This document shows, one piece after another, positions 1-38,030 of a stretch of 38,030 nucleotides of DNA. Numbering within the stretch: position 1 is the stretch's first letter; every line of letters starts with the position of its first letter. A program made the position numbers and the translations under genes. The notes beneath the pieces were generated by a model. That model searched no databases. It saw nothing but the letters and a program-made list of their open reading frames with translations, and had not been told where the DNA came from. This stretch comes from a virus. The stretch covers positions 1 to 38,030 of the IMG/VR virus record IMGVR_UViG_3300028595_000030, one strand, 5' to 3'.

Positions 1-172
1 GAACAAGCTACTATAACGCCTTTGAGTAGTGAACCTAACCCAACAAATTATAAGTCATTAGATGAATACCAAGCGGAGCTGTTAAAATGGCACCAACAGA
101 ACAAGAAATAAAAGAGATTGCCCGCATCAAATGGGAGGCGGCACAAAAATGGGAGGCGGCACAGCAAGCATC
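1..172. repeat. Terminal redundancy, left copy
   Basis: These 172 bases recur at 37859-38030 with one difference, C at 128 against A at 37986. The difference is silent: both codons are Ile14 of the ejection-protein gene starting at 87. The stretch lies inside coding sequence (end of the 415-residue gene, start of the 701-residue gene), so it more likely marks where a circular or permuted genome was cut than a true terminal repeat. A short direct terminal repeat as in T7-like phages cannot be excluded. Confidence 0.95.
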
Positions 173-2192
173 CCTCCAACAAGGGCAAGCCAATAGAGCA
201 GGCGATACGCTTAGGGGTGCTCCTAGCTTTGCCGAGAGACTAAATAGGGCGGCTGTAGCACCATTACAAGCGGCAACGGGCATAGCTCAAGGCATGGGGC
301 AAGCTGGTGGCTTTTTTGGTGATGTCGCAGGGCAAGCACAATATTTAGGTGAGAAATACATAGAAGGGCGTTCACCTGAAGAGATTAGCCCGTGGGCTAA
401 TAAGCCTTTTGGCTATTATCGTGAACAGATGGGCGATGTTGTAACCCGCATTCCTGGCATGGCTGGTGAGCCTCAAACAGCATTACAAAAAGTGCTAAGA
501 AAAGGGGGCGAATTTGCAGGCGAAGCGGCTCTTCCAATTAGTCGAGCCGGTGGGCTTAAAACAGCTCTAACAGAACTACTAGCCGCTGAAGGAGGCGGAT
601 GGGGAGCCGAAGGCGCTAGAGAGGCCGGAATTGGGCCAGTCGGTCAAACTCTGGCTGGCTTGGTTGGTGGTGCTATTCCTACAGCTTTCAAATCTATACC
701 AGAAGCAATTCACACCTTAACCCCTGGATTGACAAAAGAAGGCGCTAGGAGGAACGCATTAAAAGCATTAACCAAGATATCAAGTAAAAAGGATCTTGCA
801 AAAACGCTACAAGAAATACCAGAAGATACAAGCAAGTTTGGCAAGTTAAAAACTACCGCAGAAGTTTTAGAAGATCCAGGGCTTGCAAAGCTAGAAAAGC
901 AACTAGGTAGTACTTCTGAATTTTCAGGTGATTACTTAGCCAAACAAGAAGCGAGAAAAGCCGCAAGGCTTGAAGCTCTTGACGAGTTAAGTAGTGCAGA
1001 GCCTATAGGGTATAAACAAGCTGGTAAGCCTATTCGAGATAAAATGGTTCAAGAGTATGGAGACACTAAAAAGATAGTTCATAAAGCATATCGAAAAGTT
1101 GACCCTGAAGGAACTTCTAGCATAAATGTTTATCAAGAAAAAAAACATATTCAAGATGATGTTTTAGATATGTATAGAGATGACGCTACCAAAGTTGGGG
1201 AAAAAGGGCGAGACATAAAAAATTTTATAGATGAAGATATAGACCCTAAACTTAGGAAAGAAGCTGTTAAGTTTATTTATGGAGACAATCAAAGAACGTT
1301 TAAAGATTTACAGAATATCCGCAGGCGAGTAAATGCGAGAATGGATAAGTTAGATAAATCCGAAAAGGTGCTTGCTAAATCTATTATTAATGCAGTGGAT
1401 GAAGCGGAAGAAAGGGCAGTTAAAACAGGCAAAGGATTTACGGCTGATCAATTATCGAAAGCAAAAACGGCAAGAACCCTACGTATTGAGCAAGGGGATC
1501 GTTTCGAAACGGGAGTTGCAAGAGATATTTTAAGAGGATCGGAAACTAAAAACTTTACTCTTGATTCAGAAGCTATAATTAACAAGGCTTTAAAAAGCGA
1601 AGATTCTGCAAAGCAAGTATTAAAAGCTATTGGCAAAAACAAAACGCAACTAGAAATTCTCAAAAGAGGAGTTATAGATAAATTAAAAACTATGGCTTCT
1701 CAAGCATCTGATATTAACCAAGAAACCTTAACACCAGCTGGAATTGGCAAACAAATAAAACAACATCGAACAGCTTTAGCACAAATTTTTAGTCCTTCGC
1801 ATGTAAAGAACATAGAAGAAGTTGCAAACGATATGTTTAGTAGTGAAACTATGTTTACTAACATTGCAAAAATTGGAACTAAAGCCGAATCGGATACAGC
1901 TAAAAATCTAGCTCAAGCGGTGGCATATTCATCCGCTAAGGGGATGACCGGCAATACTGTTCTAGAGAGGTTAGCACGTTCTATTCCTGGGCTAAAAGGT
2001 TTACTTACAATGAATCAAGATCAAGTTGATCAATTTGTTTGGAAAGCTTTAATGAATCAAAAAGCAGCGTATCTCTTAACAAAAGAGCCTACCTACGCAA
2101 ACATAAAGAAGTTAGGTAAAGAGTTAATACGTGACGAAGCAATAGCCGGACTAGTAGCGGGGCAGCAAGCGACTACAAGAGAGGAGCAGTAA
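87..2192 (+). CDS. Large internal virion / DNA-ejection protein
   Basis: A 701-residue protein. The N-terminus is Ala/Gln-rich with KWEAAQ repeated. Gly/Ala-rich, weakly hydrophobic stretches follow at about residues 70-105 and 165-205, then a long charged helical region (about 215-560) and another hydrophobic patch near 640-660. Large Ala/Gly proteins in this position, after the nozzle and before the tail fibre, are typically ejected with the DNA in P22-like and T7-like podoviruses. I infer the role from composition and position and see no enzymatic motif. The ATG at 87 overlaps the end of the preceding 415-residue gene (stop at 109 here, 37969 in the right copy), so the two are translationally coupled. 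The gene is split by the window edge; this is the complete copy. Confidence 0.6.
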   Translation: MAPTEQEIKEIARIKWEAAQKWEAAQQASLQQGQANRAGDTLRGAPSFAERLNRAAVAPLQAATGIAQGMGQAGGFFGDVAGQAQYLGEKYIEGRSPEEISPWANKPFGYYREQMGDVVTRIPGMAGEPQTALQKVLRKGGEFAGEAALPISRAGGLKTALTELLAAEGGGWGAEGAREAGIGPVGQTLAGLVGGAIPTAFKSIPEAIHTLTPGLTKEGARRNALKALTKISSKKDLAKTLQEIPEDTSKFGKLKTTAEVLEDPGLAKLEKQLGSTSEFSGDYLAKQEARKAARLEALDELSSAEPIGYKQAGKPIRDKMVQEYGDTKKIVHKAYRKVDPEGTSSINVYQEKKHIQDDVLDMYRDDATKVGEKGRDIKNFIDEDIDPKLRKEAVKFIYGDNQRTFKDLQNIRRRVNARMDKLDKSEKVLAKSIINAVDEAEERAVKTGKGFTADQLSKAKTARTLRIEQGDRFETGVARDILRGSETKNFTLDSEAIINKALKSEDSAKQVLKAIGKNKTQLEILKRGVIDKLKTMASQASDINQETLTPAGIGKQIKQHRTALAQIFSPSHVKNIEEVANDMFSSETMFTNIAKIGTKAESDTAKNLAQAVAYSSAKGMTGNTVLERLARSIPGLKGLLTMNQDQVDQFVWKALMNQKAAYLLTKEPTYANIKKLGKELIRDEAIAGLVAGQQATTREEQ
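129..164 (+). repeat. 18-bp tandem duplication inside a gene
   Basis: Two adjacent 18-bp units, 129-146 and 147-164, differ only in the last base and encode KWEAAQ twice, near the N-terminus of the 701-residue protein. The single mismatch between the two terminal copies, at 128, sits right beside the array, where slippage or read misplacement would be likely. Confidence 0.85.
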
Positions 2193-2193
2193 A

Positions 2194-3246
2194 ATGGCAT
2201 TTAACGGAAGCGGAACTTTTGAATTAACCGATGGAGTTCGAACAGAGCCAGGCGTGTGCGCGGCGCAAGAGGCTGCAAGCACTGGTATCGACTCTAGCTT
2301 GTTTGATACAATGCTTGAGGATATTACAGCAGGATTATCTAATTGCATATGTAAAGACGGGCAAACAACTGTTAGCGCCAACATCCCTTTTAACTCAAAG
2401 AAGATAACAGGGTTGGGAGACTGTACAGCGCTCAAGGATGCCGCTAACTTGCAGTTTGTCCAGAATAGCACATCTATATATCTCGGAAGCACATCTGGCA
2501 GTAGCAACGCTTATACGGCCACAAGTAGCCCAACTATAAGCGGTTATGTTGAAGGTCAGGTTTTCTTTTTTGAAGCTAATCATACTAATACCGGTGCTGC
2601 TACTATTAATATTGATAGTAAAGGTGCTAAAAACATAAGAAAAGGAAACGGGGCTACTGCGCTGAGCGCTGGTGACATTACAACAGGAGTTAACTATTTA
2701 ATTCATTATGATGGAACTCAATTTGTACTAATGTCGCCTTATACTATTGTTGGTACTACTAACGAGATCGAAGTTACTAAAAGTACGTCAGGCGTAACAA
2801 TAGGGCTACCTAATGATGTGACAATTGGAGATGATTTGACCGTTACCGATGATTGTTCAATTGGTGGTGATTTGACTCTAACAGGCTCGTTCAAGGGCGA
2901 TGTTTTAAGAGCTACGGCAATAGATATTGGAACTACTAATTCATCTGTTTTAACTTTCAAAACAAACAATACAAACAGATGGGCGGTAGCTTCTGGGGGT
3001 AGTTTGCTTCCGTCTACTGATGATACTTATGACATAGGCGGGTCCAGTAACCAAATTAAAAACCTTTATATTTCAGGAGATTTAAAGCGAGATAGCGCAC
3101 CTAATTATACAGCTTGGCAAAGTGGTAGCCCTGATGCTACTTATAGCCTTGATGAAAGCGCATTAAGTAATGCTGATGCAATTGCTTGCGCTAAAGTGAT
3201 TAATACTATGTTAGCTGATTTAATTAGTTTTGGAGTTTTCTCTTAA
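2194..3246 (+). CDS. Tail fibre / receptor-binding protein
   Basis: A 350-residue protein. The N-terminus (MAFNGSGTFE...) is of the type common in podovirus tail fibres, followed near residues 60-80 by a 'NIPFNSKKITGLG' element typical of the segment after the virion-anchoring domain. The middle is rich in Thr, Ser, Gly and Asn and reads as beta-structure (about 100-250), with 'DDTYDIGGSSNQIKNLYISG' near 275-295, a phrase frequent in fibre shafts just before the tip. It would be a trimer attached to the tail that recognises the host surface. It starts one base after the stop of the ejection gene. There is no chaperone peptidase motif at the C-terminus. Confidence 0.8.
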   Translation: MAFNGSGTFELTDGVRTEPGVCAAQEAASTGIDSSLFDTMLEDITAGLSNCICKDGQTTVSANIPFNSKKITGLGDCTALKDAANLQFVQNSTSIYLGSTSGSSNAYTATSSPTISGYVEGQVFFFEANHTNTGAATINIDSKGAKNIRKGNGATALSAGDITTGVNYLIHYDGTQFVLMSPYTIVGTTNEIEVTKSTSGVTIGLPNDVTIGDDLTVTDDCSIGGDLTLTGSFKGDVLRATAIDIGTTNSSVLTFKTNNTNRWAVASGGSLLPSTDDTYDIGGSSNQIKNLYISGDLKRDSAPNYTAWQSGSPDATYSLDESALSNADAIACAKVINTMLADLISFGVFS

Positions 3247-3407
3247 TGACAAAAGAAGAGCGTATTAAACTACTTAGTGATACACACGAGAAATTATGCA
3301 CTACGCTGTTCCATGGAGGAATTGCGGCAACTGTTGCGACGGTTTTAGAAGTGGTTCGGATAGAGATTGAAGAAATTAAAAAAGAAATTAAAGAGTTTGA
3401 AAACTAA
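3246..3407 (+). CDS. Small helical protein after the tail fibre
   Basis: A 53-residue reading frame whose ATG overlaps the stop of the fibre gene (TAATG), a coupling used throughout this genome. It starts MTKEERIKLLSDTHEKLC, has an Ala/Val-rich middle, and ends in an Ile/Glu/Lys heptad-like helix (EIEEIKKEIKEF). It could be a fibre accessory protein or a small lysis or assembly factor, and I do not recognise the family. It is the last gene of the rightward unit: its TAA (3405-3407) overlaps the TAG of the converging minus-strand gene (3404-3406). Confidence 0.65.
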   Translation: MTKEERIKLLSDTHEKLCTTLFHGGIAATVATVLEVVRIEIEEIKKEIKEFEN

Positions 3408-3985
3408 GTATATTTTTTAATAGCTTGATGGAATCCATTTAAGGAGATGCCGTATTGTAAAGCATATGAACGCTTATGCGGCTTCCCTTTTTGAACCCAC
3501 TTCTCGACTATGCCTGCCCATTTATATCTCTTTGCTTGATCGTGCTTGTAGCTTTTTTGTTTAGTGTAAAATAGCTCTTTTGCTAGTTTTTTAAGACGTG
3601 CTTTATCGGCTAATATCTGCCTAAGTTTATAGTGATTAAGTTTAAGTTCTTCGCAGATATATAAAAATGAAAACCCCTCAAGACCCATAGTATAAGCGTT
3701 TGAAGCAAACCACTCTCTAGCCTCTTCAGCGTTTTCGGCTTGCTTGTTTATATACGCATTATTTGGGGTATGAATTTCAGGTTCTTTTGATAAGTCAATT
3801 ATAGAGCGCAGAAGAATCGAGAATAACATATTTTTTTCTGGGTAACGCTCTATTTCTGTAGTTAAATACCGTTGAACTTCTTGCCCGTTGTCCATGCAGT
3901 CTAGAACAAAGCAATCGACATCAGTACTATCAGCATTATCTATTGACATATCCGAATAAAAATCTACATTAAATAGCCCACTCAT
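3404..3985 (-). CDS. Hypothetical protein with helix-turn-helix-like segment
   Basis: A 193-residue protein. Residues about 85-120 read 'AEEAREWFASNA...FSFLYICEELKLNHYKLRQIL', a pattern seen in a widespread group of phage proteins (small residue, Trp-Phe/Ile, short loop, Phe-Ser-Phe..Ile-Cys-Glu-x-Leu-x-Leu). It looks like a short helical DNA-binding unit. A diverged version of the same pattern is in the protein at 8094-8495. The C-terminal half is basic and also helical ('RSYALQYGISLNGFHQAIKKY'), suggesting a second DNA-contacting unit. It is the last gene of the leftward unit and could regulate late expression; that is inference only. Confidence 0.6.
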   Translation of the reverse strand: MSGLFNVDFYSDMSIDNADSTDVDCFVLDCMDNGQEVQRYLTTEIERYPEKNMLFSILLRSIIDLSKEPEIHTPNNAYINKQAENAEEAREWFASNAYTMGLEGFSFLYICEELKLNHYKLRQILADKARLKKLAKELFYTKQKSYKHDQAKRYKWAGIVEKWVQKGKPHKRSYALQYGISLNGFHQAIKKYT

Positions 3986-3986
3986 T

Positions 3987-4391
3987 TTAACCTATCAATT
4001 TTAGAAGTTTCTCCAAATAATCTATTGCAGAACCATCTTTAACCATTACCGAATCTACTCTAAGAACCATGTAGCCGCAAAGCATGGCATAAGCGTATTT
4101 GTGACAATCTGAGTTGAAGCCCTTACCAGTCGTATGCCTTCCACCGTTCGGGGCGTAAGTGCCACCCTCAACCTCCATAATAACCTTTTGAGCGTCAAAG
4201 ATAAAGTCATAGCGCCAGCGTCTAGGTTGTTTGTCATTTAACTTCACATCTCGCCTAGATGGCTCTATACCCGCTGCTTGAAATTGCAACATCATTTGAC
4301 CTTCAAGGTCTGGCGGCTTGCGCTTTGTCCGGCTAGACTTTGGGCCTCTGCACTGTTTAAGCCACTGGCGTCGGGTTATGCGCTCAGTCAT
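3987..4391 (-). CDS. PD-(D/E)XK-type endonuclease, possible Holliday-junction resolvase
   Basis: A 134-residue protein. The basic N-terminus is followed by the core: 'RYDFIFD' (Asp62), 'VIMEVEGG' (Glu73, Glu75), 'GRHTTGKGFNSDCHK' (His86, Asp95, Lys98) and 'GYMVLRVD' (about 106-113). This order matches small phage nucleases of the DUF559 / very-short-patch-repair-like fold, often assigned as junction resolvases or debranching enzymes. It would act on branched replication intermediates before packaging, which fits a genome without its own polymerase. The start ATG overlaps the end of the zinc-ribbon gene upstream. The first six residues, MTERIT, are also encoded at the start of the mini-ORF at 4740-4796. 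Confidence 0.7.
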   Translation of the reverse strand: MTERITRRQWLKQCRGPKSSRTKRKPPDLEGQMMLQFQAAGIEPSRRDVKLNDKQPRRWRYDFIFDAQKVIMEVEGGTYAPNGGRHTTGKGFNSDCHKYAYAMLCGYMVLRVDSVMVKDGSAIDYLEKLLKLIG

Positions 4392-4747
4392 TAAACAATA
4401 CCTTCTAAAAAGGAAGGAGGAGCTTTGTCTAACAAATCTGAAAACGCTTGTCCGTTTAAAGTTACCCCAACTGCCTCTATATTGTTTTTTGATGTAAATT
4501 GTTTAGTTAAAATATCTGCAAAATAGTGGTAGTCAAAATCTGAATTTCTTTTAATATTTTCAACAAAGCTAGTTTGATCATCTTTCCAAAATACTTTTAT
4601 ATAAACGCTCTGAGTCATAATAATTCGTATAGGCATCCCGCACATTTTAAAATCTATTCTTTGATCGTTATTTACGCTACCGCAATAGCGACAAATAAAG
4701 TCTGGGTCGGGGGCAGCGCAATTTATACAAGTATGATATTTAGTCAC
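4391..4747 (-). CDS. Zinc-ribbon protein of unknown function
   Basis: About 118 residues from the GTG at 4747. A zinc-ribbon pair opens the protein: Cys-Ile-Asn-Cys, then Cys-Arg-Tyr-Cys about ten residues later. The rest is mixed alpha/beta with no motif I recognise. An upstream TTG at 4765 is in frame, but GTG at 4747 overlaps the stop of the 18-codon mini-ORF (GGTGACTAA), so reinitiation is plausible. Its 3' end (GGTATTGTTT before the next ATG) matches the 3' end of the glycosyltransferase-like gene at 5142, a shared junction sequence discussed in the findings. Confidence 0.6.
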   Translation of the reverse strand: MTKYHTCINCAAPDPDFICRYCGSVNNDQRIDFKMCGMPIRIIMTQSVYIKVFWKDDQTSFVENIKRNSDFDYHYFADILTKQFTSKNNIEAVGVTLNGQAFSDLLDKAPPSFLEGIV

Positions 4748-4796
4748 CAAACAATACCCGTTCAAGCGTATAATCTATGGTTATGCGCTCAGTCAT
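4740..4796 (-). pseudogene. 18-codon chimeric mini-ORF (recombination scar)
   Basis: It reads MTERITIDYTLERVLFGD then TAA. The first six codons match the start of the nuclease gene at 3987-4391; the remainder matches the last 13 or so codons of the sialyltransferase-like gene at 5142-5708 (ITIDYTLERVLFGN). The DNA agrees: 4779-4798 equals 4374-4393 (20 bp identical) and 4746-4784 equals 5148-5186 (one mismatch in 39). It sits exactly between two genes, with its ATG overlapping the TGA of the gene upstream and its stop overlapping a GTG downstream. It may be a scar that happens to be translated, keeping the operon coupled. Confidence 0.75.
4746..4784. repeat. 39-bp repeat, copy 1 (partner 5148-5186)
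   Basis: Direct repeat of the sequence at 5148-5186 with a single mismatch (G/A at 4779/5181). It codes for the C-terminal end of the glycosyltransferase-like gene at the other site and for most of the chimeric mini-ORF here. Confidence 0.9.
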
Positions 4797-5121
4797 TAGT
4801 TTTTTGTTTTATCAACTCAACCATTAATCCTAGTTCTCTTCCCATCGAGGCTATAGTTTCCTCTATTAATTCAACTCGGCGGTTGATATTTACTATATTA
4901 ATAACTTGCTTTTCGGAATCTTTACGCAAATTACGGTGTGTCGCTTCTACAGATAAGCGAATTTCTGCTACTTCTTTTAGCAACTCTTCTACCCACTTTG
5001 CCGGTCTGTCCCATCTTTGCATTGGCTCATCACAACACTTAATATCGCTTACTTCCACATTATCTGGAAGGTTGATAGTAGTTTCACAAATAGGGCAATA
5101 CCATTCAACTTTTTTAGTCAT
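4789..5121 (-). CDS. Zinc-ribbon plus coiled-coil protein
   Basis: A 110-residue protein. 'WYCPICETTI' gives one Cys-x2-Cys knuckle (Cys9, Cys12) and 'DIKCCDEPMQRW' the second half, together a short treble-clef or ribbon. From about residue 45 on it is a charged helix (KEVAEIRLSVEATHRNLRK... to MVELIKQK) that should form a coiled coil. It could be a small nucleic-acid-binding or adaptor protein. The ribosome site is AAAGGG in the leader TATAAAGGGTAAAATAATG; exactly 18 bases of it also appear at 30979-30996. Its TGA overlaps the ATG of the mini-ORF. Confidence 0.6.
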   Translation of the reverse strand: MTKKVEWYCPICETTINLPDNVEVSDIKCCDEPMQRWDRPAKWVEELLKEVAEIRLSVEATHRNLRKDSEKQVINIVNINRRVELIEETIASMGRELGLMVELIKQKTND

Positions 5122-5141
5122 TATTTTACCCTTTATAGTTT

Positions 5142-5708
5142 TTAATTACCAAACAATACCCGTTCAAGCGTATAATCTATAGTTATTCGCTTATCTTCTT
5201 CTATCTTATTTCTAATCCAATTAGCGTGCTTTTCTTTATCGTGCTTGCCTAAGTTTTTAGGATTTAAGTCCATACCAGTTAGGTATAATTGACGTATAGG
5301 AAAGCTTAGAAGGTCGTTAATCGCAAAAAAGCCGGTAAAGGCATACTCACACCCTAGTTCACTGCAAAATGGCTCTAGGCGCTCCTTGTGGGCGTGACAG
5401 TTCATGCATATGGTTCTTATTGGTATGCCTGTAGCTTCGAACTTTTCTATGCTTTGAGGTTTTAAAGAATTGGTAACTATAAAACTAGGCTTAAAATTAG
5501 GAAGCATTTTTGTTACATTTTCTGGATCTGAACCGGAATGATAAAGAATGTCACATCTTACTTTTATTTGCTCATGCAAATGAGATCCGACACGAGCGAC
5601 AATATCGCCATAACGACTAATATGCCAGTAATTATACGTTTCACTTCCACCTACTAGGCAAACTCGTTTCCCCTCTAGCTTTGTTCTGTAAAGTTCGTCA
5701 ATATCCAT
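5142..5708 (-). CDS. Sialyltransferase-like (GT29-like) glycosyltransferase
   Basis: 188 residues from the ATG at 5708, which follows a strong GGGGAGGAT site; a longer frame reaches 5729. Residues 17-40 (CLVGGSETYN... to ...GDIVARV) match the L-motif logic of GT29 sialyltransferases (beta strand, V-G-G/N, then a D-x-V-x-R-V/F strand), followed by RCDILY (51-56). Residues 125-147 (TGFFAINDLL...LYLTGMD) match the S-motif logic (T/S-G-x-x-A ... Y-x-x-G-x-D). I infer transfer of a sugar from a nucleotide donor, perhaps onto host envelope glycan, phage DNA or a virion protein. It overlaps the GT2-like gene upstream by 34 bp, implying a joint job. Donor and acceptor cannot be read. Confidence 0.6.
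   Translation of the reverse strand: MDIDELYRTKLEGKRVCLVGGSETYNYWHISRYGDIVARVGSHLHEQIKVRCDILYHSGSDPENVTKMLPNFKPSFIVTNSLKPQSIEKFEATGIPIRTICMNCHAHKERLEPFCSELGCEYAFTGFFAINDLLSFPIRQLYLTGMDLNPKNLGKHDKEKHANWIRNKIEEDKRITIDYTLERVLFGN
5148..5186. repeat. 39-bp repeat, copy 2 (partner 4746-4784)
   Basis: Likely parental copy: it lies inside an intact reading frame, the last codons of the gene at 5142-5708, whereas the partner lies in an 18-codon chimera. Confidence 0.9.
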
Positions 5709-6400
5709 TCTGCATCCTCCCCGCACCATTGATTCAATATTCTATGGTCTGAATCGTTTAAGTACCAACCATGCTCTCGATGGCCATTACCGATAAAGTT
5801 TCCAGGAGTTAAACCTTTCAACCCTACGCAATTTAAAGATATAGGAGCTATGTATCCTATCTCTTTTTGTATGCCATGTTTCCACAACTCTAAATCAATA
5901 AAAGGAGTGTCGCAGTAGTCTAGTGCAGTAGCTAAATAATCACGCATTCTCCCTCTAAGTGCGGTTTGGCAAAGGCTCACATGTTCCATGTTTGCATGTT
6001 CATGGTATTTAGCGGTTGGAATATAATAATATCGGGCACAACCTTCTCCAACGATATCAATTCCATCTTTAAATAACGCTACTGTCTTAGTAAAGTAATC
6101 AGAGCTATGCCAATCATCATCCTCATAAAAGAAAATTATGTCATGCTTTGCCACTTTTAATGCTTCTGTCATATTCCTGATAAAGTCGGCTGTAGGGTTA
6201 GGACATTGAAGTGGCTCGTTTAATAGATGCGTTTGGCCTAACGTGCATTTAGCCCTATCAGTTCCACCATCAGAAACAATCCACTGAACTTCACCGCTAT
6301 AGTTTCCAATAGCTCTACCGCAAAACTTCTCGCACATCTCCCAAGTTTTAGAACGGTTATTCACTGGTGTGATTATGCTTATGCTTGGTTGTTTTTTCAT
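5675..6400 (-). CDS. Family 2 (GT-A fold) glycosyltransferase
   Basis: 241 residues from the ATG at 6400, preceded by AAAGAG; an in-frame TTG at 6430 is less likely. The N-terminus 'SISIITPVNNR' is the first strand of the GT-A Rossmann-like fold, 'WIVSDGGTDR' (40-49) the donor-binding strand, and 'FFYEDDDWH' (91-98) the DxD metal-binding motif followed by the usual Trp. The C-terminal part has His/Asp-rich stretches typical of the acceptor half. There is no membrane segment, so it should act in the cytoplasm. It overlaps the sialyltransferase-like gene downstream. Phage glycosyltransferases commonly modify host O-antigen, phage DNA or virion proteins; the context does not choose among these. 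Confidence 0.8.
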   Translation of the reverse strand: MKKQPSISIITPVNNRSKTWEMCEKFCGRAIGNYSGEVQWIVSDGGTDRAKCTLGQTHLLNEPLQCPNPTADFIRNMTEALKVAKHDIIFFYEDDDWHSSDYFTKTVALFKDGIDIVGEGCARYYYIPTAKYHEHANMEHVSLCQTALRGRMRDYLATALDYCDTPFIDLELWKHGIQKEIGYIAPISLNCVGLKGLTPGNFIGNGHREHGWYLNDSDHRILNQWCGEDAEWILTNFTEQS

Positions 6401-6416
6401 TTCACTCTTTATAATT

Positions 6417-6686
6417 TTACTCTCTTTCAATAACTAATCTTTTTACAAGATATTTTAAAGTTTTAGCTGAGTCGAGTTTTGGATCTTTTGTTGATATATA
6501 CAAAAGCTCATTAAGAACTCTAAAAAGATACTCATCTAGCAGTCCTTGCATGTCATAACATCCAAAAGAATCAATCTTAGGAGTGATTCTAAAAGCGTTA
6601 TTTCTTTCTTGAATAACATCAAAAGAAATTTCCACTTCTCGCATTACATCAGCATTAAATTTTAAAGGTTTGTCTATGCCTTTCAT
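6417..6686 (-). CDS. Hypothetical 89-residue protein
   Basis: It starts MKGIDKPLKFNADVMREVEISFDVI after an AAAGGG ribosome site (TGTAAAGGGTAAG-ATG), the same leader style as the genes at 5121 and 7596. It is a mixed, soluble protein whose last 30 residues form a basic helix (AKTLKYLVKRLVIERE). I do not recognise the family. It is the first gene after the tRNA-bearing gap and directly precedes the glycosyltransferase pair. Confidence 0.55.
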   Translation of the reverse strand: MKGIDKPLKFNADVMREVEISFDVIQERNNAFRITPKIDSFGCYDMQGLLDEYLFRVLNELLYISTKDPKLDSAKTLKYLVKRLVIERE

Positions 6687-7041
6687 CTTACCCTTTACAA
6701 TTCAAACCAAAAAAATACCCGCCTATAAAAGCGCCTAGCTAGTTCTATAGCAACTTAAAAAGCTAAACTAGTTATCTAGGACTCCTTAACTCGGAAGCTA
6801 AGTTTCTGCCTTTCCACTTGCGTCTTAAAACTTAAAAATAAAAATACTTTATACTTACAACTTTAACCTTAATACTTCCCAGAGATAAGTTGTGTACATA
6901 ATAGGACTCGAACCTATATCATTTCTTATGCGTAAAGAACGCTCAGCCATTTGAGCTATATGTAATAAGTTATTGTAGTTTCTAAGTGACTACACACTTT
7001 TAAGTTTTTTAGTTTTCTCTTTTACATCGGGTATAGTTATA
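6687..7041. other. 355-bp gap without protein genes, holding the tRNA-like gene
   Basis: I find no convincing reading frame on either strand. The right half holds the tRNA-like sequence (6893-6965). The left half (6700-6890) contains 'GGCAGAAACTTAGCTTCCGAGTTAAGG' when read on the minus strand in pieces: an anticodon-arm-like hairpin (CTTA/TAAG) but no T-arm or acceptor stem, so a decayed second tRNA is only a guess. AT content rises near 6830-6870. Confidence 0.5.
6893..6965 (-). tRNA. tRNA-like gene, anticodon CGC by position (tRNA-Ala?) with A at position 33
   Basis: Read on the minus strand it folds as a 73-nt cloverleaf: acceptor TTACATA/TATGTAC (six of seven pairs; first pair T-C), D arm GCTC/GAGC with an 8-nt loop containing GG, anticodon stem TTCTT/AAGAA, 5-nt variable region, T arm ATAGG/CCTAT with loop TTCGAGT, discriminator A. 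The 7-nt anticodon loop is TACGCAT, so standard numbering gives anticodon CGC (Ala, codon GCG). Position 33 is A rather than the near-universal T, and no CCA is encoded. It is either a divergent working tRNA, a tRNA-like element (for example a decoy for host nucleases) or a decaying copy. Confidence 0.65.
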
Positions 7042-7596
7042 CTAAGACTCTATCAGATCGGTTATTGCGTTTGCAACCTCTAAAGCTCCATCGATTTTAG
7101 AAGGCTCAACTTGTAACTCACTTATTTTCAATTCTCTTTGTTGCGGGTTATAATAGCGGCGGACTTTAACCTCTCGAATCGACCCATCAGGCCGGTGCAT
7201 TTGCCCACTAGTCAACTGCTTACCATTTGGGGAATCTGTTAAGGACTTCCATAGGTTGGCTTCTATTGCCGCTAAACCGCTCGCCATACTTCTACCGTTC
7301 CCGCGTCTATAAATCCACTCAGTTATAGATTTAGTAACGGGTTTGCCCATTAGCTCAATAGTGATTTGGGTAGCTAGATTTGTACGGCTAATCGATGTTT
7401 TTAGGTGTGAAATGCGCTTAATGCAGTCAGCTCCAGATTGAAGCCATTTTTTAATTTGCTCCGTTTGCTTATCTTCAGACTCGAAGACAGGAGCATCTAA
7501 ATCAACATCAGCACAGTAAAGTGCTAATTGCTTTTCAATTTCTGATACTTTTTTAAAAAGAGAATCAACCTCTTTCATTGCTTCTATGATTTTCAT
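7042..7596 (-). CDS. Conserved phage protein, DIP1984/septicolysin-like
   Basis: A 184-residue soluble protein. The first half is a two-helix coiled coil (MKIIEAMKEVDSLFKKVSEIEKQL...), then 'RISHLKTSISRTNLATQITIELMGKPVTKSITEWIYRR', then a Gly/basic loop and a C-terminal domain with 'VRRYYNPQQRELKISEL' and 'EVANAITDLIES'. The I-x-x-T-N element after a helical pair and the E-W-I-x-R-R phrase recall small phage proteins grouped with DIP1984/septicolysin-like families; the biochemical role of that family is not established. The start follows AAAGGGTAAAG. It lies between the endolysin and the tRNA. Confidence 0.55.
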   Translation of the reverse strand: MKIIEAMKEVDSLFKKVSEIEKQLALYCADVDLDAPVFESEDKQTEQIKKWLQSGADCIKRISHLKTSISRTNLATQITIELMGKPVTKSITEWIYRRGNGRSMASGLAAIEANLWKSLTDSPNGKQLTSGQMHRPDGSIREVKVRRYYNPQQRELKISELQVEPSKIDGALEVANAITDLIES

Positions 7597-7607
7597 TTCT
7601 TTACCCT

Positions 7608-7931
7608 TTATAGTTCAAAATGGTTCCCATCTTTGCGCTTAAACCTTCCACCCCATCGACCGCCTAAGCTCTCCCAATACTCACCAAGAGGCTTATAGAC
7701 TTCCGTACTGCGCTGATACTCACCATCTATAAACAAGTTTAAGTCAATCGCTAACCTTTGGCAATGCTTAGAGTTTAGAATACCGATTCCAATGCTTTTG
7801 TAATATCTAGCAGTTTGAGGTGGTCTGTACAGCTCTCCTCCTGTCAACTCGTAGCCTTGCTGATCGGCCCACTGTATAAGCTGGGCCACCATAACTAGAA
7901 ATTTAGTTTGTTTTCTTCTTAAGCTGCACAT
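7608..7931 (-). CDS. M15-family metallopeptidase endolysin
   Basis: 107 residues, the usual size for single-domain phage M15 endolysins. The zinc-site motifs are present: 'NSKHCQRLAIDLN' (His56, Asp63; pattern S-x-H-x6-D) and C-terminal 'GNHFEL' (His104, Glu106), with 'WGGRF' in front. Enzymes of this VanY/L-alanyl-D-glutamate peptidase group cut peptidoglycan stems at lysis. No signal peptide is visible, so it would need a holin; the candidate is the small membrane protein at 19242. The start at 7931 is chosen because the conserved segment begins almost at once (RRKQTKFLVMVAQLIQWA). It overlaps the upstream zinc-ribbon gene by 29 bp. It is odd that it lies in the leftward unit, not beside the late genes. 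Confidence 0.82.
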   Translation of the reverse strand: MCSLRRKQTKFLVMVAQLIQWADQQGYELTGGELYRPPQTARYYKSIGIGILNSKHCQRLAIDLNLFIDGEYQRSTEVYKPLGEYWESLGGRWGGRFKRKDGNHFEL

Positions 7932-8193
7932 CTGGATACGCTAGTTTTTCTGCTTTAAAAAAATAATTGTCGATCTTCTTTTCGTCGGTATATTTAGACC
8001 TTAGAAACTTAGTGCAATTTTCGCCGCTTGGGTCTTCGCTTAAAAAGTTAACACACTTGTCTAACGTTTCCGAGTCAAGTTCAGGCTTAGAAATTAAATC
8101 CATTTTTGTTCCACATTCACACCACTTCGCCACTGTTGTGTTTTTTCCAGTTGTGTAATGTCCGCATTTCGAGCATTTATAAGTTTTACCCAT
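7903..8193 (-). CDS. Small zinc-ribbon protein
   Basis: A 96-residue protein. The N-terminus is a ribbon: 'YKCSKCGHY' (Cys7, Cys10), then 'KWCECGTKM' with the second Cys pair about 15 residues later. The remainder is charged and helical with no known motif. The ribosome site is AGGATAAAG, 8 bp before ATG. Its first 100 bp overlap the end of the 8094-8495 gene in another frame, a long overlap; both frames show family-like features, so I keep both. Confidence 0.55.
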   Translation of the reverse strand: MGKTYKCSKCGHYTTGKNTTVAKWCECGTKMDLISKPELDSETLDKCVNFLSEDPSGENCTKFLRSKYTDEKKIDNYFFKAEKLAYPDVQLKKKTN

Positions 8194-8495
8194 TTTTCTT
8201 TATCCTGTTTTTTTATGTTTTTTATTATTATTTTTTTGTTCAACTTTAAAGTATCACATATGTGATTACTTGAATACGCCTCTTCGCTATCATCAAGTAG
8301 ATAGTCTACAGCTTCTATAGCTTTGTTTAGTTTGCGTCTATCTGCATAACGATTTTTAAGCTTGATATTTGGATTGTATTTCTTGATGTCAAGCAAAACG
8401 CATTCTAGCATGGCAACTAGCAAATTCAATTCTGGTAACTCTTGTAGATTGTTTTTTTCTCCGTATCCAATAGTTAAGCTTTTTCCTCTCTGCAC
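8094..8495 (-). CDS. Hypothetical protein, phage helix-turn-helix-like pattern
   Basis: 133 residues from a GTG at 8495 that overlaps the stop of the preceding gene (TAGTG), with GGAGGGAG as ribosome site. Residues about 55-95 (RKLNKAIEAVDYLLDDSEEAYSSNHICDTLKLN) follow the pattern of a common phage family: Ala-x-x-(W/Y)-(I/L), acidic loop, Ser-x-x-x-I-C-x-x-L-x-L. The gene at 3404-3985 has the same pattern, so these are probable distant paralogues. The C-terminal 33 residues overlap the next gene. A DNA-binding or transcription-factor role is likely but unproven. Confidence 0.6.
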   Translation of the reverse strand: MQRGKSLTIGYGEKNNLQELPELNLLVAMLECVLLDIKKYNPNIKLKNRYADRRKLNKAIEAVDYLLDDSEEAYSSNHICDTLKLNKKIIIKNIKKQDKEKWVKLINARNADITQLEKTQQWRSGVNVEQKWI

Positions 8496-8668
8496 TATTC
8501 TCCCTCCTCAAACACTATAGCAGCCATGTAAGCCTGTTCTTTAGCTTCTTTTAAAAAGTCTTCAGTCATGGGCTCAGTTCGTGTTGTTATTAGTTGTATG
8601 TAAACCTGGAAGGCTTTATCAGTTAATAGCTCTTTCAAGTCTTTTTCTATCTGTTCGAGTAGTCTCAT
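8495..8668 (-). CDS. 57-residue hypothetical protein
   Basis: It reads MRLLEQIEKDLKELLTDKAF..., a nearly all-helical acidic protein ending in VFEEGE. The ATG overlaps the stop of the gene before it (TGATG) after GGGGAG, and its TAG overlaps the GTG of the gene after it, so it fills the space exactly and is clearly part of the coupled series. No family recognised. Confidence 0.7.
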   Translation of the reverse strand: MRLLEQIEKDLKELLTDKAFQVYIQLITTRTEPMTEDFLKEAKEQAYMAAIVFEEGE

Positions 8669-8859
8669 CACTCCCCCTCTAGTTGTTTTAGTAAGTCTAT
8701 GACACGATAGACTATGACCCTTAATGGCTCCTCTTTGCTCGTTACTTCCCCTAGCGCCCGCTTTAAATATTCTCTAGCTACTTCGTCACTTCCGTAAGCC
8801 TTCAGTTTAGCTTCTGCATTTTTCTTCTCCTTATTGTTACTATTAAATCTGGATTCCAC
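8668..8859 (-). CDS. 63-residue charged hypothetical protein
   Basis: It starts MESRFNSNNKEKKNAEAKLKAYG and ends DLLKQLEGE; highly charged and helical. The GTG at 8859 is the only usable start in frame, has no Shine-Dalgarno sequence, and lies in the arm of a 6-bp hairpin (8852-8870), so translation is probably weak or controlled. Its TGA overlaps the ATG of the 57-residue gene downstream. No family recognised. Confidence 0.55.
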   Translation of the reverse strand: MESRFNSNNKEKKNAEAKLKAYGSDEVAREYLKRALGEVTSKEEPLRVIVYRVIDLLKQLEGE

Positions 8860-8870
8860 AGCGAGGAATC
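8852..8870 (-). promoter_or_regulatory. Hairpin over a GTG start codon
   Basis: GATTCC/GGAATC, a 6-bp stem with 7-nt loop, folds over the start of the gene at 8668-8859. Part of it, 8854-8865, is an exact inverted copy of 9093-9104, which belongs to a second start-site hairpin. Confidence 0.5.
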
Positions 8871-8878
8871 AAAAACGT

Positions 8879-9076
8879 TTAGATTTCTTCTGTTATGACT
8901 TCATACAGATCTAGTTCTCTAACTTCTTTCATTGATTTGAGCACAAGAGTTTTACATGGTTTTCGTTTAGTGTTTAAAGCGTAAGGAAAAATAACACACT
9001 CGCCATTGTCCGATCGCTCTACTACCATTGCCTGAATTTTACCTTGTCTAATCAAAAACTTTTGTTTTAACCTCAT
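8879..9076 (-). CDS. 65-residue basic hypothetical protein
   Basis: Reads MRLKQKFLIRQGKIQAMVVERSDNGECVIFPYALNT and then a basic turn and an acidic tail. Predicted small beta protein (alternating hydrophobic strands), perhaps nucleic-acid binding. Its ribosome site (AAGGAAGG) is in the 3' arm of a 9-bp hairpin at 9078-9113. The gene is bracketed by 12-bp inverted repeats (8854-8865 and 9093-9104). Confidence 0.6.
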   Translation of the reverse strand: MRLKQKFLIRQGKIQAMVVERSDNGECVIFPYALNTKRKPCKTLVLKSMKEVRELDLYEVITEEI

Positions 9077-9077
9077 G

Positions 9078-9113
9078 AGAACCTTCCTTTCTCTCGCTGT
9101 GGAAGAAGGTTCT
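9078..9113 (-). promoter_or_regulatory. Hairpin sequestering a ribosome-binding site
   Basis: AGAACCTTC pairs with GAAGGTTCT (perfect 9-bp stem, 18-nt loop). On the minus strand the 3' arm contains the AAGG of the ribosome site and ends one base before the ATG at 9076. It could switch translation of the 65-residue gene. Alternatively it protects or terminates the upstream message, but no T-run follows on the minus strand. Confidence 0.55.
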
Positions 9114-9168
9114 TATTGTTTATTTTTAATAATTATTACTATTGAGATAATTGTGAGTAGTGTCCAAA

Positions 9169-9519
9169 CTATCCTTCGTTATGTTTTTTGCTGTCTTCAC
9201 TTCTGCAAGTATGCCCCGTATATTCAGCATCGGCAGGAAATTCCTTACCGCATTGTGGGCATACTAAGTTATAATACGGTTCAAAGTCTTCAGCTCTTAC
9301 TATCTCGGTTCCGTATGGGTATTTGACTAGGTATCTACCCTCTGGCCAGTTAAGCTCTCGTTCTAATCCGTTATAGTTGCATTTGACATAAGCATTCCTG
9401 CCGTTATTATCATCTATAATAATCAGCTTCTTGCACCAGCCAGGCAAGTTGCTAAGTTTGCCGTCAAACTTATGAGCCTCTAGCGTGTGCCCTCTCTTCT
9501 TGTTTTTATAAGTTGCCAT
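9169..9519 (-). CDS. Phage protein of the 'EAFQ/PEW' small-domain type with C-terminal zinc knuckle
   Basis: A 116-residue protein. The N-terminal 85 residues (LEAHKFDG..LPGWCKKL...YLVKYPYGTEIVRAEDFEPYY) follow the same layout as the two paralogues at 10931 and 11322: an E-A-x-x-F opening, P-x-W, a beta meander, then Gly-x-x-hydrophobic-Val and a closing F-E-x-x-Y. The C-terminus adds 'CPQCGKEF' and a His/Cys pair (HTCRSE), giving a zinc finger (C-x2-C...H-x-C). Function unknown; such proteins are common in phage accessory regions. It overlaps the upstream Lar-like gene by one base. Confidence 0.55.
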   Translation of the reverse strand: MATYKNKKRGHTLEAHKFDGKLSNLPGWCKKLIIIDDNNGRNAYVKCNYNGLERELNWPEGRYLVKYPYGTEIVRAEDFEPYYNLVCPQCGKEFPADAEYTGHTCRSEDSKKHNEG

Positions 9520-9917
9520 TATTCACCTTCCATCACCTCCCCAACTCTCTCAAGCGCTGCGGTTAAGCCTTCTGGCGTGCGAGGGAAAACGTTTTCACTT
9601 TTTGTGCTACAATTTTGAGGAAACTCGATTATAGAAACTCCACCGCAATATTCTATTACTCCTTTAATTCTTTCTTTTGTTATTGAACCGAAAGTCTTTG
9701 AGGCACGAATAAAATACACCTCATCCCCAGGCTTAAGCTCCGGCTTGTCCCACTCGGTGGAATTCCAGTCAAATAAGGTTTCTTTTATAACGGCATGATT
9801 CCGTGTCCTAATAAAACAATTAGCGCATCGTGCAAAACACGCCGTCCCAATTGTGTGAACAAGCTCCACATCCTCACTCCCGCACCTAAAGCACGGCCTT
9901 AGTTTCTCTTCGCTCAT
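9519..9917 (-). CDS. Lar-like zinc protein fused to a small beta domain
   Basis: A 132-residue protein. Residues 7-52 match restriction-alleviation (Lar)-type zinc ribbons: 'RPCFRCGS' (Cys9, Cys12), 'ARCANCF' (Cys31, Cys34), then the conserved Trp-Asn (W50-N51 region). Lar of the Rac prophage is known to modulate type I restriction, but most family members are uncharacterised. Residues 58-120 form a second unit beginning 'LKPGDEVYFI', probably an SH3-like barrel. The gene at 10545 has the same two-part design, so these are paralogues. It overlaps the gene upstream by 4 bp. Confidence 0.6.
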   Translation of the reverse strand: MSEEKLRPCFRCGSEDVELVHTIGTACFARCANCFIRTRNHAVIKETLFDWNSTEWDKPELKPGDEVYFIRASKTFGSITKERIKGVIEYCGGVSIIEFPQNCSTKSENVFPRTPEGLTAALERVGEVMEGE

Positions 9918-10138
9918 GGGTTTAAACTCCTACCTAAAAAACGACATATTAACGTGCTTAGTTTTTCTGCCATCTCATCGTTTAACAATATATCAATCTC
10001 GTCATCTGCATCCCCAATAATAAGACTCATACTGTCCGCATCTTCTGGAGTGTGTATGTCCTGCTGGATTTTTAGATACGTCTTACCTCTTCTAATTTCA
10101 TAATCAACACTTAGTTTCAATTTACGTTCTTCGCTCAT
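9914..10138 (-). CDS. 74-residue acidic hypothetical protein
   Basis: The start at 10138 is chosen because GGAGGAG lies seven bases before it; a longer frame to 10162 lacks a site. It starts MSEERKLKLSVDYEIRRGKTYLKIQ and is strongly acidic in the middle (EDADSMSLIIGDADDEIDILL). A small acidic beta-alpha protein; acidic phage proteins can be DNA mimics, but nothing specific supports that here. Confidence 0.6.
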   Translation of the reverse strand: MSEERKLKLSVDYEIRRGKTYLKIQQDIHTPEDADSMSLIIGDADDEIDILLNDEMAEKLSTLICRFLGRSLNP

Positions 10139-10146
10139 AACTCCTC

Positions 10147-10548
10147 CTATAAATAAGGGCAATCTCTATCGCAGCACTGCACAGGATATTCAAAGTTTTC
10201 ACCTTTGCTTATCAAATAACAAATGCTGGCACACCATAAATGTCTATAGTAGTTGTTCGTTGGCCGATGCTTTAAGTTGTTTTTGTATGATGTAATAGTA
10301 AAAGACGGTGGCCAAAGTCCTTCTCTAAGCTCCATACACTCTTCGTATCCCCAAACCTCTACATAGCCAGTTGGTGTCTTGCACCATAGCGTTATGCCGT
10401 CCTCTTGGCACGTTGGGCCACTTGGCCAAGGGTTTTCTACTACCTCAGCGTGCGCGCTAGTGCTAAGGCAAAGTATAATAATTTCTACTACTGCGAAGAA
10501 CCATACTATAAAGAAGGCTCCCGCTAGTATTGCTGTTAGGGTTTTCAT
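10147..10548 (-). CDS. Secreted cysteine-rich protein
   Basis: A 133-residue protein with an N-terminal hydrophobic segment (residues 5-29) and a signal-peptidase-I-like site after Ala-His-Ala (32-34). The mature part has nine or so Cys residues (TCQEDG, LWCK, EECME, LWCASICYL, VQCCDRDCPYL), suggesting disulfides in the periplasm. No enzymatic motif recognised. It lies between the two Lar-like genes and overlaps one by four bases. Possible roles are superinfection exclusion or an envelope function; both are inference. Confidence 0.6.
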   Translation of the reverse strand: MKTLTAILAGAFFIVWFFAVVEIIILCLSTSAHAEVVENPWPSGPTCQEDGITLWCKTPTGYVEVWGYEECMELREGLWPPSFTITSYKNNLKHRPTNNYYRHLWCASICYLISKGENFEYPVQCCDRDCPYL

Positions 10549-10934
10549 TCTCCTACCTCCTTAAAGTCTTCATCGTATTCGCTAAGCCAAGCGTCTAGTG
10601 CTTCTTGTGGAGTTTTATAACAACGGGAACTTTTATAGTGATCAATGCGGACATCTTCATCAGTTATAAAAATACTTTGGACTTTTCTTTTCAAAATAGC
10701 ATCAGATACAATCACCCATATAGTTTCGCCTATATCAAACTTAGGCTGAAAGGTTTTAGGCTCTTCTGCTCTTGTGTCCCATGCTTGCCATGCTCGTTTC
10801 TTACTTGAATACGTCGCAGAGCTACTTCCACAATCTTCACAGGAAACCAACCAAGAGTCTTCTGTAGTTAAGCTTTTGAGTGCTTCTAGCTCAGGTAGAC
10901 CACCACAGTAAGGGCACTTCTTATGCTCGCTCAT
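10545..10934 (-). CDS. Second Lar-like zinc protein with beta domain
   Basis: A 129-residue protein. Zinc ribbon: 'KKCPYCGG' (Cys7, Cys10), 'VSCEDCGS' (Cys32, Cys35), closing with 'AWQAWDTR' as in Lar-type domains (the Trp-Asn is Trp-Asp here). Residues about 60-115 repeat the design of the paralogue at 9519: 'FDIGETIWVIV', strands, then 'CYKTPQEALDAWL'. Restriction alleviation is a possible role by family, not shown. It overlaps both neighbours by four bases. Confidence 0.6.
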   Translation of the reverse strand: MSEHKKCPYCGGLPELEALKSLTTEDSWLVSCEDCGSSSATYSSKKRAWQAWDTRAEEPKTFQPKFDIGETIWVIVSDAILKRKVQSIFITDEDVRIDHYKSSRCYKTPQEALDAWLSEYDEDFKEVGE

Positions 10935-11224
10935 TTCTTTTCCTCCACTAGCTCGTATGTTTGTTCAAAAGCTTTTGCAGATAAAACTTCAAACTCCTTA
11001 GCCGGACGGTTTATTATATAATCCCCATGATTAGCAAAATATTGGTGAAAGCGATCCTTCTTAAAAGTTGCTACGAAGTATCTCGTCTGATCAGTTATTC
11101 CAGATGAAACTTCAACCTCCCTCTTATCTATAGCTTTCTGGAACCACTCAGGATACTCAGTCTTGCCATCAACTCTAAGCTGAAACGCTTCAATCTCTAC
11201 TGGCTTTTTTCTGTACTTTGGCAT
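10931..11224 (-). CDS. 'KYRKKPVEIEAFQ' family phage protein, copy A
   Basis: A 97-residue protein beginning MPKYRKKPVEIEAFQL, a signature of a very common but uncharacterised small phage protein family: E-A-x-x-(F/W), P-E-W, beta strands, 'GDYIINRP', then 'F-x-x-T-Y-E'. It is a tandem duplicate of the gene at 11322: the first 18 codons are almost identical in DNA and the proteins then diverge strongly. Function unknown. Confidence 0.7.
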   Translation of the reverse strand: MPKYRKKPVEIEAFQLRVDGKTEYPEWFQKAIDKREVEVSSGITDQTRYFVATFKKDRFHQYFANHGDYIINRPAKEFEVLSAKAFEQTYELVEEKK

Positions 11225-11280
11225 TGCGTGTTCTCCCTTTCATAATCTAACAGCATTTGTATAGCTATCTTTTTTGCTTC
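11150..11280. repeat. Duplicated cassette segment, copy A (partner about 11523-11655)
   Basis: About 130 bp repeated in tandem at a distance of 373 bp, covering the 5' ends of both paralogues and the leader upstream of each. Blocks of 25 or more bases are identical around the two start codons; the remainder has scattered differences. Confidence 0.85.
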
Positions 11281-11322
11281 TTGCCAATATAAAAACGTGG
11301 CTCCAGTTGGTATATCCTCCAC
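11197..11322 (-). CDS. 41-residue protein between duplicated genes
   Basis: Starts at a GTG that overlaps the stop of the upstream gene (TAGTG) and reads (M)EDIPTGATFLYWQEAKKIAIQML..., running 28 bp into the next gene in another frame. The helical core 'KKIAIQMxLDYE' is repeated as a fragment before the other paralogue (about 11600-11650) but there it is closed upstream by a stop, so this copy is the only open one. It may be a real small gene whose partner copy has decayed. Confidence 0.45.
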   Translation of the reverse strand: MEDIPTGATFLYWQEAKKIAIQMLLDYERENTQCQSTEKSQ

Positions 11323-11597
11323 TATTCCTCCAATAGCTCGTATGTTTGTTTCATATACACAGGGCACCAAACTTCAATAGAACCATCTGAGAGCTTGACT
11401 ATATAATCCCCTAGTCCCGCTCTCATGTCTTCAATCTCAACTTGAAAACATCCTGTCCCTTCATCTGAGTATCCAGACTGTATTTGAGCCTCGCCGCTTA
11501 TTAGTAGCTTCTGAAACCACTCAGGGAAATCAGTCTTACCATCTGTATTAAGCTGAAACGCTTCAATCTCTACTGGCTTTTTTCTGTATTTTGGCAT
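11322..11597 (-). CDS. 'KYRKKPVEIEAFQ' family phage protein, copy B
   Basis: A 91-residue protein with the same opening as copy A. The middle is different (SGYSDEGTGCFQVEIEDMRAGLGDYIVKLSDGSIEVWCP) and closer to the usual family form, where Gly-Asp-Tyr-Ile-(I/V)-Lys is followed by a Gly and a Pro/Cys before the closing Thr-Tyr-Glu. It probably resembles the ancestral copy more. Function unknown. Confidence 0.7.
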   Translation of the reverse strand: MPKYRKKPVEIEAFQLNTDGKTDFPEWFQKLLISGEAQIQSGYSDEGTGCFQVEIEDMRAGLGDYIVKLSDGSIEVWCPVYMKQTYELLEE

Positions 11598-11655
11598 TGT
11601 GTGTTCTTCTTTTCGTAATCTAACCGCATTTGTATAGCTATCTTTTTTGCTTTAC
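11523..11655. repeat. Duplicated cassette segment, copy B
   Basis: Partner of 11150-11280. Just upstream of the shared part an in-frame TAG cuts off the small frame that is open in copy A, while the sequence outside the repeat is unrelated, so the ends of the duplication are visible. Confidence 0.85.
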
Positions 11656-11667
11656 GCTACGTCCTCC

Positions 11668-12366
11668 TTAAAAATTAAAACACTCTTGCCGCAACCGCTT
11701 TGCAGCTATCTCACAATATTTTTCTTCTAGCTCAATCCCTATTGCTTTTCGCCCTAGTTCTTTTGCAGCTACTAAAGTTGTTCCGCTTCCCATAAAGGGA
11801 TCTAAAATGGTTTGGTTTTCTGTTGTTGAAATACTTATCATCTCATTTAAAACCTGAACTTGTTTCTCCGTTGGATGCCCAAACTGTGACGGTCTAACAG
11901 TTACCATTTTTATTTTATTATAAAATGAAAACTTTTCATTATTATTCCAATAACAATTTTTACCCCTATAAAATAAGATCCATTCGCAGTTTGACAAATA
12001 TCTATTGTTCTTCATCGGTATAGGGTTACGCTTTCCATAAACTAAAAGATCCCAATTTAAATTTAATGAATTGAAATAATCTATAAACGCAGATAAGCAA
12101 TTTTTGCTTGTGAAAATATATCCATGCGGGTTTTTTGTTACTGCAATGATATATTTTAAAAATTCTTTTGGATCAAAATCGCTTAATTCTCTTCCGATTT
12201 TTTTATAAGTTTCTCTTTTACCAACCAAACCACCACCCGCATTAGATTGCTGATATGGTGGATCTGTAAGCACCAGATCTACTGGATCAAGTTGAGGCAA
12301 CACTTCCCTACAATCTGCATTATAGATTGTTATTCCGTTGTGCTCATAGTATAGCTTAATATTCAC
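11668..12366 (-). CDS. DNA methyltransferase (N6-adenine/N4-cytosine class)
   Basis: A 232-residue protein. The catalytic motif 'LVLTDPPYQQ' (Asp35-Pro-Pro-Tyr38) comes first and the AdoMet motif 'DPFMGSGTT' (189-197) last, preceded by 'GHPTEKQ' (163-169); this is the N6_N4_Mtase order (class beta). Asp-Pro-Pro-Tyr usually goes with adenine-N6 methylation. It is short with no obvious target-recognition domain beyond about 80-160, as in solitary phage enzymes. No restriction enzyme lies beside it, so it most likely protects phage DNA or marks it for replication or packaging. The GTG at 12366 follows GGAGGGTG. The extra Asn/Tyr-rich region (about 118-150) may bind DNA. Confidence 0.9.
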   Translation of the reverse strand: MNIKLYYEHNGITIYNADCREVLPQLDPVDLVLTDPPYQQSNAGGGLVGKRETYKKIGRELSDFDPKEFLKYIIAVTKNPHGYIFTSKNCLSAFIDYFNSLNLNWDLLVYGKRNPIPMKNNRYLSNCEWILFYRGKNCYWNNNEKFSFYNKIKMVTVRPSQFGHPTEKQVQVLNEMISISTTENQTILDPFMGSGTTLVAAKELGRKAIGIELEEKYCEIAAKRLRQECFNF

Positions 12367-12367
12367 G

Positions 12368-13033
12368 CTACACCCTCCAGTCTACTGCTTTAGCCCAAAG
12401 TTGTTTGTTAAGCCTTTGCCTAACCTTTTCGCTTACTTCTATCGCATACTGTTTAGCTGCTTTACCCTTCCAGTATTTCTCGCCTGCGTTATAGATGCGA
12501 TAAGCGTTAAATAAGACTTGAGAGAAAGGAGCCGATTTGCTTGTGACTCTCTTTGCCGCATGGACAGCATCCTGGAATATCACTACACTGCAAGCTATAT
12601 TTTTTTTAGCATCGTATAGTTCGCCTACGCTTTTCAACCCGCATTTCTCTACCCATTCCGGCATCACCTGTACCAGACCAACAGCCCCTTTATTGCTTAC
12701 AGCAAATTGGTCGTAGTTAGATTCTTGCTCTATTAGTGCATCGAGAATAATAGAGTTCATTTTCCCCTCAGTTTCTCTTGCTACTATCTTAGCTATTGCT
12801 TCTTTACGCTCATGCTTATCAACTGGCAACACCGGTATAGTAACCTCTCGCTTAGTTGGTATCAGGTCTGCAACGCTTAGCTTCTTAGCTTTCGGCAAAC
12901 TACCATCTACCGGCAAGCTAATAGTCTCGCCTCTAGTGAACTGAAACTCACCATCAACATAAGCCTTGTAGCCGATAGCTCCTATAAGACCGATTACCCC
13001 TAGCGCTATTATTGTGTTTATAATTGCTTTCAT
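12368..13033 (-). CDS. Membrane-anchored lytic transglycosylase (SLT family)
   Basis: A 221-residue protein. One N-terminal membrane helix (about residues 5-22) anchors it, with a linker to about 75. The SLT domain follows: 'LDALIEQESNYDQFAVS' with catalytic Glu104 before Ser105, 'KGAVGLVQVMPEW' (115-127) and later 'NAYRIYNAG' (the AYN-type motif). It cleaves glycan strands from the periplasmic side. In phages such enzymes help lysis or DNA entry; position beside a lipoprotein gene and apart from the M15 endolysin suggests a separate role, perhaps an accessory lysis enzyme. Standing in the early unit is unusual for a virion-associated enzyme. Confidence 0.85.
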   Translation of the reverse strand: MKAIINTIIALGVIGLIGAIGYKAYVDGEFQFTRGETISLPVDGSLPKAKKLSVADLIPTKREVTIPVLPVDKHERKEAIAKIVARETEGKMNSIILDALIEQESNYDQFAVSNKGAVGLVQVMPEWVEKCGLKSVGELYDAKKNIACSVVIFQDAVHAAKRVTSKSAPFSQVLFNAYRIYNAGEKYWKGKAAKQYAIEVSEKVRQRLNKQLWAKAVDWRV

Positions 13034-13052
13034 CTCTCTACCCTCTCAAAGT

Positions 13053-13310
13053 CTATAAACTTTCTATAATCTCGTTTAAGCTCTCACGCTCAAGCCTAGA
13101 ATGCTGGCTCATAGGCTCGCCGTCTTCTATGACGACACGTTCACCTTCAGGCGTATACCAAACTACCTGAGGTTCTTTGATTAAGTATATGGTTTCTTGT
13201 CGCGGCTCTGGGATACTGAGAGCCTTTCTATGCTCTTCGAATTTTTGACGGTCACAACCGCTTAGGGCAGTTGCAATTATAAATAAAGATATGATATGTT
13301 TTTTATACAT
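13053..13310 (-). CDS. Lipoprotein, possible outer spanin-like protein
   Basis: An 85-residue protein with a canonical lipobox, Leu-Ser-Gly-Cys (Cys19), after a 15-residue hydrophobic segment. The mature part is Glu/Pro-rich: 'KALSIPEPRQETIYLIKEPQVVWYTPEG'. Short Pro-containing outer-membrane lipoproteins next to lysis enzymes can be outer spanins (Rz1-like), but no inner spanin is seen beside it, so the assignment is open. It precedes the transglycosylase by 19 bp in the same transcript. Confidence 0.65.
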   Translation of the reverse strand: MYKKHIISLFIIATALSGCDRQKFEEHRKALSIPEPRQETIYLIKEPQVVWYTPEGERVVIEDGEPMSQHSRLERESLNEIIESL

Positions 13311-13363
13311 GGTAATTTTCCTATTTTGCTTTTCCCCGCTATCGTTTTTGTTGTCTGAAAACT

Positions 13364-13699
13364 TTAGCGGGTTTTTTTTGTTTTTTTTGGTAGTCTCAAT
13401 CCTAACTCAATTCTTGCCATCCTGTCACCAATTAATTTTTCAAAGCACTTGTCGCAGACAGATACAGCCAAGTTTTTTTTATTTGTACATATATGCGCTG
13501 GCGTTTTCTTGTCGTGATAAATCAGTCGGCAAACAAAACATGTATATGGTGCTCCTTTTTCTTTATATGCTTTTGATTCTTTCCAGGCTTTTGGCCTCTC
13601 TTGCTTAACTGAGCCTTGAGCCTCCAAATCCTCCATAGTCTCATAGAACGGCTGTAGCCACTCTTTAACCTTCGCTTGCTTCCGCTTATCTATCCCCAT
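13364..13699 (-). CDS. Zinc-finger protein
   Basis: A 111-residue protein with two Cys pairs: 'YTCFVCRLIYHD' and 'VSVCDKCFEKL', with 'AHICTNKK' between, a treble-clef-like layout. N- and C-termini are basic (MGIDKRKQAKVKEW; RLPKKTKKTR), so nucleic-acid binding is likely. It overlaps the helicase-loader-like gene by 14 bp, so it may take part in replication. Confidence 0.6.
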   Translation of the reverse strand: MGIDKRKQAKVKEWLQPFYETMEDLEAQGSVKQERPKAWKESKAYKEKGAPYTCFVCRLIYHDKKTPAHICTNKKNLAVSVCDKCFEKLIGDRMARIELGLRLPKKTKKTR

Positions 13700-14267
13700 T
13701 ACCTATCTCTAATTGCTTTACGGTTTTTGTTACTAAACTACTTACTTTTGTGTTTTGCTTATCTTCTTCCTTGTAAATCAATCTAGGGTGTTTTTGATGT
13801 CTCTTGTCTCTTATATCCAATGACTGTTGGGCATTTCTCATTTTCTCTAAAGGGATTTTCCTACATTCTTGCATCAATTCATTGTAAATTTTCTCTTGTC
13901 TTTTCTCGACCCAAATCATTTCCTCGCTTGTCGGTCCAGGTGCTCCAGTCGGATGATATGGGCGAACGCTTCCTTCTTCTTTCACAGCTCGTTGGTAATA
14001 ATAATTATTCTTAGCTTTTGCCTGTTGGAATGTTGTAGTAAGCGAAGGCATAAGTAAGTTTTGAGCATTTTCTATGATATTCTCAGGTTGAGGAGGTTTG
14101 TTGTATTGGTCTTCTTTTTGATACAGCCTAAGAGCCGCGTAGGCGAGGTTAGTGGGCAGTTTATGGCAAACATTAGCCCAATGCTCGGCCGCAGCTTCGT
14201 TTAGCGTCATGCCCGAATATAAGCCTGCTATCGTATTTACAAATTTTTGCATTTCTTCAACAGTCAT
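13686..14267 (-). CDS. Helicase loader (G39P-like)
   Basis: A 193-residue protein. The N-terminal 65 residues (EEMQKFVNTIAGLYSGMTLNEAAAEHWANVC..LPTNLAYAALRLYQKED..NKPPQPENIIENA) fit the helical N-terminal domain of the SPP1 G39P group (loader/inhibitor of the replicative helicase): I-A-x-x-Y, a Trp in the second helix, then a helix and 'PPQPENI' as the closing Pro-Pro motif. The C-terminal half is charged and probably flexible, also as in that family, where it contacts the helicase. Position right after the initiator gene supports it: initiator, loader, host helicase. Confidence 0.72.
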   Translation of the reverse strand: MTVEEMQKFVNTIAGLYSGMTLNEAAAEHWANVCHKLPTNLAYAALRLYQKEDQYNKPPQPENIIENAQNLLMPSLTTTFQQAKAKNNYYYQRAVKEEGSVRPYHPTGAPGPTSEEMIWVEKRQEKIYNELMQECRKIPLEKMRNAQQSLDIRDKRHQKHPRLIYKEEDKQNTKVSSLVTKTVKQLEIGNGDR

Positions 14268-14276
14268 TGTCTCACC

Positions 14277-15095
14277 TTATATGTCAATTATATCTTGTTG
14301 TTTTCCAAAAACTCTTTCTAAGACTTCTTGGTTTTTTTCTACTCTATTTTTGTATCCTTTAACATTCCCTCCGCTTTGAATCCCTATTAATTTTTGTGCT
14401 TTTTCTATAAAGTCAGGTGAATACATCCTCCGAATATGTGTTTCTTGCTTGCGAGCCTTTCGAGCATTCGTTGTATCGCTCTGTAGCCAGTTATCAATAG
14501 TTTCCATCACTAAAGGCATGAGTTTTAAACTTAAGCCTTTTCCCCTATACCAATCAGCAGCTTTCTCATATTGATTGTCAGAGCATCTAAAATAAACCAT
14601 GTCTCGCTGAACCTTAATCACGTCTTCGGGTTTAATATTAATTATTCCATTATTGTTCTTATTGTTCTTATTGTTCTTATTGTTCTTATTTGATGTGGTT
14701 ACTTGTTGGTTGCTTGTTGGTTGCTTGTTGGTTGCTTGTTGGTTATCCGTTGGTTGCTCTTTTGGTTGTTTACGGCCTTCTTCGGATTGATATTCTTTAT
14801 ATTTACAAATGCTTACAATGGAAAACTTGTTGGTTGTTTTGATGGTTATTTCCTGGGTTGTTTCTAGCTTCTTAAGAGCAGTTCGTATCTGAGTCTCTGA
14901 TAATTCTAAATCTTTAGCTAAAGCTTTTCTGCCAGTAACTACACTTCCTTTTGATATTTCGTGCCCCATGAATCTACTCGTTTCGTAGTTCGCCATCAAT
15001 AATAAATGCATAAAAACCCTGAATGTATTGGCATCTTGATACCACTCCCATTTAGTGATTTTTCGATGCAGACTAACCCACCCTTCGCTTGACAT
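14277..15095 (-). CDS. Replication initiator protein (O-like, winged helix)
   Basis: A 272-residue protein. Residues 4-100 (GWVSLHRKITKWEWYQDANTFRVFMHLLLMAN...GSVVTGRKALAKDLELSETQIRTALKKLETTQEI) form the winged-helix domain common to phage DnaD/O-like initiators. Residues about 105-150 are Gln/Asn/Thr/Lys-rich and unstructured, encoded by two tandem DNA arrays (9-bp and 11-bp units). The C-terminal part (about 150-272) is helical. In lambda the O gene holds the origin iterons inside itself; the same arrangement is visible here. The ATG is preceded by an 11-bp repeat array that also supplies its ribosome site (TAGGTAGGG). Confidence 0.82.
   Translation of the reverse strand: MSSEGWVSLHRKITKWEWYQDANTFRVFMHLLLMANYETSRFMGHEISKGSVVTGRKALAKDLELSETQIRTALKKLETTQEITIKTTNKFSIVSICKYKEYQSEEGRKQPKEQPTDNQQATNKQPTSNQQVTTSNKNNKNNKNNKNNNGIINIKPEDVIKVQRDMVYFRCSDNQYEKAADWYRGKGLSLKLMPLVMETIDNWLQSDTTNARKARKQETHIRRMYSPDFIEKAQKLIGIQSGGNVKGYKNRVEKNQEVLERVFGKQQDIIDI
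14652..14687. repeat. 9-bp tandem repeat inside the initiator gene
   Basis: Four perfect units of ATTGTTCTT on the plus strand, encoding Lys-Asn-Asn repeats in the initiator's linker. It is AT-rich and purely pyrimidine/T-biased on one strand, suitable as a DNA unwinding element beside the 11-bp array. Confidence 0.9.
14705..14759. repeat. 11-bp iteron array inside the initiator gene
   Basis: Five units at an exact period of 11: three perfect GTTGGTTGCTT (14705, 14716, 14727), one degenerate (GTTGGTTATCC, 14738) and one with a single change (GTTGGTTGCTC, 14749). An 11-bp period puts every unit on the same face of the helix. Because 11 is not a multiple of 3, the reading frame shifts through the array; keeping it suggests the DNA, not the peptide, is selected. 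Confidence 0.88.
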
Positions 15096-15149
15096 CCCTA
15101 CCTAGCCCCTACTTAGTCCTTACTTAGCGCCTATCTAAGCCCTACTTAT
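15095..15149. repeat. 11-bp iteron array in the initiator leader
   Basis: Five units at period 11 with consensus NCCCTACTTAG (plus strand), at 15095, 15106, 15117, 15128 and 15139; the fourth is the most diverged. The array starts at the first base of the initiator's ATG and runs upstream past the stop of the preceding gene (15142). On the minus strand CTAAGTAGGG therefore forms the ribosome-binding site, so a protein bound here, or to the message, could control initiator synthesis. Confidence 0.88.
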
Positions 15150-15321
15150 CAAGATCAACATTCTCAGGATTTCGTTTGTGTTTTTTTGCAAAATCCGTGA
15201 GCACTCGCCTAATCCAATATGATTCGCTTTCTTCTCTTTCGCCTAACTCTTTATAAAATCGCTTTAGCCACTCATCCGCGGTTGTAGACATCCAGCAAGG
15301 TTTTTTATTCTTTTTAGCCAT
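15142..15321 (-). CDS. Ribbon-helix-helix-like regulator
   Basis: 59 residues from ATG 15321, after AAGGAT; an in-frame ATG at 15360 is possible but has no site. The sequence has a short strand (KPCWMST), a helix (ADEWLKRFYKELGE) and a second helix (SESYWIRRVLTDFAKKHKR), the spacing of Arc/CopG-type dimers, in which the strand pairs contact DNA. It sits between a perfect inverted repeat (15343-15357) and the initiator iterons, so autoregulation and control of replication are plausible. The family match is judged by pattern only. Confidence 0.55.
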   Translation of the reverse strand: MAKKNKKPCWMSTTADEWLKRFYKELGEREESESYWIRRVLTDFAKKHKRNPENVDLDK

Positions 15322-15342
15322 AATATCCTTTCTACTCTCATT

Positions 15343-15357
15343 TTGACCATTAGTCAA
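15343..15357. promoter_or_regulatory. Palindromic operator candidate TTGAC-N5-GTCAA
   Basis: Plus strand TTGACCATTAGTCAA: arms TTGAC/GTCAA around a 5-nt centre. It lies about 25 bp before the start of the ribbon-helix-helix-like gene. On the minus strand it also contains TTGACT, a -35-like hexamer, followed 17 bp later by a weak TAGAAA. Confidence 0.5.
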
Positions 15358-15358
15358 C

Positions 15359-15380
15359 AATTAATAAGCAATTAATAGGC
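15359..15380. repeat. Two 11-bp direct repeats
   Basis: AATTAATAAGC followed at once by AATTAATAGGC (one change), again at period 11, and a third weaker unit to 15391. AT-rich; it extends the repeat-rich origin region. Confidence 0.7.
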
Positions 15381-15412
15381 AGTTTTAAGACTTGCCCAGG
15401 TCCGGTTTGTTG

Positions 15413-16339
15413 CTATTTTTTCTCGGTGATCTTTGTTAACCTATAGATTTCGTCGTGACATGCTGTTAGCGTAGTAAATCGCTCTTGGATCGATTTATAG
15501 AGCTTTTCGTCTTCTGCTTTTTTAAGTGCTTCGGCTTTTGCTTTGCGCTCAGCATCGAGCCGCTCTTGCTCTTTTCGTCGTGCTTCCTCCAAAGCTATTT
15601 CTTTCTCTTCCTCAGCTCTGCGCTGAGCCGCTTCAGCCGCTTCCACACGCTTTCTTTCAGCTTCTAGCTGCTCTTGCTTAGCCGCTTCCAGTTGTTCGCG
15701 CAGCTTGCGATTTTCAGCTTCTATAGCTTCTTGCTTTTCTCGCTCGATCCGCTCCTTTTCAGCCGCTTCAGCTCTAACTTTCGCCGCTTCCTCTTCAAGC
15801 TTTCTAAGATGCTCCGCTTGCTTTGCTTCCTCTGCTTTCTTTCTTGAGTATGCTAGAGCGTGAAAGTCTAAAACTTCTTCAAAAGTTTCATCGTCAAACT
15901 TTAAACACTCTTCGATTACGCTGAATGGCGCTTCAACTTCGGCTAGAAGGCGCTGCATTCGCTTGCCACGCTCAATTGCTTGTTGCTTTTGCTCTTCTGC
16001 TCTTCTCTTTTTTTCTTCGTCTACAGGCTTAATTTGGCCGTCCAGGTGCTCAACAATTTTAGTGAGCGGAGCTTTAATTTCCTTTGCTTTGCCGTCAATT
16101 GCTCGTGTCGCATCAAGAAAAGGCTTTTTAAAAGTCACGCGCTGCTCTTCAACTACTTTCAACGCTTTTTTAACTTCTTTTCGTGCTTCTTTGCATAGTG
16201 CGTATCCTTCGCCGTCACTAAACCCGCACACTCTAAGCTCAAGATGCTCTTTAAATTTTTCAATCGCTGCATCGGTCGCGTCAAATTTCACCATCTCGCG
16301 AAACTTAGGATCTAAATCTACTATTTCTATTTCTGACAT
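15413..16339 (-). CDS. DUF1351-like coiled-coil protein
   Basis: A 308-residue protein. Residues about 35-130 ('YALCKEARKEVKKALKVVEEQRVTFKKPFLDATRAIDGKAKEIKAPLTKIVEHLDGQI') match the helical-hairpin pattern of the phage DUF1351 family, often encoded next to single-strand annealing proteins. Residues about 165-285 are a long, highly charged Glu/Ala/Lys/Arg coiled coil. It would form elongated oligomers. Located right after the annealing-protein-like gene, it probably works with it in recombination-dependent replication. It starts after GGGTAGGGAAA. Confidence 0.68.
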   Translation of the reverse strand: MSEIEIVDLDPKFREMVKFDATDAAIEKFKEHLELRVCGFSDGEGYALCKEARKEVKKALKVVEEQRVTFKKPFLDATRAIDGKAKEIKAPLTKIVEHLDGQIKPVDEEKKRRAEEQKQQAIERGKRMQRLLAEVEAPFSVIEECLKFDDETFEEVLDFHALAYSRKKAEEAKQAEHLRKLEEEAAKVRAEAAEKERIEREKQEAIEAENRKLREQLEAAKQEQLEAERKRVEAAEAAQRRAEEEKEIALEEARRKEQERLDAERKAKAEALKKAEDEKLYKSIQERFTTLTACHDEIYRLTKITEKK

Positions 16340-16344
16340 TTTCC

Positions 16345-16419
16345 CTACCCTTCAATGATTGCTAGAATTATTGCTATAACAAAATACGCTATTACTATTG
16401 ACATAATTATGTGAAACAT
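16345..16419 (-). CDS. 24-residue single-span membrane microprotein
   Basis: Reads MFHIIMSIVIAYFVIAIILAIIEG and stops: practically the whole protein is one hydrophobic helix with an acidic C-terminal end. AAAGG lies a few bases before the ATG, and the frame exactly fills the 90-bp space between two genes. It could be a small holin/antiholin, a membrane regulator or a superinfection factor. Too short for family recognition. Confidence 0.6.
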   Translation of the reverse strand: MFHIIMSIVIAYFVIAIILAIIEG

Positions 16420-16429
16420 TTCCTTTCCC

Positions 16430-17326
16430 CTAGTAATCTAAATCTTGGTCTGGATCGCCTAAAGCTTTTTCCATTTCTATATCGTGTCTAAGTTTTTCGT
16501 CTCGTGCTAGTGCTGCAAGCTCCTCTTCCTTTTTTGCCGCAAGCTTTTCTTTATACTCTTCTCGCAGCTCGTTCATGCGTGCTTCGATCGCGTGGATCGC
16601 ATATTCCGACATATCCGGCATGTATTTATCTAAGTGTTTTTTGAGGAAAATTCCGTTGTCGACTTTTGAAATCGGTTGACCTTTTTTTGAGCCAAATTCC
16701 ATGATGTACTCGCCAGTCTCCAGCGCTCGTTCCAACTTCTCAGACTTCATACGCTCAGAGTTTGCAGCTCTCATACGTGCTTCGTCTTCAGCCGCAGCGT
16801 TGTCAATCGCTTCTAGCTCTGCGTGTATTTCCTCTTGCTCTTCTATTTCTTGCGCCTCTTCCTGCGTATAAATTGCACCTGCAAAAACATCAGCGCAGTA
16901 CCATCTTGCGCCGTTCGTTAATGCTCTGGCAAAAAGCATATTACGAGGATATTTGCTGTAATTCCCACCGCTTAATCCTGCTTTTTTTGCATCAGACATC
17001 GAAAACGAGGATTCTCCTATCGATTCTTTGTCTTGCAAAAATTCAATAACGCATACCTCGTCTGTCATTTTCTTGATGCGATAATCGTATTTACCGCTTT
17101 TTTTAATAAGGTTAGCGATACAAGATGAGTTCGGTGCTGCTTTCCCTTTGATGATATCCACACCCCGCATTGCGGCAAAGGGTCCTAGACCTAGCTCTTT
17201 ACCTGCTAGAATTTTTACAATCGCCTGACTTTGAGTTTTTACGTCTGGAAACATCCCCGACTGGATAAAAACCTTAGCCATATCTTGCATTTCCTGAAAG
17301 TTTGTTATTGCTAGCTCTTTACTCAT
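16430..17326 (-). CDS. Annealing-protein-like (RecT-type) protein with ExoX-like C-terminal domain
   Basis: A 298-residue protein. Residues 10-160 match a widespread phage group annotated as RecT-type recombinase: 'FIQSGMFPDVKTQSQAIVKILAGKELGLGPFAAMRGVDII', then 'GKYDYRIKKMTDE', 'SDAKKAGLSGGNYSKYPRNMLFARALTNGARWYCADVF'. Residues about 205-235 ('GEYIMEFGSKKGQPISKVDNGIFLKKHL') fit the small domain at the C-terminus of exodeoxyribonuclease X (F-G-x-x-K-G-x-x-x). The N-terminal part would anneal single strands. A charged helical linker joins the two and another ends the protein. It sits directly before the DUF1351-like gene in the transcript. Confidence 0.72.
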   Translation of the reverse strand: MSKELAITNFQEMQDMAKVFIQSGMFPDVKTQSQAIVKILAGKELGLGPFAAMRGVDIIKGKAAPNSSCIANLIKKSGKYDYRIKKMTDEVCVIEFLQDKESIGESSFSMSDAKKAGLSGGNYSKYPRNMLFARALTNGARWYCADVFAGAIYTQEEAQEIEEQEEIHAELEAIDNAAAEDEARMRAANSERMKSEKLERALETGEYIMEFGSKKGQPISKVDNGIFLKKHLDKYMPDMSEYAIHAIEARMNELREEYKEKLAAKKEEELAALARDEKLRHDIEMEKALGDPDQDLDY

Positions 17327-17565
17327 TAAATATCTCCTTTATTTTTGTATAAGTTAGACTCATGCTGTCGTGTTCCGTCGTTTAAATGATAGTGAACTGA
17401 TGCGACAACATTATTCCCGTCTTCGTCTATGTATCCTTTTGCTTCGTACTCGACTGCATAAATTAAAGCCGTGTTTGTGCGGTTTTGCTCTCCATATTTC
17501 CACGCCCAGTTTGTATAATAAACCCGCTCGCCAGTATTAAATTTTGGCTCTGGTATTAGTGACAT
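17326..17565 (-). CDS. 79-residue beta-rich hypothetical protein
   Basis: Contains 'FNTGERVYYTN' then several strands and 'YHLNDGTRQHESNLYKN'. The opening Gly-Glu-x-Val-Tyr resembles the beta modules in the two Lar-like proteins (GDEVYFI; GETIWVI), so it is probably a stand-alone SH3-like barrel. Stop and start with the neighbours overlap. Function unknown. Confidence 0.6.
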   Translation of the reverse strand: MSLIPEPKFNTGERVYYTNWAWKYGEQNRTNTALIYAVEYEAKGYIDEDGNNVVASVHYHLNDGTRQHESNLYKNKGDI

Positions 17566-17771
17566 TTCAATTCCCTCTCTAGCTCTGCAATCCTATTATC
17601 TTGCTCAAGAATCACTCTGATTAGCGCTTTTTCTGATGCGCTATTAGTTTTGTTGAGCAGCTCTTTGAACCCACTTCTAATCATTCCTGTTGTGTCCTTT
17701 TGAGCTTGCTTAGTTCCTGCCAACTCTCTAGCGAAGTCGGCTAACATTTCCATATAATCTAGTTTTTCCAT
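17556..17771 (-). CDS. 71-residue helical hypothetical protein
   Basis: Starts MEKLDYMEMLADFARELAGTKQAQKD; two helices, the second a leucine-zipper-like end (ILEQDNRIAELEREL). The ribosome site lies in ACTTGGAGAAAATAC, a leader shared with the genes starting at 18720 and 19013. It overlaps the next gene by 10 bp. Confidence 0.6.
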   Translation of the reverse strand: MEKLDYMEMLADFARELAGTKQAQKDTTGMIRSGFKELLNKTNSASEKALIRVILEQDNRIAELERELKCH

Positions 17772-17945
17772 CGTGTATTTTCTCCAAGTATTTTATTCGC
17801 TCTTTTTTTTGTTGATTTAATCCTTAGTGCATTTCCAAGACTTTACTTAACTTATTAACACCCCCCGTTGACCCCCTTGACAAAATATGTGCTAAGCTGG
17901 GTGTGGTGGGTTCGGCAAAGTCTCGAAGCTGCACCAAAAATTTCT
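17772..17945. other. 174-bp gap without a supported gene
   Basis: No convincing gene. The plus strand has the direct repeat TTGACCCCC-TTGACAAAA near 17875-17890, and 17900-17936 can pair at GGTG/CACC and TTCG/CGAA, so a short structured RNA or terminator-type element is possible. A frame crossing here (17855-18049) overlaps the real gene at 17946-18131 and lacks a ribosome site. Confidence 0.45.
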
Positions 17946-18131
17946 TTAGTCTTTAGATAAAGCGTCTTTGAATGCTCTATTAGAAGTGTTGCAATTCGCA
18001 ACATTAACATTATAAGACTCATAAAGAAGACTTGATATCTCATTCCCAAAATTACCTGAGAATTCGCTATTTTCTATTTCTTGTTTTAGCTCAATAGTTA
18101 ACTCATAAACTTTATTGTAAAAATCGCTCAT
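17946..18131 (-). CDS. 61-residue hypothetical protein
   Basis: Starts MSDFYNKVYELTIELKQEIENSEF; acidic, helical, Asn-rich. The leader AAAATAGGAGAAACATC-ATG is of the strong type used by this early block. Member of a run of four small genes first transcribed from the control region; such proteins often act on host functions. No family recognised. Confidence 0.65.
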   Translation of the reverse strand: MSDFYNKVYELTIELKQEIENSEFSGNFGNEISSLLYESYNVNVANCNTSNRAFKDALSKD

Positions 18132-18164
18132 GATGTTTCTCCTATTTTTTTTATAATGTTCTTA

Positions 18165-18359
18165 TTAGTTATGTTTCAGATCCCAAAAGAAATTCACAAT
18201 CTCGTCAACTGCATTTCCTTTGTAGTCCATTTCATTTATGTAACGCTCGAGGTGTTCTGCTAAACAATCGTCAAGTATTAGATCTTGACTTGCCTTTTCG
18301 CATTCGCCAGTTTTTAACCAGTGTAATAACGCTTTTTTGATGTTTTTTGCTGTTACCAT
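18165..18359 (-). CDS. 64-residue hypothetical protein
   Basis: Starts MVTAKNIKKALLHWLKTGECEKAS and ends FFWDLKHN; helical with several Trp/Cys residues. A hairpin at 18386-18405 stands between this gene and the one before it in the transcript. No family recognised. Confidence 0.6.
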   Translation of the reverse strand: MVTAKNIKKALLHWLKTGECEKASQDLILDDCLAEHLERYINEMDYKGNAVDEIVNFFWDLKHN

Positions 18360-18385
18360 TTTTTTAAGCCCTATACATAGTATTG

Positions 18386-18405
18386 TGCGCCAGTTGCATG
18401 GCGCA
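18386..18405 (-). promoter_or_regulatory. Intergenic hairpin 1 of a pair
   Basis: TGCGCC/GGCGCA, 6-bp stem, 8-nt loop, between the stop of the 18418 gene and the start of the 18359 gene. Shares 14 identical bases (ATTGTGCGCCAGTT, 18382-18395) with hairpin 2 at 18746-18759. No T-run follows on the minus strand, so RNA processing, stability or a protein-binding site is more likely than termination. Confidence 0.55.
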
Positions 18406-18417
18406 TGAGAGAGGCTG

Positions 18418-18720
18418 CTAGTTTTTGATAATGAAGTCTGCTTTCTTCGCGCAGTCTTTGCAAAGAAATGTTGCGCCTACGTCTGTATTTTCGTAGGCTT
18501 TAATATTAGTATCACTATGATACTCGGTTTTGTCGCAGTGCTCACAACCTAGACCGTAGTTTTCAGTCTCTAGAATATCTGTAACAATGCCAGTTATTTC
18601 ATCTATGTTACCGTTTTCGTCGGTAACTGTAGCCGTAACGCTATCGCCGATTTCGACAATTTCTTCAGTCTGTAGTGTAGCACTTGTGTTTTCGTTTATT
18701 TCTAGTGTGTAATGTAACAT
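18418..18720 (-). CDS. 100-residue zinc-binding hypothetical protein
   Basis: The N-terminal 55 residues are Thr/Glu-rich strands (MLHYTLEINENTSATLQTEEIVEIGDSVT...), followed by 'GLGCEHCDKTEY' and 'FLCKDCAKKAD', two Cys pairs that make a zinc ribbon. Leader TTGGAGAAATATC-ATG. Strongly acidic overall. No family recognised; early expression suggests a host-directed role. Confidence 0.6.
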   Translation of the reverse strand: MLHYTLEINENTSATLQTEEIVEIGDSVTATVTDENGNIDEITGIVTDILETENYGLGCEHCDKTEYHSDTNIKAYENTDVGATFLCKDCAKKADFIIKN

Positions 18721-18750
18721 GATATTTCTCCAAGTTTTTATTAAAATTGT

Positions 18751-18768
18751 GCGCCAGTTTCCCGGCGC
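18751..18768 (-). promoter_or_regulatory. Intergenic hairpin 2 of a pair
   Basis: GCGCC/GGCGC, 5-bp stem, 8-nt loop, between the stop of the 18774 gene and the start of the 18720 gene. Same stem and same flank as hairpin 1, with different loop bases on one side. Confidence 0.55.
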
Positions 18769-18773
18769 TGAGA

Positions 18774-19013
18774 TTAGAATATTTCCGCAATTTGTGCGTA
18801 AACAGCTTTCTCAAAATTATTACTTTTATGAGCATTGTCTAGAATCTCGTCTAGCTCACTTTGAGAAAGCGAAGAGCTTTCCCTTGATGTTTCTCTGCAT
18901 TGTGCGTCACATTTGATATGTGTTGCAGTGATAACATCACCATTCTTAGTGATAATCGCTGAACCTTTCCCACCGTAATTTGGTGTTGAAACTATTGTAG
19001 TTGAATTAGTCAT
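18774..19013 (-). CDS. 79-residue early hypothetical protein
   Basis: First gene of the leftward unit. Starts MTNSTTIVSTPNYGGKGSAIITKNGDVITATHIKC: a Thr-rich strand region with Gly turns, then a Ser/Glu helical half. The leader is ACTTGGAGAAAAATC-ATG. No family recognised. As the most promoter-proximal gene it should be the earliest and most strongly expressed. Confidence 0.6.
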   Translation of the reverse strand: MTNSTTIVSTPNYGGKGSAIITKNGDVITATHIKCDAQCRETSRESSSLSQSELDEILDNAHKSNNFEKAVYAQIAEIF

Positions 19014-19241
19014 GATTTTTCTCCAAGTTTTTTGTTAGCAACAAACAAAGTGAGTTTCTCTCGCTCTGTATAAATTAAGATTAACATAATCTTGCAAAAG
19101 ATTCAACAAGTTTTTGCTTAATCTTTGATAAACTTTTGTTTTTACGGGATAGCCCTTATTTGTCTTTACCTATTTTGATATGCATTATGTATGTATATAG
19201 ACATATTAGACTTACACGCGTGTTTTTAGTGGGGAATAGCG
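19014..19241. promoter_or_regulatory. Divergent control region with operator cluster
   Basis: A 228-bp AT-rich space between the two transcription units. Half-sites of AAGATTA/TAATCTT occur at 19077-19083, 19087-19093, 19098-19103 and 19119-19125; the first two form a perfect inverted repeat (AAGATTA-ACA-TAATCTT). Leftward promoter candidates overlap them: TTGAAT (19106-19101) with TAATCT 17 bp on, or TTGCAA with TTATAC at 18 bp. On the plus strand, TTGATA near 19171 with TATAGA about 15 bp later is a weak candidate. A perfect 10-bp palindrome ACACGCGTGT is at 19214-19223. The cognate binding protein is unknown; the ribbon-helix-helix-like protein is a candidate. Confidence 0.6.
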
Positions 19242-19523
19242 GTGACGGTGGACAGGGAGCAGATGGCTCGTCTTGATGAGCGGCATAACAGTTGTAGCAG
19301 AGCAAGAGAAGCTAAAGAAAAGAGCATCTTGCAAGCAATACAAAGCTTAGAAGGGAAAGTGGACAAGCTAGGTGAGTCGATAAACGGGAATGGGAAACCT
19401 GGTTTAAAATCCCGAGTTGTAAGAGCTGAAACGCTAGCCTGGATTGCGGTTTTGGGGACTCTAGGTATTAATAGTGTTGAGCAGATTAAGCCGATCTTAG
19501 CAACTTTGAGCGTGGGTACATGA
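19242..19523 (+). CDS. Small membrane protein, candidate holin
   Basis: 93 residues from a GTG at 19242 (site GGGGAA); an ATG at 19263 after AGGGAG is an alternative. A coiled-coil half (residues 8-45) precedes 'SINGNGKPGLKSRVVRAETL', a phrase found in many small phage membrane proteins, then one hydrophobic segment (about 64-79, LAWIAVLGTLGINSV). One helix and a charged N-terminus fit a pinholin-like or holin-accessory protein. It is the first gene of the rightward unit; a lipoprotein gene overlaps its end. Confidence 0.6.
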   Translation: MTVDREQMARLDERHNSCSRAREAKEKSILQAIQSLEGKVDKLGESINGNGKPGLKSRVVRAETLAWIAVLGTLGINSVEQIKPILATLSVGT

Positions 19524-19798
19524 AATACTTACTTTTATTTTTACTGACAATGACGGCGTGCGGCGATCCACTGGTCGACAAAACTGACAACTCGCAGACT
19601 TATATAAGCTGCGATATTGTTACGCACATATACACACCTGATGAGTTTCTTGATGTAGTAGATGAAATTGACGACAACGCGGTGATTGAGACGACACTTG
19701 AAGGCTCGGTAGTTGTGTCTGTCGAAGTCTGCACTGAGATAGCGAACTCGACTGATGATGACGTGATTGAACCTGATTACGACGGCGGCACACTATGA
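19520..19798 (+). CDS. Small acidic lipoprotein
   Basis: A 92-residue protein. Signal sequence MKYLLLFLLTMTACGDP: hydrophobic core and a near-canonical lipobox (Met-Thr-Ala-Cys14). The mature part is very acidic with three further Cys residues (ISCD, VEVCTE), so it should sit in the envelope with disulfides. It may be an exclusion or lysis-associated protein. ATG overlaps the stop of the gene before it and its own TGA overlaps the next ATG, so all four first genes of the unit are coupled. Confidence 0.68.
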   Translation: MKYLLLFLLTMTACGDPLVDKTDNSQTYISCDIVTHIYTPDEFLDVVDEIDDNAVIETTLEGSVVVSVEVCTEIANSTDDDVIEPDYDGGTL

Positions 19799-20232
19799 CG
19801 GCGGCACTGATGTGGTATGTGGACGATATGAAGAACTACGTAAGCTATATAAAGCACTGTACACACAAGCTTGAGCCTGATGAGCTTAACGAACTTTGGA
19901 ATGGGGTCGGCAGCTCGCATCCGATAATCCGGTGGGCAGATGAGCTCATACCTGAACGCTGGCTTAGAGAGATGGATGAGCCTTCAAAATATCACGATGT
20001 TGCATACTATCTAGGTGGCACTGAAGCGCATCGGAAAATAGCCGACTTGCTCTTTCGAAATATGTGCTTAACTCGGGTCCGGCATCGCTACTCTGGACTT
20101 GAACGTAAGAAAGGTGAGCTGGTAATGTACATAGCTTACTGCGTCTTGAGAGCAGGTGGCGGGTGCAGTTTTGAGTATCGAGATGAGCCGCTCACACTTG
20201 AACAACTGAAAGAACTGGCGAACAGCAAATGA
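19795..20232 (+). CDS. Hypothetical protein with a His-Asp motif, phospholipase A2/DUF1353-like
   Basis: A 145-residue protein. Residues about 65-95 read 'PSKYHDVAYYLGGTEAHRKIADLLFRNMC', which follows the His-Asp-x-x-Tyr-x-x-Gly-Gly...Arg-x-x-Ala-Asp-x-x-Phe layout seen in small phage enzymes related to DUF1353 and to phospholipase-A2-like proteins. His and Asp could be catalytic. No signal peptide. Next to lipoprotein and holin-like genes it could help lysis or membrane attack. The family assignment is uncertain. Confidence 0.5.
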   Translation: MTAALMWYVDDMKNYVSYIKHCTHKLEPDELNELWNGVGSSHPIIRWADELIPERWLREMDEPSKYHDVAYYLGGTEAHRKIADLLFRNMCLTRVRHRYSGLERKKGELVMYIAYCVLRAGGGCSFEYRDEPLTLEQLKELANSK

Positions 20233-21755
20233 AATCAATCTTAATAGCACTAATTATCATACTGTTTTTTGGGTGTGTGGCCGAGGGGCAGACTTTCTCT
20301 TGCGGATCTGGTGACACCGAGTGGAGCGCCGGACTGACTTGGACTGATGGGATAGAACCTGGTGATGCTTCTGTTTGTCCCAATGGTTATACTTGTCACT
20401 ATGTAGACTGCGATGCTGTAAGCGACGGCACAGGCACATACGCTTCTCCATATTGGGGTTTTGAGACTGTTTTGGGATACCTAAACGCTGGCGATTTTTA
20501 CGAAGGTGTTGTTAAAAGAACAAACGACTCTAAGCAAATTGTTTACGTCAAAGGCACATGCGACTACGGCACAAGTGTAGAGTCTTCAACTGGACCTTTT
20601 AAGCAAATTAGAGTGTGGAGGTCAACAGGGAGCGCAAGCGATCCAGTTATCGTTAAAAGCTACCCAGGGATCGCGCAAGCGATTTTTGATGGGGAGGGGA
20701 CAGGCCATCGAGCAATCGAATTTAAAAATACAGCGGGAGCGGTAGCTGGTGGAGGTTTCCTGATTGAGAATTTTCGCATCACAGACTATATCTACGATGG
20801 TATCTCAGTGCAGGATAGCTTTGAGTATATTGATATCCATTCTGTTACGGTAGACAACATAGACGGAGATGGGGATGGGACATATGGACCCATTATGATT
20901 TATCAACGCGATACGGATTCGAAGCAGACTGCTTTGATTCGCAACTGCTACCTACATACGAACGATCTTGATGCAACCGGTGGGCTTTCGAATCGTGGTA
21001 CTATCCGACACCACGGCGTTTATAATGCTCATGCGGATTCTACCTTTACTGTTCAAAATACAATAGTTGAAGACGGGGCTTACTGCTTCCAGGATAAACA
21101 CTTCGGAGGGAACGTTTTAATCAAGGAGTCGATTTGTTCCAACGCTATAGGTATGGCTTACATTCGTGCCGATAGTATTGAATTTGATAGAGTAATTTGG
21201 GATTCAATAAATGTGGATGATCCAACGGGCGACGGGAGCTCTGGTTTCTTTTTGTCAAAAGAAAATATTGAAGCTGGATACGATGTTTCTGTCAATATTC
21301 ACAATTGTACAATTTATGATCTAACAAGCAAATTATTTACTGCGGACCCGGTTGATGACGATATAGCTGTGACTTTTGAGGATAATATTATTGATGATTC
21401 TGCATATACGGGACGTCCGATTTACTTAGCTCCAAACAGTGGAGATTCACTAGTTCTATTGGATCAGAATTTTGGCGGCAATATCTATAACATTAGTTCG
21501 TCAACCCAAAGCGGGTTCGCTTGGTACAAAAATACTGGTTACTCATTTAGTGGATTTAATACTCTTTTTAGCGACACGACATCGACAGTTGCAGATCCAG
21601 GACTTGTAGACCCGAGCAACGGCGACTTTGATAGTAGTCTAACTATAGGCGCTTGCGTGCTTTCAGCAGAGCCAGAGCCAACAGCGTCAACAGGTAGAAA
21701 GGTAATAAGTGAAGCACTAAACCCACTGAGCCCTAGTCGTGGCTTAGGCATGTAA
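20229..21755 (+). CDS. Secreted beta-helix protein (tail-spike or polysaccharide-lyase-like)
   Basis: A 508-residue protein. The first 21 residues are a signal peptide (MKSILIALIIILFFGCVAEG). The body (about 60-440) is a right-handed beta-helix: repeated short strands with Asn/Asp ladders, for example 'IENFRITDYIYDGISVQDSFEYIDIHSVTVDNIDGDG', 'ALIRNCYLH', 'FTVQNTIVED', 'VNIHNCTIYD'. Such folds bind or cut polysaccharide. A virion tail spike normally has no signal peptide, so this protein is probably exported to the envelope or medium, or it is an acquired host-type secreted protein. The C-terminus (PLSPSRGLGM) resembles an end tag rather than a spike head-binding domain. Confidence 0.7.
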   Translation: MKSILIALIIILFFGCVAEGQTFSCGSGDTEWSAGLTWTDGIEPGDASVCPNGYTCHYVDCDAVSDGTGTYASPYWGFETVLGYLNAGDFYEGVVKRTNDSKQIVYVKGTCDYGTSVESSTGPFKQIRVWRSTGSASDPVIVKSYPGIAQAIFDGEGTGHRAIEFKNTAGAVAGGGFLIENFRITDYIYDGISVQDSFEYIDIHSVTVDNIDGDGDGTYGPIMIYQRDTDSKQTALIRNCYLHTNDLDATGGLSNRGTIRHHGVYNAHADSTFTVQNTIVEDGAYCFQDKHFGGNVLIKESICSNAIGMAYIRADSIEFDRVIWDSINVDDPTGDGSSGFFLSKENIEAGYDVSVNIHNCTIYDLTSKLFTADPVDDDIAVTFEDNIIDDSAYTGRPIYLAPNSGDSLVLLDQNFGGNIYNISSSTQSGFAWYKNTGYSFSGFNTLFSDTTSTVADPGLVDPSNGDFDSSLTIGACVLSAEPEPTASTGRKVISEALNPLSPSRGLGM

Positions 21756-21767
21756 GGAGATAAGGTA

Positions 21768-22061
21768 ATGGGACTAACACCGATAGTTGGAGCTGGGGTA
21801 TCAATTTCTGCAACTGATAGTAGCGGCAACGCAGATTTAGGAGATAAGGGAAATTTTGTAACTGTAACTAATGCGGGGGATAACGGCGCATATTTGCGGT
21901 TTGGGACATCAACTGTAGCAGCTACGACTAGCGACTTGTATATCCCTTCTGGTAACACATTTGTTTTGATTCGTGCGGCTGTAAATCAAGAGTATTTAGC
22001 GGCTATTTGCGACAGTGGAGAGACTGCGACAATCAAGGCGTGTCCTGGTTATTCGGAGTAA
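21768..22061 (+). CDS. Small virion-type protein before terminase
   Basis: A 97-residue beta-rich protein: 'VSISATDSSGNADLGDKGNFVTVTNAGDNGAYLRFGTSTVAAT...YIPSGNTFVLIRAAVNQEYLAAICDSGETATIKACPGYSE'. The layout of an Ig-like or decoration domain: Gly/Thr-rich strands with 'AYLRFG' and a final 'E-T-A-T-I-K-A'. Such proteins often coat heads or tails of podoviruses. The ribosome site is AAGGAG. Its last codons overlap no other real gene. Confidence 0.6.
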   Translation: MGLTPIVGAGVSISATDSSGNADLGDKGNFVTVTNAGDNGAYLRFGTSTVAATTSDLYIPSGNTFVLIRAAVNQEYLAAICDSGETATIKACPGYSE

Positions 22062-22066
22062 AGCTT

Positions 22067-22510
22067 ATGGCAATCTATAGCAAAGAAGAAAGGCAGAAGC
22101 TGCTTGACAAGATATGCTCGTACATTGCTGAGGGTGGTTATCTGATGGACGTTTGCAAAAAGAAAGATATGCCGTCTCGTGCGATGCTGTACAACTGGCT
22201 CAAAAAAGATCTTGAAGCAATGGAGGCTTTTAGGTTAGCTCAGCAGTTTAGAGCGACGGTTGCTATAGATGCAGTTCAAAAGCTAGCAGACGATAAAGAG
22301 CATGACTACATCGAAGTTGAGTTCTACGACGGCAACGGCGAGAAGCACATTGAAAAGCAGTGGAGTCCGGTTCGTTTGAATCAGAGGCGCTTCCAAGTTG
22401 ATACAATGAAGTGGGAGGCTGGAAAGCTCTGTAAGATATACGGCGATAAGCTAACTAATGAAATTGTGACACCTGAAGGCGTTGAAGTTAAGATAACAAT
22501 AGATGATTAG
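22067..22510 (+). CDS. terS: Terminase small subunit
   Basis: 147 residues from ATG 22067; a longer frame to 22007 overlaps the preceding gene and is not needed. It begins with a helix-turn-helix (KEERQKLLDKICSYIAEGGYLMDVCKKKDMPSRAMLYNWLKKDLEA), typical of DNA-recognising small terminases, followed by a helical oligomerisation region (FRLAQQFRATVAIDAVQKLADD). The C-terminal part holds the sequence before 'WSPVRLNQRRFQVDTMKWEAGKLCKIYGDK', frequent in phage small terminases. It would choose the packaging start on the concatemer. Its stop lies inside the large subunit gene (8-bp overlap). Confidence 0.85.
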   Translation: MAIYSKEERQKLLDKICSYIAEGGYLMDVCKKKDMPSRAMLYNWLKKDLEAMEAFRLAQQFRATVAIDAVQKLADDKEHDYIEVEFYDGNGEKHIEKQWSPVRLNQRRFQVDTMKWEAGKLCKIYGDKLTNEIVTPEGVEVKITIDD

Positions 22511-24020
22511 ACTAGACTTCAATTTGCATAAGAAACAGGGGCAGGCTTTTAAGTCCAAAGCTACTGAGATTCTTTATGGTGGGGCTGCCGGTGGTGGTAA
22601 GTCTCACTTGATGCGAATAGCTTTGATTGTTTGGTGTATGCTCATTCCTGGTTTGCAGTGCTACATCTTTCGGCGCAATAGGACTGATTTAATTAAGAAC
22701 CACATGGAGGGGCCAAAGGGTTTTAGAGCCGTATTAGCTCCCCTAGTAAAGGCTGGCGTCTGCCATGTGGTCGAAGATGAAATAAGGTTTTTCAATGGGT
22801 CAAAAGATGCTAAGGGCAAGAAAACAGTCGGCTCTAAGATTTACTTATGTCACTGCGATAACGAAAATGACATCTATAAGTATGACGGTGCAGAGATACA
22901 CGTTCTTGCAGTAGACGAGGGAACTCACTTTACCCGCTCGATGTATACATTTTTAAGGCACAGGGTGAGAATGGTAGGTATCACGCTTCCAGAGCAATAT
23001 AAAGGCATGTTTCCTCGTATTCTTATCGGCTCAAACCCTGGCAATATAGGGCATGAGTGGGTAAAGAAGATGTTTATCGACTTTGCTGCTCCGATGGAAA
23101 TTAAGAGAGCGCCGAAAGAAGACGGGGGTATGCTACGCCAGTTCATACCGGCTTTGCTCGAAGACAATCCGTCAATGTCAGAGCAAGATCCAGACTATGA
23201 AAACCGGTTACATGGGTTAGATTCAGAGGCTTTAGTTCAGGCTAAGCGCTATGGTAATTGGGACATAATCGAGGGTGCGTTCTTCACTGAGATAAACCGC
23301 AAGACGCAGCAAATAAAGCCGTTTGTTATACCTGAACATTGGATGCGTTTTCGTTCTATGGACTGGGGTTATGGCTCTCCTTTCTGCGTGCTTTGGTATG
23401 CTGTTAGTGATGGTAGTTTTGTTGAGCTTTTAGACGGCACAAGGCGCACGTTTCCCGTGGGCGCTCTGATAGTCTATCGTGAGTGGTATGGTGGCGATGA
23501 GACTGGCAAAGGGCTTAGGCTTACTAATGCGGAGTTAAGCAAAGGTATTTTAGCTAGGGAATTATCAGATGAGAAGTTTGCCTATAGCCATGCTGGACAT
23601 GATACTTTTGATAAGAGCAAGGGACAGGGTGTTTCTATCGCTGAAGAGATGGCAGAATATGGGATTATCTGGAGCAAGGCCAACAATGACCGTATTAACG
23701 GCTGGCAGCAAATAAGAAGCCGTTTAAAGGGCATAGAGACGCTTACAGGTGAATATTGCCCGATGTTGTATGCTTTTGATACATGTACAAAGTTTTTTGG
23801 CAAGTTGAGCATAGTACAACACGACAAAGCAAAGCCTGAAGATGCGGCGCAAGGTGACGACCATCTAGCTGAGTCGCTGCGCTATGGTTGCATGTCGAGG
23901 CCGTGGGTAGTCGAGCGGCAAAACATTGAAAGTTTGAGAGAAAAAGTTGAAGAAGCGGCAAAGGTTCGCGATACTTGGAAACCTGGGCAGGTGAGAGCAG
24001 ATGAGCAATATCGATACTGA
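22503..24020 (+). CDS. terL: Terminase large subunit
   Basis: A 505-residue protein. ATPase: Walker A 'GGAAGGGKS' (26-34), Walker B 'VLAVDEG' (134-140), coupling motif 'GSNPGN' (175-180). Nuclease: 'RSMDWGYG' (283-290), the first acidic site of the RNase-H-like domain, then 'GHDTFDKSKG' and a C-terminal 'DDHLAESLRYGC' with the last acidic residues. It cuts the concatemer and drives DNA into the prohead through the portal. The similarity of motifs, not length, supports the call. The end overlaps the portal start by 20 bp. Confidence 0.95.
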   Translation: MIRLDFNLHKKQGQAFKSKATEILYGGAAGGGKSHLMRIALIVWCMLIPGLQCYIFRRNRTDLIKNHMEGPKGFRAVLAPLVKAGVCHVVEDEIRFFNGSKDAKGKKTVGSKIYLCHCDNENDIYKYDGAEIHVLAVDEGTHFTRSMYTFLRHRVRMVGITLPEQYKGMFPRILIGSNPGNIGHEWVKKMFIDFAAPMEIKRAPKEDGGMLRQFIPALLEDNPSMSEQDPDYENRLHGLDSEALVQAKRYGNWDIIEGAFFTEINRKTQQIKPFVIPEHWMRFRSMDWGYGSPFCVLWYAVSDGSFVELLDGTRRTFPVGALIVYREWYGGDETGKGLRLTNAELSKGILARELSDEKFAYSHAGHDTFDKSKGQGVSIAEEMAEYGIIWSKANNDRINGWQQIRSRLKGIETLTGEYCPMLYAFDTCTKFFGKLSIVQHDKAKPEDAAQGDDHLAESLRYGCMSRPWVVERQNIESLREKVEEAAKVRDTWKPGQVRADEQYRY

Positions 24021-26331
24021 AGTAGCAGGCAGCGTTGAGACTGTCGAGCAAGATTTTGGGCTAAAGCCTGGTGACGTTGTTAAACGGTGGACACAGGAAA
24101 TAGACTTGTTTGAGCGGCACAGCAAAGTTAAAAGCTGGCAGAAAGTAAGCCGTGATATTATCCGTAAGTTAAGACGTGAAACGGAAGGCAGTAACGACTT
24201 AGACAAGGAAGGGTTCAACCTTCTTTGGGCTAATATCGACACGGAGCGGGCAGCGCTATACAACAAGCGTCCTCAACCTGTAGTGACTCGCAGACAGAAG
24301 ACCGGCAACAAAGCTGTAACATGTGCCTCTGAGATACTAGAACGCAATACTGAATATCAAATTGATTGCGATGACAACTACTTTGATGAAGTCATAAGCG
24401 ACTGTATAAGCGACTGGCAAGGTCCTGGATGGGGTTGGTCGTGGGTTGTGTATAAGCCACAATTCAAGATGCAAAGAACCGCTTTAATTGTCACTGATAT
24501 GGGCATGGCTGATGAAGCGGGGCAGATGTATGACCCTGAAGGTGTTCAACAGGATGAACAAGGTTTTTACATTGAAGAGGAAGCACTAGACTACGAAGAG
24601 GCTAAAGTTGAGTATGTAGCGTGGGATGAGGTCGGGCTTAGTCTTACTCGTAGATGGCGTGATGTACGGGCTGTTTGGCGTAAGCATCAGATGACCCGTG
24701 AGGAGTGCATAGACAAGTTTGGCGAAGAAATAGGGAACGAGATCCCACTTAGTTTATGCGAGGTCAAAAGCGACAAAGACCAAGAAGAGCTAGGACCGGT
24801 CGTTGAGATGTTTAAGCGTGCCCAAGTTTACGAGATTTGGGATAAGAACGACAAGCAAATAGTTTGGGTTTGCCCTGATTACAAAGAACAACCCTGCTTA
24901 GTCGAAGAAGACAAATTAAAGTTAAAGAACTTCTTTCCTTGTCCACGTCCTTTGATGATGGGAACGACTACAGATAGTATGATCCCGGTGCCTCAGACAG
25001 TACAATACTGGGGGTTATTAGCAGAACTAGAAAAGGTTAATGTCCGAATCACTAAGCTAATTCCCACTATTAAAGTAGGTGGTGCTACTAGTGCTAAGTA
25101 TGCTGATAAGTTGAATCAGATGTTTAGCTTGCCAGACGGTCAGTATCTAGCTCTAGACAACTTTACTGAGTTTATGGCTAATCAACAGGGTTTACAAGGT
25201 GTCATATCTGAGATTCCTATTGATAAGAATATTGTAGCTGTATCAACTTTAATCGACTATCGAGCCAAGATTCTAGAACAAATATACGAAGTCAGAGGCA
25301 TATCCGACTTAATGCGGGGGCATTCTAATCCTTCCGAAACTGCTACAGCGCAACGCTACAAGATGCAACAAGGGCAAGTTAGGCTTACTCCAAGGCAGAG
25401 GGAAGTACAGCGCTTTTGTCGTGACACAATGGCGCTTGTAGCTGAGGTGCTAGCAAATGTTTTTACTAATGAAACGCTATTGATGGGTGCCGGTGATGAT
25501 ATCATGCAGCGATACGTAGACCAACAGCAGCCGCTAGACCCGCAACACGTTGTTAGAGAAGCATTAGCACTACTCAAGGACGAAGACTTCAGAAACTTTA
25601 GAATTGAAATAGAAACCGATTCGTTACTTGCAGCAGATGAAGCGGCTGAAAAGCAAGCGATGGTTGAGGCTTTCCAAACTATCAATGAAGGACTAACAGC
25701 GGCGTTACCGGCTATGCAGATGGCGCCAGAGCTTGCAGAGCTTGAAGCTGAGTTGATGAAGCAGATAGTTAGAACATTCAGAGGTAGCAGGCATCTTGAA
25801 GGCGTAGCAGAGCGAGCATTTGAAGGCATGTCTCAAAGGATACAGCAAGCAGCTCAACAGCCTAAGCAGGACCCTAAAGCGGTGGCAGCTCAACAGGCTC
25901 AACAACAAAAAGCGGCGGCCGAGATGCAAAAGACGCAGCTAGCAGCTAGAAAGATGCAACAAGATGCTCAAATGCAGATAGCTAAACTACAGCAAGAAGC
26001 ACAAGCGCAATCGGCAAAGCTAGAGTTAGAGCGGCAAAAGCTTATAGCTGAACATCAACTCGAAAAAGAGAAGATGACAGCAGAAATAAGGCAAGCTCAA
26101 ACCGAGGCAGCAGTTAAGGCTGAGATTGAAGTATTAAAGCTGCAAAGCCAAGAGATGCAAAGCCAACTAAAAGAGGCGCAGGCGGGACAGGCGCTCGCTC
26201 AAAAGGAAGCAGCAACTAAGCAAGAGAGTCAACCGCAGGCTATGACTTTAAACGTAGCGCCTTCTAAGAAAAAAATAAGCTTTGGAGGTAAAGAGGTGAC
26301 GATAGAAACAATGCCAGAAGGGGGTGAATAA
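24001..26331 (+). CDS. Portal protein
   Basis: A 776-residue protein, in the size range of P22-like portals (P22 gp1 is 725). Charged N-terminus, then 'LDKEGFNLLWANIDTERAALYNKRPQPVVTRRQ', a region typical of podovirus portals, and 'EVRGISDLMRGHSNPSETATAQRYKMQQGQVRLTPRQREVQRFCRDTMALVAEVL' (about 425-480), the family's most conserved block. The last 150 residues are a Gln/Ala/Lys coiled coil, which matches the long barrel (crown-to-barrel helix) of P22-type portals. Twelve copies make the DNA channel at one vertex. Confidence 0.92.
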   Translation: MSNIDTEVAGSVETVEQDFGLKPGDVVKRWTQEIDLFERHSKVKSWQKVSRDIIRKLRRETEGSNDLDKEGFNLLWANIDTERAALYNKRPQPVVTRRQKTGNKAVTCASEILERNTEYQIDCDDNYFDEVISDCISDWQGPGWGWSWVVYKPQFKMQRTALIVTDMGMADEAGQMYDPEGVQQDEQGFYIEEEALDYEEAKVEYVAWDEVGLSLTRRWRDVRAVWRKHQMTREECIDKFGEEIGNEIPLSLCEVKSDKDQEELGPVVEMFKRAQVYEIWDKNDKQIVWVCPDYKEQPCLVEEDKLKLKNFFPCPRPLMMGTTTDSMIPVPQTVQYWGLLAELEKVNVRITKLIPTIKVGGATSAKYADKLNQMFSLPDGQYLALDNFTEFMANQQGLQGVISEIPIDKNIVAVSTLIDYRAKILEQIYEVRGISDLMRGHSNPSETATAQRYKMQQGQVRLTPRQREVQRFCRDTMALVAEVLANVFTNETLLMGAGDDIMQRYVDQQQPLDPQHVVREALALLKDEDFRNFRIEIETDSLLAADEAAEKQAMVEAFQTINEGLTAALPAMQMAPELAELEAELMKQIVRTFRGSRHLEGVAERAFEGMSQRIQQAAQQPKQDPKAVAAQQAQQQKAAAEMQKTQLAARKMQQDAQMQIAKLQQEAQAQSAKLELERQKLIAEHQLEKEKMTAEIRQAQTEAAVKAEIEVLKLQSQEMQSQLKEAQAGQALAQKEAATKQESQPQAMTLNVAPSKKKISFGGKEVTIETMPEGGE

Positions 26332-26918
26332 TGATATTCGGACGTGGCGGATGCGCTCTTATAGATGCGATAGATGCAAAACAGCAATACTATGATCCTG
26401 ATGCTGGGGCTTGGCAAGATAAAATTGCTGGTGTTGCTAACATTCATATGTGCCTTACTGATATCAATGCTACAACGGGTTATGTTTTAATTGATTTAAG
26501 TGACACAACTAATTTTTTGCACTCTAATACTGGCATAGTTTATTTAAACTCTTATCAGGTAAGTATTAATCCAGATGACAATTTTATAGGTGGCGTAGAC
26601 ATTGGGTTTTTAGAAAATGTAGATGCTACAGATGGCGATTTTATACCTCTCTTTTGTTGGAGGTTTGAAAAAAAGAGCGCTACAGTGAATCAAGTTATTG
26701 AATCAAGACTCCCTATTATTATGAGTAGTGATTATATTTTAGGGAATAAAACTGAAAATGATACAACATGGCAAACTGATACAGCTTTAAGCAGTCCATA
26801 CGATTATACAGCTCCATACACTACAACGCCTGGTAATGGTGATGTAGTGATGAAAATTACTAGGACTGCCGGAACAACTTCTATGGGGGTTAGTTTAAGA
26901 TATGGGACATTAGCATAA
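26331..26918 (+). CDS. Hypothetical virion protein
   Basis: A 195-residue protein with an ATG sharing its first base with the portal's last codon (TAATG). It is Asp/Thr/Asn-rich with several beta strands and an N-terminal Gly-rich turn (MIFGRGGCALIDAIDAKQQYYDP). No family recognised; the location between portal and scaffold suggests a head protein. Cys residues occur at 8, 43 and about 115. Confidence 0.6.
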   Translation: MIFGRGGCALIDAIDAKQQYYDPDAGAWQDKIAGVANIHMCLTDINATTGYVLIDLSDTTNFLHSNTGIVYLNSYQVSINPDDNFIGGVDIGFLENVDATDGDFIPLFCWRFEKKSATVNQVIESRLPIIMSSDYILGNKTENDTTWQTDTALSSPYDYTAPYTTTPGNGDVVMKITRTAGTTSMGVSLRYGTLA

Positions 26919-27310
26919 TGATAATTAATTTTGCTGCATATTTTACACAAAACAACGTTCCAGCGACTGGTTTAACTCCTACTATCACTATTATTAATGT
27001 ATCTGATGAGACTACAGAAGTAACTGACGCTAGTATGACCGAATTAGGACTAGGCTGGTACAAATACGAGTGGTCTAGTACTGATTTAACGAAAGATTAT
27101 GTTGCTAGGGCCGATGGCGGTGTAACTTTAAGCGATGGGGAACGATATGCCCCTTGTACCGGTGACCCTAAGCCTAGTTTGATACTAAAATGGCTACAGA
27201 ATCGGTTAACTAAAAACATTGGAGCAGGAGAATATACCCTTTATGATAACGACAAGACTACCGCAATAGCTACTGGTAAATATAGCTCTACCGAAAGGCT
27301 ACCAGATTAA
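26918..27310 (+). CDS. Hypothetical virion protein, Ig-like
   Basis: A 130-residue protein. 'MIINFAAYFTQNNVPATGLTPTITIINVSDETTEVTDASMTELGLGWYKYEWSSTDLTKDYVARADGG' has the strand pattern (aligned Thr-x-Ile-x-Ile-x-Asn and Gly-x-Tyr-x-Tyr) of beta-sandwich appendage domains, then a short helix-rich C-terminal part (LKWLQNRLTKN...). Similar small proteins exist in podovirus virions. It overlaps both neighbours by one base. Confidence 0.58.
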   Translation: MIINFAAYFTQNNVPATGLTPTITIINVSDETTEVTDASMTELGLGWYKYEWSSTDLTKDYVARADGGVTLSDGERYAPCTGDPKPSLILKWLQNRLTKNIGAGEYTLYDNDKTTAIATGKYSSTERLPD

Positions 27311-27777
27311 TGGATTTATTATTTATTCAAGGTGGGACAGACCCTAGCCCGTTCTTTCTTAACTTGGAGGAATATCTAGGCCCTCCTCCTAGAGTTGGTG
27401 GTGGTGGTGGCGGCGCAGGTGGTGGAGCCGGATATAGGCCACTGAAGGACGTTACTGCTAATAAATGGGCTAGAAGGGCAGAGCGGGAAGAAAAGCTATC
27501 TAATCGCATAGATGCGGCGTTTGAAGAGCTAGAACCTAAACCCGCTAAAAAAGATGCAGTTATAAAAGAATCCTTAACAACTCCAACTGTAAAAGAATCC
27601 TTTATAGTTGGAACTATCCCAAAAATTGAGACAGTTGATAATAGTAAGCAAATCCTAGCAAATGAATCTGAAATAGCTAGGTTACAAAAGCCCATAAAAG
27701 AGCAGGAAACAGCTAAGTTAAACGAAGATGATTTTATGCTCTTGCTTATAGCCCTAGCCTCTGATCCGTTTGTATAG
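27310..27777 (+). CDS. 155-residue hypothetical protein
   Basis: Starts MDLLFIQGGTDPSPFFLN, then a Gly tract (VGGGGGGAGGGAG), a charged helix (ADRAEREEKLSNRIDAAFEEL-type), a near-repeat of 'VKESFIV.. / VIKESLTT', and a final hydrophobic helix (DDFMLLLIALASD). The Gly hinge and amphipathic helices suggest an internal head or scaffold-associated protein. No family recognised. Confidence 0.55.
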   Translation: MDLLFIQGGTDPSPFFLNLEEYLGPPPRVGGGGGGAGGGAGYRPLKDVTANKWARRAEREEKLSNRIDAAFEELEPKPAKKDAVIKESLTTPTVKESFIVGTIPKIETVDNSKQILANESEIARLQKPIKEQETAKLNEDDFMLLLIALASDPFV

Positions 27778-27813
27778 TTTGCATTGCAGCAAAAAGGTAG
27801 GTATTTTATATAT

Positions 27814-27981
27814 ATGAGTAAAAAACGGAAATTTATACAGATAACAGATGTATATGGTTCAACCTACCTAGTCGAGTGTGTAGACGATGAGGACTACTTC
27901 GATTTGCGTCTGCATAATGACATAGATTATAGCGAACGTGTGTATAGCGAAGACACGGGAAACTGGGAGTATATACACTGA
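27814..27981 (+). CDS. 55-residue acidic hypothetical protein
   Basis: ATG 27814 is preferred over an upstream TTG at 27784; GGTAGG lies before it. It is strongly acidic, ends DYSERVYSEDTGNWEYIH, and overlaps the next gene by one base. Tyr/Asp-rich small strands. No family recognised. Confidence 0.55.
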   Translation: MSKKRKFIQITDVYGSTYLVECVDDEDYFDLRLHNDIDYSERVYSEDTGNWEYIH

Positions 27982-28334
27982 TGGCACGTAGGAAATGGGT
28001 ACAAGTTATAGGCAAAGACGGAAAGCCTAGCTTAGTTGAGGTTGACCCTAAGACTTATCAAGTTCGACGGGCTAGAGATGCCGGTGGTGGGGTAGTTGTG
28101 CATGAAGATACTATTGACGGCACCTGGAATCCCGTTGATGGAGAAGTCTACGACTCTCGCAGCAGAATGGTAAAGAATAACAGAGCTAAAGGGTGCTATG
28201 AGATGGGTAACGATTGTTTAAGCCCATCAGAACAGCAAGCGAAACGAGATAAACAGATAAGCTTTAATGCTCAAAAGTTTGAAGGGGCTTTCCAGCGTGC
28301 TTATCAACAACTTACGGGTAAATCATGGGTATAG
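27981..28334 (+). CDS. 117-residue hypothetical protein
   Basis: Starts MARRKWVQVIGKDGKPSLVEVDPK, with basic and Gly-rich turns, 'NRAKGCYEMGNDCLSP' and a C-terminal helix (FEGAFQRAYQQLTGKSW). It lies immediately before the scaffold-like gene, overlapping it by 10 bp. Similar short genes precede scaffold in many podoviruses. Function unknown. Confidence 0.58.
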   Translation: MARRKWVQVIGKDGKPSLVEVDPKTYQVRRARDAGGGVVVHEDTIDGTWNPVDGEVYDSRSRMVKNNRAKGCYEMGNDCLSPSEQQAKRDKQISFNAQKFEGAFQRAYQQLTGKSWV

Positions 28335-29476
28335 AAGAGGCTTTTGATATAGCGATGGAAGAAATGGGCGTTTCGGACTCTGATTTTGAGTCTGAAATAC
28401 CTAAAGCTCAACCGGTAGAAGAGCGTGAACAGGTTGGAGAAGTCCCTAGTCCTGAACAGCTTGAAGGCGTGGACCCTAGTTTGGCTGAGATAGAGCCACC
28501 TAAGAAGGCTAGGGACGACAAAGGGCGTTTCGCTAAAAAAGAAGAGCCTCAAGAGCAAGAAGTTAAAGAGACACAAGAGGACGAAGGGGACCCAGAAGCG
28601 AAACCTTTAAAACCTCATGGTTCTTTGAGCAAGGAAGAAAAAGAAGTTTTCAGTAAGCTTGACCGATCAATGCAAGAATTTGTAAATCGACGGGCTAGTG
28701 AATCGGCAAAAGCGGCAACGCAGAGCCAACAAGAAGCGGCGCAACTAAAGCGGCAGGTTGATAGCATTAAACAAGCTATGGAACCCTACCGCAATATGTT
28801 GCGTCCAGATATGACGGAAGCTGAGTTAGTAAAAGGAGCGCTACAAGACTATGCACAACTTGCAAATCCTCAAACGAGACTGCAAGCACTACATAGGATT
28901 GCACTAGCAAATCAAGTTACACCTCAAGAGCTAACAGAGTATCTTAGTAAGCAACAACAAGTTGATCCAGTCCATTTACAGGCTCAACAACGTGCTCAAG
29001 CTTTGCAGGAACAAAACAGGCGCCTACAGGCGCAGCAATCGCAAGCACCTAGCAGAGCAATCGAGCAGATTATTGAGTCTGTAAAAACTGAGACTAACCA
29101 AGACGGAACACTTAAACGAGTCCATTTCGATGCGGTCGAGAATGATGTTGCCACGTTGATGAAACAGGAGGTCGAGGCGAACCCTGCGATTCTGCAGAAT
29201 CCCTTTGCTTTGCAACGTTCCATCGCTAACGCATATGATCGAGTAATATCGGAACCGGATAAGTTCAATTCAACATGGGCAAATCCAGCGCTTAGAGAAG
29301 AGATTTTGCAAAGACGAGAAAAAAGCCTTGGCCTTGAAACTACAAGGTCGAGAACGGCAAAAGCTAAGCAAGCTCAAACGGGCATCAATCGGGCTGGAAC
29401 TGTTAGCAGTACGGCGGTTAAACCGAGGGGATTGGATGCGGTGATAGATGCAGCTTGGGCAGAGCTAGAGAGCTAG
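28325..29476 (+). CDS. Scaffolding protein
   Basis: A 383-residue protein directly before the major capsid gene. The N-terminal 130 residues are very acidic and Pro/Glu-rich, the middle and C-terminal part is a Gln/Ala/Lys-rich helix ('YRNMLRPDMTEAELVKGALQDYAQLANPQTRLQALHRIALANQVTPQELTEYLSKQQQVDPVHLQAQQRAQALQEQNRRL' condensed region around 150-240), ending 'DAVIDAAWAELES'. This composition and position are typical of phage scaffolds, which guide coat assembly and leave before packaging. No protease fused. Confidence 0.78.
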   Translation: MGIEEAFDIAMEEMGVSDSDFESEIPKAQPVEEREQVGEVPSPEQLEGVDPSLAEIEPPKKARDDKGRFAKKEEPQEQEVKETQEDEGDPEAKPLKPHGSLSKEEKEVFSKLDRSMQEFVNRRASESAKAATQSQQEAAQLKRQVDSIKQAMEPYRNMLRPDMTEAELVKGALQDYAQLANPQTRLQALHRIALANQVTPQELTEYLSKQQQVDPVHLQAQQRAQALQEQNRRLQAQQSQAPSRAIEQIIESVKTETNQDGTLKRVHFDAVENDVATLMKQEVEANPAILQNPFALQRSIANAYDRVISEPDKFNSTWANPALREEILQRREKSLGLETTRSRTAKAKQAQTGINRAGTVSSTAVKPRGLDAVIDAAWAELES

Positions 29477-29483
29477 CGTTCTT

Positions 29484-29504
29484 GGCCTCTAACTAATAGA
29501 GGTC
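29484..29504 (+). promoter_or_regulatory. Hairpin containing the ribosome site of the capsid gene
   Basis: GGCCTCTA pairs with TAGAGGTC (8 pairs, one G-U, 5-nt loop). The 3' arm includes the AGAGG that is the ribosome site of the capsid ATG at 29508. It could lower or time capsid translation; it could also stabilise the message. Confidence 0.5.
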
Positions 29505-29507
29505 AAT

Positions 29508-30470
29508 ATGTCAGTAAATATTGGTCAGTTAGCATCACTGGTTATCAGAAACTATGCCGATGACGTTGCGGATAACGTCTCTGATAGTATCGGACTGCTA
29601 AACAGACTTAAATCCAAAGGACAAATCGAGATTAGGGATGGTGGTGAAGACATCACGCATACTCTAGCATACGCAGAGAATGACACTTATATTCGGTATT
29701 CTGGTGCTCAACAGTGGGATATCAGGGAACAGCAAGAATTTGATGCTGCTACTTATGATTGGCGGCAAGTTGGTATCGCTATTCCTTTTAACGGTCTAGA
29801 AACAGATGTTATCCACACTGGTAAGGCGGCTATTCATAACTTAGTAAAAGAACGAGTCAAAAACGCTGAACGTTCTTTGATGAATAACTTCTCAGAAGAC
29901 ATCTACAGCGACGGAACAGAAGCTAATCAGATTGGCGGGCTTCAAGCTCTTGTTTCTGATGCTGGAACCGGAACTATTGGCGGTATTAACTCAAGTACTT
30001 ATAGTTGGTGGCAAAACTACGCACTTGATGCATCTGATGCTGGTGCGGCTGTAAGTGAGGCTAATATAAGAAGTTATTTCAACCAAATGTATGTCAATAC
30101 TACTCGTGGGAACGATAAGATTGACTTGATTGTTGCAGATAATAACTATTTCTTATTTTACCTTGAGTCGTTGCAAGCTAACCAGCGTTTTAGTGGAGAC
30201 TCCAAGCTAGCAAGTGCTGGTTTTGAAACTCTCAAATACTTAAATGCTGATGTTATATGTGATGGTTGTGTTGGTGGAGATGCTCCAACTAATCACGCTT
30301 ATTTCTTGAATACGGACTATTTGAAGCTAGTTTCTGCAAAAAATCGTAACTTTACCGATTTAACACCGGATCGTTACAGCTCTAATCAGGACGCAATGGT
30401 CAAGCTTATGGCTTGGGCTGGTGCTTTAACTTGTTCTAACAGAAGCCTGCAAGGCGTATTGGTAGCATAA
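29508..30470 (+). CDS. Major capsid protein
   Basis: A 320-residue protein, the usual size for podovirus-type coats. N-terminus 'IGQLASLVIRNYADDVADNVSDSIGLLNRLKSKGQIEI', then 'ENDTYIRYSGAQQWDIREQQEFDAATYDWRQVGIAIPFNGLE' (about 57-100), a segment strongly characteristic of HK97-fold phage coats of this group, and 'FEDIYSDGTEANQIGGLQALVSD' later ('NNFSEDIYSDGT...'). C-terminus 'MAWAGALTCSNRSLQGVLVA' fits the last strand and tail. No prohead protease gene is present, consistent with the scaffold-only assembly of P22-like phages. Confidence 0.9.
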   Translation: MSVNIGQLASLVIRNYADDVADNVSDSIGLLNRLKSKGQIEIRDGGEDITHTLAYAENDTYIRYSGAQQWDIREQQEFDAATYDWRQVGIAIPFNGLETDVIHTGKAAIHNLVKERVKNAERSLMNNFSEDIYSDGTEANQIGGLQALVSDAGTGTIGGINSSTYSWWQNYALDASDAGAAVSEANIRSYFNQMYVNTTRGNDKIDLIVADNNYFLFYLESLQANQRFSGDSKLASAGFETLKYLNADVICDGCVGGDAPTNHAYFLNTDYLKLVSAKNRNFTDLTPDRYSSNQDAMVKLMAWAGALTCSNRSLQGVLVA

Positions 30471-30480
30471 AGGAGGCACT

Positions 30481-30978
30481 ATGTTAATTCAAATTGATGT
30501 ATTAGAAGAAGCTAGCGCAACAGCCAAACACGCTGTAGGCGATGTTTTCCAAGACCGTAAAGGCGGAGTGTGGGTATATGGTCATGCTTCAGGAGCTATT
30601 GACCAATATGCCGCTTGCACAATTGATGAAGCTGGCGAGATTGCGGAGTTGACTACAACTACCTCGGGGGCTGTGCCTTCGGCTATTTGTATTCCGCAAG
30701 TCAGCATGACCGATGATTATTATGCATGGGCTTACCGTGGTTCGTTGGGTGGTTCAGTTGATGTTGATAGCGTGAAAGTGCTAGCGGCTTCCAACTGCGC
30801 GGCTGATGTTAAGCTCTATACTACTTCTACAGCGGGTGTTTTGGATGATGCTACTTCCAGTGCAGATTGTGTTTTAAACCTTCGTTTAGACGCTGCACAA
30901 GGTTCTGGTGAGTCCGATGGCGTAGCATGTACGGCAATAGGCATATTAACTACTAACGCACAAGACGACACTCTTTAA
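30481..30978 (+). CDS. Capsid decoration / stabilising protein
   Basis: A 165-residue protein placed right after the coat gene, with a strong AAGGAGG site. Short strands with Gly turns (KHAVGDVFQDRKGGVWVYGHASGAIDQYAACTID), and a Thr/Ala-rich core, resemble decoration proteins that bind the capsid surface of podoviruses; 'GAIDQYAACTIDEAG' near 40-55 is of the kind seen in such small beta domains. The family itself is not named with certainty. A terminator follows. Confidence 0.65.
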   Translation: MLIQIDVLEEASATAKHAVGDVFQDRKGGVWVYGHASGAIDQYAACTIDEAGEIAELTTTTSGAVPSAICIPQVSMTDDYYAWAYRGSLGGSVDVDSVKVLAASNCAADVKLYTTSTAGVLDDATSSADCVLNLRLDAAQGSGESDGVACTAIGILTTNAQDDTL

Positions 30979-30996
30979 TCATTATTTTACCCTTTA
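30979..30996. repeat. 18-bp copy of an early-gene leader, in reverse
   Basis: TCATTATTTTACCCTTTA is identical to 5118-5135, where it is the start codon and ribosome site (reverse strand) of the gene at 4789-5121. Here it lies between the decoration gene's stop and the terminator, in a place without a minus-strand gene; read in reverse it opens a frame of only nine codons. Confidence 0.8.
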
Positions 30997-31027
30997 GGGG
31001 GCGGGCTACGGCCTGCCTCCATTTTCT
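30997..31027 (+). terminator. Terminator-like hairpin after the capsid genes
   Basis: GGGGGCGGGC (30997-31006) pairs with GCCTGCCTCC (31011-31020) through ten pairs, two of them G-U, closed by the very stable C(TACG)G tetraloop. ATTTTCT follows. It would reduce readthrough from the abundant capsid transcript into the adaptor genes. The T-run is interrupted, so partial readthrough is expected; the genes downstream need a transcript. Confidence 0.78.
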
Positions 31028-31042
31028 ACGGAGAATAAGGCA

Positions 31043-31744
31043 ATGTCACTAGAAGCAGGAATTCCATCAGATATAAACGCAATTAGAAAAGGCCAACCGA
31101 CTAAGGTCGCATATGTTGGGGCAGGGGCTTCATACGTGAAGTTTTATGTCGAATCAGACCCTATGAAGTTAATGAGCCCACACATGAGTAAAATGGTCCA
31201 TACAGGGCAAGCATGGATGCAAGATCCAGAAACTGGTGAACGCCGGCTAATGGAATTTGAAGACTTAGAAAAGAAATATCCACCAAGGCTAAGAGTGGAA
31301 ATTACAACACCACAACGGAACAACCGAAAGAACGTTGTGATTAAAGATGTAAACGACGCTATTAAGCGAAAGTATGCGCCTGAATGGGCTTTATACAAAG
31401 AAGGCAAAACACCTGAGCAAGTTGGGCTAGCTCTTGTTAAGTGGGAGCATATTGACGCTGAATTTGCTGAAGAGCTTAAAATTAGACAAGGACTTGCAAC
31501 AGTTGAGCAGCTAGCCGAAGTCACAGACGACGTTGCTAGGACTATGAGGGAAGGTTTTAAACTCAGGTCTAAAGCTAGAGCTTATGTTTCTGATAAAAGT
31601 AATAGGGGCGTCATGGAGCATGTCAACGCTAAAAATGATGCTCTAGAGGCTCAATTAGCAGCTCAAAGCAAGCAGATTGAAGAGCTTAAAGCATTGATAT
31701 TAGATTCTAAAGGCAATCCAGCCAAGAGCGGAGGCAAGAAATAA
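31043..31744 (+). CDS. Hypothetical virion protein with C-terminal coiled coil
   Basis: A 233-residue protein. 'KGQPTKVAYVGAGASYVKFYVESDPMKLMSPHMSKMVHTG' and a highly charged middle with 'RRLMEFEDLEKKYPPRLRVEITTPQ'; the last 45 residues are a heptad-like Leu/Gln/Lys helix ending KSGGKK. The spacing before the adaptor gene and the clear GGAG site suggest a head-completion or head protein. No family recognised. Confidence 0.58.
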   Translation: MSLEAGIPSDINAIRKGQPTKVAYVGAGASYVKFYVESDPMKLMSPHMSKMVHTGQAWMQDPETGERRLMEFEDLEKKYPPRLRVEITTPQRNNRKNVVIKDVNDAIKRKYAPEWALYKEGKTPEQVGLALVKWEHIDAEFAEELKIRQGLATVEQLAEVTDDVARTMREGFKLRSKARAYVSDKSNRGVMEHVNAKNDALEAQLAAQSKQIEELKALILDSKGNPAKSGGKK

Positions 31745-31981
31745 ATGGCAATAACAGCAACGGCAGTAGGTGAATTGATGGCATTTGGAGTTGATGGGCC
31801 TTTGGCTACGTTGCTGTTAACTGCCGATGGTTCTACCGCAGCAACTATAAAGGGGCTAGTTGGCTTAGGGCTTGACCCTGCTATAGCTGGTAAGGTTGGT
31901 GGTTCGACTGCAACGGCGGCATGGCTTCAAGGTATGGGAATTGATGCTAAACTAGCAGAGCAATTGGCGTATACAGCATGA
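31745..31981 (+). CDS. Small protein with three helical repeats
   Basis: A 78-residue protein. Three imperfect repeats of a short helical unit: GVDGPLATLLL, GLDPAIAGKV and GIDAKLAEQL, each following a Leu/Met-Gly. Ala/Gly/Leu-rich, without charge. It might be an assembly factor or a small virion protein; it overlaps the adaptor gene by four bases. Confidence 0.58.
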   Translation: MAITATAVGELMAFGVDGPLATLLLTADGSTAATIKGLVGLGLDPAIAGKVGGSTATAAWLQGMGIDAKLAEQLAYTA

Positions 31982-32967
31982 GCGTTACAGCTTTAGAACT
32001 AGCGCAACGGGTGGCGGCTGAGTTAGGTTTGACTGAGCCGTCTACTTTAGAGGGAACGACAAACGAAACTTCTCTGAGGCTGAAGGCTTGCATTGATGCT
32101 ACAGGTAAACACCTTCGCAAGCAATATGATTGGCCTCAATTAGTCCGTGAGTATGTTGTTACTTTGCCGCAAGATGAAACTTTCTTACTTCCCCCTGATA
32201 TGCTGAAGTGGAATAGCTTTTATGTTTGGGATAGGACGAACGAAGAGAAGGTAAGAACAGTAACTTGCGACGAATGGCAGCGCCGATTAGCTACCGGATT
32301 TGATGCGGTTGTTAACCCTCAAACTAGAGCTAGGGGCTATGTAAGGCAAGCACGGCGCGAAACAGGCTCTATTGATAGAGAGCCTTATACTCCAACTATA
32401 GCAGCAAATTATCCTTTTCAAATAATAAATGCCATGCTGCTATATGGGATTGATAGCACTACAGCGCAAGTCGGATTTGAATATGTTTCAAAAAGCTGGT
32501 TGCATCCTCCACTAGCAGGATACGCAAGTGAATATAAAATTGGGGAAATATACTCAGGGATGAGTTATCAAGCCCCTAACTATGAACTATTTCAAGCTCA
32601 AAGTAATTTTGCCTCTTCATCTTCTGCCGATCAATTAAATATTGCAAATTTAATAACTGGCTCTACGGTAGGAGATTGGAAAATATGGGGCCTCCCTGCG
32701 ACTTCCGATAGTAGCACCTATAATTTTTATGCTTACGACAAGATACGTAAAAATGATGATGCAATTGTCTTAGATGAGGATGCTATGACAGCAGGGGCTA
32801 AATACCGCTTTAGAGAGCTTCAGGGGCTCCCCTACGCAGAGTTTAAGCAAGATTACTACTATGCCATTGATGCGGTTGCAGGCGCTATAGGAGGCGCTAA
32901 GGTGGTCAGTGCCACGGCTAAACCTCCAGTAGTTGAGAACATTCCAGAGGAGAATTGGGACTTATGA
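31978..32967 (+). CDS. Head-tail adaptor protein (tail tubular A / P22 gp4-like) with insertion
   Basis: A 329-residue protein. N-terminal 100 residues: 'ALELAQRVAAELGLTEPSTLEG...LRLKACIDATGKHLRKQYDWPQLVREYVVTLPQDETFLLPPDMLKWNSFYVWDRTNEEKV', the normal pattern of podovirus adaptors (helix pair, Tyr-Asp-Trp-x-x-L, then a beta meander). The family's last part, 'VLDEDAMTAGAKYRFRELQGLPYAEFKQDYYYAIDAV' (about 260-300), is also present. Between them are about 75 extra Ser/Tyr/Asn-rich residues (roughly 185-255), an apparent insertion. It joins portal and nozzle. Confidence 0.8.
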   Translation: MSVTALELAQRVAAELGLTEPSTLEGTTNETSLRLKACIDATGKHLRKQYDWPQLVREYVVTLPQDETFLLPPDMLKWNSFYVWDRTNEEKVRTVTCDEWQRRLATGFDAVVNPQTRARGYVRQARRETGSIDREPYTPTIAANYPFQIINAMLLYGIDSTTAQVGFEYVSKSWLHPPLAGYASEYKIGEIYSGMSYQAPNYELFQAQSNFASSSSADQLNIANLITGSTVGDWKIWGLPATSDSSTYNFYAYDKIRKNDDAIVLDEDAMTAGAKYRFRELQGLPYAEFKQDYYYAIDAVAGAIGGAKVVSATAKPPVVENIPEENWDL

Positions 32968-33998
32968 GCAGTGCGGGTATACAGGCATATTTGAATCGTA
33001 TGCAAATGGAAGCGGCGCAGAACCAACAAAGACGGCAGTCTAGAGATGCTATGTTAGGCTCTGGCCTTGGAACTCTTGGATCTATTGGTGGCGCTTACCT
33101 TGGCTCACCGGCTGGCAGTGCGGCAATTTCTAATGCTTTGGGTTTAGGTGGTGGAAGTAATGCGACTAACACATCTCCTATAGCTAATTCAATAATGAAT
33201 GCAATTAGAGGGGGTGGAAATACTACTCCTCCTATTAACCAAACTGCTTTCGATGTTCTTTCTTCTGGTGAAATGGTTCCGGCTGGACAAGGAACGATGT
33301 TGGAATCTGCGTTAGGAACAAATATTCCAGGAGCTGAGACACTTGCTGGAATTGGTTCTTATGTTGCTCCAGCGCTAGGGGCTTACGGAGCTTATGACTT
33401 ACTAACTGATGATGCTCAAAAAGACCAAGGCGAAGAAACAGCGTTGCAAGGGGCTGCGTCTGGTGCTGCAATGGGGTCAATGTTTGGGCTCCCTGGAATG
33501 GCGATAGGCGGGGCATTAGGTGGCCTTGGTGGCTATTTGCATTCTGCTTTCGGTAGTGGAGGAGATCCAGACGAACGGCAGAGGCGAGATATTAGAGGCA
33601 ATGAGCTAGCCAATTTTTACACCGGTGATAATAGGCTACAATTTGGGGATGTCAATGCTGATGTTGGGCAGTTGGGGCAGGGTGGTAGTTACAACGTGGA
33701 CCTTGCAGAAGCTGGGAATCTTGATTCCGAACTAGCTCAAACCATCGGAGGGTTAAATCCGCTAATGGCTTTAACCCTTGGAGGGAGAGGAGATAATAGA
33801 GCTTCCGATTTTACGGGTGAATTTGCTAACGCTGCTATGACATCAGACAATCCAGAGGTAGCGGTTCAATCGGCATATGAGAAAGCAGGATACGACAGAG
33901 ACAAAGCTTACACAGAAGTTTTGCAAATGGAAGGCTTAGACCAAGCGACTAGAGACGCTTACCTTGCAGCTATTGATGATGTTTTTGGAGTTAGCTAA
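32964..33998 (+). CDS. Glycine-rich internal virion protein
   Basis: 344 residues from ATG 32964 (overlapping the TGA of the adaptor gene); a TTG at 32955 is less likely. Helical start with Gln/Arg (IQAYLNRMQMEAAQNQQRRQSRD) and then long Gly/Ala/Ser stretches with glycine-zipper character ('GSGLGTLGSIGGAYLGSPAGSAA', 'GAASGAAMGSMFGLPGMAIGGALGGLGGYL' over about 25-50 and 155-190). Such segments insert into membranes, so it is a good candidate for an ejected pore-forming protein. Confidence 0.65.
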   Translation: MSSAGIQAYLNRMQMEAAQNQQRRQSRDAMLGSGLGTLGSIGGAYLGSPAGSAAISNALGLGGGSNATNTSPIANSIMNAIRGGGNTTPPINQTAFDVLSSGEMVPAGQGTMLESALGTNIPGAETLAGIGSYVAPALGAYGAYDLLTDDAQKDQGEETALQGAASGAAMGSMFGLPGMAIGGALGGLGGYLHSAFGSGGDPDERQRRDIRGNELANFYTGDNRLQFGDVNADVGQLGQGGSYNVDLAEAGNLDSELAQTIGGLNPLMALTLGGRGDNRASDFTGEFANAAMTSDNPEVAVQSAYEKAGYDRDKAYTEVLQMEGLDQATRDAYLAAIDDVFGVS

Positions 33999-35557
33999 TG
34001 CGCGCAATGCAAGCACCAAATGTAAGAAATTACACTATACCGGCACCGGTAGGGGGTATCTATAACAGAGGCCCTGAGGAGCTTGTGAACGAGTTTTTTG
34101 CCCGTGACATAGTAAACATGATTCCAGACCAAGACCTTAATATAAGAAAGGGATATGCAGAACACGCTAGTGGTATGACTGGTGATGTTGAGTTTCTATA
34201 TGAGCATGTAAAGCCAGATGGCACTAGGGTGCTTTTAGCTGGTGCTAATAAGAATATTTATAATGCGACTAGTTCGGGGACTGCAACTGATTTAACTTCT
34301 AGCCTTGCAAACTTTTCTAATAATCGGTGGCAAGCTGTTACGCTTGGCGGCACTACTATAATAGTAAATGGGGCAGATGCGCCGCTTGCTTTTAACGGCA
34401 CAGCAATTTCCACGGGTGGACCACAATTCACAGGTTCAGGACTTACTGAAACTAATTTAATTAACGCATCAGTATATAAAACTAGGTTATATTTAGTTGA
34501 GGCTAATAGCACTAGTATATGGTATGGCGGTGTTGGCGCTATTACTGGGGCGCTTACTGAATTAGATACGGGAGATCAGTTAAGAAAAGGCGGCTATGTC
34601 TTATATGCTGGTTCGTGGACCCGTGATACTGGCGCAGGTATGGAAGATGTTTTCCTCATTATCACCTCTAGGGGTGAGATTCTTCTTTATACGGGTAACT
34701 ATCCTGGTGATACCGATACATGGGAAATAGTCGGACGCTTCCAAATACCGGAACCTTTAGGTTATCGGGCTATATTCTCAATCCCTGGTGATGTTGCTAT
34801 TATCACAGTTGGGGGAACATTTTTAATTTCGGCTTTAGTTGCGGCAAACGATGTTGGGGCGCAGCTTACAGATTACACAGAAAACATTTCAAAGCCTTTT
34901 GGTGAAGATGCTAGGCACTATCAAACAAATTGGGGATGGCAGGGTTGTTATTATGGCGCTAGAGGTTGGACTATAATCAATGTCCCTATAGCTGAGGATA
35001 GTCGCTCTAAGCAATGGGTATCTAAGCTAGTTAACAATCCTAAGTCTGGTAAGCTTATAAATTCGTGGACTAGGTTTGAAAATATTAACGCTTATAGTTG
35101 GTCTGAGTTCAACCGTGGGCTTTTTTTTGGCGGTGATGATGGCAAAATATATAGAGCTGATTACGGCTATAATGATGATGGTTCATCTATTGATATATCA
35201 GTCAAACATGCTTTTTCTTATCTCGGAAGTCGAAACACCAAAAAGCAAATAACGGCAGCAAGGTCTTTGATGCGTGCAAGTTCTAGTATTGAATTAGGCT
35301 ATGGTGTCGATATGGACTTTAGGAGTGATGGTGAAGTTAGCAGCATTAGTAACAGCGCAGAGGCTTCCACATCATGGGGTAGTGAGTGGGGCAGCTCGTG
35401 GGGAGGAATTGGCGCTAGTGTTCCTTTTCAGGAATGGGAAATGATAGCCTCAAACACGGGTTACGCAGCAAGTTTAAAATTAGAGGCTCAATTTAAAAAC
35501 ATTAACTTTGAGCTAGCGGCAACGAATTTACACTATTTACCTGGAGGAAACTTCTAA
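33998..35557 (+). CDS. Tail nozzle / tubular protein (P22 gp10- or T7 gp12-like)
   Basis: A 519-residue protein. The opening 'RNYTIPAPVGGIYNRGPEELVNEFFARDIVNMIPDQDLNIRKGYAEHASGM' is typical of podovirus nozzles: Pro-x-Gly-Gly-x-Asn..., an Asn-Met-Ile-Pro/Phe-Pro turn, then a 'Arg-Lys-Gly-Tyr' strand. A predicted beta-propeller follows with repeated blades such as 'VLLAGANKNIYN', 'TRLYLVEANSTSIWYGG', 'GLFFGGDDGKIYRADYG'. C-terminal 'FELAATNLHYLPGG'. Six copies would form the tail tip below the adaptor. Confidence 0.85.
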   Translation: MRAMQAPNVRNYTIPAPVGGIYNRGPEELVNEFFARDIVNMIPDQDLNIRKGYAEHASGMTGDVEFLYEHVKPDGTRVLLAGANKNIYNATSSGTATDLTSSLANFSNNRWQAVTLGGTTIIVNGADAPLAFNGTAISTGGPQFTGSGLTETNLINASVYKTRLYLVEANSTSIWYGGVGAITGALTELDTGDQLRKGGYVLYAGSWTRDTGAGMEDVFLIITSRGEILLYTGNYPGDTDTWEIVGRFQIPEPLGYRAIFSIPGDVAIITVGGTFLISALVAANDVGAQLTDYTENISKPFGEDARHYQTNWGWQGCYYGARGWTIINVPIAEDSRSKQWVSKLVNNPKSGKLINSWTRFENINAYSWSEFNRGLFFGGDDGKIYRADYGYNDDGSSIDISVKHAFSYLGSRNTKKQITAARSLMRASSSIELGYGVDMDFRSDGEVSSISNSAEASTSWGSEWGSSWGGIGASVPFQEWEMIASNTGYAASLKLEAQFKNINFELAATNLHYLPGGNF

Positions 35558-35769
35558 TGGCTCTTACTTTAGATGATTTTCAAAATGTTATGGCGCAAAA
35601 GCTGGAAGAAAGTTCTTGTGGTATGATTAAGCTAGAAGTCAAAAAAAACGACAGTAAAGATTATTTCTTATTTGAAACATCTCCAACTAGTTTAGCAAAA
35701 GAGATTCGTGACATCTTCGAGCTAACAGTGATGAAGGAACTGGCAAAAGCGTTTCAGGAGGTCAAATAA
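35557..35769 (+). CDS. 70-residue hypothetical protein
   Basis: Starts MALTLDDFQNVMAQKLEESSCG and ends with an amphipathic helix (KELAKAFQEVK). Charged and helical, with a short beta central segment (DYFLFETSP). Linked to both neighbours by one-base overlaps (TAATG). Possible chaperone or assembly factor for the ejection proteins that follow; family unknown. Confidence 0.58.
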   Translation: MALTLDDFQNVMAQKLEESSCGMIKLEVKKNDSKDYFLFETSPTSLAKEIRDIFELTVMKELAKAFQEVK

Positions 35770-36713
35770 TGGGACTATTAGACCAAGCTAGCTCATTCGC
35801 AACTACTCTAGCAGAGCAGCAAACAGCTTTAAACCAAGCTACAGCACAACAGGAAGCGTCGTTAAACCGTGTTAATCAAATAACACCTTATGGTTCTACT
35901 ACTTACCAGCAAGATCCTACTACAGGGCAATATACGCAGACTGTAGGGTTAAGTCCTGAGCAGCAAGCTTTATACAATCAGCAAATGGGGGCAGGGCAAA
36001 GCCTTTTAGGTCAAGCGGCTGGAAACTTTGCACAACCTATTAGTTATGATGGGCTTACAGCTTTACCACGGGCAGACATGGCAGGCCGTAATGCAATAGC
36101 TAATGAACTTTATGGGGCACAAGTAGGGCAAATTGATAAAGCTTATGATAGGGCTTTCGAAGGCTTACAGCAAAACTTAGCAAACAGAGGAGTAGGGTAT
36201 GGAAACGTGGAAAATATACAGCGTACTTTTGACGATTTTACCGGCTCTTGGGGTGACGTTTATAACAATGCGTGGTCTGGTGCTTTAGAGCAAGCGACGC
36301 AAGATCAAGCACTTATGTACGATCAGGCTTTGCTTGGAAGGCAACAAGATATTTCAGAGCTTGAAAGTCAGTATTATAACCCTCTTAATGCTTATAATGT
36401 TCTTATGGGCGGTGGAGCAATGACACCATCGGCGGCGGCTAGTGCGCTTGGCAGTTCTAATACTCCATCTGTAAATCTTGCCAATACCGACATAATGGGG
36501 CCAGCTTCTAACTTCTTTAGCACCTTACAAAGCGGGGAGAACGCAGCAGCATCGGCAGGAGCAAGTATACAAGCAGCCCAAATTGCGGCAGATGCGGCAA
36601 ACAATAGGTTAAATACGCAAATTGGTGCAAATAACATAAGTGACCAAGTTGACATCTTACTTGCTCAAGGCCGAGTAGATGAAGCATTAGCACTTTCAGG
36701 ATATGGGGGCTAA
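35769..36713 (+). CDS. Ejection/internal virion protein, Gln/Ala-rich
   Basis: A 314-residue protein. 'LNRVNQITPYGSTTYQQDPTTGQYTQTVGLSPEQQALYNQQMGAGQSLLGQAAGNFAQP' (about 30-90) is a phrase frequent in podovirus internal proteins; later helical stretches of Ala/Asn ('SAGASIQAAQIAADAANN' about 260-290). No catalytic motif. By position between nozzle and the 415-residue protein it is likely one of the set released into the cell wall at infection. Confidence 0.62.
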   Translation: MGLLDQASSFATTLAEQQTALNQATAQQEASLNRVNQITPYGSTTYQQDPTTGQYTQTVGLSPEQQALYNQQMGAGQSLLGQAAGNFAQPISYDGLTALPRADMAGRNAIANELYGAQVGQIDKAYDRAFEGLQQNLANRGVGYGNVENIQRTFDDFTGSWGDVYNNAWSGALEQATQDQALMYDQALLGRQQDISELESQYYNPLNAYNVLMGGGAMTPSAAASALGSSNTPSVNLANTDIMGPASNFFSTLQSGENAAASAGASIQAAQIAADAANNRLNTQIGANNISDQVDILLAQGRVDEALALSGYGG

Positions 36714-36721
36714 CAAAAACT

Positions 36722-37969
36722 ATGGCAGACGCAACATTACAAGCAATACTATCGCAATACCAAAATCAGCCTAACATGTGGGCGCAGATGAATCGGGGCA
36801 TCCAACAGTATCAGATGCCGGCATCCGCATACGGGGCGAAAGGTAGCCCTATAGTGGCCGCTTTGCAGGGGCTTGCTAGTGGCTACACTGGCAGTCGTGC
36901 GCAGGCTCAAGAGCAACAGAACCAAGCGGGTTTGCAGCAAGCGTTACAGCAGTATGAAGCACAACAGAGGCAACAGAAGCAAGCCGACTGGAAAGCACAA
37001 CAAGAGTTTTTAACTGGGCAACGTGTTAGTCAAGCAAACCAAATAGCTAAAACACAACAGGAGATGGAGCAGGCTAATTTTCCTCAGAAGTTGAAACAAG
37101 AAGGGCAGCTAGCCGGAGCAAGAGCGGCGGCAAAGGCAAAATACACCAAAGCTGGAACGCAATATTCCCCTAGCGATGAATTTGCTTCCGTTATGGCTAA
37201 AAAGTTAGTAAAAAGGGGTTCTTTTGCAGATGAAGAAACTGCCTTTAATGCTGTTAAAAAAGACTTTAAAGGCTTTGAATCTTTGCAAAAAGAAAGAAGG
37301 CTAGACCTTGCTCAACAACAGCAAGAAGGCGTTTCTAGTAGGTTCCAAGACAAGCTTTCAAGAAGTGATGCAGAGCGTGTAATCCCAGGTTACACAGTCG
37401 AAAGTGGACGTTTAACTTCAGAACAAGCAGGGAAAATCAAAGAACAAAATAAAGACACTGAGAAGCTAATTAATACATTATATGAAATTTCGGGGCGTGA
37501 TCTTTCTAAGTATATGGGCGAAGGTAGTTCGATGAACCAAGCTCTTGCAGGGCAAGCGTTTAATATATGGAGAATAGCAACGGGATCTGGTGCAAGGCTT
37601 GAAGGTATTGAAGGTACTATCATTGAAAATATGACACCTGCCGCAATGGCTCATGACCCTGTAAGAGCAATCGGGGAATGGCTAAAAGGGCGTGACCAAA
37701 ATACATTTGCAGTTGAATTAGCTAAATTTGTAGAAAAAGAACACGATGCATCCTTGTTAGCTTATGGCATTAAGAAACAAGGTGTTTCTGATGATTACTA
37801 TTCAAATCGTATGAAAACAAGATATCCCGAATTGTTTCCTAACGCTAAAAAAGATCGGGAACAAGCTACTATAACGCCTTTGAGTAGTGAACCTAACCCA
37901 ACAAATTATAAGTCATTAGATGAATACCAAGCGGAGCTGTTAAAATGGCACCAACAGAACAAGAAATAA
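36722..37969 (+). CDS. Ejection/internal virion protein, Gln-rich
   Basis: A 415-residue protein. The N-terminal 120 residues are Gln/Ala-rich ('YQNQPNMWAQMNRGIQQYQMPASAYG... EQQNQAGLQQALQQYEAQQRQQKQADWKAQQEF' region) and helical, the middle has 'ARAAAKAKYTKAG', and the C-terminal half is charged with a weakly hydrophobic segment near 270-290. It ends 'EYQAELLKWHQQNKK'; its last 25 bases overlap the start of the 701-residue gene. The last 109 bp also occur at the left window edge as part of the terminal repeat. Function by position: DNA ejection. Confidence 0.62.
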   Translation: MADATLQAILSQYQNQPNMWAQMNRGIQQYQMPASAYGAKGSPIVAALQGLASGYTGSRAQAQEQQNQAGLQQALQQYEAQQRQQKQADWKAQQEFLTGQRVSQANQIAKTQQEMEQANFPQKLKQEGQLAGARAAAKAKYTKAGTQYSPSDEFASVMAKKLVKRGSFADEETAFNAVKKDFKGFESLQKERRLDLAQQQQEGVSSRFQDKLSRSDAERVIPGYTVESGRLTSEQAGKIKEQNKDTEKLINTLYEISGRDLSKYMGEGSSMNQALAGQAFNIWRIATGSGARLEGIEGTIIENMTPAAMAHDPVRAIGEWLKGRDQNTFAVELAKFVEKEHDASLLAYGIKKQGVSDDYYSNRMKTRYPELFPNAKKDREQATITPLSSEPNPTNYKSLDEYQAELLKWHQQNKK

Positions 37970-38030
37970 AAGAGATTGCCCGCATAAAATGGGAGGCGGC
38001 ACAAAAATGGGAGGCGGCACAGCAAGCATC
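37859..38030. repeat. Terminal redundancy, right copy
   Basis: Second copy of the 172-base overlap at 1-172. It contains the end of the 415-residue gene and the first 28 or so codons of the 701-residue gene, whose full copy is at 87-2192. Removing one copy gives a unit of 37,858 bp in which the plus-strand virion genes are continuous across the edge. Confidence 0.95.

Follow-up and report, generated by a model that had tools for sequence, protein, structure and literature searches.

A chimeric 18-codon reading frame as a probable recombination scar in the accessory operon of a phage genome

The window, that is, the whole stretch of DNA that was analyzed, is the entire virus record IMGVR_UViG_3300028595_000030 (38,030 bases), and this one record, which is probably metagenomic, provides the sequence basis for everything reported here. 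Because the first 172 bases recur at the end with one mismatch (1-172 versus 37859-38030, the ends not being identical), the genome is probably that of a complete, circularly closing phage of about 37.86 kb. The plus strand carries the structural genes and the minus strand carries the replication and accessory genes; the latter run toward the structural genes and stop at about 3,400. Close to the 3' end of this minus-strand operon, the genes are arranged in the order GT2-type glycosyltransferase, putative glycosyltransferase (GT), ORF110, an 18-codon mini-ORF, a zinc-ribbon-like gene and a DUF559-like nuclease gene (Table 1). A tRNA-Ala gene with the anticodon CGC lies within the accessory region (6892-6965, minus), and an Rfam search near the locus returned nothing beyond a tRNA. 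Four genes of the operon end have an unusual leader resembling TATAAAGGGTAAA directly before the start codon (7612-7593, 6704-6684, 6415-6398 and 5140-5119, minus), which is unlike the AGGAGG-type sites that precede many other genes of the same genome.

Table 1. Genes and repeated segments at the mini-ORF locus, with the RecT-like gene of the same genome
Feature	Position	Strand	Remarks
GT2-type glycosyltransferase	upstream of GT	minus	Pfam Glycos_transf_2
GT, putative glycosyltransferase, 188 aa	5142..5708	minus	no database match
ORF110, orphan	4789..5121	minus	weak Zn-ribbon (LysW-like) signal
Chimeric mini-ORF, MTERITIDYTLERVLFGD, 18 codons	4740..4796	minus	direct reading
Zinc-ribbon-like gene, GTG start, 118 aa, orphan	4391..4747	minus	
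DUF559-like (restriction-endonuclease-like) nuclease gene	3987..4391	minus	phrog_503, E 4e-25; homologues in phages and IMG/VR
RecT-like ssDNA annealing protein	16430..17326	minus	phrog_561, E 1e-28
20-bp copy of nuclease start, TAATGACTGAGCGCATAACC	4779..4798	minus	20/20 identical to 4374-4393
Original of the 20-bp repeat, nuclease gene start	4374..4393	minus	
33-bp copy of GT tail	4746..4778	minus	33/33 identical to 5148-5180
Original of the GT-tail repeat, last GT codons	5148..5180	minus	
Third copy of GGTATTGTTT	4393..4402	minus	zinc-ribbon gene end, directly before nuclease start

The names given to the neighboring genes differ in how well they are founded. No match with a meaningful E-value was obtained for the GT in Pfam, PHROGs or PDB, and its single-sequence structure prediction was too poor for use (mean pLDDT 39.7). 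The earlier description of this gene as sialyltransferase-like thus found neither a family nor a structure match. For the zinc-ribbon label, matches do exist, but all of them fall below the cut-off. The nuclease label is a fair one, given the family match listed in Table 1 and the phage homologues annotated as DUF559 or very-short-patch-repair endonuclease. A BLASTP comparison of ORF110 with the zinc-ribbon protein showed no similarity.

The mini-ORF reads ATG ACT GAG CGC ATA ACC ATA GAT TAT ACG CTT GAA CGG GTA TTG TTT GGT GAC TAA, which is 18 codons and a stop. Its start, together with the two bases before it, is the 20-bp copy of the nuclease start, and the identical block from the GT tail follows directly, the two blocks abutting exactly at 4778|4779. 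When mismatches are allowed, the match to the GT tail extends to 58 nt at 88% identity (4732-4789 versus 5134-5191), within which 38 of 39 nt agree. Both repeats of the original prediction (20 bp identical and 39 bp with one mismatch) were recovered mechanically, as the 20-bp block and the 58-nt match, and direct reading bore out its proposal that the mini-ORF joins the start of the nuclease gene to the end of the GT. The longest exact match between the mini-ORF and the surrounding genes is 33 nt, as compared with a maximum of 15 and a mean of 8.6 in 500 shuffles. In addition, GGTATTGTTT recurs at all three junctions, as had been noted before; there are exactly three copies in the 38-kb record, all on the minus strand and all at these junctions, against an expected count of 0.007 in the 3.3-kb operon end.

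Both segments of the mini-ORF therefore have an identical counterpart elsewhere in the locus, and they are joined in the order that a recombination junction would give. The GT lies upstream of the nuclease gene, and in the mini-ORF this order is reversed, with the nuclease start followed by the GT end. Out-of-register recombination would be expected to leave just such a fusion between the two genes. At the point of the switch, the GT (AGCGAATAAC) and the nuclease gene (AGCGCATAAC) share the microhomology AGCG[A/C]ATAAC, which agrees in 9 of 10 positions and is in the same reading frame in both genes (codons for R-I-T). Agreement as good as that at the switch point, in at least 9 of 11 positions, occurs in only 2.3e-4 of all 11-nt window pairs from these two genes. 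Where the bases of the two genes differ in this stretch, the mini-ORF carries the nuclease version, which places the switch at the downstream end of the shared stretch. The two abutting exact repeats, the gene order and the imperfect microhomology together give strong support to the reading of the mini-ORF as a chimeric recombination scar.

The mini-ORF is probably a novel junction that arose when two phage molecules recombined out of register, both with the GT and the nuclease gene and each with a different gene between them. The first molecule would have had the order GT-ORF110-nuclease and the second GT-zinc-ribbon-nuclease. If the first molecule was joined, near its nuclease start, to the GT end of the second at the imperfect 10-nt homology, the product would be GT, ORF110, the fused nuclease start and GT end, the zinc-ribbon gene and the nuclease gene, with both middle genes kept in tandem. 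The zinc-ribbon gene would thus have arrived attached to the tail of the donor GT and been stacked behind ORF110. This is the most likely route of arrival, since the GT-tail copy is situated directly upstream of the zinc-ribbon gene, and it sharpens the original prediction, in which either a zinc-ribbon or a glycosyltransferase module had moved, to a zinc-ribbon gene with a GT tail.

Deletions made in silico across the repeats agree well with this arrangement. Deletion across the 33-bp repeat leaves a GT ending in ERVLFGD* that overlaps the zinc-ribbon start by 8 nt, and deletion across the 20-bp repeat leaves an ORF110 ending in KTND* that overlaps the nuclease start by 8 nt. In both deduced parents, the genes are intact and overlap tightly, as in a tidy phage operon. 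It is also conceivable, at long odds, that the locus is a reversible stack of two alleles, which the phage's own annealing protein could resolve to either parental form by means of the 33-bp and 20-bp repeats. If so, the phage population would carry and re-sort both accessory genes at one site.

The same junction would result from a process within one lineage, in which unequal crossover between sister genomes duplicated the interval from the GT end to the nuclease start in tandem and one middle gene was then replaced or diverged to an extreme degree. This counts against the need for two parents, and the same genome does contain another tandem duplication with recognizable paralogues. Descent within a single lineage is nonetheless judged unlikely, as it needs a second event for the replacement, and as no likeness can be detected between the middle proteins although the repeats on either side of them are 100% identical. 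The homologous middle genes that simple tandem gene duplication would produce were not found by BLASTP, and simple duplication is unlikely because ORF110 and the zinc-ribbon protein lack similarity between repeats that are identical. We infer two donors from this combination of features.

The third copy of GGTATTGTTT, directly before the nuclease gene, requires an event additional to the exchange between the two molecules and in this respect counts against that model. It points to a previous event of this type, which would have joined the zinc-ribbon gene to a GT tail situated directly upstream of the nuclease gene. Deletion in silico between the outer copies of GGTATTGTTT gives a GT ending in ERVLFND that overlaps the nuclease gene by 8 nt. 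A GT directly before the nuclease gene may therefore be a still older state, in line with the gene order that the original prediction had proposed to look for, although this step is weaker than the others in that it relies on a 10-nt identity.

The recurrence of GGTATTGTTT at three junctions could also be taken to mean that the repeats have a function as DNA or RNA elements, such as a promoter, a terminator or a regulatory site, that happen to sit at gene ends. A promoter-like match at 5152-5123 would fit this explanation, as would the region before ORF89 (6750-6685), which resembles the GT tail and ORF110 leader better than other unrelated genome sites do. It is very improbable all the same, because the repeats reach into coding frames and their abutting blocks correspond to two different genes. 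Comparisons with shuffled sequences leave both the RNA-structure and the promoter readings unsupported: promoter-like sites are no commoner than in shuffles, and RNA folding is no better than in shuffles (z 0.40 for the mini-ORF and -0.25 for the GT end).

An assembly artefact in a metagenomic contig is the least probable explanation and can be regarded as extremely remote. The locus is represented by a single virus record without reads, the repeats measure 20-33 bp and near relatives may be missing from the collections. The exact overlap at the fusion point, however, is about 5 bp (9/10 imperfect), which is too short for k-mer joining, and reordering across the repeats would be expected to leave closed circles.

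The frame of the mini-ORF was predicted to keep start-stop overlaps with both neighbors and, in this way, translational coupling. The overlaps are present and measure 8 nt on each side, with ATGACTGA (4789-4796) shared with ORF110 and GTGACTAA (4740-4747) shared with the zinc-ribbon gene. Coupling is plausible in view of the poor Shine-Dalgarno pairing: among the 53 starts scored, ribosome-site pairing is weakest at the mini-ORF, which has no Shine-Dalgarno pairing and whose neighbors have little, the zinc-ribbon and nuclease starts being weak. Because the ribosome sites of all three frames are weak, translation there would depend on ribosomes arriving from ORF110 via the overlapping stops and starts, and the mini-ORF probably only hands these ribosomes on. 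The overlaps on both sides and the plausibility of coupling through the mini-ORF, given its lack of pairing and the little pairing of the zinc-ribbon gene, could be read as signs that the mini-ORF encodes a small peptide with a function, or is a translational coupler under selection, and is more than a passive scar. This is highly improbable, as pieces taken over from two genes account for the whole sequence, both overlaps come from the deduced parents and there are no homologues to show selection.

Relatives of the locus were sought by DNA and protein searches of phage records, and none were found except distant nucleases. No relatives of the GT, the GT2-type glycosyltransferase, ORF110 or the zinc-ribbon protein were present in IMG/VR, in collections that may omit very near records; none of the GT were found in species genomes, and the exact GT-tail DNA had no match in IMG/VR. 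The other genes of the operon end are absent from 80 related nuclease loci and from 80 related terminase loci. The closest terminases share about 50-54% identity along most of the protein, and 50 of the records that carry them contain neither the nuclease nor the GT. Neither parental arrangement was found in the collections searched, and the ancestral gene orders are accordingly those deduced from this sequence.

The genome contains at least two such junctions, as indicated by a second duplication scar. A tandem duplication at 10931-11652 (minus) involves a small phage gene (MPKYRKKPVEIEAFQL...), with paralogues at 11322-11597 and 10931-11224. Its repeat (11099-11279 / 11472-11652) covers 182 nt at 84% identity and extends about 55 nt beyond the duplicated gene on its upstream side, where a small frame is longer in one copy (VEDIPTGATFLYWQEAKKIAIQ...) and truncated to its tail in the other. 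Separately, the segment at 6685-6765 (minus), before ORF89, shows likeness to the GT tail and ORF110 leader (CGGGTATT..TTTGGT ... TGTAAAGGGTAAGATG) together with a terminator-like hairpin, and is possibly a further, decayed copy.

A plausible agent of the exchange is the RecT-like protein encoded by the phage itself; the event may have been RecT-mediated or simply an illegitimate exchange between co-infecting relatives. The lambda and RecET recombinases recombine diverged DNA (PMC2327257), and RecET is reported to recombine sequences of 5-13 bp in earlier work cited in that article. Such recombinases drive the mosaicism of temperate phages (PMC3945230). The locus resembles the relaxed recombination described for the Rad52-like phage recombinases Red-beta, RecT and Erf (PMC2327257, PMC3945230) in its combination of a phage-own RecT-like protein with short, imperfect homology. 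Assays of these proteins concern exchange between diverged homologous sequences, whereas the exchange proposed here would be out of register at about 10 nt. The locus provides a small example that bears on whether illegitimate or relaxed homologous recombination gives rise to phage mosaicism.

The zinc-ribbon gene does not have the promoter and terminator of its own that define a classical phage moron; it overlaps both neighbors, and shuffled sequences contain promoter-like sites at least as often. For this reason, its gain is gene accretion and not the acquisition of a classical moron. In general, unequal crossover and tandem duplication also leave a junction in which the start of a downstream gene is fused to the end of an upstream gene and sited between both. 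The present interval differs from these cases in that it holds two unrelated genes and not two copies of one.

The nearest published case found is that of mycobacteriophage LRRHood, in which a 1.35-kb segment is flanked by 29-bp direct repeats (PMC3029335). The extra genes split a pair that is contiguous in relatives, where the repeat is single, and the arrangement was read as gain or loss by repeat recombination (PMC3029335). Both loci have extra genes flanked by a short direct repeat. At the present locus, however, one repeat pair belongs to the nuclease start (20 bp) and the other to the GT tail (33 bp), the two are fused into an in-frame mini-ORF, and no repeat-free relative was found in the collections searched. 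No identical case was found in the literature searched. As a legible record, the locus would illustrate how a phage gains a gene without losing the resident one, since one exchange out of register, at about ten imperfectly matching bases, would stack two alternative genes while both neighbors can still be read. It also indicates that a very small overlapping frame in a phage operon can be the scar of a junction and not a gene. The locus reveals no new system; it is a new and unusually legible instance of the known, ordinary mosaicism of phages.
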